Part shown: one piece after another, positions 1-64,000 of the stretch
Layout: each line of letters begins with the position of its first letter
How positions within the stretch are numbered: the first letter of the stretch is position 1
Assembly (NCBI GenBank): GCA_030430205.1
Contig: JAUIGE010000002.1
Coordinates: 186,001 to 250,000 of the forward strand
Length of the DNA: 64,000 nucleotides
Direction of reading: 5' to 3'
Source of the DNA: Bacteroidia bacterium
GTDB lineage: Bacteria > Bacteroidota > Bacteroidia > J057
Program-made: the position numbers and the translations under genes
The notes under the pieces: model-generated
Seen by the model: only the letters and a program-made list of their open reading frames with translations
Database searches by the model: none
What the model was told of the DNA's origin: nothing

Positions 1-114
1 AGGCAAAGCCAAAAAGTGCTGCCACGGCTGTTGCTGACTACTTTTTGGTAGACACAAAGGGGGCAGATTGAATTTTGAAACATCATTTTTGCTTGAAGAT
101 AAGGACACTGATCC

Positions 115-3100
115 CTAAAAAGCCTTGCCTACTCCCACTACCCAGCGAAAAGCCACAGCTTCCATCTCATCGGCTGGATGACTCATCCAGAGCGGCATAT
201 CCAGCCGCAAAACCAGCGGTTTGTTTGCGCGGAAAAAGCGCCCATCATGCAGGCTGATCGTCAGGCCAAGGCCTGCATCCTGCTGCACAGCAGTCCATGC
301 GGGTAGCCATTCGTCTACAACTTCTTTTCCCAGTATGCCCGCATCATAAAAAGCATAGACATCTGTTTTGATTTTTTTGCTGAAAGAAGGGATGAGTTTC
401 CCCAGGCTGAGCTCGGCATTGGCGGCTGCGCCGCTTTCTGCCCGAAAATCCTGCTGCGCCTGCCAGCCGCTATATCCGCGCAGGTTGAGCCCTCCGGCAA
501 AGTGCAGGTAGTTGGGGCGGAAGGGGTTGTCTCTGTTGAGCAAAGCATCAGGAAAAACACCGCGCGCGCGGTAAAAATCATCATCAAACATCTGCTCGGG
601 GCTTCCGCCCGAACGATACAACTGGCTTTCCAGCGGCGTATCGCCGCGACCATAGCGCGCCAGCGCGTGCAAGCGGAGCGAGAGCTTGCCAAATAAAGCA
701 ATGCGGTGGGTGGTTTCCCCTTCCAGGTAGGCATAAGAGCTTTGCGATCCCAGAAAGCTGGATCGCGCTTCGATCTGCCACAAACTGCCATAGGCAGTTT
801 TTTCAAGCTGCTGCCTCGCTTTCAGCCGCAGGCTGGCATTGCTTTGAAGCACTTCCCAGTTTTGCGGCTCCGCCAGATAAAACTGCCCATTGTAGCGATC
901 TCGTCGCTGAAACTGGTAAGCTGCGGAAAGGGTGGTCGTTTGTTTTCCCTGGTAAACCACTTTCTCTATGCTGCCAATATGGCGTTGCAGGCCATCCAGA
1001 AAAGCAGATTTCAGCCGCAGGTTAAACCCATTTCCCCACTTCCGCAAGGGCGTAGCATAACTCAGGCGGTAGCTATAGGGATGAATCACCGGTTCGGGAA
1101 AGCCCGGTGGTTGGGTCTGCCCGATTTCGCTATTGTACCAGGCTGTCAGCTGAAATTGATGGTCCCGCACACGGGTATGACCGTGGATACTGAGGCCTGT
1201 TTGCAGGCCACTCTGGCCGTTCCACCAAAGGTTGGGGCGAAAAGTCAGCTGGTATCGGTCCCAATGATTTTGGGGCCTGGGAGGCAGGAGGCTCACTTTG
1301 GCGCGCAGCGCTGAGTAGCCGACATAGTTGTTGAGGCGGTTGAGCTCGGCTGTCTGCCGATCCGGATCGAGGATCAGCCGCCTGAAAGAGGCAGGCAGGG
1401 TGATGTCGGTCTGGTAGACCGGATTTTCGGCGGGCCAGGGGAGCAGTACGCTGCGCTGTGCTTCATCTTTGGCGTAGGCCGATCGGGGGATGTGATAGCG
1501 AAGCACATCGCCGGTATCCGTTTCGACGATAAAATCCAAAGGGATAGTCGGATCACCTTCATAGCTCAGTGTCAGGCGGATTTTTTTCCCCTGGTCCAGC
1601 TTTTTTATTTTTTCTACTTTATAATCAAAAGTGGGTAAAGACGCTTGCCAGTTGTGAAAAAAGCCATTCAAGTCGCTGCCCAGGTAGCGGTGAAAAACTG
1701 CCGCAAAGTCATCGGGATCGGGATTCAAAGTTGCCCATTGAAAGAGGTAGCTCCGCAAGCCCCCAGCCAATTCTTTTTCGCTACACAAAGCGGCTAAATG
1801 ATGAAACATCAGGGCAGATCGGAGGGAAGGCGAAAGCGTCAGCGAATCATAAAAAATATGTATCAAATAAGGCTCAAACGCCTTTGACCATCGCAGATCA
1901 AAATCTGCCGTAGCCCCGCTATCGCGGACAAAAGCCGCCGCCTCATGCGCCGCCAAAAACTGCGCAAAGCCCTCACGGAAAGCCGTATCGGCATTGTTGA
2001 ACCAGGCGAAGGCCAGTTCTCTACTGGCTGCGGGCCAGTCCATGCTGCCGTCTTCGCGTGCAAAAAGCAAAGGCAAGGCAAAGCTTGGAGGGGAGGGCAC
2101 ACCATGCACCAGCTGTATCTTTTTGACAGCCAAAGGCCCCATTTTTTGGGCATATTGGAGCAGCACCTGGCTTTGGGAAAAGGCTTCTTTTTTCAGTTTG
2201 CCGATCAGTGGCTCAGGCACCCAATCGACGAGCTGCAGGCTGTCGCCCAGCCAGACTTCCTTGCAGCGGAGCAGGGGGTCAGCCACAAAGACAAAGTCAT
2301 TGACATTGGAAGCCTGGAAGACCCATGTCTTGCTGCGGTTGCTGTCGGGGGATCGGTAGTGCTGATCGGGACTGGCAAGGAAGCGCGAGAGCGCGATTTC
2401 TTCTTTGGTTTCGGGCGAAAGCATTTCGTCCTCATTGGCGAGCTGGCCGGTCGCCGCTACAATGTAATGCCCTGGCAGGGTGATGCGCACATCGTATGTG
2501 CCGAAGTCGCCAAAGGGCGCCTCTGGCTGCCAGGCATGTTTGCGGCTATAAGGCGCGATGCGCGGATACCAGACCCAGCCGCGGTAGGCGGCATTGCTTC
2601 TGCCAAGGGTGTCACGCCCGGGGGCGTCGGAGCGGGATTGAAGCGGAAAGTGGGTGACGAAGTCTACTTCCAGCGAGGCATGCAGGTCGGGTTGCAAAGG
2701 CCTGTCGAGAATTACTTTCAACCAATTGCCTTCCATGAGGCTGCGCACGCGCTCTCCATTGTGCCGCACAGAGCGGATCTGCACCGGAGGCTGGTGGCCT
2801 TTGTAGCGGGCGGGAAGCTGAAAATAGATCACCGAGAGGGGGTGATCCGAATTGTTGCGGTACATCAATTCCATATTGGCGAGCATCAGGTTGCGCTCCG
2901 GCGCAAGCTGGGCGGCGATCACATAGTGAATATCCTGCTGCCAGTAATCGCCCAAAGGGGGATGATTTTTCCAGTAGAGCGGGTTGTCGAGGGCGCTGTA
3001 TTCCAGCAGCGATTGGGCCGGAATCTCTTCCGCGGGCCGCGGACTATCGCCCCGCAGGGCACCGCGGGAGTCGTAGTGCTGGATTTGCTCCTGAATTTGC

Positions 3101-3156
3101 GCGATAAAGAAGAGGGGTAGACATATCAAAAGGAAGAGTGACGCAATAGCTTTCAT
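115..3156 (-). CDS. Outer-membrane protein with degenerate M1-peptidase domain and C-terminal beta-barrel
   Basis: About 1013 residues. The signal peptide (residues 1-20) ends at FFIAQ. Residues ~70-560 resemble the N-terminal beta domain and gluzincin domain of M1 aminopeptidases, and residues ~610-1013 look like an outer-membrane beta-barrel with alternating aromatic strands and a terminal Phe. The zinc site expected as HELAHxWF...EGFA reads RELAFAWFNN...REGFAQF, so both His ligands are replaced (Arg, Phe) and only the third-ligand Glu context remains. The GGMEYP-like substrate loop is also absent (PSFALPLLF). Seen: the motif losses. Inferred: a catalytically dead, surface or periplasm-facing binding protein. 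The ATG at 3156 directly precedes a good signal peptide. It stands alone on this strand. Confidence 0.75.
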   Translation of the reverse strand: MKAIASLFLLICLPLFFIAQIQEQIQHYDSRGALRGDSPRPAEEIPAQSLLEYSALDNPLYWKNHPPLGDYWQQDIHYVIAAQLAPERNLMLANMELMYRNNSDHPLSVIYFQLPARYKGHQPPVQIRSVRHNGERVRSLMEGNWLKVILDRPLQPDLHASLEVDFVTHFPLQSRSDAPGRDTLGRSNAAYRGWVWYPRIAPYSRKHAWQPEAPFGDFGTYDVRITLPGHYIVAATGQLANEDEMLSPETKEEIALSRFLASPDQHYRSPDSNRSKTWVFQASNVNDFVFVADPLLRCKEVWLGDSLQLVDWVPEPLIGKLKKEAFSQSQVLLQYAQKMGPLAVKKIQLVHGVPSPPSFALPLLFAREDGSMDWPAASRELAFAWFNNADTAFREGFAQFLAAHEAAAFVRDSGATADFDLRWSKAFEPYLIHIFYDSLTLSPSLRSALMFHHLAALCSEKELAGGLRSYLFQWATLNPDPDDFAAVFHRYLGSDLNGFFHNWQASLPTFDYKVEKIKKLDQGKKIRLTLSYEGDPTIPLDFIVETDTGDVLRYHIPRSAYAKDEAQRSVLLPWPAENPVYQTDITLPASFRRLILDPDRQTAELNRLNNYVGYSALRAKVSLLPPRPQNHWDRYQLTFRPNLWWNGQSGLQTGLSIHGHTRVRDHQFQLTAWYNSEIGQTQPPGFPEPVIHPYSYRLSYATPLRKWGNGFNLRLKSAFLDGLQRHIGSIEKVVYQGKQTTTLSAAYQFQRRDRYNGQFYLAEPQNWEVLQSNASLRLKARQQLEKTAYGSLWQIEARSSFLGSQSSYAYLEGETTHRIALFGKLSLRLHALARYGRGDTPLESQLYRSGGSPEQMFDDDFYRARGVFPDALLNRDNPFRPNYLHFAGGLNLRGYSGWQAQQDFRAESGAAANAELSLGKLIPSFSKKIKTDVYAFYDAGILGKEVVDEWLPAWTAVQQDAGLGLTISLHDGRFFRANKPLVLRLDMPLWMSHPADEMEAVAFRWVVGVGKAF

Positions 3157-3213
3157 AAATTGACCATTATACTCATTTCCAAAAGTTACGTCCTCCTGTG
3201 TGATTCAACAAAT

Positions 3214-3645
3214 TTAAATCCATCCATCCTCCCGAAAGTCATACTTTCCCGCCTTATTCAGCGAAAAGAAAAGCAGCCCGCTGCCATTGGTGATCAGGAG
3301 GTGCGGCGCTTTAAGCGTCGCATTGTAGCGGGCGATCTGATACAGGACTTCCTGGCTTAGCCTGACGGAAGGCGCTTTGCATTCGCAAAGGATGAAAGGC
3401 TTACCCTCACCGTCGAAGACGACGGCATCAAAGCGCTTGCGCAGCTTATAGTAGCTGATCTCCCGCTCTACAGCGATAAGAGCGGTAGACACCGCTTTTT
3501 CCTCCACCAGATAATGCAATAGACATTGGCGTACCTCTTCTTCAGGGGTAAAAGCAATCCACTTTTTGCGCAAAAAATCCCATACTTGTGTTTGCTCGTC
3601 TACAGTTTGTAATTTTAGCGGGTATTTGGGTAAAGCCATAAACAA
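3214..3645 (-). CDS. HsdR N-terminal-like (HSDR_N_2) PD-(D/E)XK protein
   Basis: 143 residues. This is a small stand-alone protein resembling the N-terminal nuclease-like domain of type I restriction subunit R. RFDAVVFDGEGKPFILCECKAP carries the PD-(D/E)XK signature (Asp, then ECK), preceded by EEEVRQCLLHYLVEE. Such single-domain proteins are common housekeeping-like genes in Bacteroidota, and no HsdM, HsdS or helicase gene lies nearby, so a restriction role should not be assumed. Two in-frame ATGs lie at the start (3645 and 3639, giving MALPKYP); either is possible. It is transcribed away from the DUF4286 gene at 3690 across a 44-bp gap. Confidence 0.8.
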   Translation of the reverse strand: MFMALPKYPLKLQTVDEQTQVWDFLRKKWIAFTPEEEVRQCLLHYLVEEKAVSTALIAVEREISYYKLRKRFDAVVFDGEGKPFILCECKAPSVRLSQEVLYQIARYNATLKAPHLLITNGSGLLFFSLNKAGKYDFREDGWI

Positions 3646-3689
3646 GATTTGCCTGAAATTAACTATTATACCAGAAAATATAGCTCCCT

Positions 3690-3995
3690 ATGATCATATA
3701 TAGCGTAACCGTTTCCATCGATCAGCTCATACAGGATGACTGGCTGCAATGGATGCAGGAAAAGCACATCCCTGATGTGATGGCAACCGGCTATTTTCAG
3801 GAGTTTGCCATGCAGGAGATCATTGATCCACAGCCACAGGCTGGCTCTCTCACGTTTAACATTCAGTATCTTTGTGAAGATATGGAGGCCTATCTTGCCT
3901 ATCAGCAACATGCGGCACCTACTTTGCAAAAAGAACATGCAGAGAAGTATAAGGATCGTTTTGTGGCTTTTCGGACCTTATTGAGGCGCTTGTGA
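3690..3995 (+). CDS. DUF4286 family protein
   Basis: 101 residues, cytosolic, with no signal peptide. The pattern MIIYSVTVSID...W..WM...HIPDVM.TGYF matches the DUF4286 family, which is widespread in Bacteroidota and has no known biochemical role. The length is typical. It is followed after 24 bp by a lipoprotein gene on the same strand, so it may be the first gene of a short transcription unit running to the M48 peptidase. Family assignment is from recognised motifs; function is unknown. Confidence 0.8.
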   Translation: MIIYSVTVSIDQLIQDDWLQWMQEKHIPDVMATGYFQEFAMQEIIDPQPQAGSLTFNIQYLCEDMEAYLAYQQHAAPTLQKEHAEKYKDRFVAFRTLLRRL

Positions 3996-4019
3996 GGCGT
4001 CTAGCTAATACAACAAAAT

Positions 4020-4922
4020 ATGAAATATATTAGTCTTTTTGCAGTTGCCCTTTGTATTATGGCAGCTTGTAATGGTACCAAAAGAGCCGGAAAGGCGCTC
4101 AGCATGGCAGAGGTTGTCAGTGGTGCTTCCAGCGGCATACACGCCGCAGGCGTGCAGCTCATCGGCACGGCTGCCGAGTGGGAAAAACTGTGGGCGGAGA
4201 TGACATCTCCGCAATCTCCTCCTCCGGCCTTGCCGGAGGTGAATTTTGAAGAGAAAATGCTGCTCGCAGCATTTCGGGGGGATTGTGCCAGCTCCGGCTA
4301 TGGCCTGGAAATCAGAGCCTTGCAGGCAGGCAAAAAGCATCTGACAGTAAGCTTGCGCTATACCACGCCCGGGCCGCAATGCATGCTCAGCAGCATGATC
4401 ACTCAGCCTTATGAAATCGTTGAGATCGACCGGGTCGAGGCACAGGAGATACAGGTTTCTGTGGAAAATAAGGTGATTGATTGTGGCGAAGAAGCCGTAA
4501 TTGAAGAGCTTGAATCCGGGACAGAGCCTGTCCGCTGGAAGGAAGTGGCTTCGGGAGCCTATTGTGGCTACCATGAGGAAAAGCGCATGCTGATCCTGGA
4601 TCAGATAGCCTGGCAGGCGCTTTGGGAGCAGGTAGGCTCCAACCAGATCCCTCCACCGGCTTTGCCGGAGGTCAATTTTGATGAAAAAGCGCTCGTCGCT
4701 TTGTTTATGGGTGACAGAGGCAGCGGCGGCTATGGCCAGAGCATCAAAAAGATGGAAATGGAAAATGGCCGACTTGTGGTTCGGCTGATTCATGGCAGCC
4801 CCGGCAAAAATTGCATCTCGACGATGGCCATTGTGCAGCCGTATACGATAGTGGCTATAGATAAAAAATATGCAAAAGATCCTTCTTTTGCGATAGAAAA
4901 AGTGGTGCGTGATTGTAACTAA
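4020..4922 (+). CDS. Lipoprotein with two tandem PrcB-C-like domains
   Basis: 300 residues. The lipobox is MAAC with Cys17. The mature protein contains two homologous halves, each with a W..LW or W..LWEQV segment, a PPPALPEVNF(E/D)EK motif, an (A/L)F.GD......GYG segment and a closing QPY.IV.ID segment. This layout resembles the protease-complex subunit PrcB C-terminal domain, here duplicated. The DNA around the PPPALPEVNF motif is nearly identical in the two halves (near 4220 and 4650), pointing to internal duplication. It lies 3 bp upstream of an M48 metallopeptidase gene, so a role as a periplasmic partner or inhibitor of that peptidase is possible but only inferred. Confidence 0.65.
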   Translation: MKYISLFAVALCIMAACNGTKRAGKALSMAEVVSGASSGIHAAGVQLIGTAAEWEKLWAEMTSPQSPPPALPEVNFEEKMLLAAFRGDCASSGYGLEIRALQAGKKHLTVSLRYTTPGPQCMLSSMITQPYEIVEIDRVEAQEIQVSVENKVIDCGEEAVIEELESGTEPVRWKEVASGAYCGYHEEKRMLILDQIAWQALWEQVGSNQIPPPALPEVNFDEKALVALFMGDRGSGGYGQSIKKMEMENGRLVVRLIHGSPGKNCISTMAIVQPYTIVAIDKKYAKDPSFAIEKVVRDCN

Positions 4923-4925
4923 GGC

Positions 4926-7040
4926 ATGCGAATAATCCGACGATACCTGGTATGGTTGCCCTTTTTGTGGCTGGGCTTGCTCAGCGGGCAGGACTTTGAT
5001 CGCTATGAGCGATTGAGGGCGACGGGCACCTTGCCGGAGGATTTTATCCTTTCGACGGAGGAAAAATACCAGTTTGAGATGGCGGACCTGGGATGGAAGG
5101 AAACCATCTCTGAGCGGGAGATGAAAGCTGTTTTTTTCCAAAAAAGCGCCTACTACCTCAACCAACTTTTGCAAAGTGGCAAAGTGCTGTTCAATGATGA
5201 ACTCAGCGCCTACATACAGGAAATCGCCGATTACCTCCTCCGGTCCCGACCGGAATTGCGGAAGGAACTGCGATTTTACGTAGTCAAATCTCCCTCTGCC
5301 AATGCTTTTGCCAGCAATGACGGCATCATCCTGATCAATATGGGCCTGCTTGCCCGGCTGGAAAACGAGGCCCAACTGGCCTTTATCCTTTCTCACGAAA
5401 TCAGCCATTACATCAAGCAGCATCCGCTTGATATCTTCATGCAAAGCAACAAACCACCGCAAAATGCGCGCATGTTTGGGGCGGAGACCCTGGAGCAGGC
5501 CTGGGTAGCGAAAAACAATTATTCACGCGAAAAAGAAGAGGAAGCCGACAGGCTGGGCCTTAACCTCTATTTGCAAAGCAATTATGACCTGGAGTCTGTC
5601 ATGCGCGTTTTTGAAATCCTGAAATTTGCGCATTTGCCTTTTGATGACAAGGCCTTTGATCCGAGATTTTTGGAGACAGCCTGTCTCAAGTTTCCCAAAA
5701 GTTATTTTTTGGAAAAAGTGACGCCTGTGCAGGATCTGTACGCCAGTTATGATGAAAGCCTCAGCTCGCATCCCAGCCCCGATACCCGCAAGGAAATCAT
5801 GCGGGTGATGCTGGATGGCAGGGATAATATTGGCAGAAATACCTTTCTCATCAATAAGGAGAGTTTTTTCAAAATCCGTCAAATTGCACGCTTTGAGAGC
5901 TGCTATCTGCACCTGCAAAACCACGCTTATGAAAGCGCCATCTACCACAGCTACCTGCTTTTGCAGGAGTATCCCCACAGCTTTTTTCTCCAAAAAGTGA
6001 TCGCTCAGGCACTCTACGGCCTTTCCCGCTATGCTGATGAAGGCAAATTCTGGGATGTACATATAGACTACGACGAGGTCGAAGGCCAGCAGCAACAACT
6101 CTATCACCTCCTGGAAAAACTGGAGGATGAAGAACTCAATTTGTTGAGTTTGGTCTATACCTGGAATCTGTCCCAGGCCAATCCGGAAGACAAGGAGCTA
6201 CGCCTGATGGTGGAGGACCTGATGCTTGCTATGGGCAAAAACTATGTGGAGGATATTTCTTTCTTTTTGAAAAAAACACCTGTGGTGATCTTGCCTTCCA
6301 AAGGCTCTTTGGGGGAATATGCTCTGGGCGATCTGCTTCAAAATGAGGATTTTGTAGCATTATTAAAGGAAAAAATAGTTGCTTCGAAAGAGCCCGTCCA
6401 GCCCAATCCGCTGGATGTAGATCGCCTGGAGCAAAAGAAATTGGCCGAAGACGGCCTGCAACTAGGCTTGGATAAGGTGGTTTTTGTAGATCCCACCTAC
6501 AAGCGACTTGACCACCAAAAAAGCCCCGCGGTGCTTTACCTGGAATCCGAAAAAGCGCAGAAAGACCTTTCCGAAAACTTGCAGCGATTTTCTAGTCAGC
6601 AGGGGCTGAAGCATGTCATGCTCAGCAGCATGGACCTGAATACAGAAAATGTAGAGCTGTTTAACGACCTGGTGCAACTCCGCGAGTGGATGAATGAAAA
6701 AACAGATATAGATAAAGTCAAAAAGGTTGCCCTGGGCCATCAGGAAATTCAGCGGCTAAAGGAAAAATACGGCACCCGTTATTTTGTCTGGACAGAAGTT
6801 ATTTCGACAGCTACTCCGAAAAAAAACAAGCTTCTGACGATCATTTCGGGGGTTATCGTGCTGCCTTATGCTTTGTATACAGCACTGAGCCCACGCTATG
6901 ACACCTATATCTACACCATGATCTACGATATCGAGTCAGGAGAATACCTGACTATTTATCCAAAATACCTCAACCTCAAAGACCGCAGGGACTTTATGCA
7001 GTCAACGGTTTATGATTTGATTTGGCAGATGAAAAATTAG
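4926..7040 (+). CDS. Exported M48 family zinc metallopeptidase
   Basis: 704 residues. The signal peptide ends near LLSGQ. An M48 catalytic domain occupies residues ~70-290, with HEISH at 157-161 (zinc His157/His161, catalytic Glu158) and the third-ligand motif EEEAD at 204-208. It therefore looks like an active gluzincin of the BepA/Oma1-like Ste24 group. Residues ~300-480 are helical and TPR-like, and the C-terminal part is an unrecognised domain with one hydrophobic segment (~640-655, IISGVIVLPYALYTAL). It follows the PrcB-like lipoprotein by 3 bp and probably shares its mRNA. Likely role: envelope protein quality control. Its TAG stop codon forms part of a short tandem repeat that fills the gap to the next gene. 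Confidence 0.9.
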   Translation: MRIIRRYLVWLPFLWLGLLSGQDFDRYERLRATGTLPEDFILSTEEKYQFEMADLGWKETISEREMKAVFFQKSAYYLNQLLQSGKVLFNDELSAYIQEIADYLLRSRPELRKELRFYVVKSPSANAFASNDGIILINMGLLARLENEAQLAFILSHEISHYIKQHPLDIFMQSNKPPQNARMFGAETLEQAWVAKNNYSREKEEEADRLGLNLYLQSNYDLESVMRVFEILKFAHLPFDDKAFDPRFLETACLKFPKSYFLEKVTPVQDLYASYDESLSSHPSPDTRKEIMRVMLDGRDNIGRNTFLINKESFFKIRQIARFESCYLHLQNHAYESAIYHSYLLLQEYPHSFFLQKVIAQALYGLSRYADEGKFWDVHIDYDEVEGQQQQLYHLLEKLEDEELNLLSLVYTWNLSQANPEDKELRLMVEDLMLAMGKNYVEDISFFLKKTPVVILPSKGSLGEYALGDLLQNEDFVALLKEKIVASKEPVQPNPLDVDRLEQKKLAEDGLQLGLDKVVFVDPTYKRLDHQKSPAVLYLESEKAQKDLSENLQRFSSQQGLKHVMLSSMDLNTENVELFNDLVQLREWMNEKTDIDKVKKVALGHQEIQRLKEKYGTRYFVWTEVISTATPKKNKLLTIISGVIVLPYALYTALSPRYDTYIYTMIYDIESGEYLTIYPKYLNLKDRRDFMQSTVYDLIWQMKN

Positions 7041-7080
7041 CAAATTAGCAGATGAGTAGATTAGCAGATGTGCAGATGAG
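7036..7080. repeat. Degenerate TTAGCAGATG-type tandem repeat
   Basis: The region repeats TTAGCA(A/G), GATGAG and GCAGATG words; ATTAGCAGATG occurs twice (near 7045 and 7060). It starts on the TAG stop of the M48 gene and ends on the GCAGATGAG that supplies the ATG of the next gene at 7076. It is one of three short tandem-repeat families in this window. Confidence 0.7.
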
Positions 7081-7768
7081 ATGGAGACGGCTTTTGCACC
7101 TTTTTGTGCTTTTGTGTCTGATGGTTTTGGGAGGCATGCATCTGCAGGCTCAGCCGCCGGGATATTTGGGCAAAACGACTTTGGCACGGGTGAATATGGA
7201 CTTTGCGCCAGCGATCGCCTATGGTTTTTCGGAAAACCTTTGGGGCCCCAATTTTCGGTATGGTGTGCAGCTGGAGCGCGTACTCACGCGCCGATTCTCC
7301 GCCGGGCTTACAGCCCAGCGCTTCTCCAACCGCGTGCGATATGACGATCGCATGGCACCCATCGGACAAGGCGAAGGCCTTGCGCGGGTACATGCCACCG
7401 CCGCAGGCGCTCAATTTCGCATCTATCAGTTTTGGCGAAAAGGCAATATCGCCCCGATCGGACCCTATCAGCAGATAGAGCTGATGTATGTCGGCTACCG
7501 CGTCGAGGACCTCGACAAGCGCTATCCGCCCGGCGGATTGACTGATTTGGGTAACTTTGGAGATGTGATGATCTCCCTGGGCGCGGGCTCGCAGCGTATC
7601 CTTGCAGATCGCATCTGCATACAGTTTGGGGCGCAGATCGGCACCCTAGCCACGATCTTCAATACCAGCTTCGGGCGGGATGTCCCGCCTCAGGATCTGG
7701 GTGCATCGCGCATCGCACGTAACTATTCATTTACTGTGAATTTGGGGATTGGAGGGCTTTTATTTTGA
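7076..7768 (+). CDS. Hypothetical exported outer-membrane beta-barrel protein
   Basis: 230 residues from the ATG at 7076, chosen because it gives a compact signal peptide (MRWRRLLHLFVLLCLMV..., cleavage near LQAQ). An upstream in-frame ATG at 7052 lies inside the tandem repeat and would add eight polar residues. The mature part alternates amphipathic strands (for example FSAGLTAQRF, YSFTVNLGIGGLLF) and ends in Phe, as expected for a small outer-membrane barrel. Function is unknown. It follows the M48 peptidase on the same strand and could be co-transcribed. Confidence 0.65.
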   Translation: MRWRRLLHLFVLLCLMVLGGMHLQAQPPGYLGKTTLARVNMDFAPAIAYGFSENLWGPNFRYGVQLERVLTRRFSAGLTAQRFSNRVRYDDRMAPIGQGEGLARVHATAAGAQFRIYQFWRKGNIAPIGPYQQIELMYVGYRVEDLDKRYPPGGLTDLGNFGDVMISLGAGSQRILADRICIQFGAQIGTLATIFNTSFGRDVPPQDLGASRIARNYSFTVNLGIGGLLF

Positions 7769-7831
7769 AGAAAGAAGAAAAGGAAAAATAATGAACAAGG
7801 AATTCCAAAGAGAGGTCCCCATGCCAATACA

Positions 7832-8080
7832 ATGAAAAACATCCCCATTATTTTAATCCTCTTCCGCTTTATCCTGGCACCAGTCATCCTGGCACTTGTA
7901 TATTTCTATGGCGAAAGCGCCAAACCAATCGTATTGTTGCTGATGTATCTGGGTCTGATATCAGACATCCTCGATGGCATCATTGCCAGGAAGCAAAATC
8001 TCACATCTCGACCGGATTCCGATCACCTTGATCCTGCCGTGCTGGACGCATCATATCCCCAGTTCATACCGCGTATTTGA
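7832..8080 (+). pseudogene. Truncated CDP-alcohol phosphatidyltransferase
   Basis: An 82-codon frame. Its first ~60 residues match the start of a CDP-alcohol phosphatidyltransferase (phosphatidylglycerophosphate or cardiolipin synthase type): two hydrophobic helices, then SDILDGIIAR, the first half of the DG(x)2AR(x)8G(x)3D(x)3D signature. After KQNL the frame no longer matches. Fragments resembling the expected IST.RLRSLD continuation appear only in other frames (about 8005-8035), so small indels have probably broken the gene. Family members are about 180-220 residues. A hairpin terminator follows at once. Alternatively it encodes a short membrane peptide, but half an active-site signature argues for decay. 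Confidence 0.65.
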
Positions 8081-8090
8081 TCCGAAAGGG

Positions 8091-8117
8091 CATTCCGTTT
8101 AAGCGGAATGTGTTTTT
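8091..8117 (+). terminator. Intrinsic terminator-like hairpin
   Basis: CATTCCG, a 6-nt loop (TTTAAG) and CGGAATG form a perfect 7-bp stem followed by TGTTTTT. It sits 10 bp after the broken phosphatidyltransferase frame. Confidence 0.6.
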
Positions 8118-8121
8118 GAAT

Positions 8122-8147
8122 GGGTGAGGGGAGGGGAGGGGAGGGGG
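8122..8147 (+). other. G-quadruplex-forming tract
   Basis: Five runs of three to five G separated by one to three bases (GGG TGA GGGG A GGGG A GGGG A GGGGG) satisfy the standard G3+N1-7 intramolecular quadruplex pattern on the + strand. It is 5 bp after the hairpin terminator and about 65 bp before the small gene at 8213. Confidence 0.7.
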
Positions 8148-8212
8148 ATTTGGCAGCTTTCTTTGTGGGGATATTTCCGTATATTTTGCATGCCATTAAT
8201 ACAAATGATACG

Positions 8213-8377
8213 ATGACATGGATAATCAAGAAAAATTCCAGTAGAGAGGATATTCAAAAAGTTTTGAAACAAATTGAACCGGTAAAAAAGTTCAATGCAT
8301 TTCAGTATTGTGGCAAATTGAAATGGACAATTGATCCGCTTATTTATCAAAAGAAAATCAGAGATGAGTGGCAATAG
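8213..8377 (+). CDS. Small antitoxin-like protein (orphan)
   Basis: 54 residues from the ATG at 8213. A longer frame from 8120 would translate the G-rich tract as Gly/Glu and is unlikely. The MTWIIKKNSSREDIQKVLKQ segment followed by CGKLKW..DPL.YQKK.RDEW resembles a family of short Bacteroidota proteins that usually sit directly upstream of a PIN-domain (VapC-like) toxin gene. No PIN gene follows here; the next gene is an exported lipocalin-like protein 25 bp away. It is either an orphan antitoxin left after toxin loss or a stand-alone member. The family link is from memory of the motif and is moderate. Confidence 0.5.
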   Translation: MTWIIKKNSSREDIQKVLKQIEPVKKFNAFQYCGKLKWTIDPLIYQKKIRDEWQ

Positions 8378-8402
8378 TTTATTAAACACCTAAATTCAAC
8401 CT

Positions 8403-8789
8403 ATGAAAAAGATCAGCCTATTACTCATCCTCTCATTTTTTGTATTAACAGCTTTCAAAAACCCTGATCTGATCATCGGGAAGTGGGAAATCGTAAAAGT
8501 CGTGGAGGAAAATGGAAAAGTGATGGAGTATCCCCGGAAATGGATTGAGTTGCTGGCGGATGGCCGCATGGAAGGGGGCGAAACAGACGTCCCCGCAACG
8601 CTTTTTGGTACCTGGGCCTACGGCGACAAGCACAAAACCATTAAGATGACTTCTGATGGAGAGATGACAAAAGATGATGGAGAGTACCGGATCAAAAAGC
8701 GCGGCAAGCTCAAAAAGGGAGAATTGATTTTGAGTAAAGGGGGCTTGACGGTTTATTTGAAGAAAATAGTGTCACAAGAAAATAAATAG
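8403..8789 (+). CDS. Exported small lipocalin-like hypothetical protein
   Basis: 128 residues. The N-terminal hydrophobic signal is MKKISLLLILSFFVLTAF. The mature part begins LIIGKWEIVKVVEENGK and later has FGTWAYGDKHKTIKM, the G.W.....(E/D)..G pattern seen in small lipocalin-like domains that Bacteroidota export in large numbers. No ligand or function is known. The base composition is AT-rich, like the sugar locus that follows. The gene is convergent with the glycosidase-kinase gene (21-bp gap). Confidence 0.6.
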   Translation: MKKISLLLILSFFVLTAFKNPDLIIGKWEIVKVVEENGKVMEYPRKWIELLADGRMEGGETDVPATLFGTWAYGDKHKTIKMTSDGEMTKDDGEYRIKKRGKLKKGELILSKGGLTVYLKKIVSQENK

Positions 8790-8809
8790 CATCCCTTGCC
8801 TCCTGTTGT

Positions 8810-10597
8810 CTATTTCTCATCCTTTACAGACACAGAATAATTTTTCTTCACTACCAAATCCGCCATGCCCTGTAGGGGTTTGACAATAATATGTTCTATT
8901 TCGAGCACCTGCTCTACAAAAGGATCATAGACTTCCCGGGTCCGTTTTTTCCTTTTTAGCAAGGTATCCTTGTAAGTCCTTTCCATGAAAATTTTGCAAT
9001 CCAATTGGTCAAGGAGTAAGGCGTAAACTCCCTCAACGATCAGGACCGATTTGTCTTTGATAATCGTCTGGTGTTCTGAAAAAATATTTTTTTCGTAGTC
9101 GACAACAGGTACTGTTATTTTCTCTTCGTGTGATTTAAATTGCCCGATGTGAGATTGTAACAACTCCATTCGTACTTCATTGGATCCCACCCAATTCAAA
9201 TCGGATTTTCTTTTTTCATGGTTTTCTTTTGGTGGCAACCAGAAGTAACTATCCTGGTGTAAAATGATGGACGAGATATTTCGCTTTTCCAGTTCTATTT
9301 GCAGGCATGTAGCCGTAACGGATTTGCCGCTACCTGATTCCCCGCAGATTCCGATAACCAATTTATCCTTATCCAGTAAGGATTTATTTTCCAGCGCATC
9401 TGCCAATTCAGTGGAAAGCTCAAAATAGGCATCCTTTATTGAAAGGGATTCCTTTATGAGCGGCATTTCGGGTATTTTTAATTTCGAAAAAGCTACAGGA
9501 TTTTCTGAAAGTATGAGGAATATGATTCCGGTGGCTGTATAACAAAGTTGCCTGGTTCCATGAGGCATGAGGTCATCCGCAGCAACATATTCATCAAAAT
9601 CAAAATCATCCAGGCCATTTAAATAATCAAAGGATAATTCCTGTAATTGTTTCAGCGCTGCTTTTTTATCCCAAAACGAGAGTGCCACAGATAACCAGCC
9701 TAACCATATCCACCAAATCCCTCCATTGTGATAATGGTGTGGCTTGTTTTTAAATGCAAAAAGATGATAGCCACGGAGGGTTTCCCATTCTGCATCTCCC
9801 TCTTCAATAACAGGATAGAATGCCGGAGGCAATTTCTCCTTTTGTATAAATTCATCTATGATCCAATCCAGGGATTGACCTACAAATGGGTGCTTTTTCC
9901 CAAAAACAATTCCCAGTAAGGCATGTGCTGCTAAATCAAACTTTTTGAAAGCGCCTCCAGGATAAAAGCTGGCATCTAAATATTCATTTTTGTCATCCCT
10001 ATATTGTTCTTCTATACAAGTCAGAATAGCATGAGATTTATCCGTCCATTCTTTGACTTCATAATTGGTTCCGAGTAGCGACAATCCCCAGGCTCTCAAG
10101 AGTTGATCGTACAAAATATAGCCTTCATAAGTATATTCATCTGCCCAATTCCCTCCTTTTGGGATATACATCAGGTGCTTACCATTATATTCGATTCCTT
10201 CTAATAAGTCTATGGTTTTCTCCGCGCTAGCCTTAAAGGCTTCCTTTTCTACGAGGCCCTCCCTGATCAAGAGCCCTACCCCTATTAAATACCAGCTACA
10301 GGAATCAATTTTGGGGCTTAAGGTACCAAAGCTTACTTTCTCAACAGTCCCATTGACAATGGTAAAGTTGGACGCAATTTGTCCCTGCTTGCCTTGTAGT
10401 TCTTTCAACCTGGAAACCGTCTGAATAAAGCCTTCAATGATTATTTTATCCTTGAGGAGAACCCCAGCAATTCCGGCCATTACGGCATCCCGGGTAAAAA
10501 TAGCCCCATAATTATCCAGATTTGTCAGGGAGGCTTTGATGCCAAAGGGGCTACTGGCGTCTTGAAGCAATTTGCGTGATTTTTCTAACCAACTCAT
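8810..10597 (-). CDS. Glycosidase (GH100/GDE-like (alpha/alpha)6 barrel) fused to uridine-kinase-like P-loop kinase
   Basis: 595 residues, cytosolic. Residues ~1-380 resemble (alpha/alpha)6-barrel glycosidases of the neutral-invertase/debranching group: NYGAIFTRDAVMAG, IDSCSWY, GNWADEYTYEGY, HYHNGGIWWIW and a closing RQLCYTATG. Residues ~410-595 are a uridine-kinase/phosphoribulokinase-type P-loop domain with Walker A GESGSGKS (419-426), a DSY motif, VEGVYALLL and a basic RTYKDTLLKRKKR helix. Together they suggest hydrolysis of an imported disaccharide followed by phosphorylation of a product by the same polypeptide, which is inference. It is the last gene of the receptor-carrier-enzyme run and lies 36 bp after the carrier. 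Substrate is unproven; sucrose is favoured by the carrier type. Confidence 0.7.
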   Translation of the reverse strand: MSWLEKSRKLLQDASSPFGIKASLTNLDNYGAIFTRDAVMAGIAGVLLKDKIIIEGFIQTVSRLKELQGKQGQIASNFTIVNGTVEKVSFGTLSPKIDSCSWYLIGVGLLIREGLVEKEAFKASAEKTIDLLEGIEYNGKHLMYIPKGGNWADEYTYEGYILYDQLLRAWGLSLLGTNYEVKEWTDKSHAILTCIEEQYRDDKNEYLDASFYPGGAFKKFDLAAHALLGIVFGKKHPFVGQSLDWIIDEFIQKEKLPPAFYPVIEEGDAEWETLRGYHLFAFKNKPHHYHNGGIWWIWLGWLSVALSFWDKKAALKQLQELSFDYLNGLDDFDFDEYVAADDLMPHGTRQLCYTATGIIFLILSENPVAFSKLKIPEMPLIKESLSIKDAYFELSTELADALENKSLLDKDKLVIGICGESGSGKSVTATCLQIELEKRNISSIILHQDSYFWLPPKENHEKRKSDLNWVGSNEVRMELLQSHIGQFKSHEEKITVPVVDYEKNIFSEHQTIIKDKSVLIVEGVYALLLDQLDCKIFMERTYKDTLLKRKKRTREVYDPFVEQVLEIEHIIVKPLQGMADLVVKKNYSVSVKDEK

Positions 10598-10633
10598 GTT
10601 ATTAGAGGTCTTTTCGATTTCTGGATTTCCAAA

Positions 10634-12013
10634 TTATGCCGAAACGGATTCAGGTTTTTTTTCTTTAATAAATAAGGCAAAAACACCTCCAAGTATCAAA
10701 AATATGCCCGCAAGTCTGATGACATTGATTGGGTTACTTCCCAACCAATCATATACAAAATACTGCATGGTGAATATTTGAATAATCATCGGAATCACGA
10801 TAAACATATTGAATATCCCCATATAGACCCCTGTTTTGTCTTTGGGAATAGAACCTGCAAGGAGTTGATAAGGCATCGCCAGCATGGAAGCCCAGGCAAT
10901 ACCTAACCCAAAAGAAAATAGGTATAGGGTTGAAATAGCGACACTTCCATCTCCAAAGGGGTTGGGGATGCTAAACATAATATCGGTGATGTTGAGATAA
11001 GGGATTGCAAGTAGTCCAATCCCACCCAATAAGAGGCTTACAAAATGGACCCCTTTGGCTCCTATTTTTCGGGCTAAAGGTACCAATGCAAAGGCGAGCA
11101 TAAAACAAACGATATTATAGGTGCCATTTGCCTGTCCTGTAAGTACCTGTGCTTGTTTAAAGCCATCCGTATTTTGGTCCAGGGTACCAAATAAAGAGAG
11201 GGATAAGGTTGAGGTAAGGTATTGCCAATAACAAAACATCGCATACCAGGTGAAAAACTTAACGGGGATGAGCTGTTTCATTGTCAAAGGCATCACTTTC
11301 ATGGCTTCAATAATGTCCTTAAACATTCTGGGGATGATATGCCCCTGGGCCTTTTCTGCCTGTATTTTTTTTAATTCTTCCTCTGTTGGGGGGTATTCTT
11401 TGGTCGTAAAAACGGAGTATAATACACTTGCAATAGATGCAAAAGCTCCAATGAAAAAGGCCCAATAGGTAGCTACAGGAATCCCATTCTCCATGGTATC
11501 GGAAAGGGCAAAAAAGCCAAGCGAGATCAGTATGGCAGGGGTGAAATTAGCGAGGGTACTTCCCAGGCCCGTAAAAAAACTTTGGGTTAAAAAACCAAGG
11601 GAAAGTTGATCCCTGTTGAGTTTATCAGATACAAATGCCCGATAGGGTTCGAGGGCAATATTATTGCCAGCATCGAGTATCCACAATAAACTTGCAGCCA
11701 TCCAGATGGTACTGGAGAAGGGCATAAAGATCAATGCAACACTTGCCAACAAAGCTCCTATCAGGAAAAAAGGCTTACGCCTTCCAAACCTGGGCGACCA
11801 GGTGCCATCACTGATGGCGCCAATAATGGGTTGGATGATCAGTCCGGTAATGGGACCCGCCAGCCAGAGAATCGGGATTTCATGTTCACTCGCACCTAAG
11901 TACTTATAAATAGCACTCATGTTACTTTGCTGTAAACCAAAACTGAATTGAATTCCAAAGAAGCCAAAATTCATGTTCCAGATTTGCCAAAAACTGAGTT
12001 TTGGTTTTTTCAT
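10634..12013 (-). CDS. Sucrose-symporter-like (GPH/SLC45 type) MFS sugar transporter
   Basis: 459 residues with about 12 membrane segments. The first loop has SDGTWSPRFGRRKPFFLIG, the RxGRRxPF motif of plant SUT, SLC45 and bacterial maltose/sucrose GPH-type symporters, and helix 1 has FGIQFSFGLQQSNMSAIYKYLGA, typical of these carriers. Role: proton-coupled import of a disaccharide across the inner membrane. It lies between the TonB receptor (outer-membrane uptake) and the glycosidase-kinase on the same strand. The gap to the receptor (127 bp) holds a terminator-like hairpin, so expression may differ from the receptor's. Confidence 0.85.
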   Translation of the reverse strand: MKKPKLSFWQIWNMNFGFFGIQFSFGLQQSNMSAIYKYLGASEHEIPILWLAGPITGLIIQPIIGAISDGTWSPRFGRRKPFFLIGALLASVALIFMPFSSTIWMAASLLWILDAGNNIALEPYRAFVSDKLNRDQLSLGFLTQSFFTGLGSTLANFTPAILISLGFFALSDTMENGIPVATYWAFFIGAFASIASVLYSVFTTKEYPPTEEELKKIQAEKAQGHIIPRMFKDIIEAMKVMPLTMKQLIPVKFFTWYAMFCYWQYLTSTLSLSLFGTLDQNTDGFKQAQVLTGQANGTYNIVCFMLAFALVPLARKIGAKGVHFVSLLLGGIGLLAIPYLNITDIMFSIPNPFGDGSVAISTLYLFSFGLGIAWASMLAMPYQLLAGSIPKDKTGVYMGIFNMFIVIPMIIQIFTMQYFVYDWLGSNPINVIRLAGIFLILGGVFALFIKEKKPESVSA

Positions 12014-12072
12014 GATTACCCGGGTTTAATTGTAATTAGCAGTTAAAAATTAGAATTGGAAAGGACCTTTTG

Positions 12073-12101
12073 AAAAAAAAGGGAGACTCCCAGCATCTCC
12101 C
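12073..12101 (-). terminator. Intrinsic terminator-like hairpin after the TonB receptor gene
   Basis: On the minus strand a GGGAGA/TCTCCC stem with a 9-nt loop is followed by eight T residues. It sits between the receptor stop (12141) and the transporter start (12013), and could reduce read-through so that the receptor is made in excess. Confidence 0.6.
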
Positions 12102-12140
12102 CTTATTAACCATATAAGTAACTTTTACAATGTATCGGTA

Positions 12141-14756
12141 TTAAAAATTATACCTTACAGATGCTGAGATAGATCTTCCAGTGATAGACCTGGCCCGCAG
12201 ATAGTTTAGCTGTCCTTCTGTAATTGACCCCTCTTCTGACTCGGTAATTCCAATTGAGTCAAGGAGGTTATTCGCGTTTAGCGAGAGTGACAATCCTTTC
12301 GTTAGGTTGACATTTACAAAGGCATTCACGATGAGATAGCCTGGCATGACCAGTTCATTGTTATCTTGTGCGAAAGCATCAGTTTGACCAATAAGACTCA
12401 AGCCAACTGCATGATTGCCAAAAGTATAGGTAGGAATGATATTGTACATCAAAGCAGGCTGTCTTCTTGGGGCATTACCCATATTATCTCCTGATGTGAT
12501 TTCTGCTTTGGTATAAGTCAAAGCCCCTCTCAGGTCAAAGTCTCCGAAGTCGAAAGCACCTTCTACTTCCAGCCCGAAAGCGGTATAGTCATTTTCTATC
12601 ACCTCTTGGGTAGTTGCCTCAAAACCACCTTCCTCGGTAGTTCCAGCATAAAAGGCCGTTACAAAAAGACCACCAAAAGAAAACTTTTGCTTATACCCTA
12701 TCTCTGCCTGGTCAATCAAATCTTTGGGATTGCCTAAGGACAGGTAAGAACCTGATGGAAAGATGGCTCTATCAGCTTTTGCCGAACCACCATGGCTGTA
12801 TCTTGCAAATATTGCCTGCTTATCACTCAATTTGTAATTAGCTCCTACAGAGTAAGATGCATATGCATAATCATAATTTACGGGATTCTTTTGAGCGAAA
12901 TCTACGGTTGCAACATTTTCTTCGATAGGTGAAATGACTCCATCATTATTTACATCAAGGGGACCTTGAGCTGTACCTGCACCTACGCCTCTTACGCTTC
13001 CCATATCATAGCGGAAGCTGGCATCAATATTTAGGTTTTCAGTAGGAGTCAAAGAAATAGAAGCATAAGGGGCGTTGATATCATATTTTGAATTGTAAGA
13101 TACCTGGCAGCAGTTACCCCAAACAGGCACACCATAAGCAAATTGCCCACCTGTACTCAGTTGCATCGAATCCGCTGTCATGATGTTAATCAATCCCGCA
13201 TTATCTCCCTGAACTTCCATCAGGTAGGAATTCCAAAGCCACGCCATGTTGATATTTTGGTGTCCTTTAAAATATCCTAAGGTTACCGTTGCATTCTCAA
13301 AAGATTTAGAAAGTTTGGTATCGCTTACCAGGTTGTCAAAATTTTTCAATTCTGTATCAAACATATGGATGACCTGAGCAAGCTCGCCCGTAAAAGGAGT
13401 CCCATCATGTGCATAGGTCAATTCAGCATCTGTCAAATCTCTGCCTGTTGCGTCAGCAACCATATTCAACATATCTTGTGTTTTGCCAACAGAAGCTGGA
13501 AATGGAGCAATAAATCTTCCAGAGTTAGAGGACAATCTGGACCTACTCTCAATTTTCCAGTTATTTCCCAAATCAAACATAAATTCTGCGCCTATAGCAT
13601 TGGAGAGAGGGCGCATGCCATCTGTAACATCAGCTCTTCTGCGTTCCCCATCAGCTCCCAATCCAAAATTGGATTGTAAGAAAACGCTATGCGGTGTGCC
13701 TTGCGTGATGTTAAAGCCATCAATAGATTCCCAGGTGGGATCCGCATTTGTACCCGTGACCTGTACGGGCATAGGCATATAGGCAGCCGTGCGGTCATTC
13801 AAATGCTTGAAATACACACGTGCATATCCATTATCAAAGGTTTTGGTCAAATTGGCTTTGATTTGACCTCCATTATTGGCGGTATAACCTGCACTTCTGG
13901 GGCCTTCGCCAGAGCGGAAAAAGCCACCCACATGGAAGCTAATTCCATTTCCGATGGGTGAACCATATTCAAAATCCGTTCTAAATGAATTGTAGTCCAG
14001 TCCAAAAGTAGAACCAATACTTCCCCCTGCTACAGCACCTGTTTTGCTAATAAAGTTGATGATACCGGCAGGTGAATTGGAAGCTTGCGTTGAGGCAGAA
14101 CCACCTCTGATAGCCTCAATTCGGGCAATATTTCCATCCGCACGGAGGAAAATATCAGAAGTAGCAAAGGCGATATCGCCAAATAGAAAGATGGGAAGGC
14201 CGTCTTCCTGCAACTGTAGATACTTGGAGCCACCAGCAGAAATCGGTACACCCCTTACCGTAATATTGGTGTTGCCATCACCGCCGGATGATTCCGATCG
14301 GATACCTGGAATCGTTCGAAAAATCTCTGCTGTAGTACGAGGTGAAGATTGCAGAATGCCGACAGGTTTAAGGGTGGTAATAGATACACTGGATTCAAGT
14401 TTTGACTTTGAATTAACCACACCTGTAACAACAACCTCGTCAAGCCCCAGGGCATCTGAGGCAAGACGGATGTCCACCTGGCCAGCCTTTTCCACGACCA
14501 CTTCTGTGCGGGAGTACCCAATATAGGATACAATCAAAGTGAAGGGTGTGGGACGATTTACTTCCAGTTCATATTTGCCTTCTGCATCTGTCCCTGTTCC
14601 TATATTGGTGGATTCTTTTACAAAGACGGTTGCCCCAGTCAACGCTTCTCCGCTTTCGTCGGTAACAGTACCTTGTATAGATACCGTCTGGGCAGAAAGG
14701 GAGGAAACAATTGAAAAAGCCAGGCATACAGCGATTGAGCGTATGAAATTTCTCAT
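12141..14756 (-). CDS. TonB-dependent receptor with N-terminal carboxypeptidase-regulatory-like domain
   Basis: 871 residues. The signal peptide ends at SLSAQ (23). Residues ~26-105 form a CarboxypepD_reg-like beta domain (IQGTVTDESGEALTGATVFV), residues ~115-235 a plug (VVVTGVV; RGVPISAGG; RIEAIRGGSAS), and the rest a 22-strand-type barrel ending in SASVRYNF. It is probably the outer-membrane importer for the sugar handled by the adjacent carrier and glycosidase. No SusD-like lipoprotein gene accompanies it, so it is not a classical SusCD pair. It is divergent from a LacI-family regulator, with a palindromic operator in between. Confidence 0.9.
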   Translation of the reverse strand: MRNFIRSIAVCLAFSIVSSLSAQTVSIQGTVTDESGEALTGATVFVKESTNIGTGTDAEGKYELEVNRPTPFTLIVSYIGYSRTEVVVEKAGQVDIRLASDALGLDEVVVTGVVNSKSKLESSVSITTLKPVGILQSSPRTTAEIFRTIPGIRSESSGGDGNTNITVRGVPISAGGSKYLQLQEDGLPIFLFGDIAFATSDIFLRADGNIARIEAIRGGSASTQASNSPAGIINFISKTGAVAGGSIGSTFGLDYNSFRTDFEYGSPIGNGISFHVGGFFRSGEGPRSAGYTANNGGQIKANLTKTFDNGYARVYFKHLNDRTAAYMPMPVQVTGTNADPTWESIDGFNITQGTPHSVFLQSNFGLGADGERRRADVTDGMRPLSNAIGAEFMFDLGNNWKIESRSRLSSNSGRFIAPFPASVGKTQDMLNMVADATGRDLTDAELTYAHDGTPFTGELAQVIHMFDTELKNFDNLVSDTKLSKSFENATVTLGYFKGHQNINMAWLWNSYLMEVQGDNAGLINIMTADSMQLSTGGQFAYGVPVWGNCCQVSYNSKYDINAPYASISLTPTENLNIDASFRYDMGSVRGVGAGTAQGPLDVNNDGVISPIEENVATVDFAQKNPVNYDYAYASYSVGANYKLSDKQAIFARYSHGGSAKADRAIFPSGSYLSLGNPKDLIDQAEIGYKQKFSFGGLFVTAFYAGTTEEGGFEATTQEVIENDYTAFGLEVEGAFDFGDFDLRGALTYTKAEITSGDNMGNAPRRQPALMYNIIPTYTFGNHAVGLSLIGQTDAFAQDNNELVMPGYLIVNAFVNVNLTKGLSLSLNANNLLDSIGITESEEGSITEGQLNYLRARSITGRSISASVRYNF

Positions 14757-14839
14757 TGGATCACTTATTAAAGTTTATGATTAAAAATTGAATGCTGTAA
14801 TTATATAGCTAATTCGATATCAAAAAAAGTGGTCCAATT

Positions 14840-14855
14840 CCGCAAACGGTTGCGG
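14840..14855. promoter_or_regulatory. LacI-family operator candidate
   Basis: CCGCAAACGGTTGCGG is a 16-bp near-palindrome (one mismatched pair) with a central CG and TTGCG/CGCAA arms, the usual form of LacI/PurR-family operators. It lies in the 146-bp gap between the divergent regulator (14903) and receptor (14756) genes, about 48 bp before the regulator start, so it could control both directions. Confidence 0.65.
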
Positions 14856-14902
14856 GATAGTTTGCTGTTGATAACTTGTTGATTTTTCTTAGTTTAGGGG
14901 AT

Positions 14903-15928
14903 ATGAAACGGGTAACAATCAAGGATTTAGCGAGCCTGCTGAGCCTCTCAACTTCAACAGTATCGAGGGCCTTATCAGACCATCCGGATATCAGCCAGGC
15001 TACCAAAAACAGGGTGAACAAAGCAGCTGAAGAGTTTAATTATACCACAAATGTGCATGCCCGATTTTTCAGAAAACAGCATTCGGGCCTCATCGCTTTA
15101 ATCTTGCCCGAGGTAAATATGTTCTTTACCCCCAATCTGATTAAAGGCATCAATAAGACAATTGATGCTTCAAAATACTCGCTGATTACATTTCTATCCA
15201 ATGATAGTTATAACAAGGAAAAAGAAATCATTAAGCAATGCTTAAGCTGGGCTGTGGAAGGGGTGCTCATTTCTTTGTCCCGGGAGACCTATGACCTCAG
15301 TCATTTGGAATCACTTACCCAGGCCGAGATAAAATGTGTTTTATTGGATAAGGCTTTGGAAAATGATCAGTATCCTGCTGTGACGATTGATAGTATGGAT
15401 GCAAGCCAAAAAGCTGTTTCCTATTTAATCGAAAAGGGACACCAAAATATTTTGGGCATTTTCGGAAACCCCAATTTTAATATCTCCCAAAAGAGGATTA
15501 ATGGCTATGAAAAAGCAATGAGGGATCGCAATCTCCCCATTTTGAAAGAGAATATAATATGCGTTGATAGGAGTACAGACCTGGATTTTATTCTCCCTCC
15601 CATATTAAATCATAATAAAGAGGTAAGCGCCATTTTCACGATGTCGGATGAGCTGCTTGCCAGGAGTCTGTATCATATACATGCACTTGGGCGGCTTGTT
15701 CCCGGAGATATATCCATTATATCTATAAGTGACGGAGACTACCCCTATTTAACACATCCGCAAACCAGTCATATAAAAGATTCTGGTAATAAAATGGGAA
15801 GGACTGCCGGCAAACTCCTGCTTCAATATATTTCTGAACCTGCCAAAACTCCTGATTCAGGACTTCTTGTTTCTACCAAATTGGTTGAATTGGGGTCTGT
15901 AGCCGATAGGGGTAGACACCATCTATGA
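14903..15928 (+). CDS. LacI family transcriptional regulator
   Basis: 341 residues from the ATG at 14903, chosen because VTIKDLASLLSLSTSTVSRALSDH, the LacI helix-turn-helix, starts right after MKR; an upstream TTG is less likely. The HTH occupies residues ~3-22, the hinge helix region ~45-58 (TTNVHARFFRKQHSG), and the rest is a periplasmic-binding-protein-like effector domain (IALILPEV; VTIDSMDASQKAVSYLIEKGH; ILGIFGNPN). It probably represses or activates the divergent receptor-carrier-glycosidase genes in response to the sugar or a product. Its stop overlaps the next gene's ATG. Confidence 0.92.
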   Translation: MKRVTIKDLASLLSLSTSTVSRALSDHPDISQATKNRVNKAAEEFNYTTNVHARFFRKQHSGLIALILPEVNMFFTPNLIKGINKTIDASKYSLITFLSNDSYNKEKEIIKQCLSWAVEGVLISLSRETYDLSHLESLTQAEIKCVLLDKALENDQYPAVTIDSMDASQKAVSYLIEKGHQNILGIFGNPNFNISQKRINGYEKAMRDRNLPILKENIICVDRSTDLDFILPPILNHNKEVSAIFTMSDELLARSLYHIHALGRLVPGDISIISISDGDYPYLTHPQTSHIKDSGNKMGRTAGKLLLQYISEPAKTPDSGLLVSTKLVELGSVADRGRHHL

Positions 15929-16746
15929 TCCACACCCTGACTCCCGCCGAAAGCATGATGCTGATGGACCCCAAAGGAGCCAAAAGCAAAGAATTGCTTC
16001 GAATTACCTTTCTCGACCTTTGCAGCAAGGGAGTACTTTCACTTGAAAACAAAGCACAAAAGGGAAAAAAAGATCTGATGTATTTCTGCTGTGGGCCGCA
16101 TTTCAAAGGCTACCCTTTTCAGCTGCATGAAAAGACCCTGGTCAATACCCTGCGCCACAAACCCAGCCTCCGGATCAACTTCAAGCAATTCATGGAATTT
16201 GCGGCTCGCAATTTTGAGTTGGATTCCTATTATAAATACGAACGTGTTGCCAGCTCTACCAGCCTTCAGCCCTACTTCAGGCAAAATATTTTTCAACAAA
16301 AATGGGGCACCAAATCCCTCCGCTCCAAAGGGAGAAAAAGGGGCGATATCATCGCCAGTCAAATTGGGGAGATAGATAATGCCATCCTCTTTCAGGAGGA
16401 TGCAAACGCGCTATTTGAAACCCTTTTCCCGCTCGGAAGCCATATCCTTTTACTCACAAATCTTGACAAAAAAGTGCTGGTTCAGGTAGACCCTGCCAGG
16501 GTAAAAAAACAAATTGATAAGCAGGCACAGGACAAAAGCCTGGAGCATGGGGGATTTGACCAGATTTTGCTATTCTGGCGCACATTTTATTCCTGGCTGG
16601 TAGAGGAAAAAATGAGAAACTCTCAGCATGCCTATGACTTTGTCTTACAACATTTCGGGCCGGAATTTGATAAGCATGCAAATCCTACAACAAGAGAAAA
16701 GAAGACAGCAAAGAGAGTCATCTCTTTGGTTTTAGATTTTATATAG
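15925..16746 (+). CDS. Conserved-looking hypothetical protein, translationally coupled to LacI
   Basis: 273 residues. The ATG overlaps the LacI stop in an ATGA arrangement, so translation is likely coupled. No signal peptide is seen. The N-terminus (LTPAESMMLMDPKGAKSKELLRITFLDLCSKGVLSLE) reads like a winged-helix-like fold in which a stretch of helices is followed by a short strand, and the middle has a basic KSLRSKGRKRGD stretch. I do not recognise the family. The coupling suggests it belongs to the regulator's transcription unit, but base composition becomes less AT-rich here and the link to sugar use is not shown. Confidence 0.7.
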   Translation: MIHTLTPAESMMLMDPKGAKSKELLRITFLDLCSKGVLSLENKAQKGKKDLMYFCCGPHFKGYPFQLHEKTLVNTLRHKPSLRINFKQFMEFAARNFELDSYYKYERVASSTSLQPYFRQNIFQQKWGTKSLRSKGRKRGDIIASQIGEIDNAILFQEDANALFETLFPLGSHILLLTNLDKKVLVQVDPARVKKQIDKQAQDKSLEHGGFDQILLFWRTFYSWLVEEKMRNSQHAYDFVLQHFGPEFDKHANPTTREKKTAKRVISLVLDFI

Positions 16747-16781
16747 GAAAGAGCAATGATCTACACTGAATGAAACACCTT

Positions 16782-16811
16782 AAATCATAAAAACCAGTGT
16801 GATCTGCGTCC
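16782..16811 (+). repeat. Interspersed ATCATAA/ATCTGCGTC-type repeat, copy A
   Basis: A 30-bp copy beginning AAATCATAAAAA and ending GTGATCTGCGTCC. It matches copy B (19143-19172) at 25 of 30 positions in the same orientation, so the pair are direct repeats flanking the RND gene. The preceding bases GATCTACACTG can also pair with CAGTGTGATC inside the repeat. Confidence 0.75.
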
Positions 16812-16821
16812 CCTCCCCCCC

Positions 16822-19080
16822 TCACCTCCCAAATCGCAGCAAAAGCAGCGGCAGCATCACCAAATCCGCCAGCACTGCCAGGAGCAGCGTCAAACTCACC
16901 AACTCGCCCGTCAAAATCGTCCCTTTAAAGTCCGATGTCATCAGGATCAAAAATCCTGAAGAAATGATCAGCGAAGTGATGATGATGGCTTTTCCTGTGG
17001 ACAAAAACGTCCTCCGAATGGCAAAAGGAAGGCTTTTGCCTTTGTCCAGCTCCAACTTCAGTCGGGCGATGAAGTGAATGGTATCGTCCACGGCGATGCC
17101 AAAAGCAATGGTGAAAATGACGGCTGTCGCCATATTTAAGGAAATGCCCAGGTAGCCGATGATGCCCAAAATCATCAGGAGCGGGAAGACATTGGGGATC
17201 AGTGAAAGCAGCACCATTTTCAGCGAGCGAAAAAGCAGGCCCATCAGCAGGCCTACGAGGCCCAGCGCCATTAGCAAACCGCTGAGCATATTGTAAGTCA
17301 CCACTTCGTGGCTGCGGTCCACCATCTCGGCTATGCCGGAGACCCGCACTTCCAGCCGGGAAGTGTCGATGTGGCTATCGACATAAGCGCTGAGCGCTTC
17401 ATTTTTGCGCTTCGCGACCTCACTCCCCCAGTCCGGCACGCTGCCGGTGATGCGCGCCAGCCGCCTGCCATCCGCCAGTATCTTGCGCAGCGAGGCACTG
17501 TCAGAAAATGACAGCAACATCCCTTGCAGATATGCCAGAGAAGAGTCATCCGGAGGGATATGATAATATTCGGCCTGGCCGCGATGCAGGGCGCTGTTGG
17601 CGCCTTTGAGCATGCTGCTGATCGAATAGGGCCTGTTTAGGCCATATTCATCCATCAAAAAGCTGTCAATGCGGGCAGCCTGGCGGCTCAGATCAAGATC
17701 AGACAGGCTTTCGTCAGCATTTTTTACCCTGATACTCAGCGCAAAAGGCCGCACCCCGCCAAAGTGTTTTTCAAAAAAATCTATATGTGAAACCTGCAAG
17801 TCGCTGTCTTTGAGGTCTTTGCCAAAATAATTGTGCACACGGGTCAGGCTCGCCCCAATGATAGCCAGCAAGATCAGCAGCAGGCAGAGCATTTCCAAAG
17901 GCCTTCTTCTTCTGAGGATAAAGGCTAATAAGCGATGTAGGTGGCGCGGCCAAAACAATTGGCTTTCTTTGGCGATGCTGTTTGTCGGTGGCGGAAAAAG
18001 CACAATCAGGGGCGGCAGCACCATATAGGTCAGCAAAAAGGCGATCATGACGCCGAGGCCCGCGAAAAGCCCCAATTGCTGCAAAGGCGCAATGTCGGAG
18101 ACATACAGACTCAACAGCCCGATGGCTGTGGTCACCGATGTCAACAAAGTTGCCAGCCCCACTTCCTTTACAGTAGCCTGCAAGGCCGCAGGAGAAGACT
18201 TTCCTTCCCGCCTTTCACCCAGATATTTGCTCAGCAGATGCACCACATCCGAGGTCGCCACCACAAACATGATGGAGGGCAGCAGCACGGTCATCACATT
18301 GACTGGTACCCGAAAAGCGGTCATCAGACCCATCGCCCAGATGCCAGCCAGCGCTACCACGGCCAGAGGGACCAGCACGCCCCAAAGCGAGCGAAAAGTT
18401 AAATACAAAAACAGGATCACCAGAAGTGATGCCATCACACTGAAAAGGATCAGTTCAAACTGGATTTTTTGGATGCTCGCAGTATGCGACGGCAGGTACC
18501 CACTGAGGTGGGTTTCGTCAAAAGCGGCTTTCGTCAGCGCTTCTTCCAACTGCATCAACAGGCTGTCGCCTCTTTCACTTTGAGCCAGATGGGGCTCAAT
18601 GCGCAGGTACATACAGGTGGCTTTGCCGCCTTCGCTGTAGTAGTTGTGCCGAAAGGGCGGCAGGGAAAAAAGAAGAGCAGAATCCTCCGCATAGCGTTCC
18701 GGCTGGTCAAAGTGTACCAAAGGAACTTCCTTCCGATACCCCAATCCATAGACTTTCAGCCATTTCAGATTTGTCAGGGAACTCACCTCATAGACCGCCG
18801 GGAGAGCTGCCATATCTTTTCCAAAAGCATCCAACTTGCGTAAAAAAGCCTCCTGAAAAAGTCCTTTTTCATTGTAAATCCCCACAGCGAGGTATTCTTC
18901 ATCGCTCGAAAAACTATCCTGAAATGCCTGATAATGCGCCAGTTGCGGATCATTTTTGGGGAAAATGCTTTCCATCCTGTAGTCGAAATGTGTCCGACTC
19001 AGCAAAAAATAGCCCAGCAGTCCGCTGATGAGGATGACAATAAGGAGGAGAATGCGGCTGTTTTGGGGGGTGAAATTCAT
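16822..19080 (-). CDS. RND superfamily (MMPL/Patched-type) exporter
   Basis: 752 residues with a duplicated membrane architecture. TM1 lies near residues 9-28, a large periplasmic loop follows, then TM2-6 (~215-365), TM7 (~385-405), a second loop, and TM8-12 (~600-750). MMPL/HpnN-like signatures include the IMFVVATSDVVHLLSKY segment of the first half and AFGIAVDDTIHFIARL of the second, where paired acidic residues typical of proton-coupled RND transport sit. Likely cargo is a lipid or hydrophobic molecule; the neighbours do not identify it. It stands alone on the minus strand, bounded on both sides by direct copies of an interspersed repeat. Confidence 0.88.
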   Translation of the reverse strand: MNFTPQNSRILLLIVILISGLLGYFLLSRTHFDYRMESIFPKNDPQLAHYQAFQDSFSSDEEYLAVGIYNEKGLFQEAFLRKLDAFGKDMAALPAVYEVSSLTNLKWLKVYGLGYRKEVPLVHFDQPERYAEDSALLFSLPPFRHNYYSEGGKATCMYLRIEPHLAQSERGDSLLMQLEEALTKAAFDETHLSGYLPSHTASIQKIQFELILFSVMASLLVILFLYLTFRSLWGVLVPLAVVALAGIWAMGLMTAFRVPVNVMTVLLPSIMFVVATSDVVHLLSKYLGERREGKSSPAALQATVKEVGLATLLTSVTTAIGLLSLYVSDIAPLQQLGLFAGLGVMIAFLLTYMVLPPLIVLFPPPTNSIAKESQLFWPRHLHRLLAFILRRRRPLEMLCLLLILLAIIGASLTRVHNYFGKDLKDSDLQVSHIDFFEKHFGGVRPFALSIRVKNADESLSDLDLSRQAARIDSFLMDEYGLNRPYSISSMLKGANSALHRGQAEYYHIPPDDSSLAYLQGMLLSFSDSASLRKILADGRRLARITGSVPDWGSEVAKRKNEALSAYVDSHIDTSRLEVRVSGIAEMVDRSHEVVTYNMLSGLLMALGLVGLLMGLLFRSLKMVLLSLIPNVFPLLMILGIIGYLGISLNMATAVIFTIAFGIAVDDTIHFIARLKLELDKGKSLPFAIRRTFLSTGKAIIITSLIISSGFLILMTSDFKGTILTGELVSLTLLLAVLADLVMLPLLLLRFGR

Positions 19081-19142
19081 GGGAAAGAGGGGACGCTAAA
19101 TGAGCAAAAGCCAAATCTACATAATATCCTTTTCAAGCTCTT

Positions 19143-19172
19143 AAATCATAAAAATCTACGTGATCTGCATCC
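19143..19172 (+). repeat. Interspersed ATCATAA/ATCTGCGTC-type repeat, copy B
   Basis: A 30-bp copy beginning AAATCATAAAAA and ending GTGATCTGCATCC, in direct orientation relative to copy A at 16782. It occupies the gap between the divergent RND and DprE1-like genes. Confidence 0.75.
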
Positions 19173-19179
19173 ATCTTCT

Positions 19180-19187
19180 TAACTTTG
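19180..19187 (+). promoter_or_regulatory. Bacteroidota -7 box candidate (TAnnTTTG)
   Basis: TAACTTTG matches the Bacteroidota -7 consensus exactly and is followed after 4 bp by the ATG of the DprE1-like gene, giving a nearly leaderless mRNA. No convincing -33 TTTG was found. Confidence 0.35.
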
Positions 19188-19191
19188 CCAC

Positions 19192-20514
19192 ATGTCACAC
19201 AGCAATTGGGGCAATTACCCCATCACAGACGCGACCGAGCATCGCTTCCAACCGGGGATGAATCCCTCCGAACTCAATGGCTACTGGATACCCAGAGGCA
19301 TGGGCCGCTGCTATGGCGACTCTTCTCTGGGAGATAGCATGCTTTCTATTTTGCCCCTCAATCGCTTTTTGGCTTTTGATGAGACTACAGGCCTGCTGAA
19401 GGCAGAGGCAGGCGTGACCTATGCCGATCTGCTGGAGACTTTCGTGCCGAAAGGCTGGTTTCCGCCGGTCACGCCCGGCACCAAGTTTGTCAGCCTCGGA
19501 GGCGCTATCGCCTCGGATGTGCATGGCAAAAACCACCACAAGGAAGGTTCCCTTTCCAGCCATGTGCGCAGCTTTGAGCTGCTGCTGGCCGATGGCCGTA
19601 TCCTGCATTGCTCCCCTACAGAAAATGCACAGCTTTTTGAAGCCACCCTGGGTGGCATGGGCCTGACAGGCATGGTGCTCAATGTCACCCTTCAGATGAA
19701 GCCGATTGAGACTTCGCTGATCGCGCTGCATTCCATCAAAGCGAGAAACCTCGATGAGCTCATGGACCTTTTTGAGCAGTACAACCATGTCACCTATAGC
19801 GTCGCATGGATTGACTGCCTTTCCAAAGGAAATAAAATGGGGCGCAGCCACCTGACGGTCGGAGAGCATGCCAGCCTGGAGCAGATAGCAGGAACGAAAC
19901 ATGCCCAAAACCCTTTGAAGCTTCCGCCCAAAAAGGCGATTCCCATCCCCATATATTTCCCCAACTTTGCCCTCAACAACCTGACAATCAAGACCTTTAA
20001 TTTTCTCTATTACAACCGCCAGTTTAAGAAAGAGAAAAAAAGCTTTGTCCCTTATGAAGGCTTTTTCTATCCGCTGGATATGTTGCTGGACTGGAACCGC
20101 ATCTACGGCAAGCGGGGCTTCACGCAGTACCAATTTGTCATCCCGCCCGAAAACGGGCGTGAAGGCATGCGCGAGATCATGACCCGCATCGCCCAAAAAG
20201 GCCTCGGCTCTTTCCTCGCCGTACTCAAGACTTTTGGGCCCCAGGACAGCATGATGGGCTTTCCCACAAAAGGCTACACCCTGGCCCTCGACTTCCCCAT
20301 CACCAAAAAGCTGTTTCCTTTTTTGGATGAATTGGACGAACTTGTAGCCAGCTATGGCGGGCGCATCTACCTGACCAAGGATGTGCGCATGAAGCCCGAG
20401 ATGCTTGAGCAGACTTATCCTCGCCTGGGCGAGTTCAAGGCGCTCTTGAAGGAGCTTGATCCGCAGCAGCGGATCCGGTCGATGCAGTCGGAGCGACTGC
20501 GGATTCATGAATAA
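19192..20514 (+). CDS. FAD-binding oxidoreductase, DprE1-like (decaprenylphosphoryl-ribose oxidase family)
   Basis: 440 residues, no signal peptide. The N-terminal FAD-binding domain carries RGMGRCYGDSSLG, LLKAEAGVTYADLLE and the diagnostic PGTKFVSLGGAIASDVHGKNHH (the FAD-contacting DVHGKNHH stretch of DprE1 and related VAO-fold oxidases). The C-terminal part has GGRIYLTKD, matching the active-site Lys region of DprE1. In actinobacteria the partner DprE2 is a reductase that makes arabinose lipids; no DprE2-like gene is adjacent here, so the substrate is probably another polyprenyl-linked or free sugar. A 437-codon frame on the opposite strand is a codon-bias shadow. Confidence 0.85.
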   Translation: MSHSNWGNYPITDATEHRFQPGMNPSELNGYWIPRGMGRCYGDSSLGDSMLSILPLNRFLAFDETTGLLKAEAGVTYADLLETFVPKGWFPPVTPGTKFVSLGGAIASDVHGKNHHKEGSLSSHVRSFELLLADGRILHCSPTENAQLFEATLGGMGLTGMVLNVTLQMKPIETSLIALHSIKARNLDELMDLFEQYNHVTYSVAWIDCLSKGNKMGRSHLTVGEHASLEQIAGTKHAQNPLKLPPKKAIPIPIYFPNFALNNLTIKTFNFLYYNRQFKKEKKSFVPYEGFFYPLDMLLDWNRIYGKRGFTQYQFVIPPENGREGMREIMTRIAQKGLGSFLAVLKTFGPQDSMMGFPTKGYTLALDFPITKKLFPFLDELDELVASYGGRIYLTKDVRMKPEMLEQTYPRLGEFKALLKELDPQQRIRSMQSERLRIHE

Positions 20515-20518
20515 GAAT

Positions 20519-20603
20519 AGACGCAGATTCTCGCAGATGATTATGAGTTAATATGTTGCTTCTTTACATAATTTGGTCATAACAATCAGCGTAAATCAGC
20601 GTC
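20519..20603. repeat. Empty inverted-repeat unit of the ATCATAA/GCGTC family (copies C-left and C-right)
   Basis: The left arm (20519-20546, starting AGACGCAGATT) and the right arm (20574-20603, ending ATCAGCGTC) are related inverted repeats, separated by about 27 bp without coding capacity. Their layout matches the two ends of the GxxExxY element at 52792-53298 but without the gene, so the unit looks MITE-like. It lies between the DprE1-like and DksA-like genes. Confidence 0.7.
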
Positions 20604-20616
20604 AAAAACCAATCAA

Positions 20617-20955
20617 ATGACAGCGTCAGAAAAAGACCAAATCCGCCAAAAACTCATCGATACCATCGATAAGACCCAAAAAGAAATCATAGAGCTCCAG
20701 GAGCTCACCCAACCCATAGCCCCCGATAGTGCCATTGGCCGCATCAGCCGCATGGACGCCATCAACAACAAAAGCGTCAATGAGGCAGGTCTCCGAAAAA
20801 GCAAAACCAAGCTTGAAAAGCTTCAAAAAAGCCTGAGCCGTATTGACGAAGAAGACTTTGGCAGATGCAGCCGTTGCGGACAGGAAATCCAGGTCGGACG
20901 CATGCTATTTATGCCGGAAAGTAGCTGGTGTATTGCTTGCGCCCGCAAGGGGTGA
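20617..20955 (+). CDS. TraR/DksA family zinc-finger protein
   Basis: 112 residues. A helical coiled-coil N-terminal half (residues ~5-80) is followed by a C4 zinc finger, CSRCGQEIQVGRMLFMPESS then CIAC, as in TraR/DksA proteins. DksA-type proteins bind the RNA polymerase secondary channel and modulate initiation, often with ppGpp. The acidic coiled-coil tip residues are not the classical DxxDxA, so functional equivalence to DksA is uncertain. The ATG at 20617 follows the inverted-repeat unit by 13 bp, so this repeat makes up most of its leader. Confidence 0.85.
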   Translation: MTASEKDQIRQKLIDTIDKTQKEIIELQELTQPIAPDSAIGRISRMDAINNKSVNEAGLRKSKTKLEKLQKSLSRIDEEDFGRCSRCGQEIQVGRMLFMPESSWCIACARKG

Positions 20956-21026
20956 TTTTTTTTGAAGGCAGGAATCGCTACTTTTTGGTATCTTACGTAT
21001 ACCAGCCGCTGAGAAAAATCACATCT

Positions 21027-23933
21027 ATGAAAACTCAATTTTTCTGCTTTTTTTTCTGCCTTTCCATCCTCACTCCTGCCTTTGCGCAAAAAGTTGACAA
21101 CCAACTGATAAAGAGCCGGATTGAGCAATATAAAAACGACCCGAGGGGCCCATATCGGGACATCCGCTGGTTTTGCAAGGATGGCTCCACCCAGCCACCC
21201 AAAGAACCCTGCACCGAAAAAGGCGGTGTACAACGGGCCCGCTACAAAGATGAAATCATCAAACTGGGCGAAAGCAACCATGTCTACCTCGGGCAAATTC
21301 TGGCCACTACGCCCCATGATGATTTTTGGGATGCCACCAACTACAACTCCCGCCTCAAGCAATACCAGCTTGAAAAATACCTGCGAAGCATAGATGATGG
21401 CTGGGTTTTGCGCAAAGGCCAATTCTACCGCGGTGCTTACCAGATGGAAGATGAGGAAGCATGGGGCATTGAGTTTTTCAACTGGATTTTGGCGAAAGAT
21501 GAGGTGGTGAAAAGCCAATACTTCCTGCTGCGGCAGGCCATCAAAGACATCCCCCACAAGGGCGATGACAACAATACCATCGAGCTACGCGCCCTCTCCA
21601 AAAACATCGCTGATGTTTTTCCTTCTTTCATGGATTTGCGCGTGAAAATTCACGGCCAGCCAGAAATCTCCGACATCGCCAGGGTGAAGGATTTTAAAGC
21701 GAAAAATCAGGAAAAACTGAGTGCCGATCTCCAGAAAAAGCTCGATCAGCTGATCGCCAGCATGGAAGAAGTCTACAAGCCTGTAGATTTGAATAGCCTG
21801 AATCAGTTTTTGAAAAACGTGCCCAAAGAAAGCGCCATCGCCAAATCTTTGGCAAGCTATATTGAAGGCTTTCAAAGCAGCAATAGCGGCCCCGCCCGCG
21901 TCATGGCCACAGCCGAGAGAATGGCTGAAATCCGTCAGGAAATCCTGAACGTCAAAGGCAAAAAAGCGCGGCTCGCGCTCATGGACCTCTCCAACGCCCT
22001 CGAAGATATCTTTTTCGTCGAGATCAACGAATGGCAGCCTAAAACACTGCAAGAGGCCTCCGAAAAGATTTGCTTCACAGCTACGGCTACCGTGGGTACA
22101 GGCTTTGTAGAGTCCTGGGAGTGGGATGAAATCAGCAAAAGCCTGGCTATTCCCGAAGGAGAGGACATCTCTCTCAACGAACTCAACGCTTTTCTGGAAA
22201 GCGCCCGCAGCCTGATCGAGTGGGGGACAGGCATGGTGAATGGAACCTATAAAGATGTGGTGACGCTTTATGGCGCTTTTGAGCCCATGGCCTACGGCTT
22301 TTACGATGACCGCATCCGCTCATCGGCTCTTTTGCCCCTGGGCAATGTGGTCGGCGAACTCGGCGATTTTATCGCCCGGGAATCTAACCTTACCCATAGC
22401 ATGATGGACATCCCCAACTCCAGCTCCCTGCGCGGATTGAATCCGGGTTTTGCGCTGGGAGAGCTGGTGGTCGTAGATAAAAACGAAGAGGAAGTCGAAG
22501 TGTCGAACAACAAAATTTACATTTTCAACCATCCTCCTTCCGACCTCAAACCGGTCGCCGGTATCCTGACCGTCACTGAAGGAAACATGGTTTCCCATGT
22601 GCAACTGCTCGCGCGTAACCTCGGCATCCCCAATGCCGTGCTCAGCTTGCAAAACATGGAGTCACTGAAGAAATACGCAGGGCAAAAAGTCTTTTTTGCC
22701 GTCTCAAATAAAGGCACCGTGCTCATGAAAGCAGAAAAAGACATGAGTGCTGCCGAGAAAGAATTGTTTGCGGTAAAAAAGCGCAGCGAGGAGCGAATCA
22801 CCGTTCCTGTTGAAAAAATAGATCTCAGGCAGGCTACTATCCTCAATATGCGGGAGGTAGACGCCTCCTTTTCGGGCAAGGTCTGCGGCCCCAAGGCCGC
22901 GAACCTCGGCCAGTTGAAGCAGATGTTTCCCGACCAGGTGGTCGAGGGCATCGTGCTGCCATTTGGCATCTTTCGCGCCCATCTCGACCAGGCGATGCCT
23001 GGACAAAACGGGAGCTACTGGGACTTCCTGACGGCCACATTTGCCGAGGCAAAGGATATGCAAGCCAGGGGCAGCAGCGAGCAGGAAGTGGAGGTATTCA
23101 CCATGGATGAGCTGGCCAAACTGCGCGATGCCATCCAAAAAATGGAGCTTCTGCCTTCTTTCCTGGCAGAATTGGAAAAAGGCTTTGTAGACATTTTGGG
23201 AGACAAAATGGGCAAAGTGCCCGTCTTTTTGCGCAGCGATACCAATATGGAAGACCTGAAGGAGTTTACAGGCGCAGGCCTGAATCTCACGCTATTCAAT
23301 ATAGTAGACAAAACCAAAATCATCCAGGGCATCAAGGACGTTTGGGCTTCGCCCTATACAGAGCGCAGCTTCAAATGGCGGCAGCGCTACCTGCTCAATC
23401 CTGAAAATGTTTTTCCTTCTATCCTGATCATCCCCAGCGTGGATGTAGAGTACTCAGGGGTGATGATCACCAAGGGAATCCCCACGGCCGATGGCCGTGA
23501 TGTCACGATCGCTTTCAGCCGGGGCGCCGGAGGCGCCGTGGACGGACAGGCAGCAGAGTCTTATCTGCTGCACCATAGCGGCGAAGACCGCCTGCTCTCG
23601 CCCGCCCGCGAGCCGGGTTTCAGGCGACTGCCTGCGACAGGCGGTACGCAGACCCGCTATACCACTTTTGACAAAGCCATCCTCAATCCCAAAAATCTCT
23701 ACGACATTCGCCTGCTGGCTTACAATATGCACCAGGAGGTGCCCAAAGCTACCGGCGCAGAGAATCAGGGACCCTATGATGTGGAGTTGGGTTTTGAGGA
23801 AGACAAAGTCTGGCTCTTTCAGATTCGGCCTTTTGTCGAAAACAAAAATGCAATGAGCTCTGCCTACCTGGAAAGCATTTCCCCCAGAGTGGATGGACAG
23901 AAACGGATTTCGCTTAAGCAGGAGATTCGATAA
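21027..23933 (+). CDS. Exported glucan-water-dikinase-like PEP/pyruvate-binding enzyme
   Basis: 968 residues from the ATG at 21027, chosen because it starts a clean signal peptide (MKTQFFCFFFCLSILTPAFA, then Q). Residues ~20-480 are unrecognised and mostly helical. Next comes a swivelling phosphohistidine domain with EGNMVSHVQLLARNLGIPN (His524), and residues ~620-955 form an ATP-binding domain of the PPDK N-terminal type: CGPKAANLGQL, VLPFGIF and RSDTNMEDLKEFTGAGL. This domain order and the EDL..F.GAGL motif match starch/glucan water dikinases rather than PEP synthase. The export signal is odd, because ATP is not normally available in the periplasm. Alternatively, the domain uses another donor or is binding-only. 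Confidence 0.75.
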   Translation: MKTQFFCFFFCLSILTPAFAQKVDNQLIKSRIEQYKNDPRGPYRDIRWFCKDGSTQPPKEPCTEKGGVQRARYKDEIIKLGESNHVYLGQILATTPHDDFWDATNYNSRLKQYQLEKYLRSIDDGWVLRKGQFYRGAYQMEDEEAWGIEFFNWILAKDEVVKSQYFLLRQAIKDIPHKGDDNNTIELRALSKNIADVFPSFMDLRVKIHGQPEISDIARVKDFKAKNQEKLSADLQKKLDQLIASMEEVYKPVDLNSLNQFLKNVPKESAIAKSLASYIEGFQSSNSGPARVMATAERMAEIRQEILNVKGKKARLALMDLSNALEDIFFVEINEWQPKTLQEASEKICFTATATVGTGFVESWEWDEISKSLAIPEGEDISLNELNAFLESARSLIEWGTGMVNGTYKDVVTLYGAFEPMAYGFYDDRIRSSALLPLGNVVGELGDFIARESNLTHSMMDIPNSSSLRGLNPGFALGELVVVDKNEEEVEVSNNKIYIFNHPPSDLKPVAGILTVTEGNMVSHVQLLARNLGIPNAVLSLQNMESLKKYAGQKVFFAVSNKGTVLMKAEKDMSAAEKELFAVKKRSEERITVPVEKIDLRQATILNMREVDASFSGKVCGPKAANLGQLKQMFPDQVVEGIVLPFGIFRAHLDQAMPGQNGSYWDFLTATFAEAKDMQARGSSEQEVEVFTMDELAKLRDAIQKMELLPSFLAELEKGFVDILGDKMGKVPVFLRSDTNMEDLKEFTGAGLNLTLFNIVDKTKIIQGIKDVWASPYTERSFKWRQRYLLNPENVFPSILIIPSVDVEYSGVMITKGIPTADGRDVTIAFSRGAGGAVDGQAAESYLLHHSGEDRLLSPAREPGFRRLPATGGTQTRYTTFDKAILNPKNLYDIRLLAYNMHQEVPKATGAENQGPYDVELGFEEDKVWLFQIRPFVENKNAMSSAYLESISPRVDGQKRISLKQEIR

Positions 23934-23960
23934 ATGAAAGCAAGAATAAGGAGGCTACTC

Positions 23961-23991
23961 TTGATTTTTTTTCAGAAAGTTGTTACTTTTT
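23961..23991 (+). promoter_or_regulatory. Promoter candidate for the serine hydrolase gene
   Basis: TTG at 23961 and TACTTTTT at 23984, with a 20-bp spacer, approximate the Bacteroidota TTTG-N19-TAnnTTTG promoter. It lies 44 bp before the ATG at 24035. Confidence 0.35.
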
Positions 23992-24034
23992 TGTGAGCTA
24001 AGCGTCTCTTATTCAATTTTTTAACCAACGGATT

Positions 24035-25339
24035 ATGTCTATAAAATTTCGTCTTTTGGCTTTGGTGTTTTTGATCAGTCCCCTGGTAGAAATATCAGCC
24101 TATCCTATAGATGGCTACCTGCTGACCGGCATACGCCGGCTGTTGCGGCTGGAGCGCATCACCAAAGGCGAAATCAAAGATACACCGCCCATCAAGGGTG
24201 CGATGAAGTCCATTCATGACATCAAGCTGCACCTCTACCAGACTAATCGGGGAGATAGCCTGTTTCTGGCAACCATAGGTGACACCCTGATGACGGCAAA
24301 TTTGCCAGCGGTTGACCCTGAATTTCAAAAATCGCTGAATGCGCTTTTCCCCAACCTGCACGAAAGCTATTCGATCAGCCTGATGGACATCACGCCCGGA
24401 CGTCCGATACGCTATGCCTCGCGGCAGGAAGACAGGGGCTTTCAGCCCGGCAGTGTCGGCAAGCTGGCCGTGATCAGCGGCCTGTTTTGCGAGCTGGAAA
24501 ATATTTTTCCAGATTCATTTGCCTTGCGGCAGGACCTGATGAGAAAGCGCATGGTCAAGGGAGGCGCATGGGCTGTCTATGACGAGCATACCGTGCCTTT
24601 TTACGATCCTGAAACCGGCAACTTTTTCAAAAGACAAGTACAGGAAAAAGATGTTTTTTCCCTCTATGAGTGGGCGGATCACATGCTCTCTGTGAGCAAC
24701 AATGGCGCAGCCAGCGTGGTCTGGCGGGAAGCCATTTTGATGCGGGTTTTTGGTAAAAAATATTTGGAGCTGACGGAAGCCGAAGCCAACGAATATTTTA
24801 AAACCACCCCCAAATCTCAGCTTTCGGAGATCGCCAATTCTGTGGTCAATGAGCCCCTGCGGGCGCTGGGGATCACTGAAAATGAGTGGCGCCTGGGGCT
24901 GCTCTTTACACGCGGAGCCTCTAATGTTGTTCCGGGTAAAGGCGGAAGCATAGGCACGCCCAGAGGGCTGATGAAGTGGATGGTAGCGCTGGAAAGCGGC
25001 CGCCTGATAGATCCGGCCTCCAGCCTGGAAATCAAGCGCCTGATGTATATGACGGACCGCAGGATTCGCTATGCTGCGAATGCCAGCCTCAAAGATGCCG
25101 CCGTCTATTTTAAGTCAGGAAGCTTGTACAAATGCGACCGCAGCACCATGCCCAACTGTGGCAAATACATGGGCAATGTGACAAATTACATGAACTCTGT
25201 TGCCATCATCGAGCATGGAGACAGCACCGTATATATGGTGGCTTTGATGACCAATGTATTGAGGAAAAACTCCAATATTGACCACAATGCATTGGCTGGA
25301 AAAGTTGATAAACTGGTAACAAACTATTCTCCTAAGTAG
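24035..25339 (+). CDS. Exported penicillin-binding/beta-lactamase-fold serine hydrolase
   Basis: 434 residues with an N-terminal signal (LALVFLISPLVEISA). The serine beta-lactamase-like fold is shown by SVGK (nucleophile Ser140 and Lys143), SNN in MLSVSNNGA (SxN motif) and KSG in VYFKSGSL (KTG-like motif). The length exceeds class A beta-lactamases (about 290), with an extra N-terminal region of ~100 residues. The sequence around TRGASNVVPGKGGSIGTPRGLMKWM is typical of Bacteroidota class-A-like hydrolases of unknown substrate. It could be a D,D-peptidase or esterase rather than a resistance enzyme. It is preceded by a promoter-like sequence. Confidence 0.75.
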   Translation: MSIKFRLLALVFLISPLVEISAYPIDGYLLTGIRRLLRLERITKGEIKDTPPIKGAMKSIHDIKLHLYQTNRGDSLFLATIGDTLMTANLPAVDPEFQKSLNALFPNLHESYSISLMDITPGRPIRYASRQEDRGFQPGSVGKLAVISGLFCELENIFPDSFALRQDLMRKRMVKGGAWAVYDEHTVPFYDPETGNFFKRQVQEKDVFSLYEWADHMLSVSNNGAASVVWREAILMRVFGKKYLELTEAEANEYFKTTPKSQLSEIANSVVNEPLRALGITENEWRLGLLFTRGASNVVPGKGGSIGTPRGLMKWMVALESGRLIDPASSLEIKRLMYMTDRRIRYAANASLKDAAVYFKSGSLYKCDRSTMPNCGKYMGNVTNYMNSVAIIEHGDSTVYMVALMTNVLRKNSNIDHNALAGKVDKLVTNYSPK

Positions 25340-25457
25340 ACGTATTATAGCCGTTTCTTTTTTTGTACAGCGGTTCTTTTTTCAGATTCTTACAAAGCTT
25401 TTGTTTTGAAAGCAGAGTCTGTATGCCTTATAAATCAATCATAATTTTACATTATTT

Positions 25458-26375
25458 ATGAAAAAAGTAGGTTTTTTTGTTTTGTCAATCATTTTCTTGA
25501 CTTCATGTGTGAGCAAGAAAAAATTTCTGGAAGTGCAGAACGCACATGCTGAATCCAAAGCAGTCTTTCAGGGACAATTGGATAACTGCGAGTCTGAAAA
25601 AACAGCTCTTGCAAAAGAGCTGGAAAATTGTGAAAGACAGTTGGCTGTTCGCACTTCAGAATTGGCCAATGAGCAATTAAAAACCCGTTCTCTTGAGCAG
25701 CAAATGGAGTATTTCAAAGCTACCAACACCAACCTGCTCGACCGTCTTTCAGACCTTTCTGTCCTCAGCAAAAGTGGCGCAGAGAGCATCAAAAAGTCGC
25801 TGGAAGCGCTCAACGAACAAAACAAGTACATCAAAGATTTGACTACCTCTATGCGTACCAAAGACTCTTTGAACCTTGCGTTGGTGCTGAACCTGAAGCG
25901 TTCTTTGGGGGATTTGAATGACGAAGACGTGACAGTGGAAGTGAAGAAAGGCGTTGTTTACATCTCCCTATCTGACAAAATGCTGTTCAAATCAGGTAGT
26001 GCCGAGATCAACGCACGCGCAGAAGAAGTATTGGGCAAAATCGCCAAGGTGGTGAATGACCACAAGGACCTCGACATCCTCGTCGAAGGCCACACCGACA
26101 ATGTGCCGATCAGCAATGCTTGTGTAACCGACAACTGGGACCTCAGCGTGAAGCGTTCTACAGCTGTGGTTCGCACCCTGCAGCAAAAGTACAAGGTAGC
26201 ACCTGAGCGCATGACGGCTGGCGGTCGCTCTGAGTTTGTGCCAAAAGCCACAAATGCAACACCTCAGGGCAAAAGCCAGAACAGACGCACCGAGATCATC
26301 ATCCTGCCTAAACTGGACCAGTTTTTCCAGTTGTTGGAGCCGCCGGTACCTGCTGCGAATAGTGGGAAAAAGTAG
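25458..26375 (+). CDS. OmpA family lipoprotein with coiled coil
   Basis: 305 residues. The lipobox is LTSC (Cys17). Residues ~20-140 are a long coiled coil (regular E/K/L heptads), followed by an OmpA-like peptidoglycan-binding domain at ~165-290 (SDKMLFKSGSAEIN; ILVEGHTDNVPI; RMTAGGRSEFVP; NRRTEIIILP). It anchors the outer membrane to peptidoglycan. The architecture matches Pal/OmpA proteins common in Bacteroidota. The stop codon TAG abuts six GCAGTRR heptamers, followed by a strong terminator hairpin. Confidence 0.9.
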   Translation: MKKVGFFVLSIIFLTSCVSKKKFLEVQNAHAESKAVFQGQLDNCESEKTALAKELENCERQLAVRTSELANEQLKTRSLEQQMEYFKATNTNLLDRLSDLSVLSKSGAESIKKSLEALNEQNKYIKDLTTSMRTKDSLNLALVLNLKRSLGDLNDEDVTVEVKKGVVYISLSDKMLFKSGSAEINARAEEVLGKIAKVVNDHKDLDILVEGHTDNVPISNACVTDNWDLSVKRSTAVVRTLQQKYKVAPERMTAGGRSEFVPKATNATPQGKSQNRRTEIIILPKLDQFFQLLEPPVPAANSGKK

Positions 26376-26417
26376 GCAGTAAGCAGTAGGCAGTAGGCAG
26401 TAAGCAGTAAGCAGTTA
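26376..26417 (+). repeat. GCAGTRR heptamer tandem repeat, array 1
   Basis: Six 7-bp units in exact phase (GCAGTAA, GCAGTAG, GCAGTAG, GCAGTAA, GCAGTAA, GCAGTTA). The array starts directly after the TAG stop of the OmpA gene, in the context AAGTAG then GCAGT, the same junction as array 2 at 42821. Degenerate complementary units (ACTGCCGCC, GACTGC) follow at ~26434-26452. Confidence 0.85.
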
Positions 26418-26452
26418 AGACTTATCCCTGCATACTGCCGCCTGTTGACTGC

Positions 26453-26482
26453 AAAGGGCCGGATCAGTTGATCTGGCCCTTT
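26453..26482. terminator. Bidirectional intrinsic terminator
   Basis: AAAGGGCC, an inner GATCA/TGATC stem and GGCCCTTT form a long, nearly perfect hairpin with a two-base loop. A T-rich run follows on the + strand. It lies between the convergent OmpA (+) and nucleotide-carrier (-) genes and probably serves both. Confidence 0.75.
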
Positions 26483-26492
26483 CCTTTTCTTC

Positions 26493-29213
26493 CTATGTCA
26501 TGATTTCCAGCAGGCCCATAACCACCTTTTTTACTTCTTCATCCTCTCCCTTGAGCAGCATCGGATAGCAAGCCCTTTCATCCGGAATTTTCATGTTCAA
26601 CTGTAGAATGGCGTCCTCCGAAATGCTGTCCAGCAGGGCAGTTTCGATGATGGGTATCAGGACTTTTTTGAGTCCCGGATCGAGCAGGTTATCGAGGTAT
26701 TCGAGGGCGTTGATGCGCAGGTCTTCCTGCTGGCTTTGGATGCTTTCAAAAGCAAAGAGAATGTCTTCGGGAGAATATTTCAGTCCCAGAAGGCGGAAAA
26801 TCCGCTCCAGGTTGGCGTCGAGGCGCAACTCAAGCAGGCTAATGAGGTTCTGGCGTTGGGTTTGAATGGCGATCGCTGCTTCATCCGTTAAATCCTGAGG
26901 AGAAGGGTGACGCTGTATATATAGGGCGGACAAAGTGTCCTGGTACAAACGGGCTTCCTGCAGCAAAAATTCCGGCAATTTTTTGCCGTAATAATTGAGG
27001 TAGGGAAATTTTATTTTCATCTGGTTGAGCGAGCGGAGTGCCGCCAGGCGAATTTGGGCATTTTTGTGCCGAAAGAGCTGGAAGAGCAGATCAGCCGCAG
27101 GCTGGGTGTCAAAATGCTCCACAATGGAGGGAATCATCTGCACGGATTTGATCCGTGCTTCGGGAGATTGGGTGTATTTGCTGAGTTCTCCCAGTACCTC
27201 TTTGCCATAGTTGACAAGGGCGTTTCGCGCTTTTTCTGCGGTAGATTCTTTTGCCAGGAGGCGGAGGAGTGCGGGGAGAAAATAAGGGTCCAGCGTCATG
27301 CCCGCGGCGCTTACAGCCTGCCGGGCGACGATCTGATTTTCGTCATTAAAAGAAGCGTTTATCAACGGAAACAGTTCCGGGATGCGGGCCATCCCCAGGG
27401 CCTTCAGCAGGCCGATTTTATGAAAATGCCGGTGAGCGGCATCCTCTATGCCTGCAAGCTCCTCATGCGCTGCGCGCAGGCGTTTTTCCAATCCAAAACT
27501 CTCCTTGAGCACGGGATTGTCCCGGCTTTCCTCTGCCAGACTGACCAGCGCTGCCCAGCGTATTTTGTAGTTGTCATCGCGGAGATATTTCTCCATGAGG
27601 CTGAGGCTATGCTCAGGCGAGCGGGCGATCAGGTAGTCAAAAGCTGCGATTTTGACATATTGGGAAGGGTAGCTGGCAAAAGGAAGGATTTCTTCCGTAA
27701 AGGTGGGATTTTTGATAAAATAAAGACAACGGATGCTTTGCTCTTTTACTTCATCCGAAGGATGCTGTAACAAATGGCGAAAACTCTCCGCAAAGCGGCT
27801 GTCGGGCTGCGCTTTCAATTTTTTCAGCACCTCCAGGATTTCGGGTATTTCTCCTGTTTCCAATACTTTTTTTAACCCATTTACCACAGATTCATTTCTC
27901 AAATCCAGCACCTCTATGTCCGATTCCTGGACTTTTTGCACATTCAGCCGGAAGGACTGCAAATAGGATTTTCTGATTTTCCACACAAAAAACAGCCAGG
28001 CTCCTACCAGCACCACGATGATGATGCTGATCAAATGCGTCGACAGTTCCAGGCCATTGACAAAAAAAATCAGGATAAGCCCGCCTATGCCCGTGGCAAC
28101 GCTGTCTACCACCACATCGATGAAGGTCTTGGTTTGGTTTTTTATTTCGCTGGGAATAGGCAAAGCCAAAAGCTCGACGGCTGCCTTGTTGATGGACTGT
28201 TTGAGGCTGGCTTCACTCATTTTGATAAAAATGGCTGCCACAAGCTCCGGGATAAAAAATATCCATACCGCTCCTATCAGGATGCTTCCCGGCAGGAAAA
28301 AAAGCGAACCTCCGACGCCCAACTTGCCCACCACACGGCGGGTAAGCAGCAGCTGCACAGCCAGCGAAAAGACGTTGAAGTTGGAAAACCAAAAGCCGAA
28401 AAAGGCTGTCAGTTCATCAGGATCGCTGATTTGGGCGGAGGCGACAGCATTGAACTGGTACTCAACCAGTTTGGCTACAATGACACCCAGGCCGATGATG
28501 CTGGCCAGGTAGGTAAGGTGGGAAGACCTGCGGACCAGGGTAAAAGGGTGATCACTTTTGGCGATCCGCTTGCGGCGCTGGTATTTGGAAAGGGTGCCAA
28601 TTACATTTTTTTTCCAGATGTAGCGGGTGATGGGAATGCAGAGCGAAAGCAGCCCTGCGCCTACAAAAAGCAGGTTTTCGGCGCCGATCGACTCGGCAAG
28701 CAGGCTTGTGAGGTAGCCGCCAAAAATTCCCCCGGCGATGGCGCCGGCTCCTATAAATCCAAAAAGCCGCTTGGCTTCCCTGGCGTTGAAAACGACATTG
28801 GCGAGTATCCAGAACTGCGATGCTGTCAGCACCCCAAAAATGGCCACCCAGATGTAGAAAGCATACAAAATCCAGCCGCCTACCACCTGCAGGCTCAGCA
28901 GGATCCCAAAAATCACAAAAAGCACCACAGAGGTGCTCAAGGTGATAAAAATGATGCGGTGGAGAGAGGCTTTTCCTAAAAAACGGGCATAGAGGGTCGA
29001 AATGAGTACCGCGAAAACCGCTACCAGGACAAAGGCAAGCGGCAGCGCTTCAACCCCCATTTCTGAAAGAAAAAGCCCATTGACAGTGGGTTTGACAATG
29101 AGCAGGGTCGAAATAATAAGGAAAATATTCAATTGCATGAGTGAAGCCCGAAGGACTTCACCCTGCCTTACATCAAAAACTTTTTTTAGAAAAGCGCCAA
29201 GAACTGCATTCAT
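26493..29213 (-). CDS. ATP/ADP-translocase-like membrane carrier fused to HEAT repeats
   Basis: 906 residues. Residues ~15-435 have about 12 membrane segments and resemble the NTT/Tlc nucleotide carrier branch of the MFS (WVAIFGVLTASQFWILANVVFNAREAKRLFGFIGAGAIAGG is cut short here to its core FWILAN...REAKRLFG). Residues ~450-906 are soluble helical pairs typical of HEAT repeats (IRWAALVSLAEES, IRLAALRSLNQMK, VARQAVSAAGM). Seen: carrier plus cytosolic HEAT tail. Known: NTT proteins exchange ATP/ADP in intracellular bacteria and plastids, but free-living Bacteroidota carry HEAT-fused relatives of unknown substrate. The cytosolic repeats suggest a scaffold or partner-sensing role. Energy parasitism should not be inferred. 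Confidence 0.8.
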   Translation of the reverse strand: MNAVLGAFLKKVFDVRQGEVLRASLMQLNIFLIISTLLIVKPTVNGLFLSEMGVEALPLAFVLVAVFAVLISTLYARFLGKASLHRIIFITLSTSVVLFVIFGILLSLQVVGGWILYAFYIWVAIFGVLTASQFWILANVVFNAREAKRLFGFIGAGAIAGGIFGGYLTSLLAESIGAENLLFVGAGLLSLCIPITRYIWKKNVIGTLSKYQRRKRIAKSDHPFTLVRRSSHLTYLASIIGLGVIVAKLVEYQFNAVASAQISDPDELTAFFGFWFSNFNVFSLAVQLLLTRRVVGKLGVGGSLFFLPGSILIGAVWIFFIPELVAAIFIKMSEASLKQSINKAAVELLALPIPSEIKNQTKTFIDVVVDSVATGIGGLILIFFVNGLELSTHLISIIIVVLVGAWLFFVWKIRKSYLQSFRLNVQKVQESDIEVLDLRNESVVNGLKKVLETGEIPEILEVLKKLKAQPDSRFAESFRHLLQHPSDEVKEQSIRCLYFIKNPTFTEEILPFASYPSQYVKIAAFDYLIARSPEHSLSLMEKYLRDDNYKIRWAALVSLAEESRDNPVLKESFGLEKRLRAAHEELAGIEDAAHRHFHKIGLLKALGMARIPELFPLINASFNDENQIVARQAVSAAGMTLDPYFLPALLRLLAKESTAEKARNALVNYGKEVLGELSKYTQSPEARIKSVQMIPSIVEHFDTQPAADLLFQLFRHKNAQIRLAALRSLNQMKIKFPYLNYYGKKLPEFLLQEARLYQDTLSALYIQRHPSPQDLTDEAAIAIQTQRQNLISLLELRLDANLERIFRLLGLKYSPEDILFAFESIQSQQEDLRINALEYLDNLLDPGLKKVLIPIIETALLDSISEDAILQLNMKIPDERACYPMLLKGEDEEVKKVVMGLLEIMT

Positions 29214-29263
29214 ATTTTTTCCCCAAATGATCCGGCCAAGTTAAGCAAATCACCTTGGCGAAT

Positions 29264-30187
29264 CTATATCTGGAGAGTTTTCTCTACTTCCCTGACCAGT
29301 TTTCTGATAATTTGTTCCCCATCCGGGTCATCCGTCAGGGCGACGAGTATGTATCTTCTTTTGGGGTTTTTGCCCCAAACCAGGACGGAGTCAGCATGAA
29401 ATGTTTTCCAGCTTCCCGATTTGCGGTAGACATCGGCTTCGGGAGCGATCTGGTCGAGGGTATTGACAAATTTGTGGTGCAGGGCGGGATCATCCATGAT
29501 CTCAAGCATCTGCGCAGAGCGCTCGTAGGATACGAGCTGGCCCATGGCAAGCAGGTAATAAAAGCGGCATACCTGCGAAGTAGTGGCTGCATGGCTCAGG
29601 CCTTTGATCGGGTCTGGATATCTTTCTCCAGAGGCTGCATAGCGCTTTCCTACCCATAGCCCACCACCAAAATCTTCATCATACAACTCATAGCGTGGAT
29701 TGGTGAGGGTTTCCTCAATCTTGCTATAGCCGAGGCGGTCAATCATGCGGGTGGAGGCCTGGTTATTGGAATAACAAATCATGGCCTGCAAATCCTGACG
29801 GATTTCTTCTGTCTCTTTGAGCTCGCCTTTCTCCATGGCGTCCATGGCCGCCAGCAAAATGGCGATTTTGGGAAGGCTGGCAGCATACATCATCTCATTG
29901 CCATTGATACTCGCGAAGCGCGGGTTGTAGGGATCCTTCAGGTCGACAAGGCCTACGGCCATTTTTTTATTTTTGATAAGCTGGGCCCATTTGGGGTCAG
30001 CAGTGAGCCTTTGCATCAGCCTTGCTTCCAGCTTGGCATCAGTCATCGTGCGGAGCGGATGAAGCAAAAATTCCGGTGGACTCAGCGGCAGTTTATCCTG
30101 AGCTGTAAGTGAAGAAGTCAGGGAACCAAAAGCTAACAAAAGGGCCAGAAAGAGGGTTTTCCAATAAGATTTTAGCATAATAGACAA
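29264..30187 (-). CDS. Exported class A beta-lactamase-like serine hydrolase
   Basis: 307 residues. A signal peptide ends near SLTAQ; ATGs at 30187 and 30178 are both possible starts. Class A fold motifs are SLPK (Ser104, Lys107), SNN in CYSNNQAS and KSG in YRKSGSWKT. The usual ExxLN omega-loop Glu is not obvious, so beta-lactam hydrolysis is uncertain and a D,D-peptidase-like or other hydrolase role is equally likely. It lies 50 bp after the start of the nucleotide-carrier gene on the same strand, so the two may share a transcript. Confidence 0.75.
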   Translation of the reverse strand: MSIMLKSYWKTLFLALLLAFGSLTSSLTAQDKLPLSPPEFLLHPLRTMTDAKLEARLMQRLTADPKWAQLIKNKKMAVGLVDLKDPYNPRFASINGNEMMYAASLPKIAILLAAMDAMEKGELKETEEIRQDLQAMICYSNNQASTRMIDRLGYSKIEETLTNPRYELYDEDFGGGLWVGKRYAASGERYPDPIKGLSHAATTSQVCRFYYLLAMGQLVSYERSAQMLEIMDDPALHHKFVNTLDQIAPEADVYRKSGSWKTFHADSVLVWGKNPKRRYILVALTDDPDGEQIIRKLVREVEKTLQI

Positions 30188-30276
30188 GGTAGATAAAAGG
30201 TTTTGCTCACCTTGAGCAAAATGAAAATTCCATGGTATACGGCTATGGAAAAAGTTTAGCTATCGCTTTTGAAAAT

Positions 30277-31701
30277 TTATTTTTCGAGCTCTTCTTCCAG
30301 CCAGTTTTTGTTGGAAATGTCCTTTTCTGCCCGCAGATTTTTGAGGAGTTTTTGCTGCTTTTGGCGGAGCTCCTTTTTGCTCAAAACAAACTTTTTGTCC
30401 TGCAATCGGAGCAGGCGCCGGGTCCAGGTGAGGAATTTCAGGTGGGACTGCCGCAGCCTTGCGGGCAGCTCTTTGTTGCGTTTGAGGAAGGCCTCAAAGG
30501 CCTTGATGCTGTAGCGTGCCGCTTCCTGATCTTCCTGCCTGTAAAAGACTTTTAGCAAAAGTATCCTCGCGCTGATCTGGTAATGTACATCGGTGAAGGC
30601 AAGGCCTTGCAACTCGGACAAGGCGGCCCGTAAATCGCCTTTTTCATAAAAATAACTCGCCCGGCAAAGGCTGTAGACGTTGGCGCGATGTGCCTCAGTA
30701 ACATGCCCATGGTAATTTTGTAAAAAATGCTGGGTCCAGTCAAATTCTTTGAGGCGTAGGCTTACGGTGACGATATTTTTGAAGTCGGTATGCGACATAT
30801 TTCCTGAGCGAAAGAGCAGGCCGTTTTCAAGTTGAAGCTGATACAGGCGAAAAAGTTCTTCGAGAAACTCGCTCTTGCCGGCATTGCTCTGGCGGATGCA
30901 GTGGTTTTGGGCGTATTTGAAAAGCGCGCGCGCTTCTTCTTCTGCCAGAAAGGAAGGCACGCCTTCCAACTGAAGCGCCAACTCCTGGTAGGGAATCTCT
31001 CCCCTGAGTGTCAGCAATACCTGCAGGTATATGTGGATGACAGGCTCTGTCAGGTAGCTTGTTGCTTTCTCCCTCAACTCTGCGATCAGGCTTTCCAGAA
31101 AGGGTTTTTCATACTGCTCTTCGATGATTTGCTGCCGGTTGAGCATCTCGCATGCCTGCTGAAATTTTTCAATCAGGTAGTAGCGATCGAGGGCATACAT
31201 TTTCTCCTGCAGCCGGGGGTCTGCCTTCCTGATGGCCTGCAGGCCGAAAAACTCATCTTCCTCCTCCGCCAGCCACAGGCTGTACTGCCAGTCGCGGCGC
31301 TCTCTCTGCTCGCTTTGGGCGAGCTCCCGGGAGAGGGCTTTCGCCTCTATGCGAAAGCTGCGGGCCAAACGACGCTTTTTCAGCTGCCGCAGCAGCAGTA
31401 TTTTTTGGTAGCGCGCATCTCTTTGTTGCTCTTCAACCACCATAAATTGCTTGAGCAATCGAAAAAGCTGCGAGAGTACATCCCGCATTCGCTGATCCTG
31501 GAAGCTTTCCTGCGGCCAAAGTTGCTCGAAAACATCCTGCTTGCGGAGCGTTTGGGAAGGCTGATATTCGCGCAAATGACGCCAGAGAGCTATCGTTTTC
31601 TGATTTTGGTTGTAATAAGGAGATTGGAGAAATTGATCAAAGCGATCTTTTTCGCCTGCTGTCAGGGCCCCCAGGCATATTTGCAATTGAGAATTATTCA
31701 T
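30277..31701 (-). CDS. Hypothetical helical (TPR-like) protein of Saprospiria type
   Basis: 474 residues, no signal peptide, almost wholly alpha-helical and rich in Gln, Leu, Arg and Glu. The N-terminus (LGALTAGEKDRFDQFLQSPYYNQN) and internal helical pairs such as HRANVYSLCRASYFYEKGDL resemble a family of uncharacterised proteins common in Saprospiria; no catalytic motif is visible. The C-terminus is strongly basic (KKELRQKQQKLLKNLRAEK). Divergent from the surface-protein genes, with a 20-bp perfect palindrome in the intervening gap. Function unknown. Confidence 0.75.
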   Translation of the reverse strand: MNNSQLQICLGALTAGEKDRFDQFLQSPYYNQNQKTIALWRHLREYQPSQTLRKQDVFEQLWPQESFQDQRMRDVLSQLFRLLKQFMVVEEQQRDARYQKILLLRQLKKRRLARSFRIEAKALSRELAQSEQRERRDWQYSLWLAEEEDEFFGLQAIRKADPRLQEKMYALDRYYLIEKFQQACEMLNRQQIIEEQYEKPFLESLIAELREKATSYLTEPVIHIYLQVLLTLRGEIPYQELALQLEGVPSFLAEEEARALFKYAQNHCIRQSNAGKSEFLEELFRLYQLQLENGLLFRSGNMSHTDFKNIVTVSLRLKEFDWTQHFLQNYHGHVTEAHRANVYSLCRASYFYEKGDLRAALSELQGLAFTDVHYQISARILLLKVFYRQEDQEAARYSIKAFEAFLKRNKELPARLRQSHLKFLTWTRRLLRLQDKKFVLSKKELRQKQQKLLKNLRAEKDISNKNWLEEELEK

Positions 31702-31767
31702 TATCCTTATTCACAAAGTGTATTAAATTATATTTTTTAATGACTGATTATCAGATAATTAAAATTT

Positions 31768-31787
31768 AATGCTTATATATAAGCATT
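31768..31787. promoter_or_regulatory. Perfect 20-bp palindrome in divergent intergenic region
   Basis: AATGCTTATATATAAGCATT is fully self-complementary. It lies 66 bp upstream of the start of the minus-strand helical protein (31701) and about 135 bp before the adhesin ATG (31923). It could be a dimeric regulator operator; no regulator is identified. The rest of this gap is AT-rich with no other clear element. Confidence 0.45.
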
Positions 31788-31922
31788 CACAAATATGCCA
31801 AATTATGTCATTTTTTCCCTGACAAATACAGTAAACTTGTAAGGTGAAGTAGTAGCAACAACTTGGTTTAGGTACATGCTGGTCCCTTATTGTTCATTCT
31901 ACAGCCATTAATTTTGAATCTT

Positions 31923-34900
31923 ATGAAAGCCTATTTTGTTCGCCTGTGTTTGATGACGTGTTTGTTTTTGCTGATTAGTCCCCAGCTTTCTTATGCTACC
32001 CATGCGTATGGGGCGAGTCTCTATTATACCTGTCAGAATGCCTGTACCTATTCTGTTTATGTGGAAACCATTTATGATTGTTATTCTAGCGCTACCCCTT
32101 TGCCTCCTTCTGTTCCTACTGCCACTTCTGTTTATTTTTCGGGACCCGTGGGGAGTTGTAGTCAGCCGACAGCCCTGTCTGGCTGGCTGCTGGACAGTTA
32201 TGTAGAGGTAACTCCTATCTGTCCTACGGATTCTACGCGGTGTGGCAGCCCCAATGCATTAATTGGGGGAAGCCTTGTCGCAATATTTCATCGGGACTAT
32301 AATTTTTGTGGCCCTGGTTTCTGCAACAATTATGTGGTGAACTGGAGCACATGCTGTCGAAGTACCGGCATCACTTCGGGTGGTGCAGGTACCAATATGT
32401 ATCTGGAAACGGAAATTGATTTAACTACCAGTCCCTGTAATAATTCCCCTGTTTTTGCCTATCCTCCTGTAACGCATGTATGTAGCGGGACCGGCTCTGT
32501 ATTTAGCCAGGCAGCGATAGATGAGGATGGGGATTCGCTTGTATATAGCCTGGTGGCATGCAAAGGTGCTTTGGGCGCACCCATAAACTATACGGCAGGC
32601 TATTCGGCTTTGAATCCGATGGGATCGGCCTGGCAGGTGAGTATAGATGCACAAACGGGGGCACTTTCTCTCTTGCCCAGTCCTGGCGGGATGACGATAA
32701 GCCCCTTTTGTATCCAGGTAGATGAATATCGGAATGGTGCCCATATCGGCTCGATCAATAGGGAAATGATCGTTATAGTCTTCAATTGCTCGGCCGGCAA
32801 TATCTTGCCACAGCTGGATTCCCTTGTATTGGTACAAGGTGGCAATCAGACGGGAGCGGCATCTTATGAGATGGCTATAGGTGCCAGTCTGCAGATAGAT
32901 CTGCTTGTGAGTGATGGCAATGCGGCTCAGAGCCTGGATTTGGTCCTGCCGAAGCATATCGGAAACATTTCCAGAACAGTAAGCGGGAGCAATCCTGCAA
33001 GCATTCGCTTTCAATTTACGCCACAAGCCCAGGGCACCTATGCCATCCCCCTGATGATACAGGATGATGCCTGCTCGATAGTGGGTAGTACGGTGGGGCA
33101 AATACAAGTGCGGGTCAATGGCCCGACCATTCCTCCTGTGCAAGACAGCATCATCACTGATGCGGTACATGCCAGTATATGGTCAGACGGCAGTCTGTTT
33201 TGGGACCCAAGGGGTGGAAATGGGCTGCTCATGCCGAAGGATTCGGCGATCAGCCTAGCCCGGGCCGCAGGCCTGTGGATAGGCGGACGCGATGCGTCCG
33301 GGCAGCTGCGTCTCTCTGCCCATGGGCAGGACAAGCTGGATCGCGGCGTCTCCGACTTTTGGGCCGGGCCCCTGACAAATGGCGCTGCGGCGACAGATAG
33401 CGCCACAGTAACGAGCTTCAACCAGATATGGCATATCAGCCAGGCAGAGGTGGATGCTTTTCTGCTTGACTTCAACGACAATGGTGTCGTCGATTTTCCG
33501 GCAAATTATCCGAATGTATACAGCTGGCCTGCTTTTGGGACCGATGCCGGCGGAAATAATGTAAGCGCAGTTTCTCCCACAGGATCAATCTTTTACCTGG
33601 CACCCTTTGTTGATATGAATGGCAATGCTGCGGATTACAATCCCAACCAGGGTGACCATCCCGCAATCAAGGGCGATCAGATGTACTGGTGGATTTATAA
33701 TGATCAATCCCCCACCCATGATCCGAGAGCCGCTTCCATGGGATTGGAAGTGCATGTCACGGCCTTTGCCTACGATTGTCCGGATTCTTTAGACAAAAAC
33801 AACAGCCTTTTCTTCGAATATACCCTCATCAACCGCAGCAATACGACCATCCATGATACCTATCTGGGCTTCTGGACAGATGGCGAATTGGGCAATCCCA
33901 TGGATGATTATAGTGGGGTAGACAGTACACTTAACCTGTATTATTTCTATAATGGTGATTCGGATGATGAGAATCACTTTGACCGAAATCCACCCGCTTT
34001 GGGTGTGGGGCTGCTGCAGGGGCCGCTTGCGGACCCCAATGATGGGCTGGACAATGACCAAGACCAAATCATAGACGAGCTTGGCGAGACCTGGCGGATG
34101 GATGGCTTTATGAGTTTCAATAAAGGAGCTTCCGGTATCAACGGCCAGCCTACACAGGCGGCACATTATGACCGGTATTTGCGCTCCTTCTGGCAGGACA
34201 GCATGCCTTTGATAGATAATTATCGGGGGGGGGTAGGTTCAGGAAATGGCTATACGCCTCTTTCGGGATCCCTCAGGAGCCGGACGATGTTCAATGGGAA
34301 CGCTTGCATCGGCCAGGATTGGACGGAAAAAAATGCTGGAATTCCTGGCGGTGATCGCCAGGCGCTGGGTAGCATGGGGCCTTTTACGCTGGCGGCGGGT
34401 GCTGTACATCATGTGAGCATGCATTATAGCTGGGCCCGGGCGTTTTTTCAGGATGAAATCGGCAGTGTATGTGAAATGCTTAAAAAGCAAAAATACATGC
34501 AGCGCTATTTCCAGAATGGCTACCAAAACTGCGGATACTACTATCCGCCGGTACACCCTGGCGATGCCAATTTTGACCAGGTCGCCAACAATATGGACCT
34601 CCTGGCCATCGGCATCAACTATGGAAAAACAGGTCCATACCGGATTGGCAACAGCAATCAGTGGATTCCTCAGAATGTCATCAACTGGGGCGACACCCTC
34701 GCCAATGGCGCAGATATCAAGCACAGTGACTGTGATGGTCAGGGGGTGATAGACACCTTTGATGTGACGCCTATCCTGCTGAATTATGGCATGACACATA
34801 CTTTTTCCAAAACTTCTGGTGCTGGCTCACCGCTCTTCATGATACCACCCACGACGACTTTCAGCGGAGGAGATACGGCGCGCATTCCCATCCATTGGGG

Positions 34901-35525
34901 AGATATGAATGATCCTTTGACTCATGCCTATGGTATAGCCTTTAGCATCACTTATGATAGCAGCAAGGTGGAAAAAGCCTGGGTAGAATTTTCTCCCAGC
35001 TGGCTGGCTACGCCAGGATCAGACCTGCTGGGCCTCTACAAGGACTTGCCCCATGCCCAGAAAATAGATGTTGGCATCAGCCGCAATGACCAGGTGAACC
35101 GCATGGGCTATGGCCGCATAGCCGACCTCATCATCGTCATGGACGATGACCTGAACAAGCGTGTCCTGCCCATGACATTGGGCATAGAGCAGGCATTTGC
35201 CATCAGCAATGCTGAGGAGGAGATTCCGCTAGGGACGCAGGATGCGACCATCAACCTGGAGACAGCCATAGACCATGGCCTTCAAAGCCGTATCAGCCTT
35301 TTCCCCAATCCTACGCGTGATCGCCTTTATATTGACGGATTGAAAGCGGCTGAATGCCAAAACATCAGTTTGTACGATGTGAATGGCCGTTCGCAGGAAC
35401 TAAAAATTGAAAAGCAACAGACTTTAATACATGTTTCTCTCGACCCTCTTTCTCCTGGCTTTTACCTGCTGGAAATACAAACGGCAAGCGGAAAAGCCAC
35501 ATTCAAAGTGGTCAAACAACCTTAA
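31923..35525 (+). CDS. T9SS-secreted surface protein with dockerin-like repeats
   Basis: 1200 residues from the ATG at 31923, which begins a signal peptide (MKAYFVRLCLMTCLFLLISP...). Residues ~25-300 form a Cys-rich domain (ATHAYGASLYYTCQNACTYS...) shared with the next gene. A long middle region follows. Residues ~880-970 hold two dockerin type I-like calcium loops (GDANFDQVANNMDLL; DCDGQGVIDTFDV), and the last ~75 residues are a type A T9SS sorting domain (LFPNPTRDRLYIDG ... GFYLLEI). It is exported by Sec, crosses the outer membrane by T9SS and is likely surface-anchored, possibly adhesive. A run of nine G at 34225-34233 lies in the coding frame and could slip. Confidence 0.85.
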   Translation: MKAYFVRLCLMTCLFLLISPQLSYATHAYGASLYYTCQNACTYSVYVETIYDCYSSATPLPPSVPTATSVYFSGPVGSCSQPTALSGWLLDSYVEVTPICPTDSTRCGSPNALIGGSLVAIFHRDYNFCGPGFCNNYVVNWSTCCRSTGITSGGAGTNMYLETEIDLTTSPCNNSPVFAYPPVTHVCSGTGSVFSQAAIDEDGDSLVYSLVACKGALGAPINYTAGYSALNPMGSAWQVSIDAQTGALSLLPSPGGMTISPFCIQVDEYRNGAHIGSINREMIVIVFNCSAGNILPQLDSLVLVQGGNQTGAASYEMAIGASLQIDLLVSDGNAAQSLDLVLPKHIGNISRTVSGSNPASIRFQFTPQAQGTYAIPLMIQDDACSIVGSTVGQIQVRVNGPTIPPVQDSIITDAVHASIWSDGSLFWDPRGGNGLLMPKDSAISLARAAGLWIGGRDASGQLRLSAHGQDKLDRGVSDFWAGPLTNGAAATDSATVTSFNQIWHISQAEVDAFLLDFNDNGVVDFPANYPNVYSWPAFGTDAGGNNVSAVSPTGSIFYLAPFVDMNGNAADYNPNQGDHPAIKGDQMYWWIYNDQSPTHDPRAASMGLEVHVTAFAYDCPDSLDKNNSLFFEYTLINRSNTTIHDTYLGFWTDGELGNPMDDYSGVDSTLNLYYFYNGDSDDENHFDRNPPALGVGLLQGPLADPNDGLDNDQDQIIDELGETWRMDGFMSFNKGASGINGQPTQAAHYDRYLRSFWQDSMPLIDNYRGGVGSGNGYTPLSGSLRSRTMFNGNACIGQDWTEKNAGIPGGDRQALGSMGPFTLAAGAVHHVSMHYSWARAFFQDEIGSVCEMLKKQKYMQRYFQNGYQNCGYYYPPVHPGDANFDQVANNMDLLAIGINYGKTGPYRIGNSNQWIPQNVINWGDTLANGADIKHSDCDGQGVIDTFDVTPILLNYGMTHTFSKTSGAGSPLFMIPPTTTFSGGDTARIPIHWGDMNDPLTHAYGIAFSITYDSSKVEKAWVEFSPSWLATPGSDLLGLYKDLPHAQKIDVGISRNDQVNRMGYGRIADLIIVMDDDLNKRVLPMTLGIEQAFAISNAEEEIPLGTQDATINLETAIDHGLQSRISLFPNPTRDRLYIDGLKAAECQNISLYDVNGRSQELKIEKQQTLIHVSLDPLSPGFYLLEIQTASGKATFKVVKQP

Positions 35526-35545
35526 ACACAAACACTCATTTATTC

Positions 35546-38500
35546 ATGAAAAATTCACGAATTCTACTATTCAGCTTTTTGGTCGCACTGGCGGGCATGC
35601 TCCCCCAGGCAGCGCAGGCTACCCATGTGATAGGCGGGCAGATCACTTACGACTGCCAAACGGCCTGTACCTATACCATTTACCAAACTACCTTCATGGA
35701 TTGCGGTTCATTTGGAACCCCTGCGCCGGGCGGAATTCCGGCTGCACCCATAATCTCTTTTCAGGGTATAGGGCCTGGTTGTAGCCAACCCTTGGCTGTA
35801 AGCCCATGGATCCTGGTTTCCTATACTGAAATCACACCCATTTGCGCCACTATGGCAACGAATTGTACCAATTCATCTTCCATGATCTATGGTCAGATGG
35901 AAGCAGTCTATAAGCGCGACTACAATTTCTGTGTCACAGGAGCCTGTAACCAATACGATGTAAGCTGGAGTTCTTGCTGCCGTAATTCGGTGCTGACATC
36001 AGGGTCCGCCAATAGTGCCATTTATCTGGATGCACGCATAGATTTGTCTTATTCTCCCTGCAACAATTCTCCCTATTTCACGAGCTCTCCTGTCGCATAT
36101 ATCTGCGCAGGCACAGGTGCTGTGATCAGCCAGGCGGCTTTTGATCCGGATGGAGATTCTTTGATTTATTATTTGGGAAATTGTATGCATTCCAATGGCA
36201 CACCCGTAGGATACAATCCCGGCTACTCTGCTACTTCTCCCCTGGGACCCGGTTGGAGTGTGAGCCTGGACTATGTCACGGGTACTTTGACTATCCTGCC
36301 AGGTACCGGAGGTATCGTGTCCGGCTCTGTCTGTATCTATGTGGATGAATACAAAAACGGCAACTTCGTTGGAACGATCAATCGGGACATGCAGGTGAAT
36401 GTATTGAGTTGTACAGGCAGTAACAGCCTTCCGGCTGCAGATTCTGCATTTGTGTTGAGTGGCGGCAACACCATTGGAGCCTGGCATTTTTCCATGTGTG
36501 AAAACGATACGCTTGAGTTTCAGCTGAATGCAAGTGATGCGAATAGCTCACAAAGCCTGTCCTTTAGCGTTCCTTCGAGTATGCCAGGCTTGCAGCTCAG
36601 CAGCAGCAGCGGCAGCAATCCCGCCAGCGCGCTTATTCGTTTTGCCCCTGGTCAAAGCAGACATTACATCATTCCTGTGACCATTACTGATGACAACTGC
36701 CCGATCAAGGGATATTATACCCAAAATATTCATGTTAGTGTGGGAGGGGCCTGCCTGTCGGCTGTGATTACCGATGCGGCTTGCGGACAAGCAAGCGGAG
36801 CCATAGACCTTACAGTCGGCGGCGGCAGCGCTCCTTTTTCTTTTGCATGGAGCAATGGAGCCACTACTGAGGACCTCACGGGCTTAATACCCGGAGGCTA
36901 TACCGTAGTCGTCACAGATGCAAATGGTTTCACCTTTAGCAAAAGCTATATCGTCAATGCCAGCAATATTATTGTTACTTCCTCCATTAATCAGCCGACT
37001 TGTTCGGGACTGGGAAGTCTGGCAGTGACGCCTGCCGGGGGAACCGCTCCTTATAGCTATAGTTGGAGTACGGGGGCCACGACTAGCAGCATTTCAAACC
37101 TGGCTCCGGGAGGCTATAGCGTAACTGTTACAGACGCCAATGGATGTCCACGGCATTTGGCTTTTGTCCTGAGTCCGCCGAGTTCCTGCTACAATGTCGT
37201 CAGAGGCACGGTGTATAATGACGCAAATGGCAATTGTATCATGGATGCGGGTGAGTCTCCCATGCCTTATAGGGTGGTTAACTTCTCGCCAGGTGGTGCT
37301 ACCACCACAGGTCCCAATGGCGAGTATGAGTATCACCTGCAAGCAGGCAATTTTGATATAGAGGTTTATCCTGGTAGATGGCAGCAAGTCCTTTGCCCAA
37401 CGGGCGGTAAGCATAGCGTGAGTTTTGCCAATGTAGGCAATGTGCAAAACGGGCTGGATTTCGCTATACATACAGACTCTGTACAGGAACTCAGTGTGTC
37501 ACATTACCACCAAAGGGTAAAAGTGGGGGACACGACCTACCACTATCTGCGTGTATTCAACAATGGCAACAAAACGATGAGCGGCACGCTCAACTGGGAG
37601 CATGATACGATCTTCGATATCGTCACTACTACTCCTGCCATGAGTAGCTACAATGCCGCTACGCATACGGCGAGCTGGAACTTCTTCAATCTTGCGCCTT
37701 ATCAGTCGATTGCTTATCGGGTAGAGACTTCTACTGATTCGACACTCGGTCTGGGGGTATGGTTTACCAATACTGCTGTTGTGCTGCCTCTTATCGGTGA
37801 TAGCATTCCTTCGAATAATGTGGCGACACGCACCGATACGACCCGCGGTCCTTATGACCCCAACGACAAAATCGTTACGCCAGCAGGTACAGGACCTTTG
37901 GGGCTGATCGAGCAAAGCGAAAGGCAAATGACCTATACCATTCGCTTTCAAAATACAGGTACAGATACGGCCATCTATGTGGTTGTGAGAGATACCATCG
38001 ACAGGCACATGCTGGATGTGATGTCTTTCCAAAGGCTTGATGAAAGCTTCCCTTACAGCCTGAACATCGAAAATGACGAAGTCCTGGTATTTCGTTTCAA
38101 CAAGATCATGCTGCCGGATTCGGCTACCGACTTCAACGGAAGTCAGGGTTTTGTGACCTTCGGTATGAGCCACAAAGGCACGCTGCCTATCGGCAGCCAG
38201 ATCCGAAATCGCGCAGCGATTTACTTCGACTTCAACGCGCCCATCATCACCAATGAGGTGCTGAATACGGTCTTTGCCTATCCGGGCCTCGCCCTGGGCA
38301 ATGATACGACGATCTGCGAAGGCCAGGACATCCTGGCGCGCATCACCTCACCCGGCTTGCCGCCTTATGATTTTGCGTGGAGCGATGGCAGCAGCGATCT
38401 GAACAATACTTCGGGCCTCAGCTCGACTACGGTCAATGGCTCCGGCAATTACCAGGTGACGGTGACCGATGCCCTCGGCATCAGCGTCAATACCAGCGTG

Positions 38501-39010
38501 CTGGTGACGGCCGCGCCGCTTGCAGAGGCTGCATTCAGCCATACGCCCGTAGGGCTGAGGGTTGCTTTTACCAACAACAGCAGCGTAAACAGCAGCTGGC
38601 AGTGGGACTTTGGCGATGGCCAAACGGCTTCCGGCAGCCAGGCTGCCGTGCATACCTACGCCAAAGGCGAGCTCTATACGGTCACGCTCATCGTGAGCAA
38701 TGATTGCGGCAGCGATACGCTGACCCAGCAAATTGACCTGCGCAATGTCGCGCTAGATGATGCGCTTTTTGCGCAATCGGTGAAGCTTGTGCCCCATCCC
38801 GTCCAGGACATCAGCTATTTGCAATTTGCAAATCCTCATCATGAGAGTTTCCGCTTGCGGATTCTGGACTTGCAAGGTCGCCTGGTGCAGGAATACCCAG
38901 CGACGCAAGGCGAGCGATTTGAGATCTTGCGCAAGGATATGACCGCCGGGATTTATATGTATGAATTGATTGGGGAGCGATCGTATTTTGGGAAGCTGGT
39001 TATTCGCTAA
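35546..39010 (+). CDS. T9SS-secreted adhesin with SprB and PKD repeats
   Basis: 1154 residues. A signal peptide ends near QAAQA, then comes the same Cys-rich ATH...G..TYDCQTACTY domain as the upstream gene (residues ~25-300), two SprB-type repeats (~410-545; PFSFAWSNGATTEDLTGL, PYSYSWSTGATTSS), a DUF11/DUF7619-like region (~620-920; PNDKIVTPAG ... RNRAAIYFDFN), a PKD domain (~1010-1070; WQWDFGDGQTASG) and a type A T9SS C-terminal domain. SprB repeats occur in gliding adhesins of Bacteroidota. It starts 20 bp after the previous gene's stop; the pair are related by duplication of their N-terminal halves and probably co-transcribed. Confidence 0.88.
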   Translation: MKNSRILLFSFLVALAGMLPQAAQATHVIGGQITYDCQTACTYTIYQTTFMDCGSFGTPAPGGIPAAPIISFQGIGPGCSQPLAVSPWILVSYTEITPICATMATNCTNSSSMIYGQMEAVYKRDYNFCVTGACNQYDVSWSSCCRNSVLTSGSANSAIYLDARIDLSYSPCNNSPYFTSSPVAYICAGTGAVISQAAFDPDGDSLIYYLGNCMHSNGTPVGYNPGYSATSPLGPGWSVSLDYVTGTLTILPGTGGIVSGSVCIYVDEYKNGNFVGTINRDMQVNVLSCTGSNSLPAADSAFVLSGGNTIGAWHFSMCENDTLEFQLNASDANSSQSLSFSVPSSMPGLQLSSSSGSNPASALIRFAPGQSRHYIIPVTITDDNCPIKGYYTQNIHVSVGGACLSAVITDAACGQASGAIDLTVGGGSAPFSFAWSNGATTEDLTGLIPGGYTVVVTDANGFTFSKSYIVNASNIIVTSSINQPTCSGLGSLAVTPAGGTAPYSYSWSTGATTSSISNLAPGGYSVTVTDANGCPRHLAFVLSPPSSCYNVVRGTVYNDANGNCIMDAGESPMPYRVVNFSPGGATTTGPNGEYEYHLQAGNFDIEVYPGRWQQVLCPTGGKHSVSFANVGNVQNGLDFAIHTDSVQELSVSHYHQRVKVGDTTYHYLRVFNNGNKTMSGTLNWEHDTIFDIVTTTPAMSSYNAATHTASWNFFNLAPYQSIAYRVETSTDSTLGLGVWFTNTAVVLPLIGDSIPSNNVATRTDTTRGPYDPNDKIVTPAGTGPLGLIEQSERQMTYTIRFQNTGTDTAIYVVVRDTIDRHMLDVMSFQRLDESFPYSLNIENDEVLVFRFNKIMLPDSATDFNGSQGFVTFGMSHKGTLPIGSQIRNRAAIYFDFNAPIITNEVLNTVFAYPGLALGNDTTICEGQDILARITSPGLPPYDFAWSDGSSDLNNTSGLSSTTVNGSGNYQVTVTDALGISVNTSVLVTAAPLAEAAFSHTPVGLRVAFTNNSSVNSSWQWDFGDGQTASGSQAAVHTYAKGELYTVTLIVSNDCGSDTLTQQIDLRNVALDDALFAQSVKLVPHPVQDISYLQFANPHHESFRLRILDLQGRLVQEYPATQGERFEILRKDMTAGIYMYELIGERSYFGKLVIR

Positions 39011-39031
39011 AGCAGAAAAAAATGGTACCAT

Positions 39032-39077
39032 ATAAGGGCATATACAGAAGAATTTGGAAAAGCTTATATGCCCTTAT
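39032..39077 (+). terminator. Terminator-like hairpin after the adhesin pair
   Basis: ATAAGGGCATATA pairs perfectly with TATATGCCCTTAT (13 bp) across a 20-nt loop, followed by a T-rich stretch. Without a tight U-tract, it might instead be a processing or regulatory structure. Confidence 0.5.
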
Positions 39078-39172
39078 GCTTCTTAAATGGTTTTATTCTC
39101 TTCATATTTTTCCTCCAACCCTCTTAATAAGGAATATCTGCGTTGTCACAATACAACCCAGAACCTTATCTT

Positions 39173-40729
39173 ATGAAAGCACTACTGCCCCTCCTCCTCT
39201 TTCTCCCAATCAGCCTTTTCGCTCAATACAAGCTGCAACCCGATTATGCATTTGGTGATTCTGCCAGAGTCTACCTCGAAATCGGCCCCAGCACCAATAC
39301 CTCTGCTGCAGATGTGAGCAAGGCTATCGGCCTGCAAAGTGATGGGAAACTGGTGGTTGCGGGCTACTCCAATGACATTGGCGGTACCGAAGACTGGATC
39401 ATCACCCTGGCGCGTTTCCATCAGGATGGAAGCCTGGACACATCCTTTGGTAAGCAGGGAATCGCTAAAAAAGATTTATGGGAGGATGATGAAGCCTGGG
39501 ACATGGAAATCCTGCCTGATGATAAAATCCTGGTCGCAGGCCGCTCCTGGAAAGGGAATGAACAAAGGATGAATGTGGCCAGATTTACGGCAGAAGGCCA
39601 AATTGATTCCAGCTTTCATCACAATGGAGGCCGTGTGCATGAGGTGGGAAGGAGTTCGGATGGGGCCTTTGATCTTGCCGTCCAGCCAGACGGGAAAATA
39701 CTATTAATGGGCTGGGTTGATAATAGCAACTGGCGAAAAATAGACTGGGGAATCCGACGCCTGATGCCTGATGGGCAGGTAGATTTGACATTTGCAGATC
39801 AGGGTACCTGGCTGTTTAATCATTCGGGATATAATGACAAGGCAAATGCGGTAGCCATTCAGCCAGATGGTTATATTTTGGTTGGCGGATATGTAGAAGA
39901 TACCCTGGCGGTCCTCCGTTTGACCCCAGATGGGCAGATAGACTCCAGTTTTGCTGATAAAGGCATGTTTAAAAAGCATGTGAATTATGGCGTTGCAGAT
40001 ATTCAGCTGGATGATCAGGGTAGAATCCTTTTCGCAACAAAAGAAGAAGGAAAATCATTGATCTTTCGGCTGCTACCCGATGGTCGCCTGGATCATACAT
40101 TTGGGTCAATGGGTATTTACACGCACTATCAAATAGATCGAGATCTATTCGCAGGATATAGCAAAATCGCCCTGCTAGCTGATGGGCAAATCCTTTGCAT
40201 CGGTGTAATGAATCATGCCAATGATTATGACGACAAATTGAGCTTTTTCTTGCTGGACGAGCGGGGAAAATTGGTTAGCAGCTTTGGGAATAATGGGGTT
40301 GCGTTTTTTTATGTCTGTAAATACAGATTCTCTGCCCCGGATTTTGTTTTCCTCCATGACGGAGCTATGGCTATTACAGGTGGGTGCGAGAATGGGACAG
40401 GCAATGCAGACTTTTTTGTCATGAAGCTTACCGATCAGGCTAATGGAGGCGGCGGGGGAGGTGGAGGCGGTTCCAATAACCCACCCCCTCCGGCTGCCAA
40501 TAAGACTTTTTCTTCTTATCCCAATCCCGCTATTGGAGGGGAGGTTACGATTGAAATTCCTACGGAGTGGGTCGGTGAAAGTGTTCAGGTTATAGACTTC
40601 ACAGGACGTATCGCCAGGGAAGAAATCGCTTCTTCTGAGCAAACAAGCCTTTCCCTGGCTGATCTTCCGCCAAGAGCATATTATATCAGGATAAAAGATC
40701 AGGTGAAGATGGTTGTCATTACGGAGTAA
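39173..40729 (+). CDS. T9SS-secreted delta-60 repeat protein
   Basis: 518 residues from the ATG at 39173, which gives a clear signal peptide (MKALLPLLLFLPISLFAQ). Several delta-60 repeats span residues ~45-420, each with the QPDGKIL..G, R..PDG.(L/V)D.(S/T)F pattern (QPDGKILLMGWVD; RLMPDGQVDLTF; RLTPDGQIDSSF). A nine-Gly linker precedes a T9SS type A sorting domain (FSSYPNPAIGGEVTIEIP ... PRAYYIRIKD). These repeats form beta-propeller-like surface proteins of unknown ligand. It is separated from the adhesin pair by a hairpin. Confidence 0.85.
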   Translation: MKALLPLLLFLPISLFAQYKLQPDYAFGDSARVYLEIGPSTNTSAADVSKAIGLQSDGKLVVAGYSNDIGGTEDWIITLARFHQDGSLDTSFGKQGIAKKDLWEDDEAWDMEILPDDKILVAGRSWKGNEQRMNVARFTAEGQIDSSFHHNGGRVHEVGRSSDGAFDLAVQPDGKILLMGWVDNSNWRKIDWGIRRLMPDGQVDLTFADQGTWLFNHSGYNDKANAVAIQPDGYILVGGYVEDTLAVLRLTPDGQIDSSFADKGMFKKHVNYGVADIQLDDQGRILFATKEEGKSLIFRLLPDGRLDHTFGSMGIYTHYQIDRDLFAGYSKIALLADGQILCIGVMNHANDYDDKLSFFLLDERGKLVSSFGNNGVAFFYVCKYRFSAPDFVFLHDGAMAITGGCENGTGNADFFVMKLTDQANGGGGGGGGGSNNPPPPAANKTFSSYPNPAIGGEVTIEIPTEWVGESVQVIDFTGRIAREEIASSEQTSLSLADLPPRAYYIRIKDQVKMVVITE

Positions 40730-40768
40730 AGGATATTCTTCTTCCTTCGTCAATCTCTTCAATATTCC

Positions 40769-40776
40769 TATCTTTG
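40769..40776 (+). promoter_or_regulatory. Bacteroidota -7 box candidate (TAnnTTTG)
   Basis: TATCTTTG is an exact match to the -7 consensus, 7 bp before the ATG of the aldehyde dehydrogenase, implying a very short leader. No clear -33 element is visible. Confidence 0.4.
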
Positions 40777-40783
40777 CCTCGTC

Positions 40784-42229
40784 ATGCAACAACTCAAAAA
40801 CTACATCAATGGCGAGCTCATCGCTCCGCAGAGCGGTGAATACCTCAACAACATAGACCCTTCGCGCGGCGAAGTCTACAGTTACGTCCCTGACAGTGAC
40901 GAGCGAGATGTCGAGGCTGCCTATGAGGCAGCAAAAGCCGCCTTTCCGGCCTGGTCCACCCTGCCGGTGCAGGCACGCGCCGACTATATGTACGCCATCG
41001 CCGATGGCATCCAAAAGCGACTCGACGAACTCGCCATGGCCGAGTGTGTGGACAATGGCAAGCCATTATGGCTGGCGCGAAAAGTCGACATCCCCCGCGC
41101 ACGCGACAATTTCAAATACTTTGGCCAGGCCGTCACCCAGTTTGACAATGAGTCGCACGACATGGGCGAAATGGGCTTTAACTACACCCTGCGCCGACCG
41201 ATCGGCGTGGCGGGCCTGATTTCTCCCTGGAACCTTCCGCTCTATCTTTTCAGTTGGAAAATAGCACCCGCTTTGGCGGCAGGCAATACTGCCGTGGCGA
41301 AGCCATCCGAGATCACGCCCATGACAGGCTATCTGCTGTCAGAGATTTGCATAGAGGTGGGCCTGCCCGCAGGCGTGCTCAATATCGTGCATGGCGATGG
41401 CCCCAAAGTGGGCGAATCCATCGTGAAGCATCCCGGCATCAAAATGCTGTCTTTCACCGGCAGTACCCGCGTGGGGCGCAGGATCGCCGAGATAGGCGCG
41501 CCTATGTTCAAAAAACTTTCGCTGGAGATGGGCGGCAAAAACGCCAATATCATCTTTGCGGATGCAGAATATGAGGAAGCGTTGAAAGGCGCGGTGCGCG
41601 CAGCCTTTACCAACCAGGGGCAGATTTGCCTGTGTGGCTCCCGGATTTTGGTACAAAAAGATATTTATGAGCAGTTTTTGGCGGATTTTGTCGAAAAGGT
41701 AAAAGCCCTCAAAGTGGGCGATCCCCTGGATGAAGATACAAAAGTGGGAGCGATCGTCTCCCTGATGCAATTGGAAAAAGACGTGCAGTATGTGGAAATC
41801 GCTAAAAGCGAAGGCGGGCAGATATTGACAGGCGGCAAACGCCTGGCGGGACCGACAGAACGTACAGCCGGTGGGTATTTTCTCGCGCCTACGGTCATCG
41901 CAGGCCTGGACCAGCATTGCCGGGTAAATCAGGAAGAAATCTTTGGGCCGGTGGCCACCATCATGCCTTTCGAAGATGAGGAAGATGCGATTGAAAAAGC
42001 AAATAGTACGCCTTACGGCCTTTCCTGTACGATTTGGACCACCAATCTCAAACGCGCGCACCGCACGGCAGCCCATGTCGAAGCAGGCATCATCTGGGTC
42101 AATAGCTGGTTGGTGCGCGACCTCCGCACTCCCTTTGGCGGCGTCAAGCAATCCGGCGTAGGCCGGGAAGGTGGCATGGAAGCTTTGAGGTTTTTTACCG
42201 AACCGAAAAATGTTTTCATTAAATTGTGA
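40784..42229 (+). CDS. Aldehyde dehydrogenase, 2-amino/2-hydroxymuconate-semialdehyde dehydrogenase (ALDH8) type
   Basis: 481 residues, typical length. Conserved ALDH motifs are ISPWNLPL, the general-base Glu248 in LSLEMGGKNANII, catalytic Cys282 in NQGQICLCGSR, and EEIFGPV. The C-terminal NSWLVRDLRTPFGGVKQSGVGREGG stretch is characteristic of the ALDH8/HMSD branch, which oxidises 2-aminomuconate or 2-hydroxymuconate semialdehyde in tryptophan/kynurenine or catechol breakdown. No other gene of those routes is nearby, so the physiological aldehyde is inferred from family only. Probably monocistronic with a short-leader promoter. Confidence 0.9.
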   Translation: MQQLKNYINGELIAPQSGEYLNNIDPSRGEVYSYVPDSDERDVEAAYEAAKAAFPAWSTLPVQARADYMYAIADGIQKRLDELAMAECVDNGKPLWLARKVDIPRARDNFKYFGQAVTQFDNESHDMGEMGFNYTLRRPIGVAGLISPWNLPLYLFSWKIAPALAAGNTAVAKPSEITPMTGYLLSEICIEVGLPAGVLNIVHGDGPKVGESIVKHPGIKMLSFTGSTRVGRRIAEIGAPMFKKLSLEMGGKNANIIFADAEYEEALKGAVRAAFTNQGQICLCGSRILVQKDIYEQFLADFVEKVKALKVGDPLDEDTKVGAIVSLMQLEKDVQYVEIAKSEGGQILTGGKRLAGPTERTAGGYFLAPTVIAGLDQHCRVNQEEIFGPVATIMPFEDEEDAIEKANSTPYGLSCTIWTTNLKRAHRTAAHVEAGIIWVNSWLVRDLRTPFGGVKQSGVGREGGMEALRFFTEPKNVFIKL

Positions 42230-42259
42230 CGCTTTCCAAGAAGAACACTCAAAATTCCT

Positions 42260-42820
42260 ATGAACACACTTTCCCGCATCATCCTATGTCTTATCCTTTT
42301 CTCCCTGCTCTCATGTGGCGGAGTGGATAATTCATTTGTCAACAAAGTGAAGATCTTCGAGCCGAAATGGATTGACCTCAGCGAGAGGTTTTCCTATTTG
42401 CAAAGAAACCTCGATCTGGCTGAAAAGCGGTATGGCTCAGACCTCTCCCAGGTGGAAGCCTTGTTCACTTCCGTCAGCGCTGAGGAGCGCGTGGAATTGA
42501 GCAATTTGCGTAGCCAATATCGGGAGATGGTCAAGGAAAAGGATGAAATCCAGGATGATTATGAAAAGAAAGTAGCAGGCTTCACGGAGCTTGTATATGG
42601 CTTTAATGACTGGGAGAATAAGCTGATGAAAGGGAAGTTAAAGGAAGATAAAGCCCGTGCGGATTTCATCATTTATCAGCAGGAATATGAGAGACTGGAT
42701 CAGGAAGTACGTGACCTTCAGACGAAGTTGTTGAAAAACATGGAAAGACATAACAGCATACTCGAAAGTATGGTGAAGAGATTGGGGATTTTCACCAATT
42801 TCGATATTCAGGCTAAGTAG
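42260..42820 (+). CDS. Coiled-coil lipoprotein, unknown function
   Basis: 186 residues. The lipobox is LLSC (Cys19), then CGGVDNSF. The mature protein is almost entirely helical and charged, with heptad-like spacing (YREMVKEKDEIQDDYEKKV; QEYERLDQEVRDLQTKLLK), so a periplasmic coiled coil anchored to a membrane is likely. No known family recognised. Its stop TAG is directly followed by eight GCAGTRR heptamers, exactly as for the OmpA gene at 26375. Confidence 0.75.
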   Translation: MNTLSRIILCLILFSLLSCGGVDNSFVNKVKIFEPKWIDLSERFSYLQRNLDLAEKRYGSDLSQVEALFTSVSAEERVELSNLRSQYREMVKEKDEIQDDYEKKVAGFTELVYGFNDWENKLMKGKLKEDKARADFIIYQQEYERLDQEVRDLQTKLLKNMERHNSILESMVKRLGIFTNFDIQAK

Positions 42821-42876
42821 GCAGTGGGCAGTAGGCAGTGAGCAGTGGGCAGTGGGCAGTGGGCAGTGGGCAGTAT
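42821..42876 (+). repeat. GCAGTRR heptamer tandem repeat, array 2
   Basis: Eight 7-bp units in exact phase (GCAGTGG mostly, with GCAGTAG, GCAGTGA, GCAGTAT). The array begins at the base after the lipoprotein stop codon and ends 1 bp before the stop of the minus-strand zinc-ribbon gene, so it fills the whole gap between two convergent genes. Confidence 0.9.
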
Positions 42877-42877
42877 G

Positions 42878-43915
42878 TTAGAGTGTTTTATTGAGCAAAA
42901 TAATAAAGCCTATCAGGCCCAGCACAGCTACCAGTACCCCGAGGGCAACTTTGATCATCGAATAGGGGCGCTCAGCATGCATTTCTCCGCTAAATCCATT
43001 TATCAATACCTGACTCAGGTTTTCATCCTGGTCATAGGTGGCCACCCACACCGGCAGGAGGAGGAGCTTTGCATCCAGCAGCTGCTTTTCTGATCGAACG
43101 GCCAAATTTTGCAGAGATTTGCCTTTGGATTTCTCTGTAATCTGCGTCCTGATCATTTTTTCCAATTGCTTTTCCGCTACTTTTAGCACACTGTTGAACT
43201 CTTGCTGAACGATTTCTGTGTGCATGCCTTCCAGGTATTTGGAGTCGTAGACGACTGCTTTTTCCAGGGGATAGGAACCCATGGCATCCCAGGAGTGGGG
43301 ATCAATCTGGTGAGAGGCAAATAAGCGGAGGTCATCGAAAAAATGCGCAAAATAACCCTGAACAGGCTGTTTGCTCTTTTTCCCTTTTCCCCCATCTACA
43401 AGCTGCACGGCCTTCCAGGAAGAGCGTGTCATGACTTCAAAATTCCAAAAAGGGATATAAATCCCTTTGACATGCGGCTCCCTCGCCGCCTGAATCAGCG
43501 AAGCCGGAGCAAATAGGCCACGGGCCCATTTCTGAAAAAGGGCTACCGCCCTTGCTTTGGGATAATTGAACGGCAGGATCTCTGCCGGACGGATGGTATT
43601 GATTTTTCCCCGAAAAGGCTCCGCTTCCGGATGCGCACAAAAAGGGCAGGATTCCCAGACCGTGTCTAAAGAAGTTGCCACAAAGGCACCGCAATTCATG
43701 CATACGGCACCTTTGAATTTGCCTTCCAGGCCTTGGTCCATTAGCTTCATGTCAAAACCTTCCCCCAATTTCAGCTCGTTGATGCTGTCCTTGTTTTTGG
43801 GCAGAGGCTCCACATGTTTGCAATTGCTGCAAACCAGGGCGCTCTTGTCGGCATTGTAGCTGACTTTGGGCTCTCCGCAGCGGTTGCATTTTGTTTTTAA
43901 GTAGGAACTAGACAT
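42878..43915 (-). CDS. Zinc-ribbon protein with C-terminal membrane anchor
   Basis: 345 residues. Two zinc ribbons lie at the N-terminus (CNRCGEP..., CSNC near 12-35; CMNCGAF..., CPFC near 70-95). A long middle region contains PHVKGIYIPFWNFEVMT and YDSKYLEGMHTEIVQQEF, and one hydrophobic helix closes the protein (VALGVLVAVLGLIGFIILL). The ribbon-plus-anchor plan suggests a membrane-tethered protein of unknown role; similar proteins are often misnamed primosomal or replication-restart factors because of the ribbons. Last gene in a minus-strand cluster after the Omp85 gene, but separated from it by a heptamer array. Confidence 0.75.
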   Translation of the reverse strand: MSSSYLKTKCNRCGEPKVSYNADKSALVCSNCKHVEPLPKNKDSINELKLGEGFDMKLMDQGLEGKFKGAVCMNCGAFVATSLDTVWESCPFCAHPEAEPFRGKINTIRPAEILPFNYPKARAVALFQKWARGLFAPASLIQAAREPHVKGIYIPFWNFEVMTRSSWKAVQLVDGGKGKKSKQPVQGYFAHFFDDLRLFASHQIDPHSWDAMGSYPLEKAVVYDSKYLEGMHTEIVQQEFNSVLKVAEKQLEKMIRTQITEKSKGKSLQNLAVRSEKQLLDAKLLLLPVWVATYDQDENLSQVLINGFSGEMHAERPYSMIKVALGVLVAVLGLIGFIILLNKTL

Positions 43916-43923
43916 GGGAGGGG

Positions 43924-44007
43924 AGGTTTTGGGTTTTGAGTTTCGAGTTTTGGGTTTCGGGTTTCGGGTTTCGGGTTTCGAGTTTCGAGTTTCGGGTTTT
44001 GGGTTTG
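43924..44007 (+). repeat. GRGTTTY heptamer tandem repeat, array 1
   Basis: Twelve units in exact 7-bp phase (GGGTTTC, GAGTTTC, GGGTTTT, GAGTTTT and similar). It occupies the gap between the minus-strand Omp85 gene (stop at 44016) and zinc-ribbon gene (start at 43915). Read through as protein it would give repeated GFRVSGFEF, which explains a spurious plus-strand frame. Confidence 0.9.
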
Positions 44008-44015
44008 ATTGTTGG

Positions 44016-45803
44016 TTAGAATTGGCTTGTCAGGCCGATATGCAGCTTTCCACGGCTGGGCTGAAAGCCCTGATCGCCGACCCGGCCTACACCGTAGATG
44101 ATCGAAAGCAAGCCTGCGGCTTTTACATCCAGGCGCATGCCCATCCCCAATCCGATGGGATACAGCTGCTTTTCGCCTTCACTCAATATATCGCGCACAT
44201 AAGCTGCATCGGCAAAGGCGAAGATATGAGAATTGCGGTCCAGCAGCAAACGGTATTCCATGCTGAAAAAAGTATAAAAGTCTGCGAAAAACTGATTCTC
44301 GTTGAATCCCCTGATGCTTTGGCCTCCGCCTATCTGCACCTGGTCATTGCGGAAATAGCGCGATTGGCCCAGCCAATAGGTTGTGTTTCCCAGGTGAAGC
44401 GTCTGCTTTTTGAAGGTAGGGAAGAAGAGATGAAACTCTGTTTCCAGTTCGGTGGCAGTCTGCCGCGCAGGCAACTGCGCGAATACCTCCGCCTGCAGGC
44501 GGATATCAATGGGCGTGATACGCTGGCCGATGCCCGCAAATAGATCCGCAGTCGCTCCCTGCCTCGGATTGAGGCGATAGTCCAGCTTTTCATAAGCCAG
44601 ACCCAGCCCATAGGAATTGAACCTGCCGTTCAGTACAGGTGGCGGCACTTTCAGCTCGGCATAAGGCCGGGCATCCAGCAAATCCGTGCGGCGGTTTTTG
44701 TAGTTGACATAGGCCTGCAAATAGGAAGATATGGGGTAATTGGCGCGGGCCGTCAGCCTGCGGGTGAGGAAAGAGGTATCCTGCACCTGAAAATAAAAGC
44801 TGCCTTCCAGGCCAAAAGGCGTGCCCAGCACATAGGGATGCCGATAGCCCGCATCCAGGATGCGGCGGGAAGTGCTTATCTGGTTGTATTTCAATTGGAT
44901 GACCTCGCCCCAGCCCAGGGTGCTGACAAGCATGATGTCAGCCAGACCTGTCACGCGCAGGCGCTGGTCGCTGCCAGGGTTGGTCGGCGGCTGCAGGCCG
45001 ATCAGCAGGTCAAATTTGCCTGTGCGTTTGCGCCTTAGCCGGATCTCCAGTTTGCTTTTTCCATAGGCGTCAAAAGTGACCTGAGCCGCTTTTACCTGTT
45101 GGTAATAGATGCTATTGTTGAGCAGGCGGGGGATGTCCTCAATCAAAGATTGATTGTAGAGGTCGCCCGGCCGTATGCGGATCATCGCATAGAGAAAATC
45201 GGCCTGCTCTTTCGGGTTGCCCGAAAAAAGGATGCTGTCAATCCGGACCAGCTGGCCCGGCTCAAAGCGATAGCTGAGCCTCACAGCCAGAGAATCCCGC
45301 CCTATCGGGCGGTAGGCGATCGAGCTTTGCTCGATTTGGGCGAAGGGATATCCTTCATCTTCAAACAGCCGAAGGCTGTTGTGAAGGCCTGCAAGCAAGG
45401 CTTGCTGATCGAAAGCAAGCTGCTTTTGAAAGGCCAGGTCAAGGCCTGCCTTGCGCAGGTAGCTGGTGCTCAGTCCCTGGATTTCCAGGCCTTCCCATTG
45501 ATAATAATTACCCAGATGGACATAGACATGCCATGCCTCCGCTTCTCTTTGGATGCTGTCGAGCGAAGCTTCGCGAAAGCCATGCTGGCGTTTTTTCTCC
45601 ACCCAGATCTGCAATAGATGGAGCGCCGCAAGGGAATCAGCAGCTTTGAGAAGCTGTTTTTCAAGCTTCTCTGTGTCAGATGGATTTTTTGTGAAATGAA
45701 AATGTATGGAACCGGGAGGCCAGCTGGGGATGTGCTGCCCGCTGGAAGAGAGAGAGGAGAGGACACAGATCACGCAGATTATGATGGTTTTCACTGTTCT
45801 CAA
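44016..45803 (-). CDS. Omp85/BamA-TamA family outer-membrane protein
   Basis: 595 residues. The start is either a TTG at 45803 overlapping the permease stop, or a GTG at 45794 that gives a tidier signal peptide. The signal core reads TIIICVICVLSS. Residues ~30-250 contain POTRA-like repeats (LFEDEGYPFAQIEQ; VRIDSILFSGNPKEQ; GDLYNQSLIEDIPRLLNN), and ~260-595 a 16-strand Omp85 barrel with the GGGQSIRGFNENQF motif (IRGF equals VRGF) and a terminal Phe. Likely inserts or secretes proteins or lipids at the outer membrane. Third in an operon with an ABC ATPase and permease. Codons ~8-15 coincide with a copy of the interspersed repeat. Confidence 0.85.
   Translation of the reverse strand: MRTVKTIIICVICVLSSLSSSGQHIPSWPPGSIHFHFTKNPSDTEKLEKQLLKAADSLAALHLLQIWVEKKRQHGFREASLDSIQREAEAWHVYVHLGNYYQWEGLEIQGLSTSYLRKAGLDLAFQKQLAFDQQALLAGLHNSLRLFEDEGYPFAQIEQSSIAYRPIGRDSLAVRLSYRFEPGQLVRIDSILFSGNPKEQADFLYAMIRIRPGDLYNQSLIEDIPRLLNNSIYYQQVKAAQVTFDAYGKSKLEIRLRRKRTGKFDLLIGLQPPTNPGSDQRLRVTGLADIMLVSTLGWGEVIQLKYNQISTSRRILDAGYRHPYVLGTPFGLEGSFYFQVQDTSFLTRRLTARANYPISSYLQAYVNYKNRRTDLLDARPYAELKVPPPVLNGRFNSYGLGLAYEKLDYRLNPRQGATADLFAGIGQRITPIDIRLQAEVFAQLPARQTATELETEFHLFFPTFKKQTLHLGNTTYWLGQSRYFRNDQVQIGGGQSIRGFNENQFFADFYTFFSMEYRLLLDRNSHIFAFADAAYVRDILSEGEKQLYPIGLGMGMRLDVKAAGLLSIIYGVGRVGDQGFQPSRGKLHIGLTSQF
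45762..45785 (-). repeat. Interspersed ATCATAA/ATCTGCGTC-type repeat inside Omp85 signal-peptide codons (copy F)
   Basis: On the minus strand the bases read ATCATAATCTGCGTGATC then TGTGTC, matching copies A and B except for a small internal deletion. They encode IIICVICV, the hydrophobic core of the signal peptide. Confidence 0.7.
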
Positions 45804-47095
45804 TTCTCTGTAGGCTGGGCAAGCAGCTCTGTAAATCTTTTATTCAAAAAGACATTCCACACCAGCAACAGCAAAGCAAAGCCCAGATACAGCAAAGTAT
45901 AAGCGGTCTCCATACGCACATAGTCTCCCATCGCAATGAGGACAAGGGGGAAAAAGGGAATCATGCCCGTCACCCACATCAGTGTGATACTTTTCCAGCT
46001 ATTGGAAAATTTGCTGTGGCGCCTGCGGAAGCTTTGGGCAAATAAAAAGACAAATAGGCCCATAAATAGGGGGAAAAGGATATTCCCCTCTTTTATATGA
46101 AGCCAATCACTCAGGGAATAGATGCCCGCAGAAAAAATCGTAATTAAAGCGCCTGCCAGTATAGCTCCCAGGGCAAAATCGCGCTTCCGCATTTTGAGAA
46201 AAAGGAGCATAACGACCCATAGGCCCATCAGGAAAAAGGCCATATTATGCCGGGAGCGTGTCTGCTGAAATTCATACTGATGGTTTCGGGCCATCATGAT
46301 TTTTTCGAGATTTTTTTCAATGACGGTCTTGCTGGCTTTGATATTTCGGACAGGAACATTTCCTGCTTCAAAGGCGCTGAAAGCGGTTTCTGCATCTATG
46401 GTGATTTTTTGATCACTGTAGGTATTGAAAGCGCGGATAAAATCGCGGACCTGGCCGACGCGCTCTTGGCGCGTGAGATCGGGGTCCATGTGAAGCTGCT
46501 TCAGATCATAGATGCTTTGCATTTTTACACCCTTATGGTCGGGGCTATATGAGTAAAGCTTATACTTGTGCATCTCATAGTTATAGGAGCCATTGCCTCT
46601 TTTATAATCTTCAAAGACATATACATAAGGCGGGAAATAAACATCCCCAACATTCAGAGAAGTGATGTCATGCATCAGCTGCTGCTCACTGACTTGCTCA
46701 GCCATGCGCATACTGATGGTTGAAGCATACAAAAACGGAATCAAAGCCAATAAAGCGATGCTCACTGCCAGGCTCAGCTGCTGCCGCAGCCCAAAACCCG
46801 AAACTCGGAAGCCAAAGCCTTTTTCTACACTAAAAAGAGAAAGATGATAGGCAAAAGGCCCAAAAGCGAGCAAAGAAGGAATCGCCGCCATGAAAAAATG
46901 TACATCCGGCTCAGGCAGATCTGCCAGGCTCAGTGGACGCAGGAAGGCATGCAGCATGACAACCAGCAGCAAAGCTCCTCCATAAAAAAGCACTATATGT
47001 ATCCTGCTTGCCCAGATATCCGGGTGGTTGAGCAGCAGATAGCGGTCGTACTGCCTGAAAGCGGGTGGAGCGGGGATATCAATTTTTTTGAACAT
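45800..47095 (-). CDS. ABC transporter permease-like membrane protein
   Basis: 431 residues from the ATG at 47095 (MFKKIDIPAPPAFRQYD...); a longer frame extends into the upstream ATPase gene but its N-terminus is not permease-like. About six membrane segments: one near residue 35, one near ~75, one near ~110-130, then a ~150-residue extracytoplasmic loop (DEINA-rich, PDLTRQERVGQVRDFIRA), then three or four C-terminal helices. It overlaps the ATPase gene by 17 bp, and its stop (TGA) overlaps the Omp85 start, so the three are translationally coupled. It carries an in-frame GFGFRVSGFG segment derived from a heptamer repeat. Confidence 0.8.
   Translation of the reverse strand: MFKKIDIPAPPAFRQYDRYLLLNHPDIWASRIHIVLFYGGALLLVVMLHAFLRPLSLADLPEPDVHFFMAAIPSLLAFGPFAYHLSLFSVEKGFGFRVSGFGLRQQLSLAVSIALLALIPFLYASTISMRMAEQVSEQQLMHDITSLNVGDVYFPPYVYVFEDYKRGNGSYNYEMHKYKLYSYSPDHKGVKMQSIYDLKQLHMDPDLTRQERVGQVRDFIRAFNTYSDQKITIDAETAFSAFEAGNVPVRNIKASKTVIEKNLEKIMMARNHQYEFQQTRSRHNMAFFLMGLWVVMLLFLKMRKRDFALGAILAGALITIFSAGIYSLSDWLHIKEGNILFPLFMGLFVFLFAQSFRRRHSKFSNSWKSITLMWVTGMIPFFPLVLIAMGDYVRMETAYTLLYLGFALLLLVWNVFLNKRFTELLAQPTEN
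46790..46819 (-). repeat. GRGTTTY heptamer repeat inserted in frame in the permease gene
   Basis: On the minus strand four heptamer-like units (GGCTTTG, GCTTCCG, AGTTTCG, GGTTTTG) occupy 30 bp and translate as GFGFRVSGFG just before a membrane helix. The motif equals the array at 43924-44007. Confidence 0.75.
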
Positions 47096-48380
47096 TTTCC
47101 CGGAAGAGTTTGAGGGTGGAAGTACTGATATCGCGGAAATAATTGACCTTGACGCCTTCGGCGACCAGCGCCTGCAAGACATCGCCGGACCCGATAGCTA
47201 TGGGCACATGGATGACCTTCACCTGCCCTAAATCCTCTACTTTGAGGCCCTGGATCTGCCTTAAGGCATAAAGGATGTTTGCTTTGGAAGTCTCCGTGCT
47301 CAGCTCGAAGAGGTTTTCTTCGCGATTTTGGCCGAACTCGCGCATGCTGCCGTTGTAAAGGGCTTCGCCATTGCGCATGAAAATGATATTGTCGGCGATG
47401 CTTTCGACCTCATGCAAATGCTGGGAAGTGATGAGAATCGCCATGGGATGTCTGGCAGAGTTGGCAAGGAAGCGCAGGTCCTGCAAAAACACCTGTTGGG
47501 TGTTGATGTCGAGGTTGGCGAGGGGCTCATCTATGATGAGCAGCTGGGGTTTCCACACCAGTGCGCGCGCCAGGGCGAAGCGCAGCTTGAAGCCGCTGGA
47601 AATTTCACTCCAGACAGCATCTTCATATTGCGAGAGGCCGAGCCGGTGGATGATGAAATCTACCTGTTCTTCATTTTCGACGCCCTTGATGCCATGGATG
47701 GCAGCGCTGAAATGCAAATTTTCCTTGAGCAGGCCCTGCCAGCTTTTAAGCTGCTGGGGGATAAAGGCGATGCCTTGTTTGATGCGGTACCAATCTCCCG
47801 GCTGTGCCGGGAAGGCAGGGTAGTGCAGCGTGCCGCCATCGGCTTCCAGGTCTCCTGCTACGATGCGGAGCAGGGTGGTTTTGCCATTTCCATTTTCGCC
47901 CACGACGCCTGTCACCTCGCCCAGTTTGAGCTCCAGGTCCAGCGTAGGCAGGCGAAAGGTAAACTTGCTGCTGCGAAAGGTTTTGCTGATGTTTTTTCCT
48001 GTAAAAACGGCTTTTCCCCGCTCAAGGGCCGTGTTTTGTCCCTTTTGGTAAAATTCTGTTGGAGAAATGACGCCCGAGCTGGACTGGTTCGGATAGCCCT
48101 GATGGCCTTTATTTTCGGATAAATATTTTTCTAAATCCTCTGTCAGCTCCTCGATCCGATCCAACAAAAGCTCCCGTTTTTCCGTATTGCCTGCCTCCTG
48201 CTCCAATTGGGCAAAGGCATTGTAATCGGCGCGAAGCATGATCGCTTGCTCTTTCAACTTCGGCGGCAGCCGAAAATCCATAAAAAAGTCAAGCATACGC
48301 CTGCTGGCGCGGCTCAGATCTTCCTCCGCCACCGTTTGGCGGAGCTCTGCAAATCGTTCTGTGATATGGCTATGATTCAT
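47079..48380 (-). CDS. ABC transporter ATPase with extra N-terminal helical domain
   Basis: 433 residues. Residues ~125-350 form an ABC nucleotide-binding domain: Walker A GENGNGKTT, a Q-loop in IPQQL, signature ISSGFKLRFALARAL (an SSGFK variant of LSGGQ), Walker B LLIIDEP and a switch His in SQHLHEVE. The first ~100 residues are an unusual acidic helical module (ITERFAELRQTVAEEDLSRA ... LLDRIEELTEDLEKYL) that resembles effector-associated domains (EAD11-like) used as adaptors in bacterial conflict systems; that match is by eye. First gene of an ABC-permease-Omp85 operon, so it may power export through a linked envelope complex. Confidence 0.8.
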   Translation of the reverse strand: MNHSHITERFAELRQTVAEEDLSRASRRMLDFFMDFRLPPKLKEQAIMLRADYNAFAQLEQEAGNTEKRELLLDRIEELTEDLEKYLSENKGHQGYPNQSSSGVISPTEFYQKGQNTALERGKAVFTGKNISKTFRSSKFTFRLPTLDLELKLGEVTGVVGENGNGKTTLLRIVAGDLEADGGTLHYPAFPAQPGDWYRIKQGIAFIPQQLKSWQGLLKENLHFSAAIHGIKGVENEEQVDFIIHRLGLSQYEDAVWSEISSGFKLRFALARALVWKPQLLIIDEPLANLDINTQQVFLQDLRFLANSARHPMAILITSQHLHEVESIADNIIFMRNGEALYNGSMREFGQNREENLFELSTETSKANILYALRQIQGLKVEDLGQVKVIHVPIAIGSGDVLQALVAEGVKVNYFRDISTSTLKLFRENVQKN

Positions 48381-48476
48381 AGTTGGGGCCGGGCTTGTGT
48401 TATTAATGAAAAGTATACATTTTGGTGACTACATTGATACGAAAAAAATGCCAAACAGACTAACAGTAAGATAAGT

Positions 48477-48504
48477 TTTGTTTCAAAATGACGTTTTAGC
48501 TTTG
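48477..48504 (+). promoter_or_regulatory. Promoter candidate upstream of htrA
   Basis: TTTG at 48477 and an exact -7 box TAGCTTTG at 48497 with a 16-bp spacer (slightly short of the usual 19). The ATG follows 66 bp downstream at 48570. Confidence 0.45.
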
Positions 48505-48569
48505 TACCTGCCCGCCATTTTCGCTAGATTAGATGAGGGAAATTTTGACCAACCAAAAATGCATAGTTT

Positions 48570-50057
48570 ATGAATGTTAGAAAAGCAGGATTTTGGATTG
48601 TTGCTGCCACATTTTTTGTGGCCATTGCGGGCTCCCTTGCAGGCGTAGCCATGTATAAATCCTTTTTTGAAGAGGAGCCGGCCCACTATGTGACATTCAA
48701 TGAACCGGAAGTGCGGCCCACTTTTTCCCGTTTCACAGAAACGACAGAAAACGAACCCAACAGCTTCGTCCAGGCAGCCAAAGTATCGCTGCCCGCAGTC
48801 GTCTACATAAAATCTCGCTATGCGCTGAAAGGGACTTCCAATCAGTCTGATTTTTTCAGCAATCCTTTCCGTGATTTTTTCGATGAAAACGAAAGCAAAT
48901 CCCCCCGGGGCATGGCCTCCGGCTCGGGGGTGCTCATCAGCAATGATGGCTATATCGCCACCAATTACCACGTCATCGAAGATGCCGATGAACTGGAAGT
49001 CACCTTTTATGACAACAGAACGCTGAAAGCCGAGGTCATCGGCGCTGACCCCAATACCGACCTGGCTTTGATCAAAGTCAAAGGAAACGATTTCCCCAAT
49101 TTGAAATTTGGCAATTCGGATAGGGTAGAAGTGGGCGAGTGGGTCCTTGCCGTCGGCAATCCCATGGACCTGACCTCCACAGTCACGGCGGGTATTGTCA
49201 GCGCCAAAGGCAGAAATATCAACCTCCTGGAGGGAGACCGCGATACCGAGCGTGGCCTCACGATCGAGTCTTTTATCCAGACTGATGCTGCTGTCAACCG
49301 CGGAAACAGCGGCGGAGCTCTCGTCAATATCTACGGAGAGTTGATCGGAATCAATACCGCAATCGCTTCGCGCACAGGGTCTTATGCGGGATATTCCTTT
49401 GCCATCCCTGCCAGCCTGGTGAAAAAAGTAATGCAGGACCTGCTGGAATACGGATCAGTGAAACGCGGATTCCTGGGGGTTACCATCCAGCCCATCACGC
49501 CACAGCTTGTGGAGGAGTTTGATTTGAATGTGCTGAAAGGCGCTTTCATCACCTCCGTCAACCGCAGCAGCGGGGCCTATGATGCCGGGCTGAAAGCCGG
49601 AGACATCATCACCAAAGTAAATGGCGTAGCCGTAAGCAGCACTTCTGAGTTGCAGGAGATCGTCAGCCGCTATCGCCCCGGCGATGAAGTGGAGGTGCAT
49701 GTTTTCAGAGAAAATAACCCACGCAAACTCAAGATTCGCCTGAAAGGCCAATTGGGAGAATCCGAGACCAGCCTTTCCCGCAGGCAAAATATAGAGCTTA
49801 AAGGCAGCAAATTCCGCCTGCTCAGCCCCGAAGAAAAATCGAAATTCGAAACCCCCTCGGGGGTCATCGTTGAAGACGCTGGCTATGCCTTGCGCAGGGG
49901 AGGGGTAGAAGAAAACTTCGTGATCACAGAACTCAATGGCGAAAGCATTCGCTCCATCGAGCAGCTTGAAAAGCTGATTGAAGATAGCGGAGATTATGTG
50001 ACCCTGAAGGGGCTATATAGCAAAGGAAAAATGGCATCTTACAGCTTTAGTTGGTAA
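48570..50057 (+). CDS. htrA: HtrA/Deg serine protease with two PDZ domains
   Basis: 495 residues. An N-terminal hydrophobic segment (residues ~8-28) serves as signal or membrane anchor. The trypsin-like domain has the full triad His134 (TNYHVIEDADE), Asp164 (NTDLALIKV) and Ser247 (GNSGGALVN). PDZ1 spans ~300-390 (FLGVTIQPITPQL; DAGLKAGDIITKVNG) and PDZ2 ~410-490. Length and order match DegP/DegQ proteases that degrade or refold misfolded envelope proteins. Monocistronic: a -7 box lies upstream and a long perfect terminator hairpin begins 3 bp after the stop. Confidence 0.95.
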   Translation: MNVRKAGFWIVAATFFVAIAGSLAGVAMYKSFFEEEPAHYVTFNEPEVRPTFSRFTETTENEPNSFVQAAKVSLPAVVYIKSRYALKGTSNQSDFFSNPFRDFFDENESKSPRGMASGSGVLISNDGYIATNYHVIEDADELEVTFYDNRTLKAEVIGADPNTDLALIKVKGNDFPNLKFGNSDRVEVGEWVLAVGNPMDLTSTVTAGIVSAKGRNINLLEGDRDTERGLTIESFIQTDAAVNRGNSGGALVNIYGELIGINTAIASRTGSYAGYSFAIPASLVKKVMQDLLEYGSVKRGFLGVTIQPITPQLVEEFDLNVLKGAFITSVNRSSGAYDAGLKAGDIITKVNGVAVSSTSELQEIVSRYRPGDEVEVHVFRENNPRKLKIRLKGQLGESETSLSRRQNIELKGSKFRLLSPEEKSKFETPSGVIVEDAGYALRRGGVEENFVITELNGESIRSIEQLEKLIEDSGDYVTLKGLYSKGKMASYSFSW

Positions 50058-50060
50058 TAA

Positions 50061-50107
50061 AAAAAACAGCTTTACTAAACTTCTAAAGTTTAGTAAAGCT
50101 GTTTTTT
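50061..50107. terminator. Perfect 22-bp terminator hairpin after htrA
   Basis: Bases 50061-50082 (six A, then CAGCTTTACTAAACTT) are fully complementary to 50086-50107 with a three-base CTA loop, giving A-tract and T-tract on either side. It is a strong intrinsic terminator that would work in both directions. Confidence 0.85.
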
Positions 50108-50215
50108 AAAAACAAGATAAAATTGTAATTTTTACACAAACATAAATACCCCCCTGGCGTATACGCAAGCGAATACCAAAATTGACACATCTCAATTTTT
50201 ACAAAAGCGAACGAT

Positions 50216-51520
50216 ATGCCAGTAAACATTCCCGAAACCGGACAAGCCAGAGTAGTGATTATAGGCGGAGGATATGGAGGAATTACTTTGGGAAAAGCCT
50301 TGAAAAAGTCACCTTTTCAGGTGATTATGCTTGACAAAAACAACTACCATTGTTTTCAGCCTTTATTGTACCAGGTAGCCACAGGCGGTTTGGAGCCCGA
50401 CTCCATCGCTTTTCCTTTGCGGAAGCTTTTTGAAAAACAAAAAAACTTCTACTTCCGCATGTCAGAAGTGGAGCGCATAGATACAGCCATCAAAAGGGTG
50501 TACACCCATTTGGGCCATGTCAATTATGACTACCTCGTCATCGCTTCAGGCGGCAAAACCAATTTCTACGGAAATGAAGAGTTGGAAAGCCAGACGCAGG
50601 GCATGAAAAATGTCCCTGAGGCCTTGAATTTGAGGAGCTTGATTTTGCAAAATTTTGAGCAGGCCAATCACGAAAGTGATCCCGAAGTCCGCAATGCCTT
50701 GCTCAATTTTGTGGTTGTGGGTGGCGGCCCTACCGGCGTGGAGACAGCGGGCGCTTTGGCAGAATTGAAAAAACATATTTTGCCCAAAGACTATCCCGAA
50801 ATGGCGACCGAAGACATGCAAATTCACCTGATCGAAGGGGGAAACCGCTTGTTGGCGGGGATGTCTGAGAAGTCTTCGGAGGATTCATTGAAGGCTTTGG
50901 AAAAGTTAGGGGTAGATGTCGCTTTCAATACCTTTGTAAAAGGCTATGATGGCTTGAATATCACCACTTCTAAGGAAGCACTGGACATGGCAGCCGAGAC
51001 CGTCATCTGGTCTGCCGGTATCACCGGTAACATCATCCCGGGCTTAAAGCCCGAAGCAATCGAACGCGGCCGCATCCGTGTAGATGCCTACAACAAAATC
51101 ATCGGATATGAGGATGTCTACGCCATCGGCGATGTCGCTTTGATGAAAACGGAGGCCGCTTATCCCCAGGGCCATCCGCAGGTAGCTCCCGCTGCCATAC
51201 AGCAGGCTGAGCAGCTTGCCGCCAATTTGGTACGCATGCAGATACAGGAGCAGGTCCAACCTTTCGAGTACTTTGACAAAGGCTCCATGGCAACCATCGG
51301 TCGGAATAAGGCCGTGGTCGACTGGAAAAACATACACTTGAAAGGCTTTATTGCCTGGTTAGGATGGATGTTTGTCCACTTGATGTACCTGATAGGCTTC
51401 CGCAACAAATTGGTCGTTTTTGCCAACTGGGTGTGGAGTTATTTGACCTATGATAAAGGCACAAGATTGATCATTCGTCCCTATCATAAGACGAAAAGTG
51501 AAAAAGCCACGAAAGGTTAA
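50216..51520 (+). CDS. ndh: Type II NADH dehydrogenase (NDH-2)
   Basis: 434 residues. Two Rossmann dinucleotide folds are present: FAD GxGxxG at VVIIGGGYGGITLGKAL (~12-30) and NAD at FVVVGGGPTGVETAGALAEL (~164-183). The quinone-site region has YPQGHPQVAPAAIQQAEQLA, typical of NDH-2, and the C-terminal ~65 residues include hydrophobic helices (IAWLGWMFVHLMYLIGF) for membrane association. It oxidises NADH to reduce menaquinone without pumping protons. The ~110-bp gap after the htrA terminator shows no clear promoter. It is convergent with the beta-helix gene, 5 bp away. Confidence 0.92.
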   Translation: MPVNIPETGQARVVIIGGGYGGITLGKALKKSPFQVIMLDKNNYHCFQPLLYQVATGGLEPDSIAFPLRKLFEKQKNFYFRMSEVERIDTAIKRVYTHLGHVNYDYLVIASGGKTNFYGNEELESQTQGMKNVPEALNLRSLILQNFEQANHESDPEVRNALLNFVVVGGGPTGVETAGALAELKKHILPKDYPEMATEDMQIHLIEGGNRLLAGMSEKSSEDSLKALEKLGVDVAFNTFVKGYDGLNITTSKEALDMAAETVIWSAGITGNIIPGLKPEAIERGRIRVDAYNKIIGYEDVYAIGDVALMKTEAAYPQGHPQVAPAAIQQAEQLAANLVRMQIQEQVQPFEYFDKGSMATIGRNKAVVDWKNIHLKGFIAWLGWMFVHLMYLIGFRNKLVVFANWVWSYLTYDKGTRLIIRPYHKTKSEKATKG

Positions 51521-51525
51521 TTCGG

Positions 51526-52734
51526 CTATTTATCCATCTGCAACTTCACCTCCCTGATCGGTTTTCTCTCACAGTCATGTGCCTGGATGTCTCTGACGAT
51601 ATTTTTGAAACCGCCCTGTGCGTCTATATTGGCAAAGGTAATATCGTCCTTTTCCTGAATGCAGATTTTGTATCTGTCCATGACCGATCCATCGGGATTT
51701 AACACACTTTCGTCAAGCACACCGTCGTAGACGATATTGGGAACATCTCTCTTAAATTTACTCCACAACAACAGGCCGATTTTGCTTCTCCAGGTAGGAC
51801 GCCAGTTTTTGCTCTCAGCATAGATGTTTTCGTGGATGAAAATCGCCTTGGGATAGGGATCGTATTCTTTGTCCCTGATGGGACGCTCCGTCAAATAATA
51901 GCTGATGATTGTCACGCCGACCGTGCGGTTGTCTTTGATGGTATTGCCAAATACCTCCACGTCGCTGGTAGCGAGGATCATGATGCCCGTACCCGGCGGA
52001 ATCTGCGCGACAGTATTGCCCTTGGGCGCAAAGTTTTTGTAGTTGTTGTCGTGAACATGGTTGTCAAAGACGCGCACATCGCCGCCTTTTTTCTTGGGTA
52101 GATCCGGCAAATCAAACACCAAAATACCCCCGGTATTGCCTACGGCTTCACATTTGTACACCTCCGCCTGGGTCGAATTTTCAATTTCGATGCCCGCTAC
52201 ATTCCGATAGGCGCGCGAATTGCGCACGATGATGTTGTGGGATTGGCCCACATAGATGCCGGCATCCGAAGCGCCGATGGCTTCGCATCTGTCAATGAGC
52301 ACCTGCTCACAGCTGACCGGATAGAGGCCGTAAGCGCCATTGCTCGCTTTGGGCTTGCCGGTCCACGAGGTCCGCACATCAATGAAGGAAATTCCTTTCA
52401 CCTCCATCGCCTTGATCGCATCGCCTTTGGCGTCTTCAATCGTAAGACCCTCCACGACGATGTTCTCACTGTTGGTGATCCGCAGGCCCTCCGCGCCTTT
52501 GGTCTGCCCCTTAAACGATATGATCGTTTTGTCCATACCGGCACCTTGGATGGTGACGTTTTTCTTCTCGTCCATGGAAAGGGTGCCATCGAAGTGGAAG
52601 TTGCCTTCCGGTACCTGGATGATATCGCCATCTTCGGCCATGATTAGCTGGGTTTGCAGCTGCTTTTGCAGGTCCTGGGCCGGGAGGATGAGCGGTAGCA
52701 GGAGGGCGAAGAGGAGTAGGTATTGATTTTTCAT
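51526..52734 (-). CDS. Exported right-handed beta-helix protein
   Basis: 402 residues. A signal peptide ends near LILPAQ. Residues ~30-330 consist of repeated short strands (NVTIQGAGMDKTIISF; IVVEGLTIEDAKGDAIKAM; NIIVRNSRAYRNVAGIEIEN; VEVFGNTIKDNRTVGV) that fit a parallel beta-helix of the pectate-lyase/NosD (CASH) type. No catalytic residues can be assigned. Such proteins are secreted to the periplasm or surface, where some bind or cleave polysaccharides. Stands alone; the next element upstream is the GxxExxY cassette. Confidence 0.85.
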   Translation of the reverse strand: MKNQYLLLFALLLPLILPAQDLQKQLQTQLIMAEDGDIIQVPEGNFHFDGTLSMDEKKNVTIQGAGMDKTIISFKGQTKGAEGLRITNSENIVVEGLTIEDAKGDAIKAMEVKGISFIDVRTSWTGKPKASNGAYGLYPVSCEQVLIDRCEAIGASDAGIYVGQSHNIIVRNSRAYRNVAGIEIENSTQAEVYKCEAVGNTGGILVFDLPDLPKKKGGDVRVFDNHVHDNNYKNFAPKGNTVAQIPPGTGIMILATSDVEVFGNTIKDNRTVGVTIISYYLTERPIRDKEYDPYPKAIFIHENIYAESKNWRPTWRSKIGLLLWSKFKRDVPNIVYDGVLDESVLNPDGSVMDRYKICIQEKDDITFANIDAQGGFKNIVRDIQAHDCERKPIREVKLQMDK

Positions 52735-52791
52735 TGGTTGTGCTATTTGATCGGAAATTTAGAAAGAAATTGGGGAAGCCGTAAGGAGGTT

Positions 52792-53298
52792 GACGCAGAT
52801 TTACGCTGATTCTTATGATTTTTTATGTTTGGGAAGATCTGTTTTGTATATGTTTGTTAATACCCGCCTTTTTATTTGAATTTCAGGTCCGAAGTTAATA
52901 AGTAAGCCAACCTCTACTTCGGTAGCTTTTAGATAATTTACAAGTTGAGTTTCGTGTTTTGAATGAAGCTTTTCAATAGATTTTAATTCGATGATTACTT
53001 TTTCTTCAACTAAAATATCAGCTGCAAAATCACCAATGATTATTTCTTCAAAATAGACCTTAATAGGTATTTGATTATCAGCTATTAAATCTATGTCTCC
53101 TAATTTTTTAAGAAGGGCTCTTTCGTACACCTTCTCCAGAAATCCATACCCCAGTTTATTATAGACATAATAGGCCTGCTGGATAATCCGTTTGGTCAAA
53201 TTCGAATATTGATAATTCTCTAACATAATTTTATCATTTCAAATTTTAGTAGCTAGCAAAACATAATCTTATCATAAAAATCAGCGTAGATCAGCGTC
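52792..53298. mobile_element. GxxExxY cassette bounded by 28-bp terminal inverted repeats
   Basis: The left end (52792-52819, beginning GACGCAGATTTACGCTGATT) and the inverted right end (53271-53298) match at 25 of 28 positions. The unit of 507 bp contains a single gene for a GxxExxY protein, whose stop codon lies inside the left repeat. No transposase is present. Related repeat ends occur at 16782, 19143, 20519-20603 and 45762. Flanking target-site duplications are not evident. Confidence 0.7.
52813..53226 (-). CDS. GxxExxY family protein (PD-(D/E)XK nuclease-like)
   Basis: 137 residues. The name motif is seen as GYGFLEKVYERAL. The PD-(D/E)XK core is visible: Asp in GDFAADILVEEKVIIELKS and the E-x-K pair in ELK. 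Family members (PF13366 type) are short nuclease-fold proteins of unknown biology, often patchily distributed. The C-terminus KHKKS ends on a TAA stop that is part of the left terminal repeat, and the ATG is 44 bp inside the right repeat. It therefore appears to travel with those repeats. No toxin, antitoxin or restriction partner adjoins it. Confidence 0.88.
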   Translation of the reverse strand: MLENYQYSNLTKRIIQQAYYVYNKLGYGFLEKVYERALLKKLGDIDLIADNQIPIKVYFEEIIIGDFAADILVEEKVIIELKSIEKLHSKHETQLVNYLKATEVEVGLLINFGPEIQIKRRVLTNIYKTDLPKHKKS

Positions 53299-53376
53299 GA
53301 CTCTTATTCAACCCTATTAGACGCAAGCAGCGTCCCCATCTAAACACTTTCCCGCGGAAAGCAGTTATACCCCATC

Positions 53377-54885
53377 ATGAGCAAAAAAGTCATCGTCATC
53401 GGCTCCGGTTTCGCCGGTCTTGCCTCCGCATCACTCCTTGCCCAGGCGGGCTTCGAGGTCACTATACTTGAGAAAAACGACCAGCCTGGTGGCCGCTGTC
53501 GCGTCTGGGAAAAGGATGGATTTACCTTTGATATGGGGCCCAGCTGGTACTGGATGCCGGAGGTATTTGAGGACTATTTTGGGCTTTTTGGCAAAAAAGT
53601 CAGTGACTTTTATGAGCTGCGGCGGCTCGATCCGGGCTACCGGATATACTTTGGCAAGGAGGACGAGATGGACATCCCGGCGAGCATGGAAGCGCTTGAA
53701 GCGCTTTTTGAGGAGATAGAGCCGGGCAGCAGCCAGGGGCTGCGGGAGTTTCTGGCGCAGGCCGCCTACAAATATGAAGTCGGTATGAGCGACTACGTCT
53801 TCCGCCCCTCGCACAGCCTGAGCGAGTTTATGGACTTTCGCCTGATCCGCGAGAGCTTTCGCATACAGATGTTCCAATCATTGAGCAAGCATGTGCGGCA
53901 GTATTTTTCAAATCCGAAGCTGATCAAATTGCTGGAGTTTCCGGTGCTGTTTTTGGGCGCTACGCCCCAGAAGACACCCGCCCTCTACAGCATGATGAAT
54001 CATGCGGACCTCGCCCTGGGCACCTGGTATCCCATGGGTGGGATGAACCAGATCGTGCAGGCGATGGTCGCCATCGCGGAGGAGCAGGGCGTAAAAATTC
54101 AGTTGAATACAGAAGTCAGGCACATAGAAGTACTGGGCAAAGAAGCCCATCGGGTGCATACCGCCGAAGGCGTCTTTGAAGCAGATATAGTGGTCGCCAA
54201 CAGCGACTATGAGCATACCGATCAGCGCCTGCTCGATCCGCAGCATCGCCATTATTCGCCCAAATACTGGGACAAACGCGCCATGTCGCCTTCGAGCTTG
54301 CTTTTCTTTATCGGCCTAAACAAAAAAGTAGAGGGCATCCTGCACCACAACCTCTTCTTCGATCGCGACTTTGAGCTACACGCCAAAGAGATTTATACTG
54401 ACCCGAAATGGCCCACAGACCCTTTGTTTTATGTTTCCTGCACCTCTAAAACGGACCCCGCCTGCGCACCAGATGGAGGCGAAAATCTATTTATCCTGAT
54501 ACCGCTCGCCCCCGATCTGGAAGATGGGGAAGCTTATCGCGAGCGCTATTATGAGTTGGTGATGGATCGCCTGGAAGACATGATCGGGCAAAATCTGAGA
54601 GATGCGGTGGTGGTAAAAAGAAGTTATGCCATGACAGACTTCAAAAAGGATTACCACGCCTTCAAAGGCAATGCCTATGGTCTCGCCAATACGCTTTTGC
54701 AAACCGCTTTTCTCAAACCCAAACTGAAGTCCAAAAAAGTGAAAAACCTGTATTATGCAGGGCAGTTGACGGTTCCGGGGCCGGGAGTGCCGCCTTCGCT
54801 GATCTCGGGCCAGGTGGTGGCACGGGAGATTGTAAAAGATTTTTCCTTACCTTTATCTCAACCGGGCATATTTAGAAATACATAA
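53377..54885 (+). CDS. crtI: Phytoene desaturase-type carotenoid oxidoreductase (CrtI family)
   Basis: 502 residues, typical length. The FAD motif is [21 protein letters not shown] followed by [19 protein letters not shown]. The C-terminal signature [20 protein letters not shown] is that of CrtI-type desaturases, with PGxGxP contacting FAD. It desaturates phytoene towards lycopene or a related carotenoid. No phytoene synthase (crtB) lies next to it, which is unusual since the pair is commonly adjacent. The start is 79 bp after the right repeat of the GxxExxY cassette. The next gene begins 3 bp after its stop, so co-transcription is likely. Confidence 0.92.
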
Positions 54886-54887
54886 AT

Positions 54888-57800
54888 ATGCAAAACCCTA
54901 TGAGATCATTTTTACTCTTTTCAGGCTTCCTTTGCCTGATGAGTCTTGCTGCCTTTTCCCAGCAGGGCGAAGAAGACAGAAGCCTTTCTCCCTACTTTTT
55001 GGTAAAAAGCGATAGTGGGCAGGTAGATCAAATGCCGCTCAAGCACAGCTCTGCCGAGGTGCATATCGCAGGCGTGATCGCCGAAGTGCTGGTCACCCAG
55101 GTCTACCAAAATGAGGGGAAGCTGCCACTGGAAGCGACCTATATCTTCCCCGCCTCCACCCGCGCAGCGGTTTTTGCCATGGAGATGCGTGTCGGACAGC
55201 GCCGCATCAAGGCGCAAATCAAGGAGCGCGAGGCCGCCCGCCAGCTCTACGAAGCCGCCAAAGAGCAAGGCAAAACCGCCTCTCTGCTCGAACAGGAGCG
55301 CCCCAATATCTTCAGCATGAATATCGCCAACATCCTGCCCGGCGACTCCATCGTCGTCAAACTCTCCTATACAGAGTTGCTAAAGCCCGAAAAGGGCGTG
55401 TACGAATTTGTCTATCCCACCGTGGTAGGGCCACGATATACGGGCCCACAGGGCGATCCTGCGCCGCAGGCGGTCATCCCTGCAAGCCAGCCTCAGCCCG
55501 AAAAGGGCGAAATCCCCTATACACCGGAAGGCGAAGCTCCGGGCTATACCTTCGGCCTGGAGGCCACGATCTCGGGTGGCATGCCGGTTCAGCGCGTTAT
55601 TTCGCCTTCGCACAATATAGAAGTAGATTTTAGCAGGGGGGATGTCGCCAAAATCAAGCTGGACGAAAGTGAATGGAAAGGCGGAAACCGCGATTTTGTG
55701 ATGCGCTACCGCCTGAGCGGCGAAGATATACAGCCGGGGCTGCTGACTTATGAGGAAAATGGAGAAAAGTTTTTTCTCCTGATGGTGCAGCCACCGCAGC
55801 TGCTGGCGCCTGAAAAAATCCCGCCACGCGAATACATATTCGTGGTGGATGTCTCAGGCTCCATGAATGGATTTCCCCTCAATACCGCCAAACTGTTGAT
55901 GCATGATTTGCTGAAAAACCTTCGTCCGATGGATCGCTTCAACGTCATTTTATTTGAATACAACAAGCAGGTTTATGCGCCCAACTCCGTCCAGGCTACG
56001 CCTGAAAACATCGAAGAAGCCACAGACTTCATGCTTTCTACCCGCGGTGGGGGCGGCACCAACCTCTACAATGGCATACAGGCGGCGCTGGATATGGAGG
56101 GCACCAGCGGCTTTTCGCGCAACATCGTTGCGGTGACGGATGGCTACATCAGCGCCGAAGCCTCGGTCTTTGACCTGATACGAAATAGTCTGGGCGAAGC
56201 CAATTTCTGGTCTTTTGGCATTGGCAGCAGCGTCAACCGCTTTTTGATAGAGGGCCTGGCCTATGTCGGAAAAGGAGAGCCTTTGATTGTGATGAATTCG
56301 CTGGAAGTAAAATCTTCAGCCCAAAAATTCAGAGAATATATAGAAATGCCTGCCCTGACGAATGTCAAAGTGGATTTTGGCTTGTCTGATGTCTATGAGG
56401 TAGAACCGGGTTTTATCCCTGATGTGATGGCCGAGCGGCCCATTTTGATTATGGGAAAATACAGAGGAGAACTGGATGGGCAGTGGCAGATCTCAGGCTT
56501 GTCGGGCCAGGAAAACTGGCTGGCGGTGGTGCCGATGGGCGAAGGCGTTCGCCCGAAACGCCGCAACCGCGCCCTGCGCTATCTCTGGGCGCGCGAGCGC
56601 ATCCGGCTGCTGGGAGATTACGAGCAATTTGGCTCGGATAGCGCCCGCGTAGCGGAGATCACGCAGCTGGGACTGGATTACAACCTTTTGACCAAATACA
56701 CCTCCTTCGTCGCAGTAGATGATCGCATCCGCAATAAGACAGGTCAGGACAGCGCTGTGACACAGCCTTTGCCGCTGCCGGAAGGCGTTTCAAATAAGGC
56801 GGTGGGAGGAAATCTTCAGATCCTTCCGCCAAGAACGCCGGCCACACAAATGCAGGGATCGAGAAGCGCCACTTCTGTCTACTATATTGATGGGCAAAAA
56901 GTCAGGGGAGCTTTGCAGGAACTGAGCCTGGATGAGGTGTCAATTATGGGCGGGAGTGTTTCCATTCAGCCAGAAAATGCAACAGGGTATTCTATTAATC
57001 TTTCAGAAAATCATTCATTTCTCAATAGTCATCAATTCAACTCTCTGATTTTAGGTGGAGCTTCTGGTATACAAAATGGCGAAGGAGCCATTTATGTAAA
57101 TGGCGTTCCGCTTTTTATGGGTTTAGGAAATTATTATCACCTTCAGCAATTGCCTTATTTTTGGGCAAATAATGCCACTTTATTGGTGGCTGGAAGCTCA
57201 CAAACGCAAGGCCACGAAGCGATTTATGGAGGATTGAGCCTGGGCATGTGGGATTCATACAAAAATACCTTTGAAGCAGAAGTAAAAGGAGATGCCCTGG
57301 CAGATATGAGCATGAGCCTGAAAGGAAAGTACAAACTCAATGAAAAAATAAGTACGCGCCTTTTCGTCAATGGAAATGACTTTCAGCGAACCATAGATCG
57401 AAATGATGATGGCTTCAAAGATGCTGATAGTCGCCGCCACATCAAATTGATGAATATGTGGGAGGGGGCTCATTCTGCCCAAAAGCTCAAGTGGAATGGG
57501 GCTATTTATTTTCATCAGGAGGAAAGAGATGGCGGGCAATATGAAAATAAAATATCTCCCTCCGCAGAACTATTTACCTGGGATTGGCAATCCAGACATT
57601 TTGGGGCTTTTGGGAATGCAGTGTGGGATTTCGGAAAAAATCATTCACTCTCTTTTAAAACCATTTTCCAGAACAATCAAAACAATGGTGGATGGGGGGC
57701 AAAACTATATCTGGGTACTCAAAGGCACTTTGAATCTCAATTGAGTTACCAGAAGGAAATGGATTTTACACGCTACCGCTTACAGATTGGCGGGGGGCTA

Positions 57801-58799
57801 ATGTACAGAAATACGGCAACGCAGGAGTCTTTTGAAGCAATTTTGCTCAAAAGAAATGAATCGGTTCCTGCGGGAATCATCTATGCCAAGCTGATGGAAA
57901 TAAATAATAATTTTTCCCTTACCGGCGAATTGAGATCTGATCACCATAATTTATATGGCTTGCTTTTACATCCCAAGCTAGCTGCCAAATATGAAAATGA
58001 AAACATGCTAAAAGGGAGACTTCGCATAACTGCTTCTGTATACCGAGGAACACGAGCTGCAAATCTCCTTAGTGAAAATTTACGCTACATGCCGAGTAAC
58101 CGGGTATGGCAGGATACTGTCAGTGATTTTGTGCCTGATCAAGGCTGGAAATACAACCTGAGTGGAGGTTATAGCTATGAAAACAACAAACTTTTCTTAG
58201 CTCTCTCAGCTAGCTATACTTACAGCCATTATAATTCTATGATGCTTGCAGAGGTCGAAAATAGAGAATTACCGATCCGCTTTTATCCATCCGAAACGGA
58301 TGTTGTAAGGCATCAGGCCATCGGCTTATTTGAACTTCGATTGTGGAACAAAATCGGCTTAAAAGCACATTATTTCTTTGACGATTTTAAAATGCTTTTT
58401 GAATACAGGAATAATTTTACGCCCAAACCCTTTAATGCCCGCCATCGTGGCTATCTCACTTTATATTACCAAAGCAAATACAAGAATGGTCTGCGTCCAT
58501 GGACTGCTTCTGTTACGACTCTATATGCCGGGAAGCAATTTGTGCCTTACAAGATTCCCCCCTGGCAGCGTTGGAGCCCATACAGCCGTTCCTACCTGAC
58601 CCTCAGCGCCGAACTGCGCCGCGAGTTCAATAGGTTCTACCTATTTGCAGGCGTAGACAACCTGACGGATTACCGCCAGAATCAACTGGTGATCGCGCCG
58701 GAGGCGACGGAGAGCGCGGAATTCGACGCGAGCCTCGTCTGGGGGCCGACTTTGGGAAGGCGGATTTATGGAGGGATCGGGATTTCGCTGACGGAATGA
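54888..58799 (+). CDS. VIT-VWA protein fused to a TonB-dependent-receptor-like barrel
   Basis: 1303 residues with a signal peptide (cleavage near AAFSQ). Residues ~30-170 are a VIT (inter-alpha-trypsin) domain (DQMPLKHSSAEVHIAGVIAE; EREAARQLYEAAKEQGKTAS). Residues ~310-480 are a VWA domain with an intact MIDAS DVSGS at 321-325. From ~650 a plug-like segment (SVYYIDGQKVRGALQ) leads to a C-terminal TonB-receptor-like barrel, ending in a long series of aromatic-rich strands (LFAGVDNLTDY near 1250) typical of TonB-receptor ends. The barrel DNA (~56930-58500) is visibly AT-richer than the rest. The fusion is rare. It starts 3 bp after crtI; a functional link is not evident. Confidence 0.8.
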   Translation: MQNPMRSFLLFSGFLCLMSLAAFSQQGEEDRSLSPYFLVKSDSGQVDQMPLKHSSAEVHIAGVIAEVLVTQVYQNEGKLPLEATYIFPASTRAAVFAMEMRVGQRRIKAQIKEREAARQLYEAAKEQGKTASLLEQERPNIFSMNIANILPGDSIVVKLSYTELLKPEKGVYEFVYPTVVGPRYTGPQGDPAPQAVIPASQPQPEKGEIPYTPEGEAPGYTFGLEATISGGMPVQRVISPSHNIEVDFSRGDVAKIKLDESEWKGGNRDFVMRYRLSGEDIQPGLLTYEENGEKFFLLMVQPPQLLAPEKIPPREYIFVVDVSGSMNGFPLNTAKLLMHDLLKNLRPMDRFNVILFEYNKQVYAPNSVQATPENIEEATDFMLSTRGGGGTNLYNGIQAALDMEGTSGFSRNIVAVTDGYISAEASVFDLIRNSLGEANFWSFGIGSSVNRFLIEGLAYVGKGEPLIVMNSLEVKSSAQKFREYIEMPALTNVKVDFGLSDVYEVEPGFIPDVMAERPILIMGKYRGELDGQWQISGLSGQENWLAVVPMGEGVRPKRRNRALRYLWARERIRLLGDYEQFGSDSARVAEITQLGLDYNLLTKYTSFVAVDDRIRNKTGQDSAVTQPLPLPEGVSNKAVGGNLQILPPRTPATQMQGSRSATSVYYIDGQKVRGALQELSLDEVSIMGGSVSIQPENATGYSINLSENHSFLNSHQFNSLILGGASGIQNGEGAIYVNGVPLFMGLGNYYHLQQLPYFWANNATLLVAGSSQTQGHEAIYGGLSLGMWDSYKNTFEAEVKGDALADMSMSLKGKYKLNEKISTRLFVNGNDFQRTIDRNDDGFKDADSRRHIKLMNMWEGAHSAQKLKWNGAIYFHQEERDGGQYENKISPSAELFTWDWQSRHFGAFGNAVWDFGKNHSLSFKTIFQNNQNNGGWGAKLYLGTQRHFESQLSYQKEMDFTRYRLQIGGGLMYRNTATQESFEAILLKRNESVPAGIIYAKLMEINNNFSLTGELRSDHHNLYGLLLHPKLAAKYENENMLKGRLRITASVYRGTRAANLLSENLRYMPSNRVWQDTVSDFVPDQGWKYNLSGGYSYENNKLFLALSASYTYSHYNSMMLAEVENRELPIRFYPSETDVVRHQAIGLFELRLWNKIGLKAHYFFDDFKMLFEYRNNFTPKPFNARHRGYLTLYYQSKYKNGLRPWTASVTTLYAGKQFVPYKIPPWQRWSPYSRSYLTLSAELRREFNRFYLFAGVDNLTDYRQNQLVIAPEATESAEFDASLVWGPTLGRRIYGGIGISLTE

Positions 58800-58898
58800 C
58801 AAAAAAAAACAATATACCTAGCGCTACGGATTCGCCCCGCTCTCATGCCCGCTACTTTTGTTTTCATCAAACAAACACATCATAACTGTAAAAATACG

Positions 58899-60671
58899 AT
58901 GAAAACAATTGGAAAAAACCTATGGTTCAGCCTTTTTATCCTTATCCTTTTCAGCAGCTTTCAGCTCAGCGCACAGGGCTTTAAAGACAAGATGAAGGAC
59001 AAAATGAAAAAAGACAATAGCGCCATCTATGAATGTGGCTATGTCTATGTGCCTGGTGTGAAAGACAAACTCAACCCGATGCGGGGCTTGCAAAAAGCGC
59101 TGGGCGGAGCTGTGACCGAGGGAGGCGAAAGTGATCTGGGAAATATCGCTATCAGCGTATTTTACCAGGCGCACCAGCACCCGCAGGAGATCATGCGCTA
59201 CCCCACGGCTACGCCGGGCTGGGAGACTTGCGGCGATGCCGTTTACCTCAGTATGACCAATAGAGAAGGTGTTGGCCTTTCACAGACAGATGGCAAAGTG
59301 ATGATGGACGGACAGGAAATCGCTAAGGCGGGCATGGGAACCTACTATCAAGGGTTCAAGCCAGAGGAGCGTAGCGAAAAGCAGATTCAAATTACCAGCA
59401 GCAATGGAGATAAAATAGATCTGAATATCCAGCCTGGCGCGCCATTGGAGATTCTCTCAATTGATGGAAAAGCCAAAGGCGAAGAAATCATGATCGATGG
59501 CTCCAAAGACATCGTCATTGAGCTGGAAAACGGAGATGCTGATCCCAACTCAGCCCTCCATGTGCAGATGATCTGCAAGCTCGTCGGAACCCCTATCACC
59601 TACGATATCATTGTTACTTCTGCGAAAAATACGATCAGGATTCCGAAAGAAGCTTTCAAAAACTTCGAAGGCTCTCCTTCTCCCTTTGAAAAAAACAATA
59701 CCCTGATTGTCAACCGGGTAACGGAAACCATCATCGAAGAAACTGATGCAGGAGCTATCCGCACGATCAGTGCTTATATGGACTGGACTCCTGTGACCGT
59801 AGGTGGAGATCTGGCGAAAGGCAGTACCTTGACTATGGGCTTTGACACCACCAAAAACACCCATATCAGGATTGATATGCGGACGCAGGGCGAATACAAT
59901 TTTGTCATCCAAAAATCAGTACCTTATACTTCTCCTCCTGTGAAGCAAATCAACAAAGTAGCTGTCGCGAGTTTTGTCGTGCGGGGAAATTTGCAGGGAG
60001 AAAAAACGACCACCAGCGTAGGCAACAATATGATCTGGACCCAAAAAATCACCAAATGGTTTCCCGACCTGGAAAAAGGAGACTGGCAGGGACTGGTGGA
60101 TAGATTGTACCAAACTTTCGAAGAGAAATTGAAATCCGATATGGGTTGGGAGGTGCTTCCTCTTTCGCAAGTCACCTCTGCCGAAGCCTATAAACACACC
60201 AAGTCCATACAGGACAAAGTCACCCAAAATTATGTTGAAGTGGGTGCAGGTGGGACCCAGCGAATTCTGACGACGGGCTCGACCGACATTTTCAAAGATC
60301 TGAGCATCACCTTCGCAGGAGACTTTGTGAGTGAGCGTTTGATAAAAGAGTTGGGGATAGACGCCGTCATCGCCATCACTTTTGACCTCAATTTCAACTT
60401 TGAGTCCGAAGGCCTCGATCCACAAGTCGCCATCGAATTTTTTGCCCCCAACGTCAGCTACAAAACCGCTGCGAAATACTTCTCTGCCAGCGCATCTTCC
60501 TCAGCCTTGCCCCTGGCGGAGGCCAACAAATTCGACGGTGGCCCCGCCAATGTCTTGTACCAAATGCTGAAAGGCGATACCTTCATGACAGAATTTCGGC
60601 AAGCACTGGAGCAATTGGAAGCCAAAGAGGATGAATATCCTGTGTATCAGGTGCTCTGGCAGAATAAATAG
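58899..60671 (+). CDS. Large exported hypothetical protein
   Basis: 590 residues from the ATG at 58899, which starts a good signal peptide (MKTIGKNLWFSLFILILFSSFQLSA); an upstream ATG at 58845 would add a non-signal tail. After the cleavage site a KDKMKDKMKKDN stretch recurs, then a long, mostly beta-rich protein without recognisable domains. Features include a central LTMGFDTTKNTHIRIDMRTQGEYNF segment and a helical end. Unknown family; probably envelope or surface. It follows the VIT-VWA gene by 99 bp. The ~120-bp gap downstream is occupied by a heptamer repeat array. Confidence 0.7.
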   Translation: MKTIGKNLWFSLFILILFSSFQLSAQGFKDKMKDKMKKDNSAIYECGYVYVPGVKDKLNPMRGLQKALGGAVTEGGESDLGNIAISVFYQAHQHPQEIMRYPTATPGWETCGDAVYLSMTNREGVGLSQTDGKVMMDGQEIAKAGMGTYYQGFKPEERSEKQIQITSSNGDKIDLNIQPGAPLEILSIDGKAKGEEIMIDGSKDIVIELENGDADPNSALHVQMICKLVGTPITYDIIVTSAKNTIRIPKEAFKNFEGSPSPFEKNNTLIVNRVTETIIEETDAGAIRTISAYMDWTPVTVGGDLAKGSTLTMGFDTTKNTHIRIDMRTQGEYNFVIQKSVPYTSPPVKQINKVAVASFVVRGNLQGEKTTTSVGNNMIWTQKITKWFPDLEKGDWQGLVDRLYQTFEEKLKSDMGWEVLPLSQVTSAEAYKHTKSIQDKVTQNYVEVGAGGTQRILTTGSTDIFKDLSITFAGDFVSERLIKELGIDAVIAITFDLNFNFESEGLDPQVAIEFFAPNVSYKTAAKYFSASASSSALPLAEANKFDGGPANVLYQMLKGDTFMTEFRQALEQLEAKEDEYPVYQVLWQNK

Positions 60672-60678
60672 TTGTCAC

Positions 60679-60782
60679 GGGTTTCGGGTTCTGCCTCCGG
60701 GATTAGGGAGGGCTTCCAACCCGAAACCCAAAACTCAAAACCCGAAACCCGAAACTCAAAACCCGAAACCCGAAACCCAAAA
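60679..60782. repeat. GRGTTTY heptamer array 2 (opposite orientation) with 12-bp inverted arm
   Basis: On the + strand 60720-60782 holds nine 7-bp units of the complement (CCCGAAA, CCCAAAA, CTCAAAA). GGGTTTCGGGTT at 60679-60690 is a perfect inverted copy of AACCCGAAACCC at 60718-60729, so the start of the array can fold into a stem with a 27-nt loop. Confidence 0.85.
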
Positions 60783-60793
60783 CTCTTTCCCTC

Positions 60794-61438
60794 ATGTCTA
60801 TCTCCCTCTTTCTCGCCGATGACCACGAAATCTTCCTTGACGGCCTGCGCGGCATTTTACAGTCGATTCCCGACCTGGAGATCGCGGGTCAGGGCCGCGA
60901 CGGATGGGAAGCCTGGGACTGGCTTCAGGAAAATCATGTTGATCTGTTGCTCACAGATATTCACATGCCCGGCATGGACGGGGTGGAGCTGACCCGCAAG
61001 GTCAAGGTCCAAAATCCGGATCAGAAAGTGCTGGTGCTGTCTATGTATGACGATTACAGCGTCATTGAGAGCATTTTTGAGGCGGAAGCCGAGGGGTATG
61101 TCCTGAAAAATTCGGGGAGGGATGAATTGCTGAAAGCGATTGAACGTATCCATGCGGGCAGCTCGCATTACAGCAGGGAAGTGATGAAAATCCTCATGGA
61201 GGATCGCCCGGCGGAAGCATCGCTTCCAGTGATTGAAAAAGTGCTGAGCCCTCGTGAAGTCGAGGTGCTGGCGCTGATTTGCGAGGAGCTTTCTACCAAA
61301 GAGATTGCCGAAAAGCTCTTTTTGAGCCCGAGAACTATTGATACACATCGCAAGCATATCTTGCAGAAGACCGGTGCCCAGACTCTGGTCGGCCTGGTGA
61401 AATGGGCTTTTCGATATGGACTGTTGACTGAAGTTTAG
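60794..61438 (+). CDS. NarL/LuxR-type response regulator
   Basis: 214 residues. A receiver domain lies at residues 1-120, with the phospho-acceptor Asp55 in LLTDIHMPGMDG and the acidic pair DD near the start (LADDHE). A C-terminal LuxR/GerE helix-turn-helix follows (LSPREVEVLALICEELSTKEIAEKLFLSPRTIDTHRKHI, here 150-188). The standard two-component pair is completed by the histidine kinase that starts 5 bp downstream. Target genes cannot be read from the window. The gene begins 11 bp after a heptamer repeat array, so that array occupies its upstream region. Confidence 0.95.
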   Translation: MSISLFLADDHEIFLDGLRGILQSIPDLEIAGQGRDGWEAWDWLQENHVDLLLTDIHMPGMDGVELTRKVKVQNPDQKVLVLSMYDDYSVIESIFEAEAEGYVLKNSGRDELLKAIERIHAGSSHYSREVMKILMEDRPAEASLPVIEKVLSPREVEVLALICEELSTKEIAEKLFLSPRTIDTHRKHILQKTGAQTLVGLVKWAFRYGLLTEV

Positions 61439-61442
61439 CTAT

Positions 61443-63263
61443 ATGAAAACAAAAATTCTCCTTTTCCTTCTCCTTCCCCTCCTCGCTTTCTCTCAAACGC
61501 CAGAACTCGATAGCATGCGCCGCATTGTCTTTGCCCAACCTGATTCAGAGCAGGTAAAGACCCTGGGCTGGCTCTCAAATGGGCTTCTCCGAATACATGC
61601 GGATTCGGCTCTGTATTATGGAAAAATGCAGCATGAATTAGGAGAGCAAATGGGGAGTCGCCGTTGGAGCGTGATTGGTACTTCCCATATGGCAACAGCC
61701 TATAAATACCTCGGGGATTATGCCAAAAGCATGGAATGCGAATTTGAGGTGCTGGAATATACGCGGGAAAAGGAGAATAAAGCTGGGCAAGGGCTTAGCC
61801 TGGTAAATATAGGCAACCTGTATAAACGATTGGGAGATTATGAGAAATCAGAGCCATTTTATATACAGGCGATAGACCTTCAAAAAGCGGCGGGCAATAA
61901 AAATTTTGAAGCCAGTGCATACCTCAACTACAGCACCATGCTGGACGAAACCAAGCGTTATGAAGAGTCCCTGGCTATGGATAAAAAAGCGTTGAAAATC
62001 TTTGAGGAATTGGAAAATGAATCCAAAATCAATTTGTGTAAGAGCAATATTGCCTCAACACTGATTGAGTTGAAGCGCTTTGAGGAGGCCCGCCCGCTTT
62101 TGCTTCAAACGCTTGAAAAATCCCGCCTGCTTCAGGATAGAATTGATACCTACAATACGCTTTCCAATCTGGGGCTTGTAGAGGAGTATGAGGAGCGCTT
62201 TGAAGCTGCGGTGGCCTACTATAAGGAGGCATTGCTACTTGCAGATGAGATTCCCCTCCCCGAACAGCAGGAGTTGATGCGTCGGAATCTGGCCCGGGTA
62301 TTGGGGAGGGTTGGCAAATATCAGCAGGCATATACCCTCCAGCGGGAAGCCTATCTCATGCGGGACTCCCTCTTTGATGTCGCCAAAGCAGAAGAAATAG
62401 CAGCCTTGCAGGCAAAATTTGAAACCGCTGAAAAAGACCTTACGATCAGCAAACTGGAAGAGGAAAAGGCTATAAAAAGCCTGGAAAATGCCCGCCTTTG
62501 GAGCGGCTTGGGTATTGCTGCTTTGTTGTTGCTTATACTGGGTTTAAGTTTTCTGCTCTATCGCCAGCGGCAGCGCCGCCGCCTGGAAGCGCAGCTTCAG
62601 CTTGCGCAAAAAGAGCAATTTCGCGCCGTCCTCACGGCGGAGGAAAAAGAACGCCGCCGCATCGCCGGCGAGTTGCATGATAGCCTCGGACAGCTGCTAT
62701 CCACGACCAAGTTACAGCTTAGCAGCTTAGAGAGCAGTGAGCAGTTGGCAGAAGGCAGTAGTCAGGGATTGCTGCAAACCGCTATTGGTTTGCTTGATGA
62801 TTCTGTCACCGAAGTGAGACAGATATCTCACAAACTGGCTCCGCCTGCGCTTATGCGCGGGGGGCTTGTCAGCGCTTTGCGCGACCTGGCACGCCTTGTC
62901 CGCAATACCGACAAAATCGCCTTTAAACTTGAGCTGGACCATTTGATAAGTCAGGAGAAACAGCCCGGCACTCAGCTCCCTAAAGAGATGGAAGTCCACC
63001 TTTACCGCATCATCCAGGAACTGGTCAACAACAGCATCAAACATGCTGGATGTAGCGAAATAGGCCTACAACTGCAAAAAAATGCAGCTAAACTCCAAAT
63101 CAAAGTTTGGGATAATGGGGGAGGTTTTCAGCTCGAAGAAGTCCTCGCCCGAGGCGGTGGGCTAGGCTGGCAAAGCATCCTGGGCAGGGTAAGACTGCTG
63201 GATGGAAGCGTGGAGATTCAATCGGATTTGCAAAAAGGAACGGTCGTCAGTTTGACGATTTAG
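61443..63263 (+). CDS. TPR-containing sensor histidine kinase (HisKA_3/HATPase)
   Basis: 606 residues. Signal-like N-terminus (LLFLLLPLLAFSQTPEL), TPR repeats at ~50-350 (GLSLVNIGNLYKRLGDYEKSE; ...YYKEALLLADEI), one membrane helix at ~358-376 (LWSGLGIAALLLLILGLSF), then a HisKA_3 dimerisation helix with phospho-acceptor His412 in AGELHDSLGQ, and a HATPase domain with the N-box ELVNNSIKHAG and G-box DNGGGF. Typical of Bacteroidota NarX/DegS-like kinases sensing via periplasmic TPRs. Forms an operon with the response regulator. Residues ~431-441 are encoded by GCAGT heptamers inside the gene. Confidence 0.92.
   Translation: MKTKILLFLLLPLLAFSQTPELDSMRRIVFAQPDSEQVKTLGWLSNGLLRIHADSALYYGKMQHELGEQMGSRRWSVIGTSHMATAYKYLGDYAKSMECEFEVLEYTREKENKAGQGLSLVNIGNLYKRLGDYEKSEPFYIQAIDLQKAAGNKNFEASAYLNYSTMLDETKRYEESLAMDKKALKIFEELENESKINLCKSNIASTLIELKRFEEARPLLLQTLEKSRLLQDRIDTYNTLSNLGLVEEYEERFEAAVAYYKEALLLADEIPLPEQQELMRRNLARVLGRVGKYQQAYTLQREAYLMRDSLFDVAKAEEIAALQAKFETAEKDLTISKLEEEKAIKSLENARLWSGLGIAALLLLILGLSFLLYRQRQRRRLEAQLQLAQKEQFRAVLTAEEKERRRIAGELHDSLGQLLSTTKLQLSSLESSEQLAEGSSQGLLQTAIGLLDDSVTEVRQISHKLAPPALMRGGLVSALRDLARLVRNTDKIAFKLELDHLISQEKQPGTQLPKEMEVHLYRIIQELVNNSIKHAGCSEIGLQLQKNAAKLQIKVWDNGGGFQLEEVLARGGGLGWQSILGRVRLLDGSVEIQSDLQKGTVVSLTI
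62734..62761 (+). repeat. GCAGT heptamer repeat inside the histidine-kinase gene
   Basis: Four units in 7-bp phase (GCAGTGA, GCAGTTG, GCAGAAG, GCAGTAG) lie in the coding strand and yield SSEQLAEGSSQ directly after the phospho-acceptor helix. The same family occurs at 26376 and 42821. Confidence 0.65.
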
Positions 63264-63265
63264 CT

Positions 63266-64000
63266 CTACAATTCATCTTCGCCCCACTCTACCGTGTCGC
63301 CTATATTGATCACGTCTGTCTCCGCCTTTTTGGCTTCGACTTCCTTGATCCGGGAGACCGGATAGCGACTCAATTTATTGCCCAAAGCTTTCCAGCCTTT
63401 CACATCAATAAAATCTGCCAGGTTGAGGGTGACCTCTTCCTTTTGCTTGGTCTTGCCCCGGGTCTCTGTAAAGCGGACATAGGTGTCGTCCTGGATGGAA
63501 ATGACGATCGGCTTGGAGCCGGAAGCTTCGCTGATATAGCTGAAGTTCTCACCCAGGCTTGTCGTTTCTATATTGAAACGCTTGACAAAATAGTCTTTTC
63601 TTTCCCCATCATAATGCAGCACTGTCACCACCAGGTCGTCTGTCAGTTTGGCGATATGGGCGATTTTTGCAAAATCATAGCGGTTGGTCAGCTCAAAATC
63701 CGTGAGCTCATAGCTTCCGTTTTTAAACAGGACGAGGATGCGGTCCTCGGTGTCAAATTCTCCCAGATAGTCACCCCTTTCCTGCACATTCAATCTGCCG
63801 ACAGTCTCGTCATACCAGATTTTTCTGCCGCCCAGGGTAGAGCTTCCTACTGATTTTTGCTTGATGCTCTGTATGGGGTATTTGGTCAGGACATTGCCCT
63901 GTGAGCTACGGCCTTTGATGGCCTGCTCCCCAAAATCAAAGTCAAAGACTTTTTTCTTGGCGCGACAACCCTGCGATAGCTTGACCGTGATCACCTCCGC
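63266..64000 (-). CDS. parC: DNA topoisomerase IV subunit A (3' part, truncated by the window edge)
   Basis: Only the C-terminal ~244 residues are in the window; the frame is open to base 64000, so the gene continues outside. The AKKKVFDFDFGEQAIKGRSSQGN and GGRKIWYDETVGRLNVQERG segments match the C-terminal domain of Bacteroidota topoisomerase IV/gyrase-like A subunits (ParC type, without the classical gyrase QRRGGKG box). These decatenate chromosomes with ParE. Convergent with the histidine kinase gene (2-bp gap). Confidence 0.88.
   Translation of the reverse strand, partial: AEVITVKLSQGCRAKKKVFDFDFGEQAIKGRSSQGNVLTKYPIQSIKQKSVGSSTLGGRKIWYDETVGRLNVQERGDYLGEFDTEDRILVLFKNGSYELTDFELTNRYDFAKIAHIAKLTDDLVVTVLHYDGERKDYFVKRFNIETTSLGENFSYISEASGSKPIVISIQDDTYVRFTETRGKTKQKEEVTLNLADFIDVKGWKALGNKLSRYPVSRIKEVEAKKAETDVINIGDTVEWGEDEL

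Follow-up and report, generated by a model that had tools for sequence, protein, structure and literature searches.

GxxExxY genes are linked with inward-facing arrays of short repeat units in their flanks. We observed this link to be general and to extend over many phyla, though it is absent from some loci. We give a probability of about one half to the reading that gene and arms constitute one selfish element, in which the arms would be the recognition sites of the encoded nuclease and spread would be homing-like; binding, cleavage and movement are steps that we infer. The link between gene and repeats is undescribed in the full-text literature searched, outside which most subscription papers lie. 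In the accessible parts of that literature no role for GxxExxY proteins was found, nothing was found for PDDEXK_3, and typical array strings led to one unrelated paper. Dispersed short repeats have been catalogued in Geobacter bemidjiensis (PMC2996986) and heptamer repeats are known in Xanthomonas and Nostoc (PMC4692102), in both cases without a link to such a gene in the portions of text available.

The GxxExxY gene of the window and its arms

The window, i.e. the whole stretch of 64 000 nt that was analyzed, contains the following features:

52813..53226, minus strand: GxxExxY gene, 137 aa, matched by the TIGR04256 and PF13366 profiles
52933..53019, minus strand: codons of D70, E80-x-K82, Q94 and Y98, located with a 25-protein alignment
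52783..52826, plus strand: left arm, composed of end sequence, two ACGCWGAT units and TTATGAT/TTATG, and containing the stop codon of the gene
53264..53307, minus strand: right arm, an inverted version of the left arm
20519..20604, no strand: the same hairpin element without a gene, consisting of the two arms only, found by motif scan and profile

A preliminary description of this DNA had named the product a GxxExxY protein of the PD-(D/E)XK superfamily, and profile matches and catalytic residues agree with this. TIGR04256 (E 1.6e-36, 125.2 bits against a curated cut-off of 35) and PF13366 (E 4.9e-37, 127.3 bits against a cut-off of 22), the latter named for the PD-(D/E)XK superfamily, are the sole family matches of the arm-flanked gene; a tyrosine (Y1/HUH) transposase family, by which a REP/RAYT system would be recognized, is not among them. 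The alignment shows no variation at D70, E80, K82 and Y98 (25 of 25 GxxExxY proteins) and at least 90% conservation at Q94. Because of this conservation the active site of the predicted nuclease looks intact. The residues correspond to D, ExK and QxxxY, the motifs of PD-(D/E)XK nucleases of the RecB/Cas4-like kind. An AlphaFold model of the protein (pLDDT 90) has its best structural likeness to SSO0001, a Cas4 nuclease, with Z 10.0 over 110 residues and an rmsd of 5.7; the next rows reach Z 8.1, and Holliday-junction (Hjc) resolvases and lambda-type exonucleases are found among the lower-scoring likenesses. A sequence search for relatives of solved structure gave none up to E 1. Judged from modelled core fold and residues, the protein is a predicted RecB/Cas4-like member of the superfamily.

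The core of the inverted arms (52789-52819 and 53271-53301) is 31 nt long and 87% complementary, and each extended arm carries its two ACGCWGAT units ten bases apart. Direct comparison of the two strings reproduces the 28-bp inverted ends with 25 of 28 identical positions reported before, and the open reading frame indeed terminates in the left arm. We built an arm profile from 88 arms of gene-less copies, excluding the arms of the window gene, which it scores at 47.3 and 38.9, while the best null score in 10 first-order resampled windows is 13.4. The pair at 20519-20604 obtains 33.2 and 40.8, with both of its arms among the 88 used for the profile, and stands out in a plain scan too. It is the one gene-less pair above chance, and the five further half-sites that had been described in the window are not recovered. 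The next candidate, at 44270 (score 11.2), lies inside the null range and was rejected.

In the whole genome of 7.24 Mb an 18-mer pattern with at most three mismatches found 68 + 60 matches, compared to 0 + 1 for the reversed control. Around these matches 69 stretches were retrieved, not counting that of the gene itself. No second arm lay within 25-160 bp in 21 of them; the others contributed 53 rows of inverted pairs, which come from 46 stretches and were mostly cleared of duplicates of one copy. Like a MITE, the family possesses terminal inverted repeats. Its ends are AAGAGTKGACGC, the complement of which contains GCGTC, a candidate at most for the GTAG or CGTC tag at the hairpin base of REP sequences. 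For target-site duplication we compared 32 pairs of ends, one copy being entered in two registers, and found none: the mean match was 1.44 compared to 1.49 after re-pairing (sd 0.22), and 183 of 300 shuffles were as high. In the gene-less copies a two-ended polarity is only weakly apparent (log-likelihood 2892; null mean 2870, null maximum 2889) and we make no claim from it. Nine relatives gave no strict counterpart of the window site that is empty: the region upstream of their nearest desaturase, read over up to 1.5 kb, contains neither a GxxExxY gene nor an array, but the neighbour on the other side is not syntenic.

Inward-facing arrays around GxxExxY genes

For a broader view we used 172 oriented GxxExxY loci, composed of 92 from Bacteroidota whole genomes and 80 named ones, the latter chosen as those most similar to the window protein among 531 that the 25-protein alignment had found. 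One locus with an internal stop (L051) had been dropped from a set of 30. In the flank test 150 bp upstream were aligned with 150 bp downstream in inverted and direct orientation, and 3487 placements of the same geometry in the same loci served as controls; dropping 9 of the 172 loci with short flanks left 163. The 99th percentile was exceeded by 101 of the 163 loci but only 1.4% of the controls, and the 95th percentile by 134 loci compared to 7.9% of the controls; 62 loci fail the 99th percentile. The shared flank sequence is an array of ~7-bp units of about the form C-R-C-N-R-A-K (for example CACAGAG, CGCAAAG, CGCWGAT, ACAGGAT or CACGAAT) that faces the gene. Unit starts are spaced 8-11 bp apart, with 109, 92, 116 and 50 gaps of 8, 9, 10 and 11 bp, respectively. 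Of the 172 loci, 79 have an inward chain of at least three units upstream of the gene, 82 have one downstream, 57 on both sides and 104 on either side; L002 was scored as a miss, its repeat falling outside the unit expression. In outward orientation there are only 19 upstream and 16 downstream, and 2.2% of 995 controls have such a chain at either flank.

No GxxExxY gene was found in phage records; eight plasmid records and four loci on viral contigs contain one. In two Sphingomonas genomes (L136 and L142) the element apparently sits at one shared place, downstream of fabD (named by eye).

The preliminary description had proposed to tabulate how repeats and gene go together, and the association is close. 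A GxxExxY gene (E at most 0.001) is present in 152 of 296 Bacteroidota genomes. The CACAGAG triple array was detected in 48 genomes, each of which carries the gene (reversed control: 1 genome), the window-type pattern ACGCWGATNNACGCWGAT in 8 genomes, again always together with the gene (2 genomes for the reversed control), and the CGCAAAG triple in 27 genomes, 26 of them with the gene, the exception being G024; in its control columns we noticed no match. The three patterns taken together are nearly confined to gene carriers (62 of 63 genomes, Fisher p 4e-20), a count that includes some of the gene's own flanks and so partly restates the flank test. Stratified over the seven families that hold both kinds of genomes and the array, CACAGAG and gene remain associated (exact p 3e-5). 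Single genomes can have more arrays than genes: one with a single GxxExxY gene has nine CACAGAG matches on three contigs (G184), and another with two genes has array matches on four contigs (G208).

Unit type and protein lineage

Unit type tracks protein lineage across phyla, as judged from a protein tree of the 97 loci with a clear type (74 of the 172 have no type by our rule, and L119 was left out for an internal stop). Type changes 24 times on this tree compared to 44.3 times after shuffling, and 0 of 200 shuffles were as low; part of this signal comes from near-copies and vertical descent. The ACAGGAT type is found at four loci (Bacteroidota, Verrucomicrobiota and a proteobacterial MAG), which group together with a support of 86. 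The nearest relative from another phylum shares the unit type in 60 of 97 cases, compared to 34.2 when labels are shuffled within phyla (0 of 5000 as high), and reciprocal cross-phylum pairs agree in 11 of 14 cases; here phylum assignments were taken as given, many loci being MAG contigs.

Empty, occupied and decayed alleles at one intergenic site

The comparison of occupied with empty orthologous sites that the preliminary description had called for was made in another, well-sampled genus, probably Flavobacterium. The site is intergenic, between a methionine aminopeptidase (map) gene and a methyltransferase gene (names assigned by reading); two genomes with a GxxExxY gene at this place were the starting point. 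We searched 121 genomes of the genus and evaluated 44 in which both sides could be read, a non-random set of the best-scoring 30 plus others picked by hand; G346, whose contig ends there, was dropped. Among these 44 genomes, 9 are empty, 17 carry type 1, 12 carry type 2 and 6 have other contents. The empty alleles leave 0-26 bp between the genes, with neither the gene nor room for arrays. Type 1 encodes LGPGLLES proteins between arms of mostly CACAAAG/CACAGAG, and type 2 encodes LGKGHSEKVY-like proteins between arms of CACGAAT or CACAGAT, one member matching TIGR04256 with E 2.2e-37. GxxExxY sequence is present in 29 alleles. In 26 of these at least one arm has a chain of three units or more, and the other three (G411, G393 and G378) have a two-unit chain on each side. 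Several alleles appear decayed, with the limitation that errors of draft assemblies may account for broken reading frames: among type 1, three lack a long reading frame (G384, G418 and G349), two have shortened ones (G411 and G393) and one is a 234-bp copy that has lost most of the gene and kept the arms (G337); among type 2, one lacks a long reading frame (G396).

On the aminopeptidase tree, related genomes differ in state. Type 1 needs 14 changes and type 2 needs 11, numbers that were reached or undercut in 315 and 368 of 500 shuffles, respectively, which makes neither type more clustered than shuffled labels. The empty state needs 6 changes (10 of 500 shuffles this low) and shows some clustering. 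Counting starred branches only, each type must still change at least eight times and the empty state at least four times. Within a tree of 190 proteins the 15 type-1 proteins of the site form one clade (support 97, starred) and the 11 type-2 proteins another (support 84). Among the proteins compared both lineages are found at this site only, yet on the host tree their carriers are dispersed. Homing endonuclease genes are described as being faithful to a site in this way and as occurring there in empty, intact and decayed form (PMC3229294), and our observations at this site agree better with homing-type spread than with transposition at random. Much of the history nevertheless looks vertical, since identities of element and flanks correlate (0.64 and 0.89) and the element is clearly more alike than its flanks in only 1 of 186 pairs. 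This pair (G381 and G362; 98% compared to 87-91%) hints at conversion of a vacant allele, which we regard as suggestive only.

Two further alleles of the site (L351 in G387 and L352 in G431) have a type-1-like left arm followed by an insert of ~1.9 kb that contains an ATPase-like gene and a second reading frame (names by eye) and no GxxExxY sequence; an exchange of cargo or a defence gene pair is possible. A third (L353 in G373) is a 146-bp relic with a different hairpin (CAAGGTTTT...) amid apparent remnants of arms.

Other repeats in the genome of the window

This genome has two more GxxExxY genes, whose repeats differ from those of the window gene, namely ACAGGAT at L001 and TTATATGAACTT at L002, the latter family having three pattern matches. 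The second GxxExxY gene of the genome (L171, G000:C2:149800-152600) lies between cas4 (TIGR00372, 6e-22) and cas1 (TIGR03641, 2e-73, also TIGR00287), and a tandem run of ~100-bp ACAGGAT hairpins separates it from cas1. By these neighbours, L171 is a putative element inside a CRISPR adaptation operon.

The ACAGGAT hairpin is also carried as an internal passenger by a MITE of ~170 bp with the ends CATACTAC.... We examined 19 ACAGGAT copies of this genome, of which 15 show at least one MITE end and 11 show both (MITE-carrying loci are L173, L178-L181, L183, L184, L187-L190 and others of L172-L190). Ten of the 11 two-ended copies have a direct flank repeat of ~9 bp by eye, one of them with a mismatch, and L187 has none. 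As the ends belong to a separate MITE, we rejected ACAGGAT copy number as proof of spread.

Genes of the S23/four-helix-bundle family (TIGR02436; L034, L035, L036 and L291-L320) are flanked by short-period arrays as well, in inverted or direct orientation, with GAAACCC, GTCCATT, GTCATTC and CTTAG-type units. In the genome of the window we saw them by eye at 3 of 3 loci. After dropping L298 (internal stop), 16 of 32 loci, those three included, exceeded the 99th percentile of 722 controls in the flank test.

A proposed selfish element and alternative explanations

According to the reading that we put at about one half, the GxxExxY protein, a small RecB/Cas4-like PD-(D/E)XK nuclease, would recognize the arms as inverted arrays of ~7-bp units spaced 8-11 bp apart, bind at both ends and cut DNA, and repair or recombination would then copy the element into a vacant site in a homing-like manner. 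Gene-less copies, which keep the arms, probably were mobilized in trans or left by internal deletion, movement in trans being a putative step. The conservation of the unit cores, the missing target duplication, the structural likeness of the model and the intact residues together favour such an arm-reading nuclease that may provoke recombination. The weak step is the choice of the vacant site by an enzyme that reads arms: a homing enzyme is expected to recognize the vacant site rather than the arms, which counts against a selfish element. So do the array without a gene in G024, the 2 genomes that match the window-type pattern in reverse (8 match it as written), the loci that fail the flank test or have no unit type, the correlated identities of element and flanks, and the lack of a strict empty orthologue for the window. 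The preliminary description had suggested a minimal selfish element, comparable to homing-type spread or to a REP/MITE family that its protein mobilizes. It named two findings as refuting, repeats unassociated with the gene and the gene at its place without repeats in close relatives; on both counts, the second judged at the map site of another genus, our results favour it. The association of gene and arrays, the empty and occupied alleles and the fit to homing speak for the element; the part in which the protein moves the repeats stays conjectural, and the unrelated MITE ends on most ACAGGAT copies speak against it.

Tentatively, and with less confidence, we extend this to a class that has no name so far: GxxExxY genes, and probably S23 genes too, may define selfish elements with a gene of ~120-140 codons and inverted arrays of phased units that are read by their own protein, which would do without a transposase, use nuclease-directed recombination, prefer sites inside operons and seed gene-less repeats in bacteria and archaea. 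The link could jointly explain widespread GxxExxY proteins and short intergenic repeats. It also means that each GxxExxY protein can be tested on a DNA target known in advance, the arms around its gene, and the many natural pairs of protein and sequence lend themselves to studying how specificity changes in a small nuclease.

The arms might instead act in RNA. Like the intervening sequences of 23S rRNA, the element would be a passenger that forms a transcript stem around its reading frame, is trimmed by RNase III and inserts harmlessly in operons, and the protein would be a passenger or a helper of spread at the RNA level. The reading frame is enclosed by inverted arms, and S23 four-helix-bundle genes, the type of reading frame found in rRNA intervening sequences according to PMC4990558, bear similar arrays. 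Moreover, GxxExxY genes prefer co-directional gene strings: with neighbours within 500 bp and the same crude calling of reading frames for both sets, 99 of 137 loci are co-oriented with both neighbours compared to 275 of 555 other genes (p 1.5e-6), which leaves room for a role at the RNA level. Against this, the arms of gene-less copies are slightly less alike in cis than after re-pairing (0.637 compared to 0.657 in 44 rows, after orienting; the pairing analyses used 39 and 44 rows, a few copies being present in two registers), so we see no selection for pairing and rejected the arms as an RNA stem under selection. Conservation in these copies is confined to the unit cores and does not extend to spacers or the W position, which fits a putative recognition of the unit sequence better than selection on a stem. 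An excess of spacer identity in cis at 85 gene-bearing loci (0.61 compared to 0.37 across loci) was set aside, the control mixing genomes. No convincing rRNA lies near the 172 genes: five rRNA probes gave three matches of one 14-mer, each with two mismatches and one inside a GxxExxY gene; Rfam has no matches in the window. We judge this explanation unlikely, though it fares best among the alternatives.

Somewhat less probable still is a nuclease that serves or defends the host. The arrays would then be operators or targets of the enzyme itself, those without a gene would be regulatory binding sites, and patchiness would come from gene loss and transfer. The conserved catalytic residues are in line with this, and covariation of unit and protein would equally fit a DNA-binding regulator, but it does not sit well with empty and decayed alleles at the map site, decayed reading frames that keep their arms and two alternative lineages at one place. 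Least probable are ordinary REP/MITE repeats that were moved by an unrelated transposase (RAYT or IS) and caught GxxExxY genes between their copies, which the MITE ends on 15 of 19 ACAGGAT copies (11 with both, most of these with ~9-bp target duplications by eye) would support, whereas the tracking of repeat type and GxxExxY lineage across phyla, the near absence of the three array patterns from genomes without the gene and the window family's lack of target duplications speak against it.

Comparison with known systems

The selfish element that we favour shares features with four known systems. Intervening sequences of 23S rRNA with an S23 reading frame resemble it in that a small reading frame is enclosed by complementary ends inside a transcript (PMC4990558); the GxxExxY element differs by its location outside rRNA, its different protein and arms without a sign of pairing selection. 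REP/BIME sequences and their RAYT genes (PMC3733652) also combine dispersed intergenic inverted pairs, a repeat-flanked gene and gene-less copies, but here the gene is of the PD-(D/E)XK type instead of a tyrosine transposase and the arms are arrays of short units. MITEs are, like our gene-less copies, short inverted-repeat elements without genes that can be derived by internal deletion. Unlike MITEs, the gene-less copies show no target-site duplication, and we know of no transposase for them. From homing endonuclease genes, whether free-standing or in introns and inteins, the GxxExxY element is set apart by its array arms, its dispersed gene-less copies and its intergenic position without intron or intein, and recognition of the vacant site is only putative; yet both have a nuclease gene at a fixed site, distributed patchily on the host tree, and both occur as empty, intact and decayed alleles, with 9 empty sites and 29 with GxxExxY sequence among our 44 genomes.
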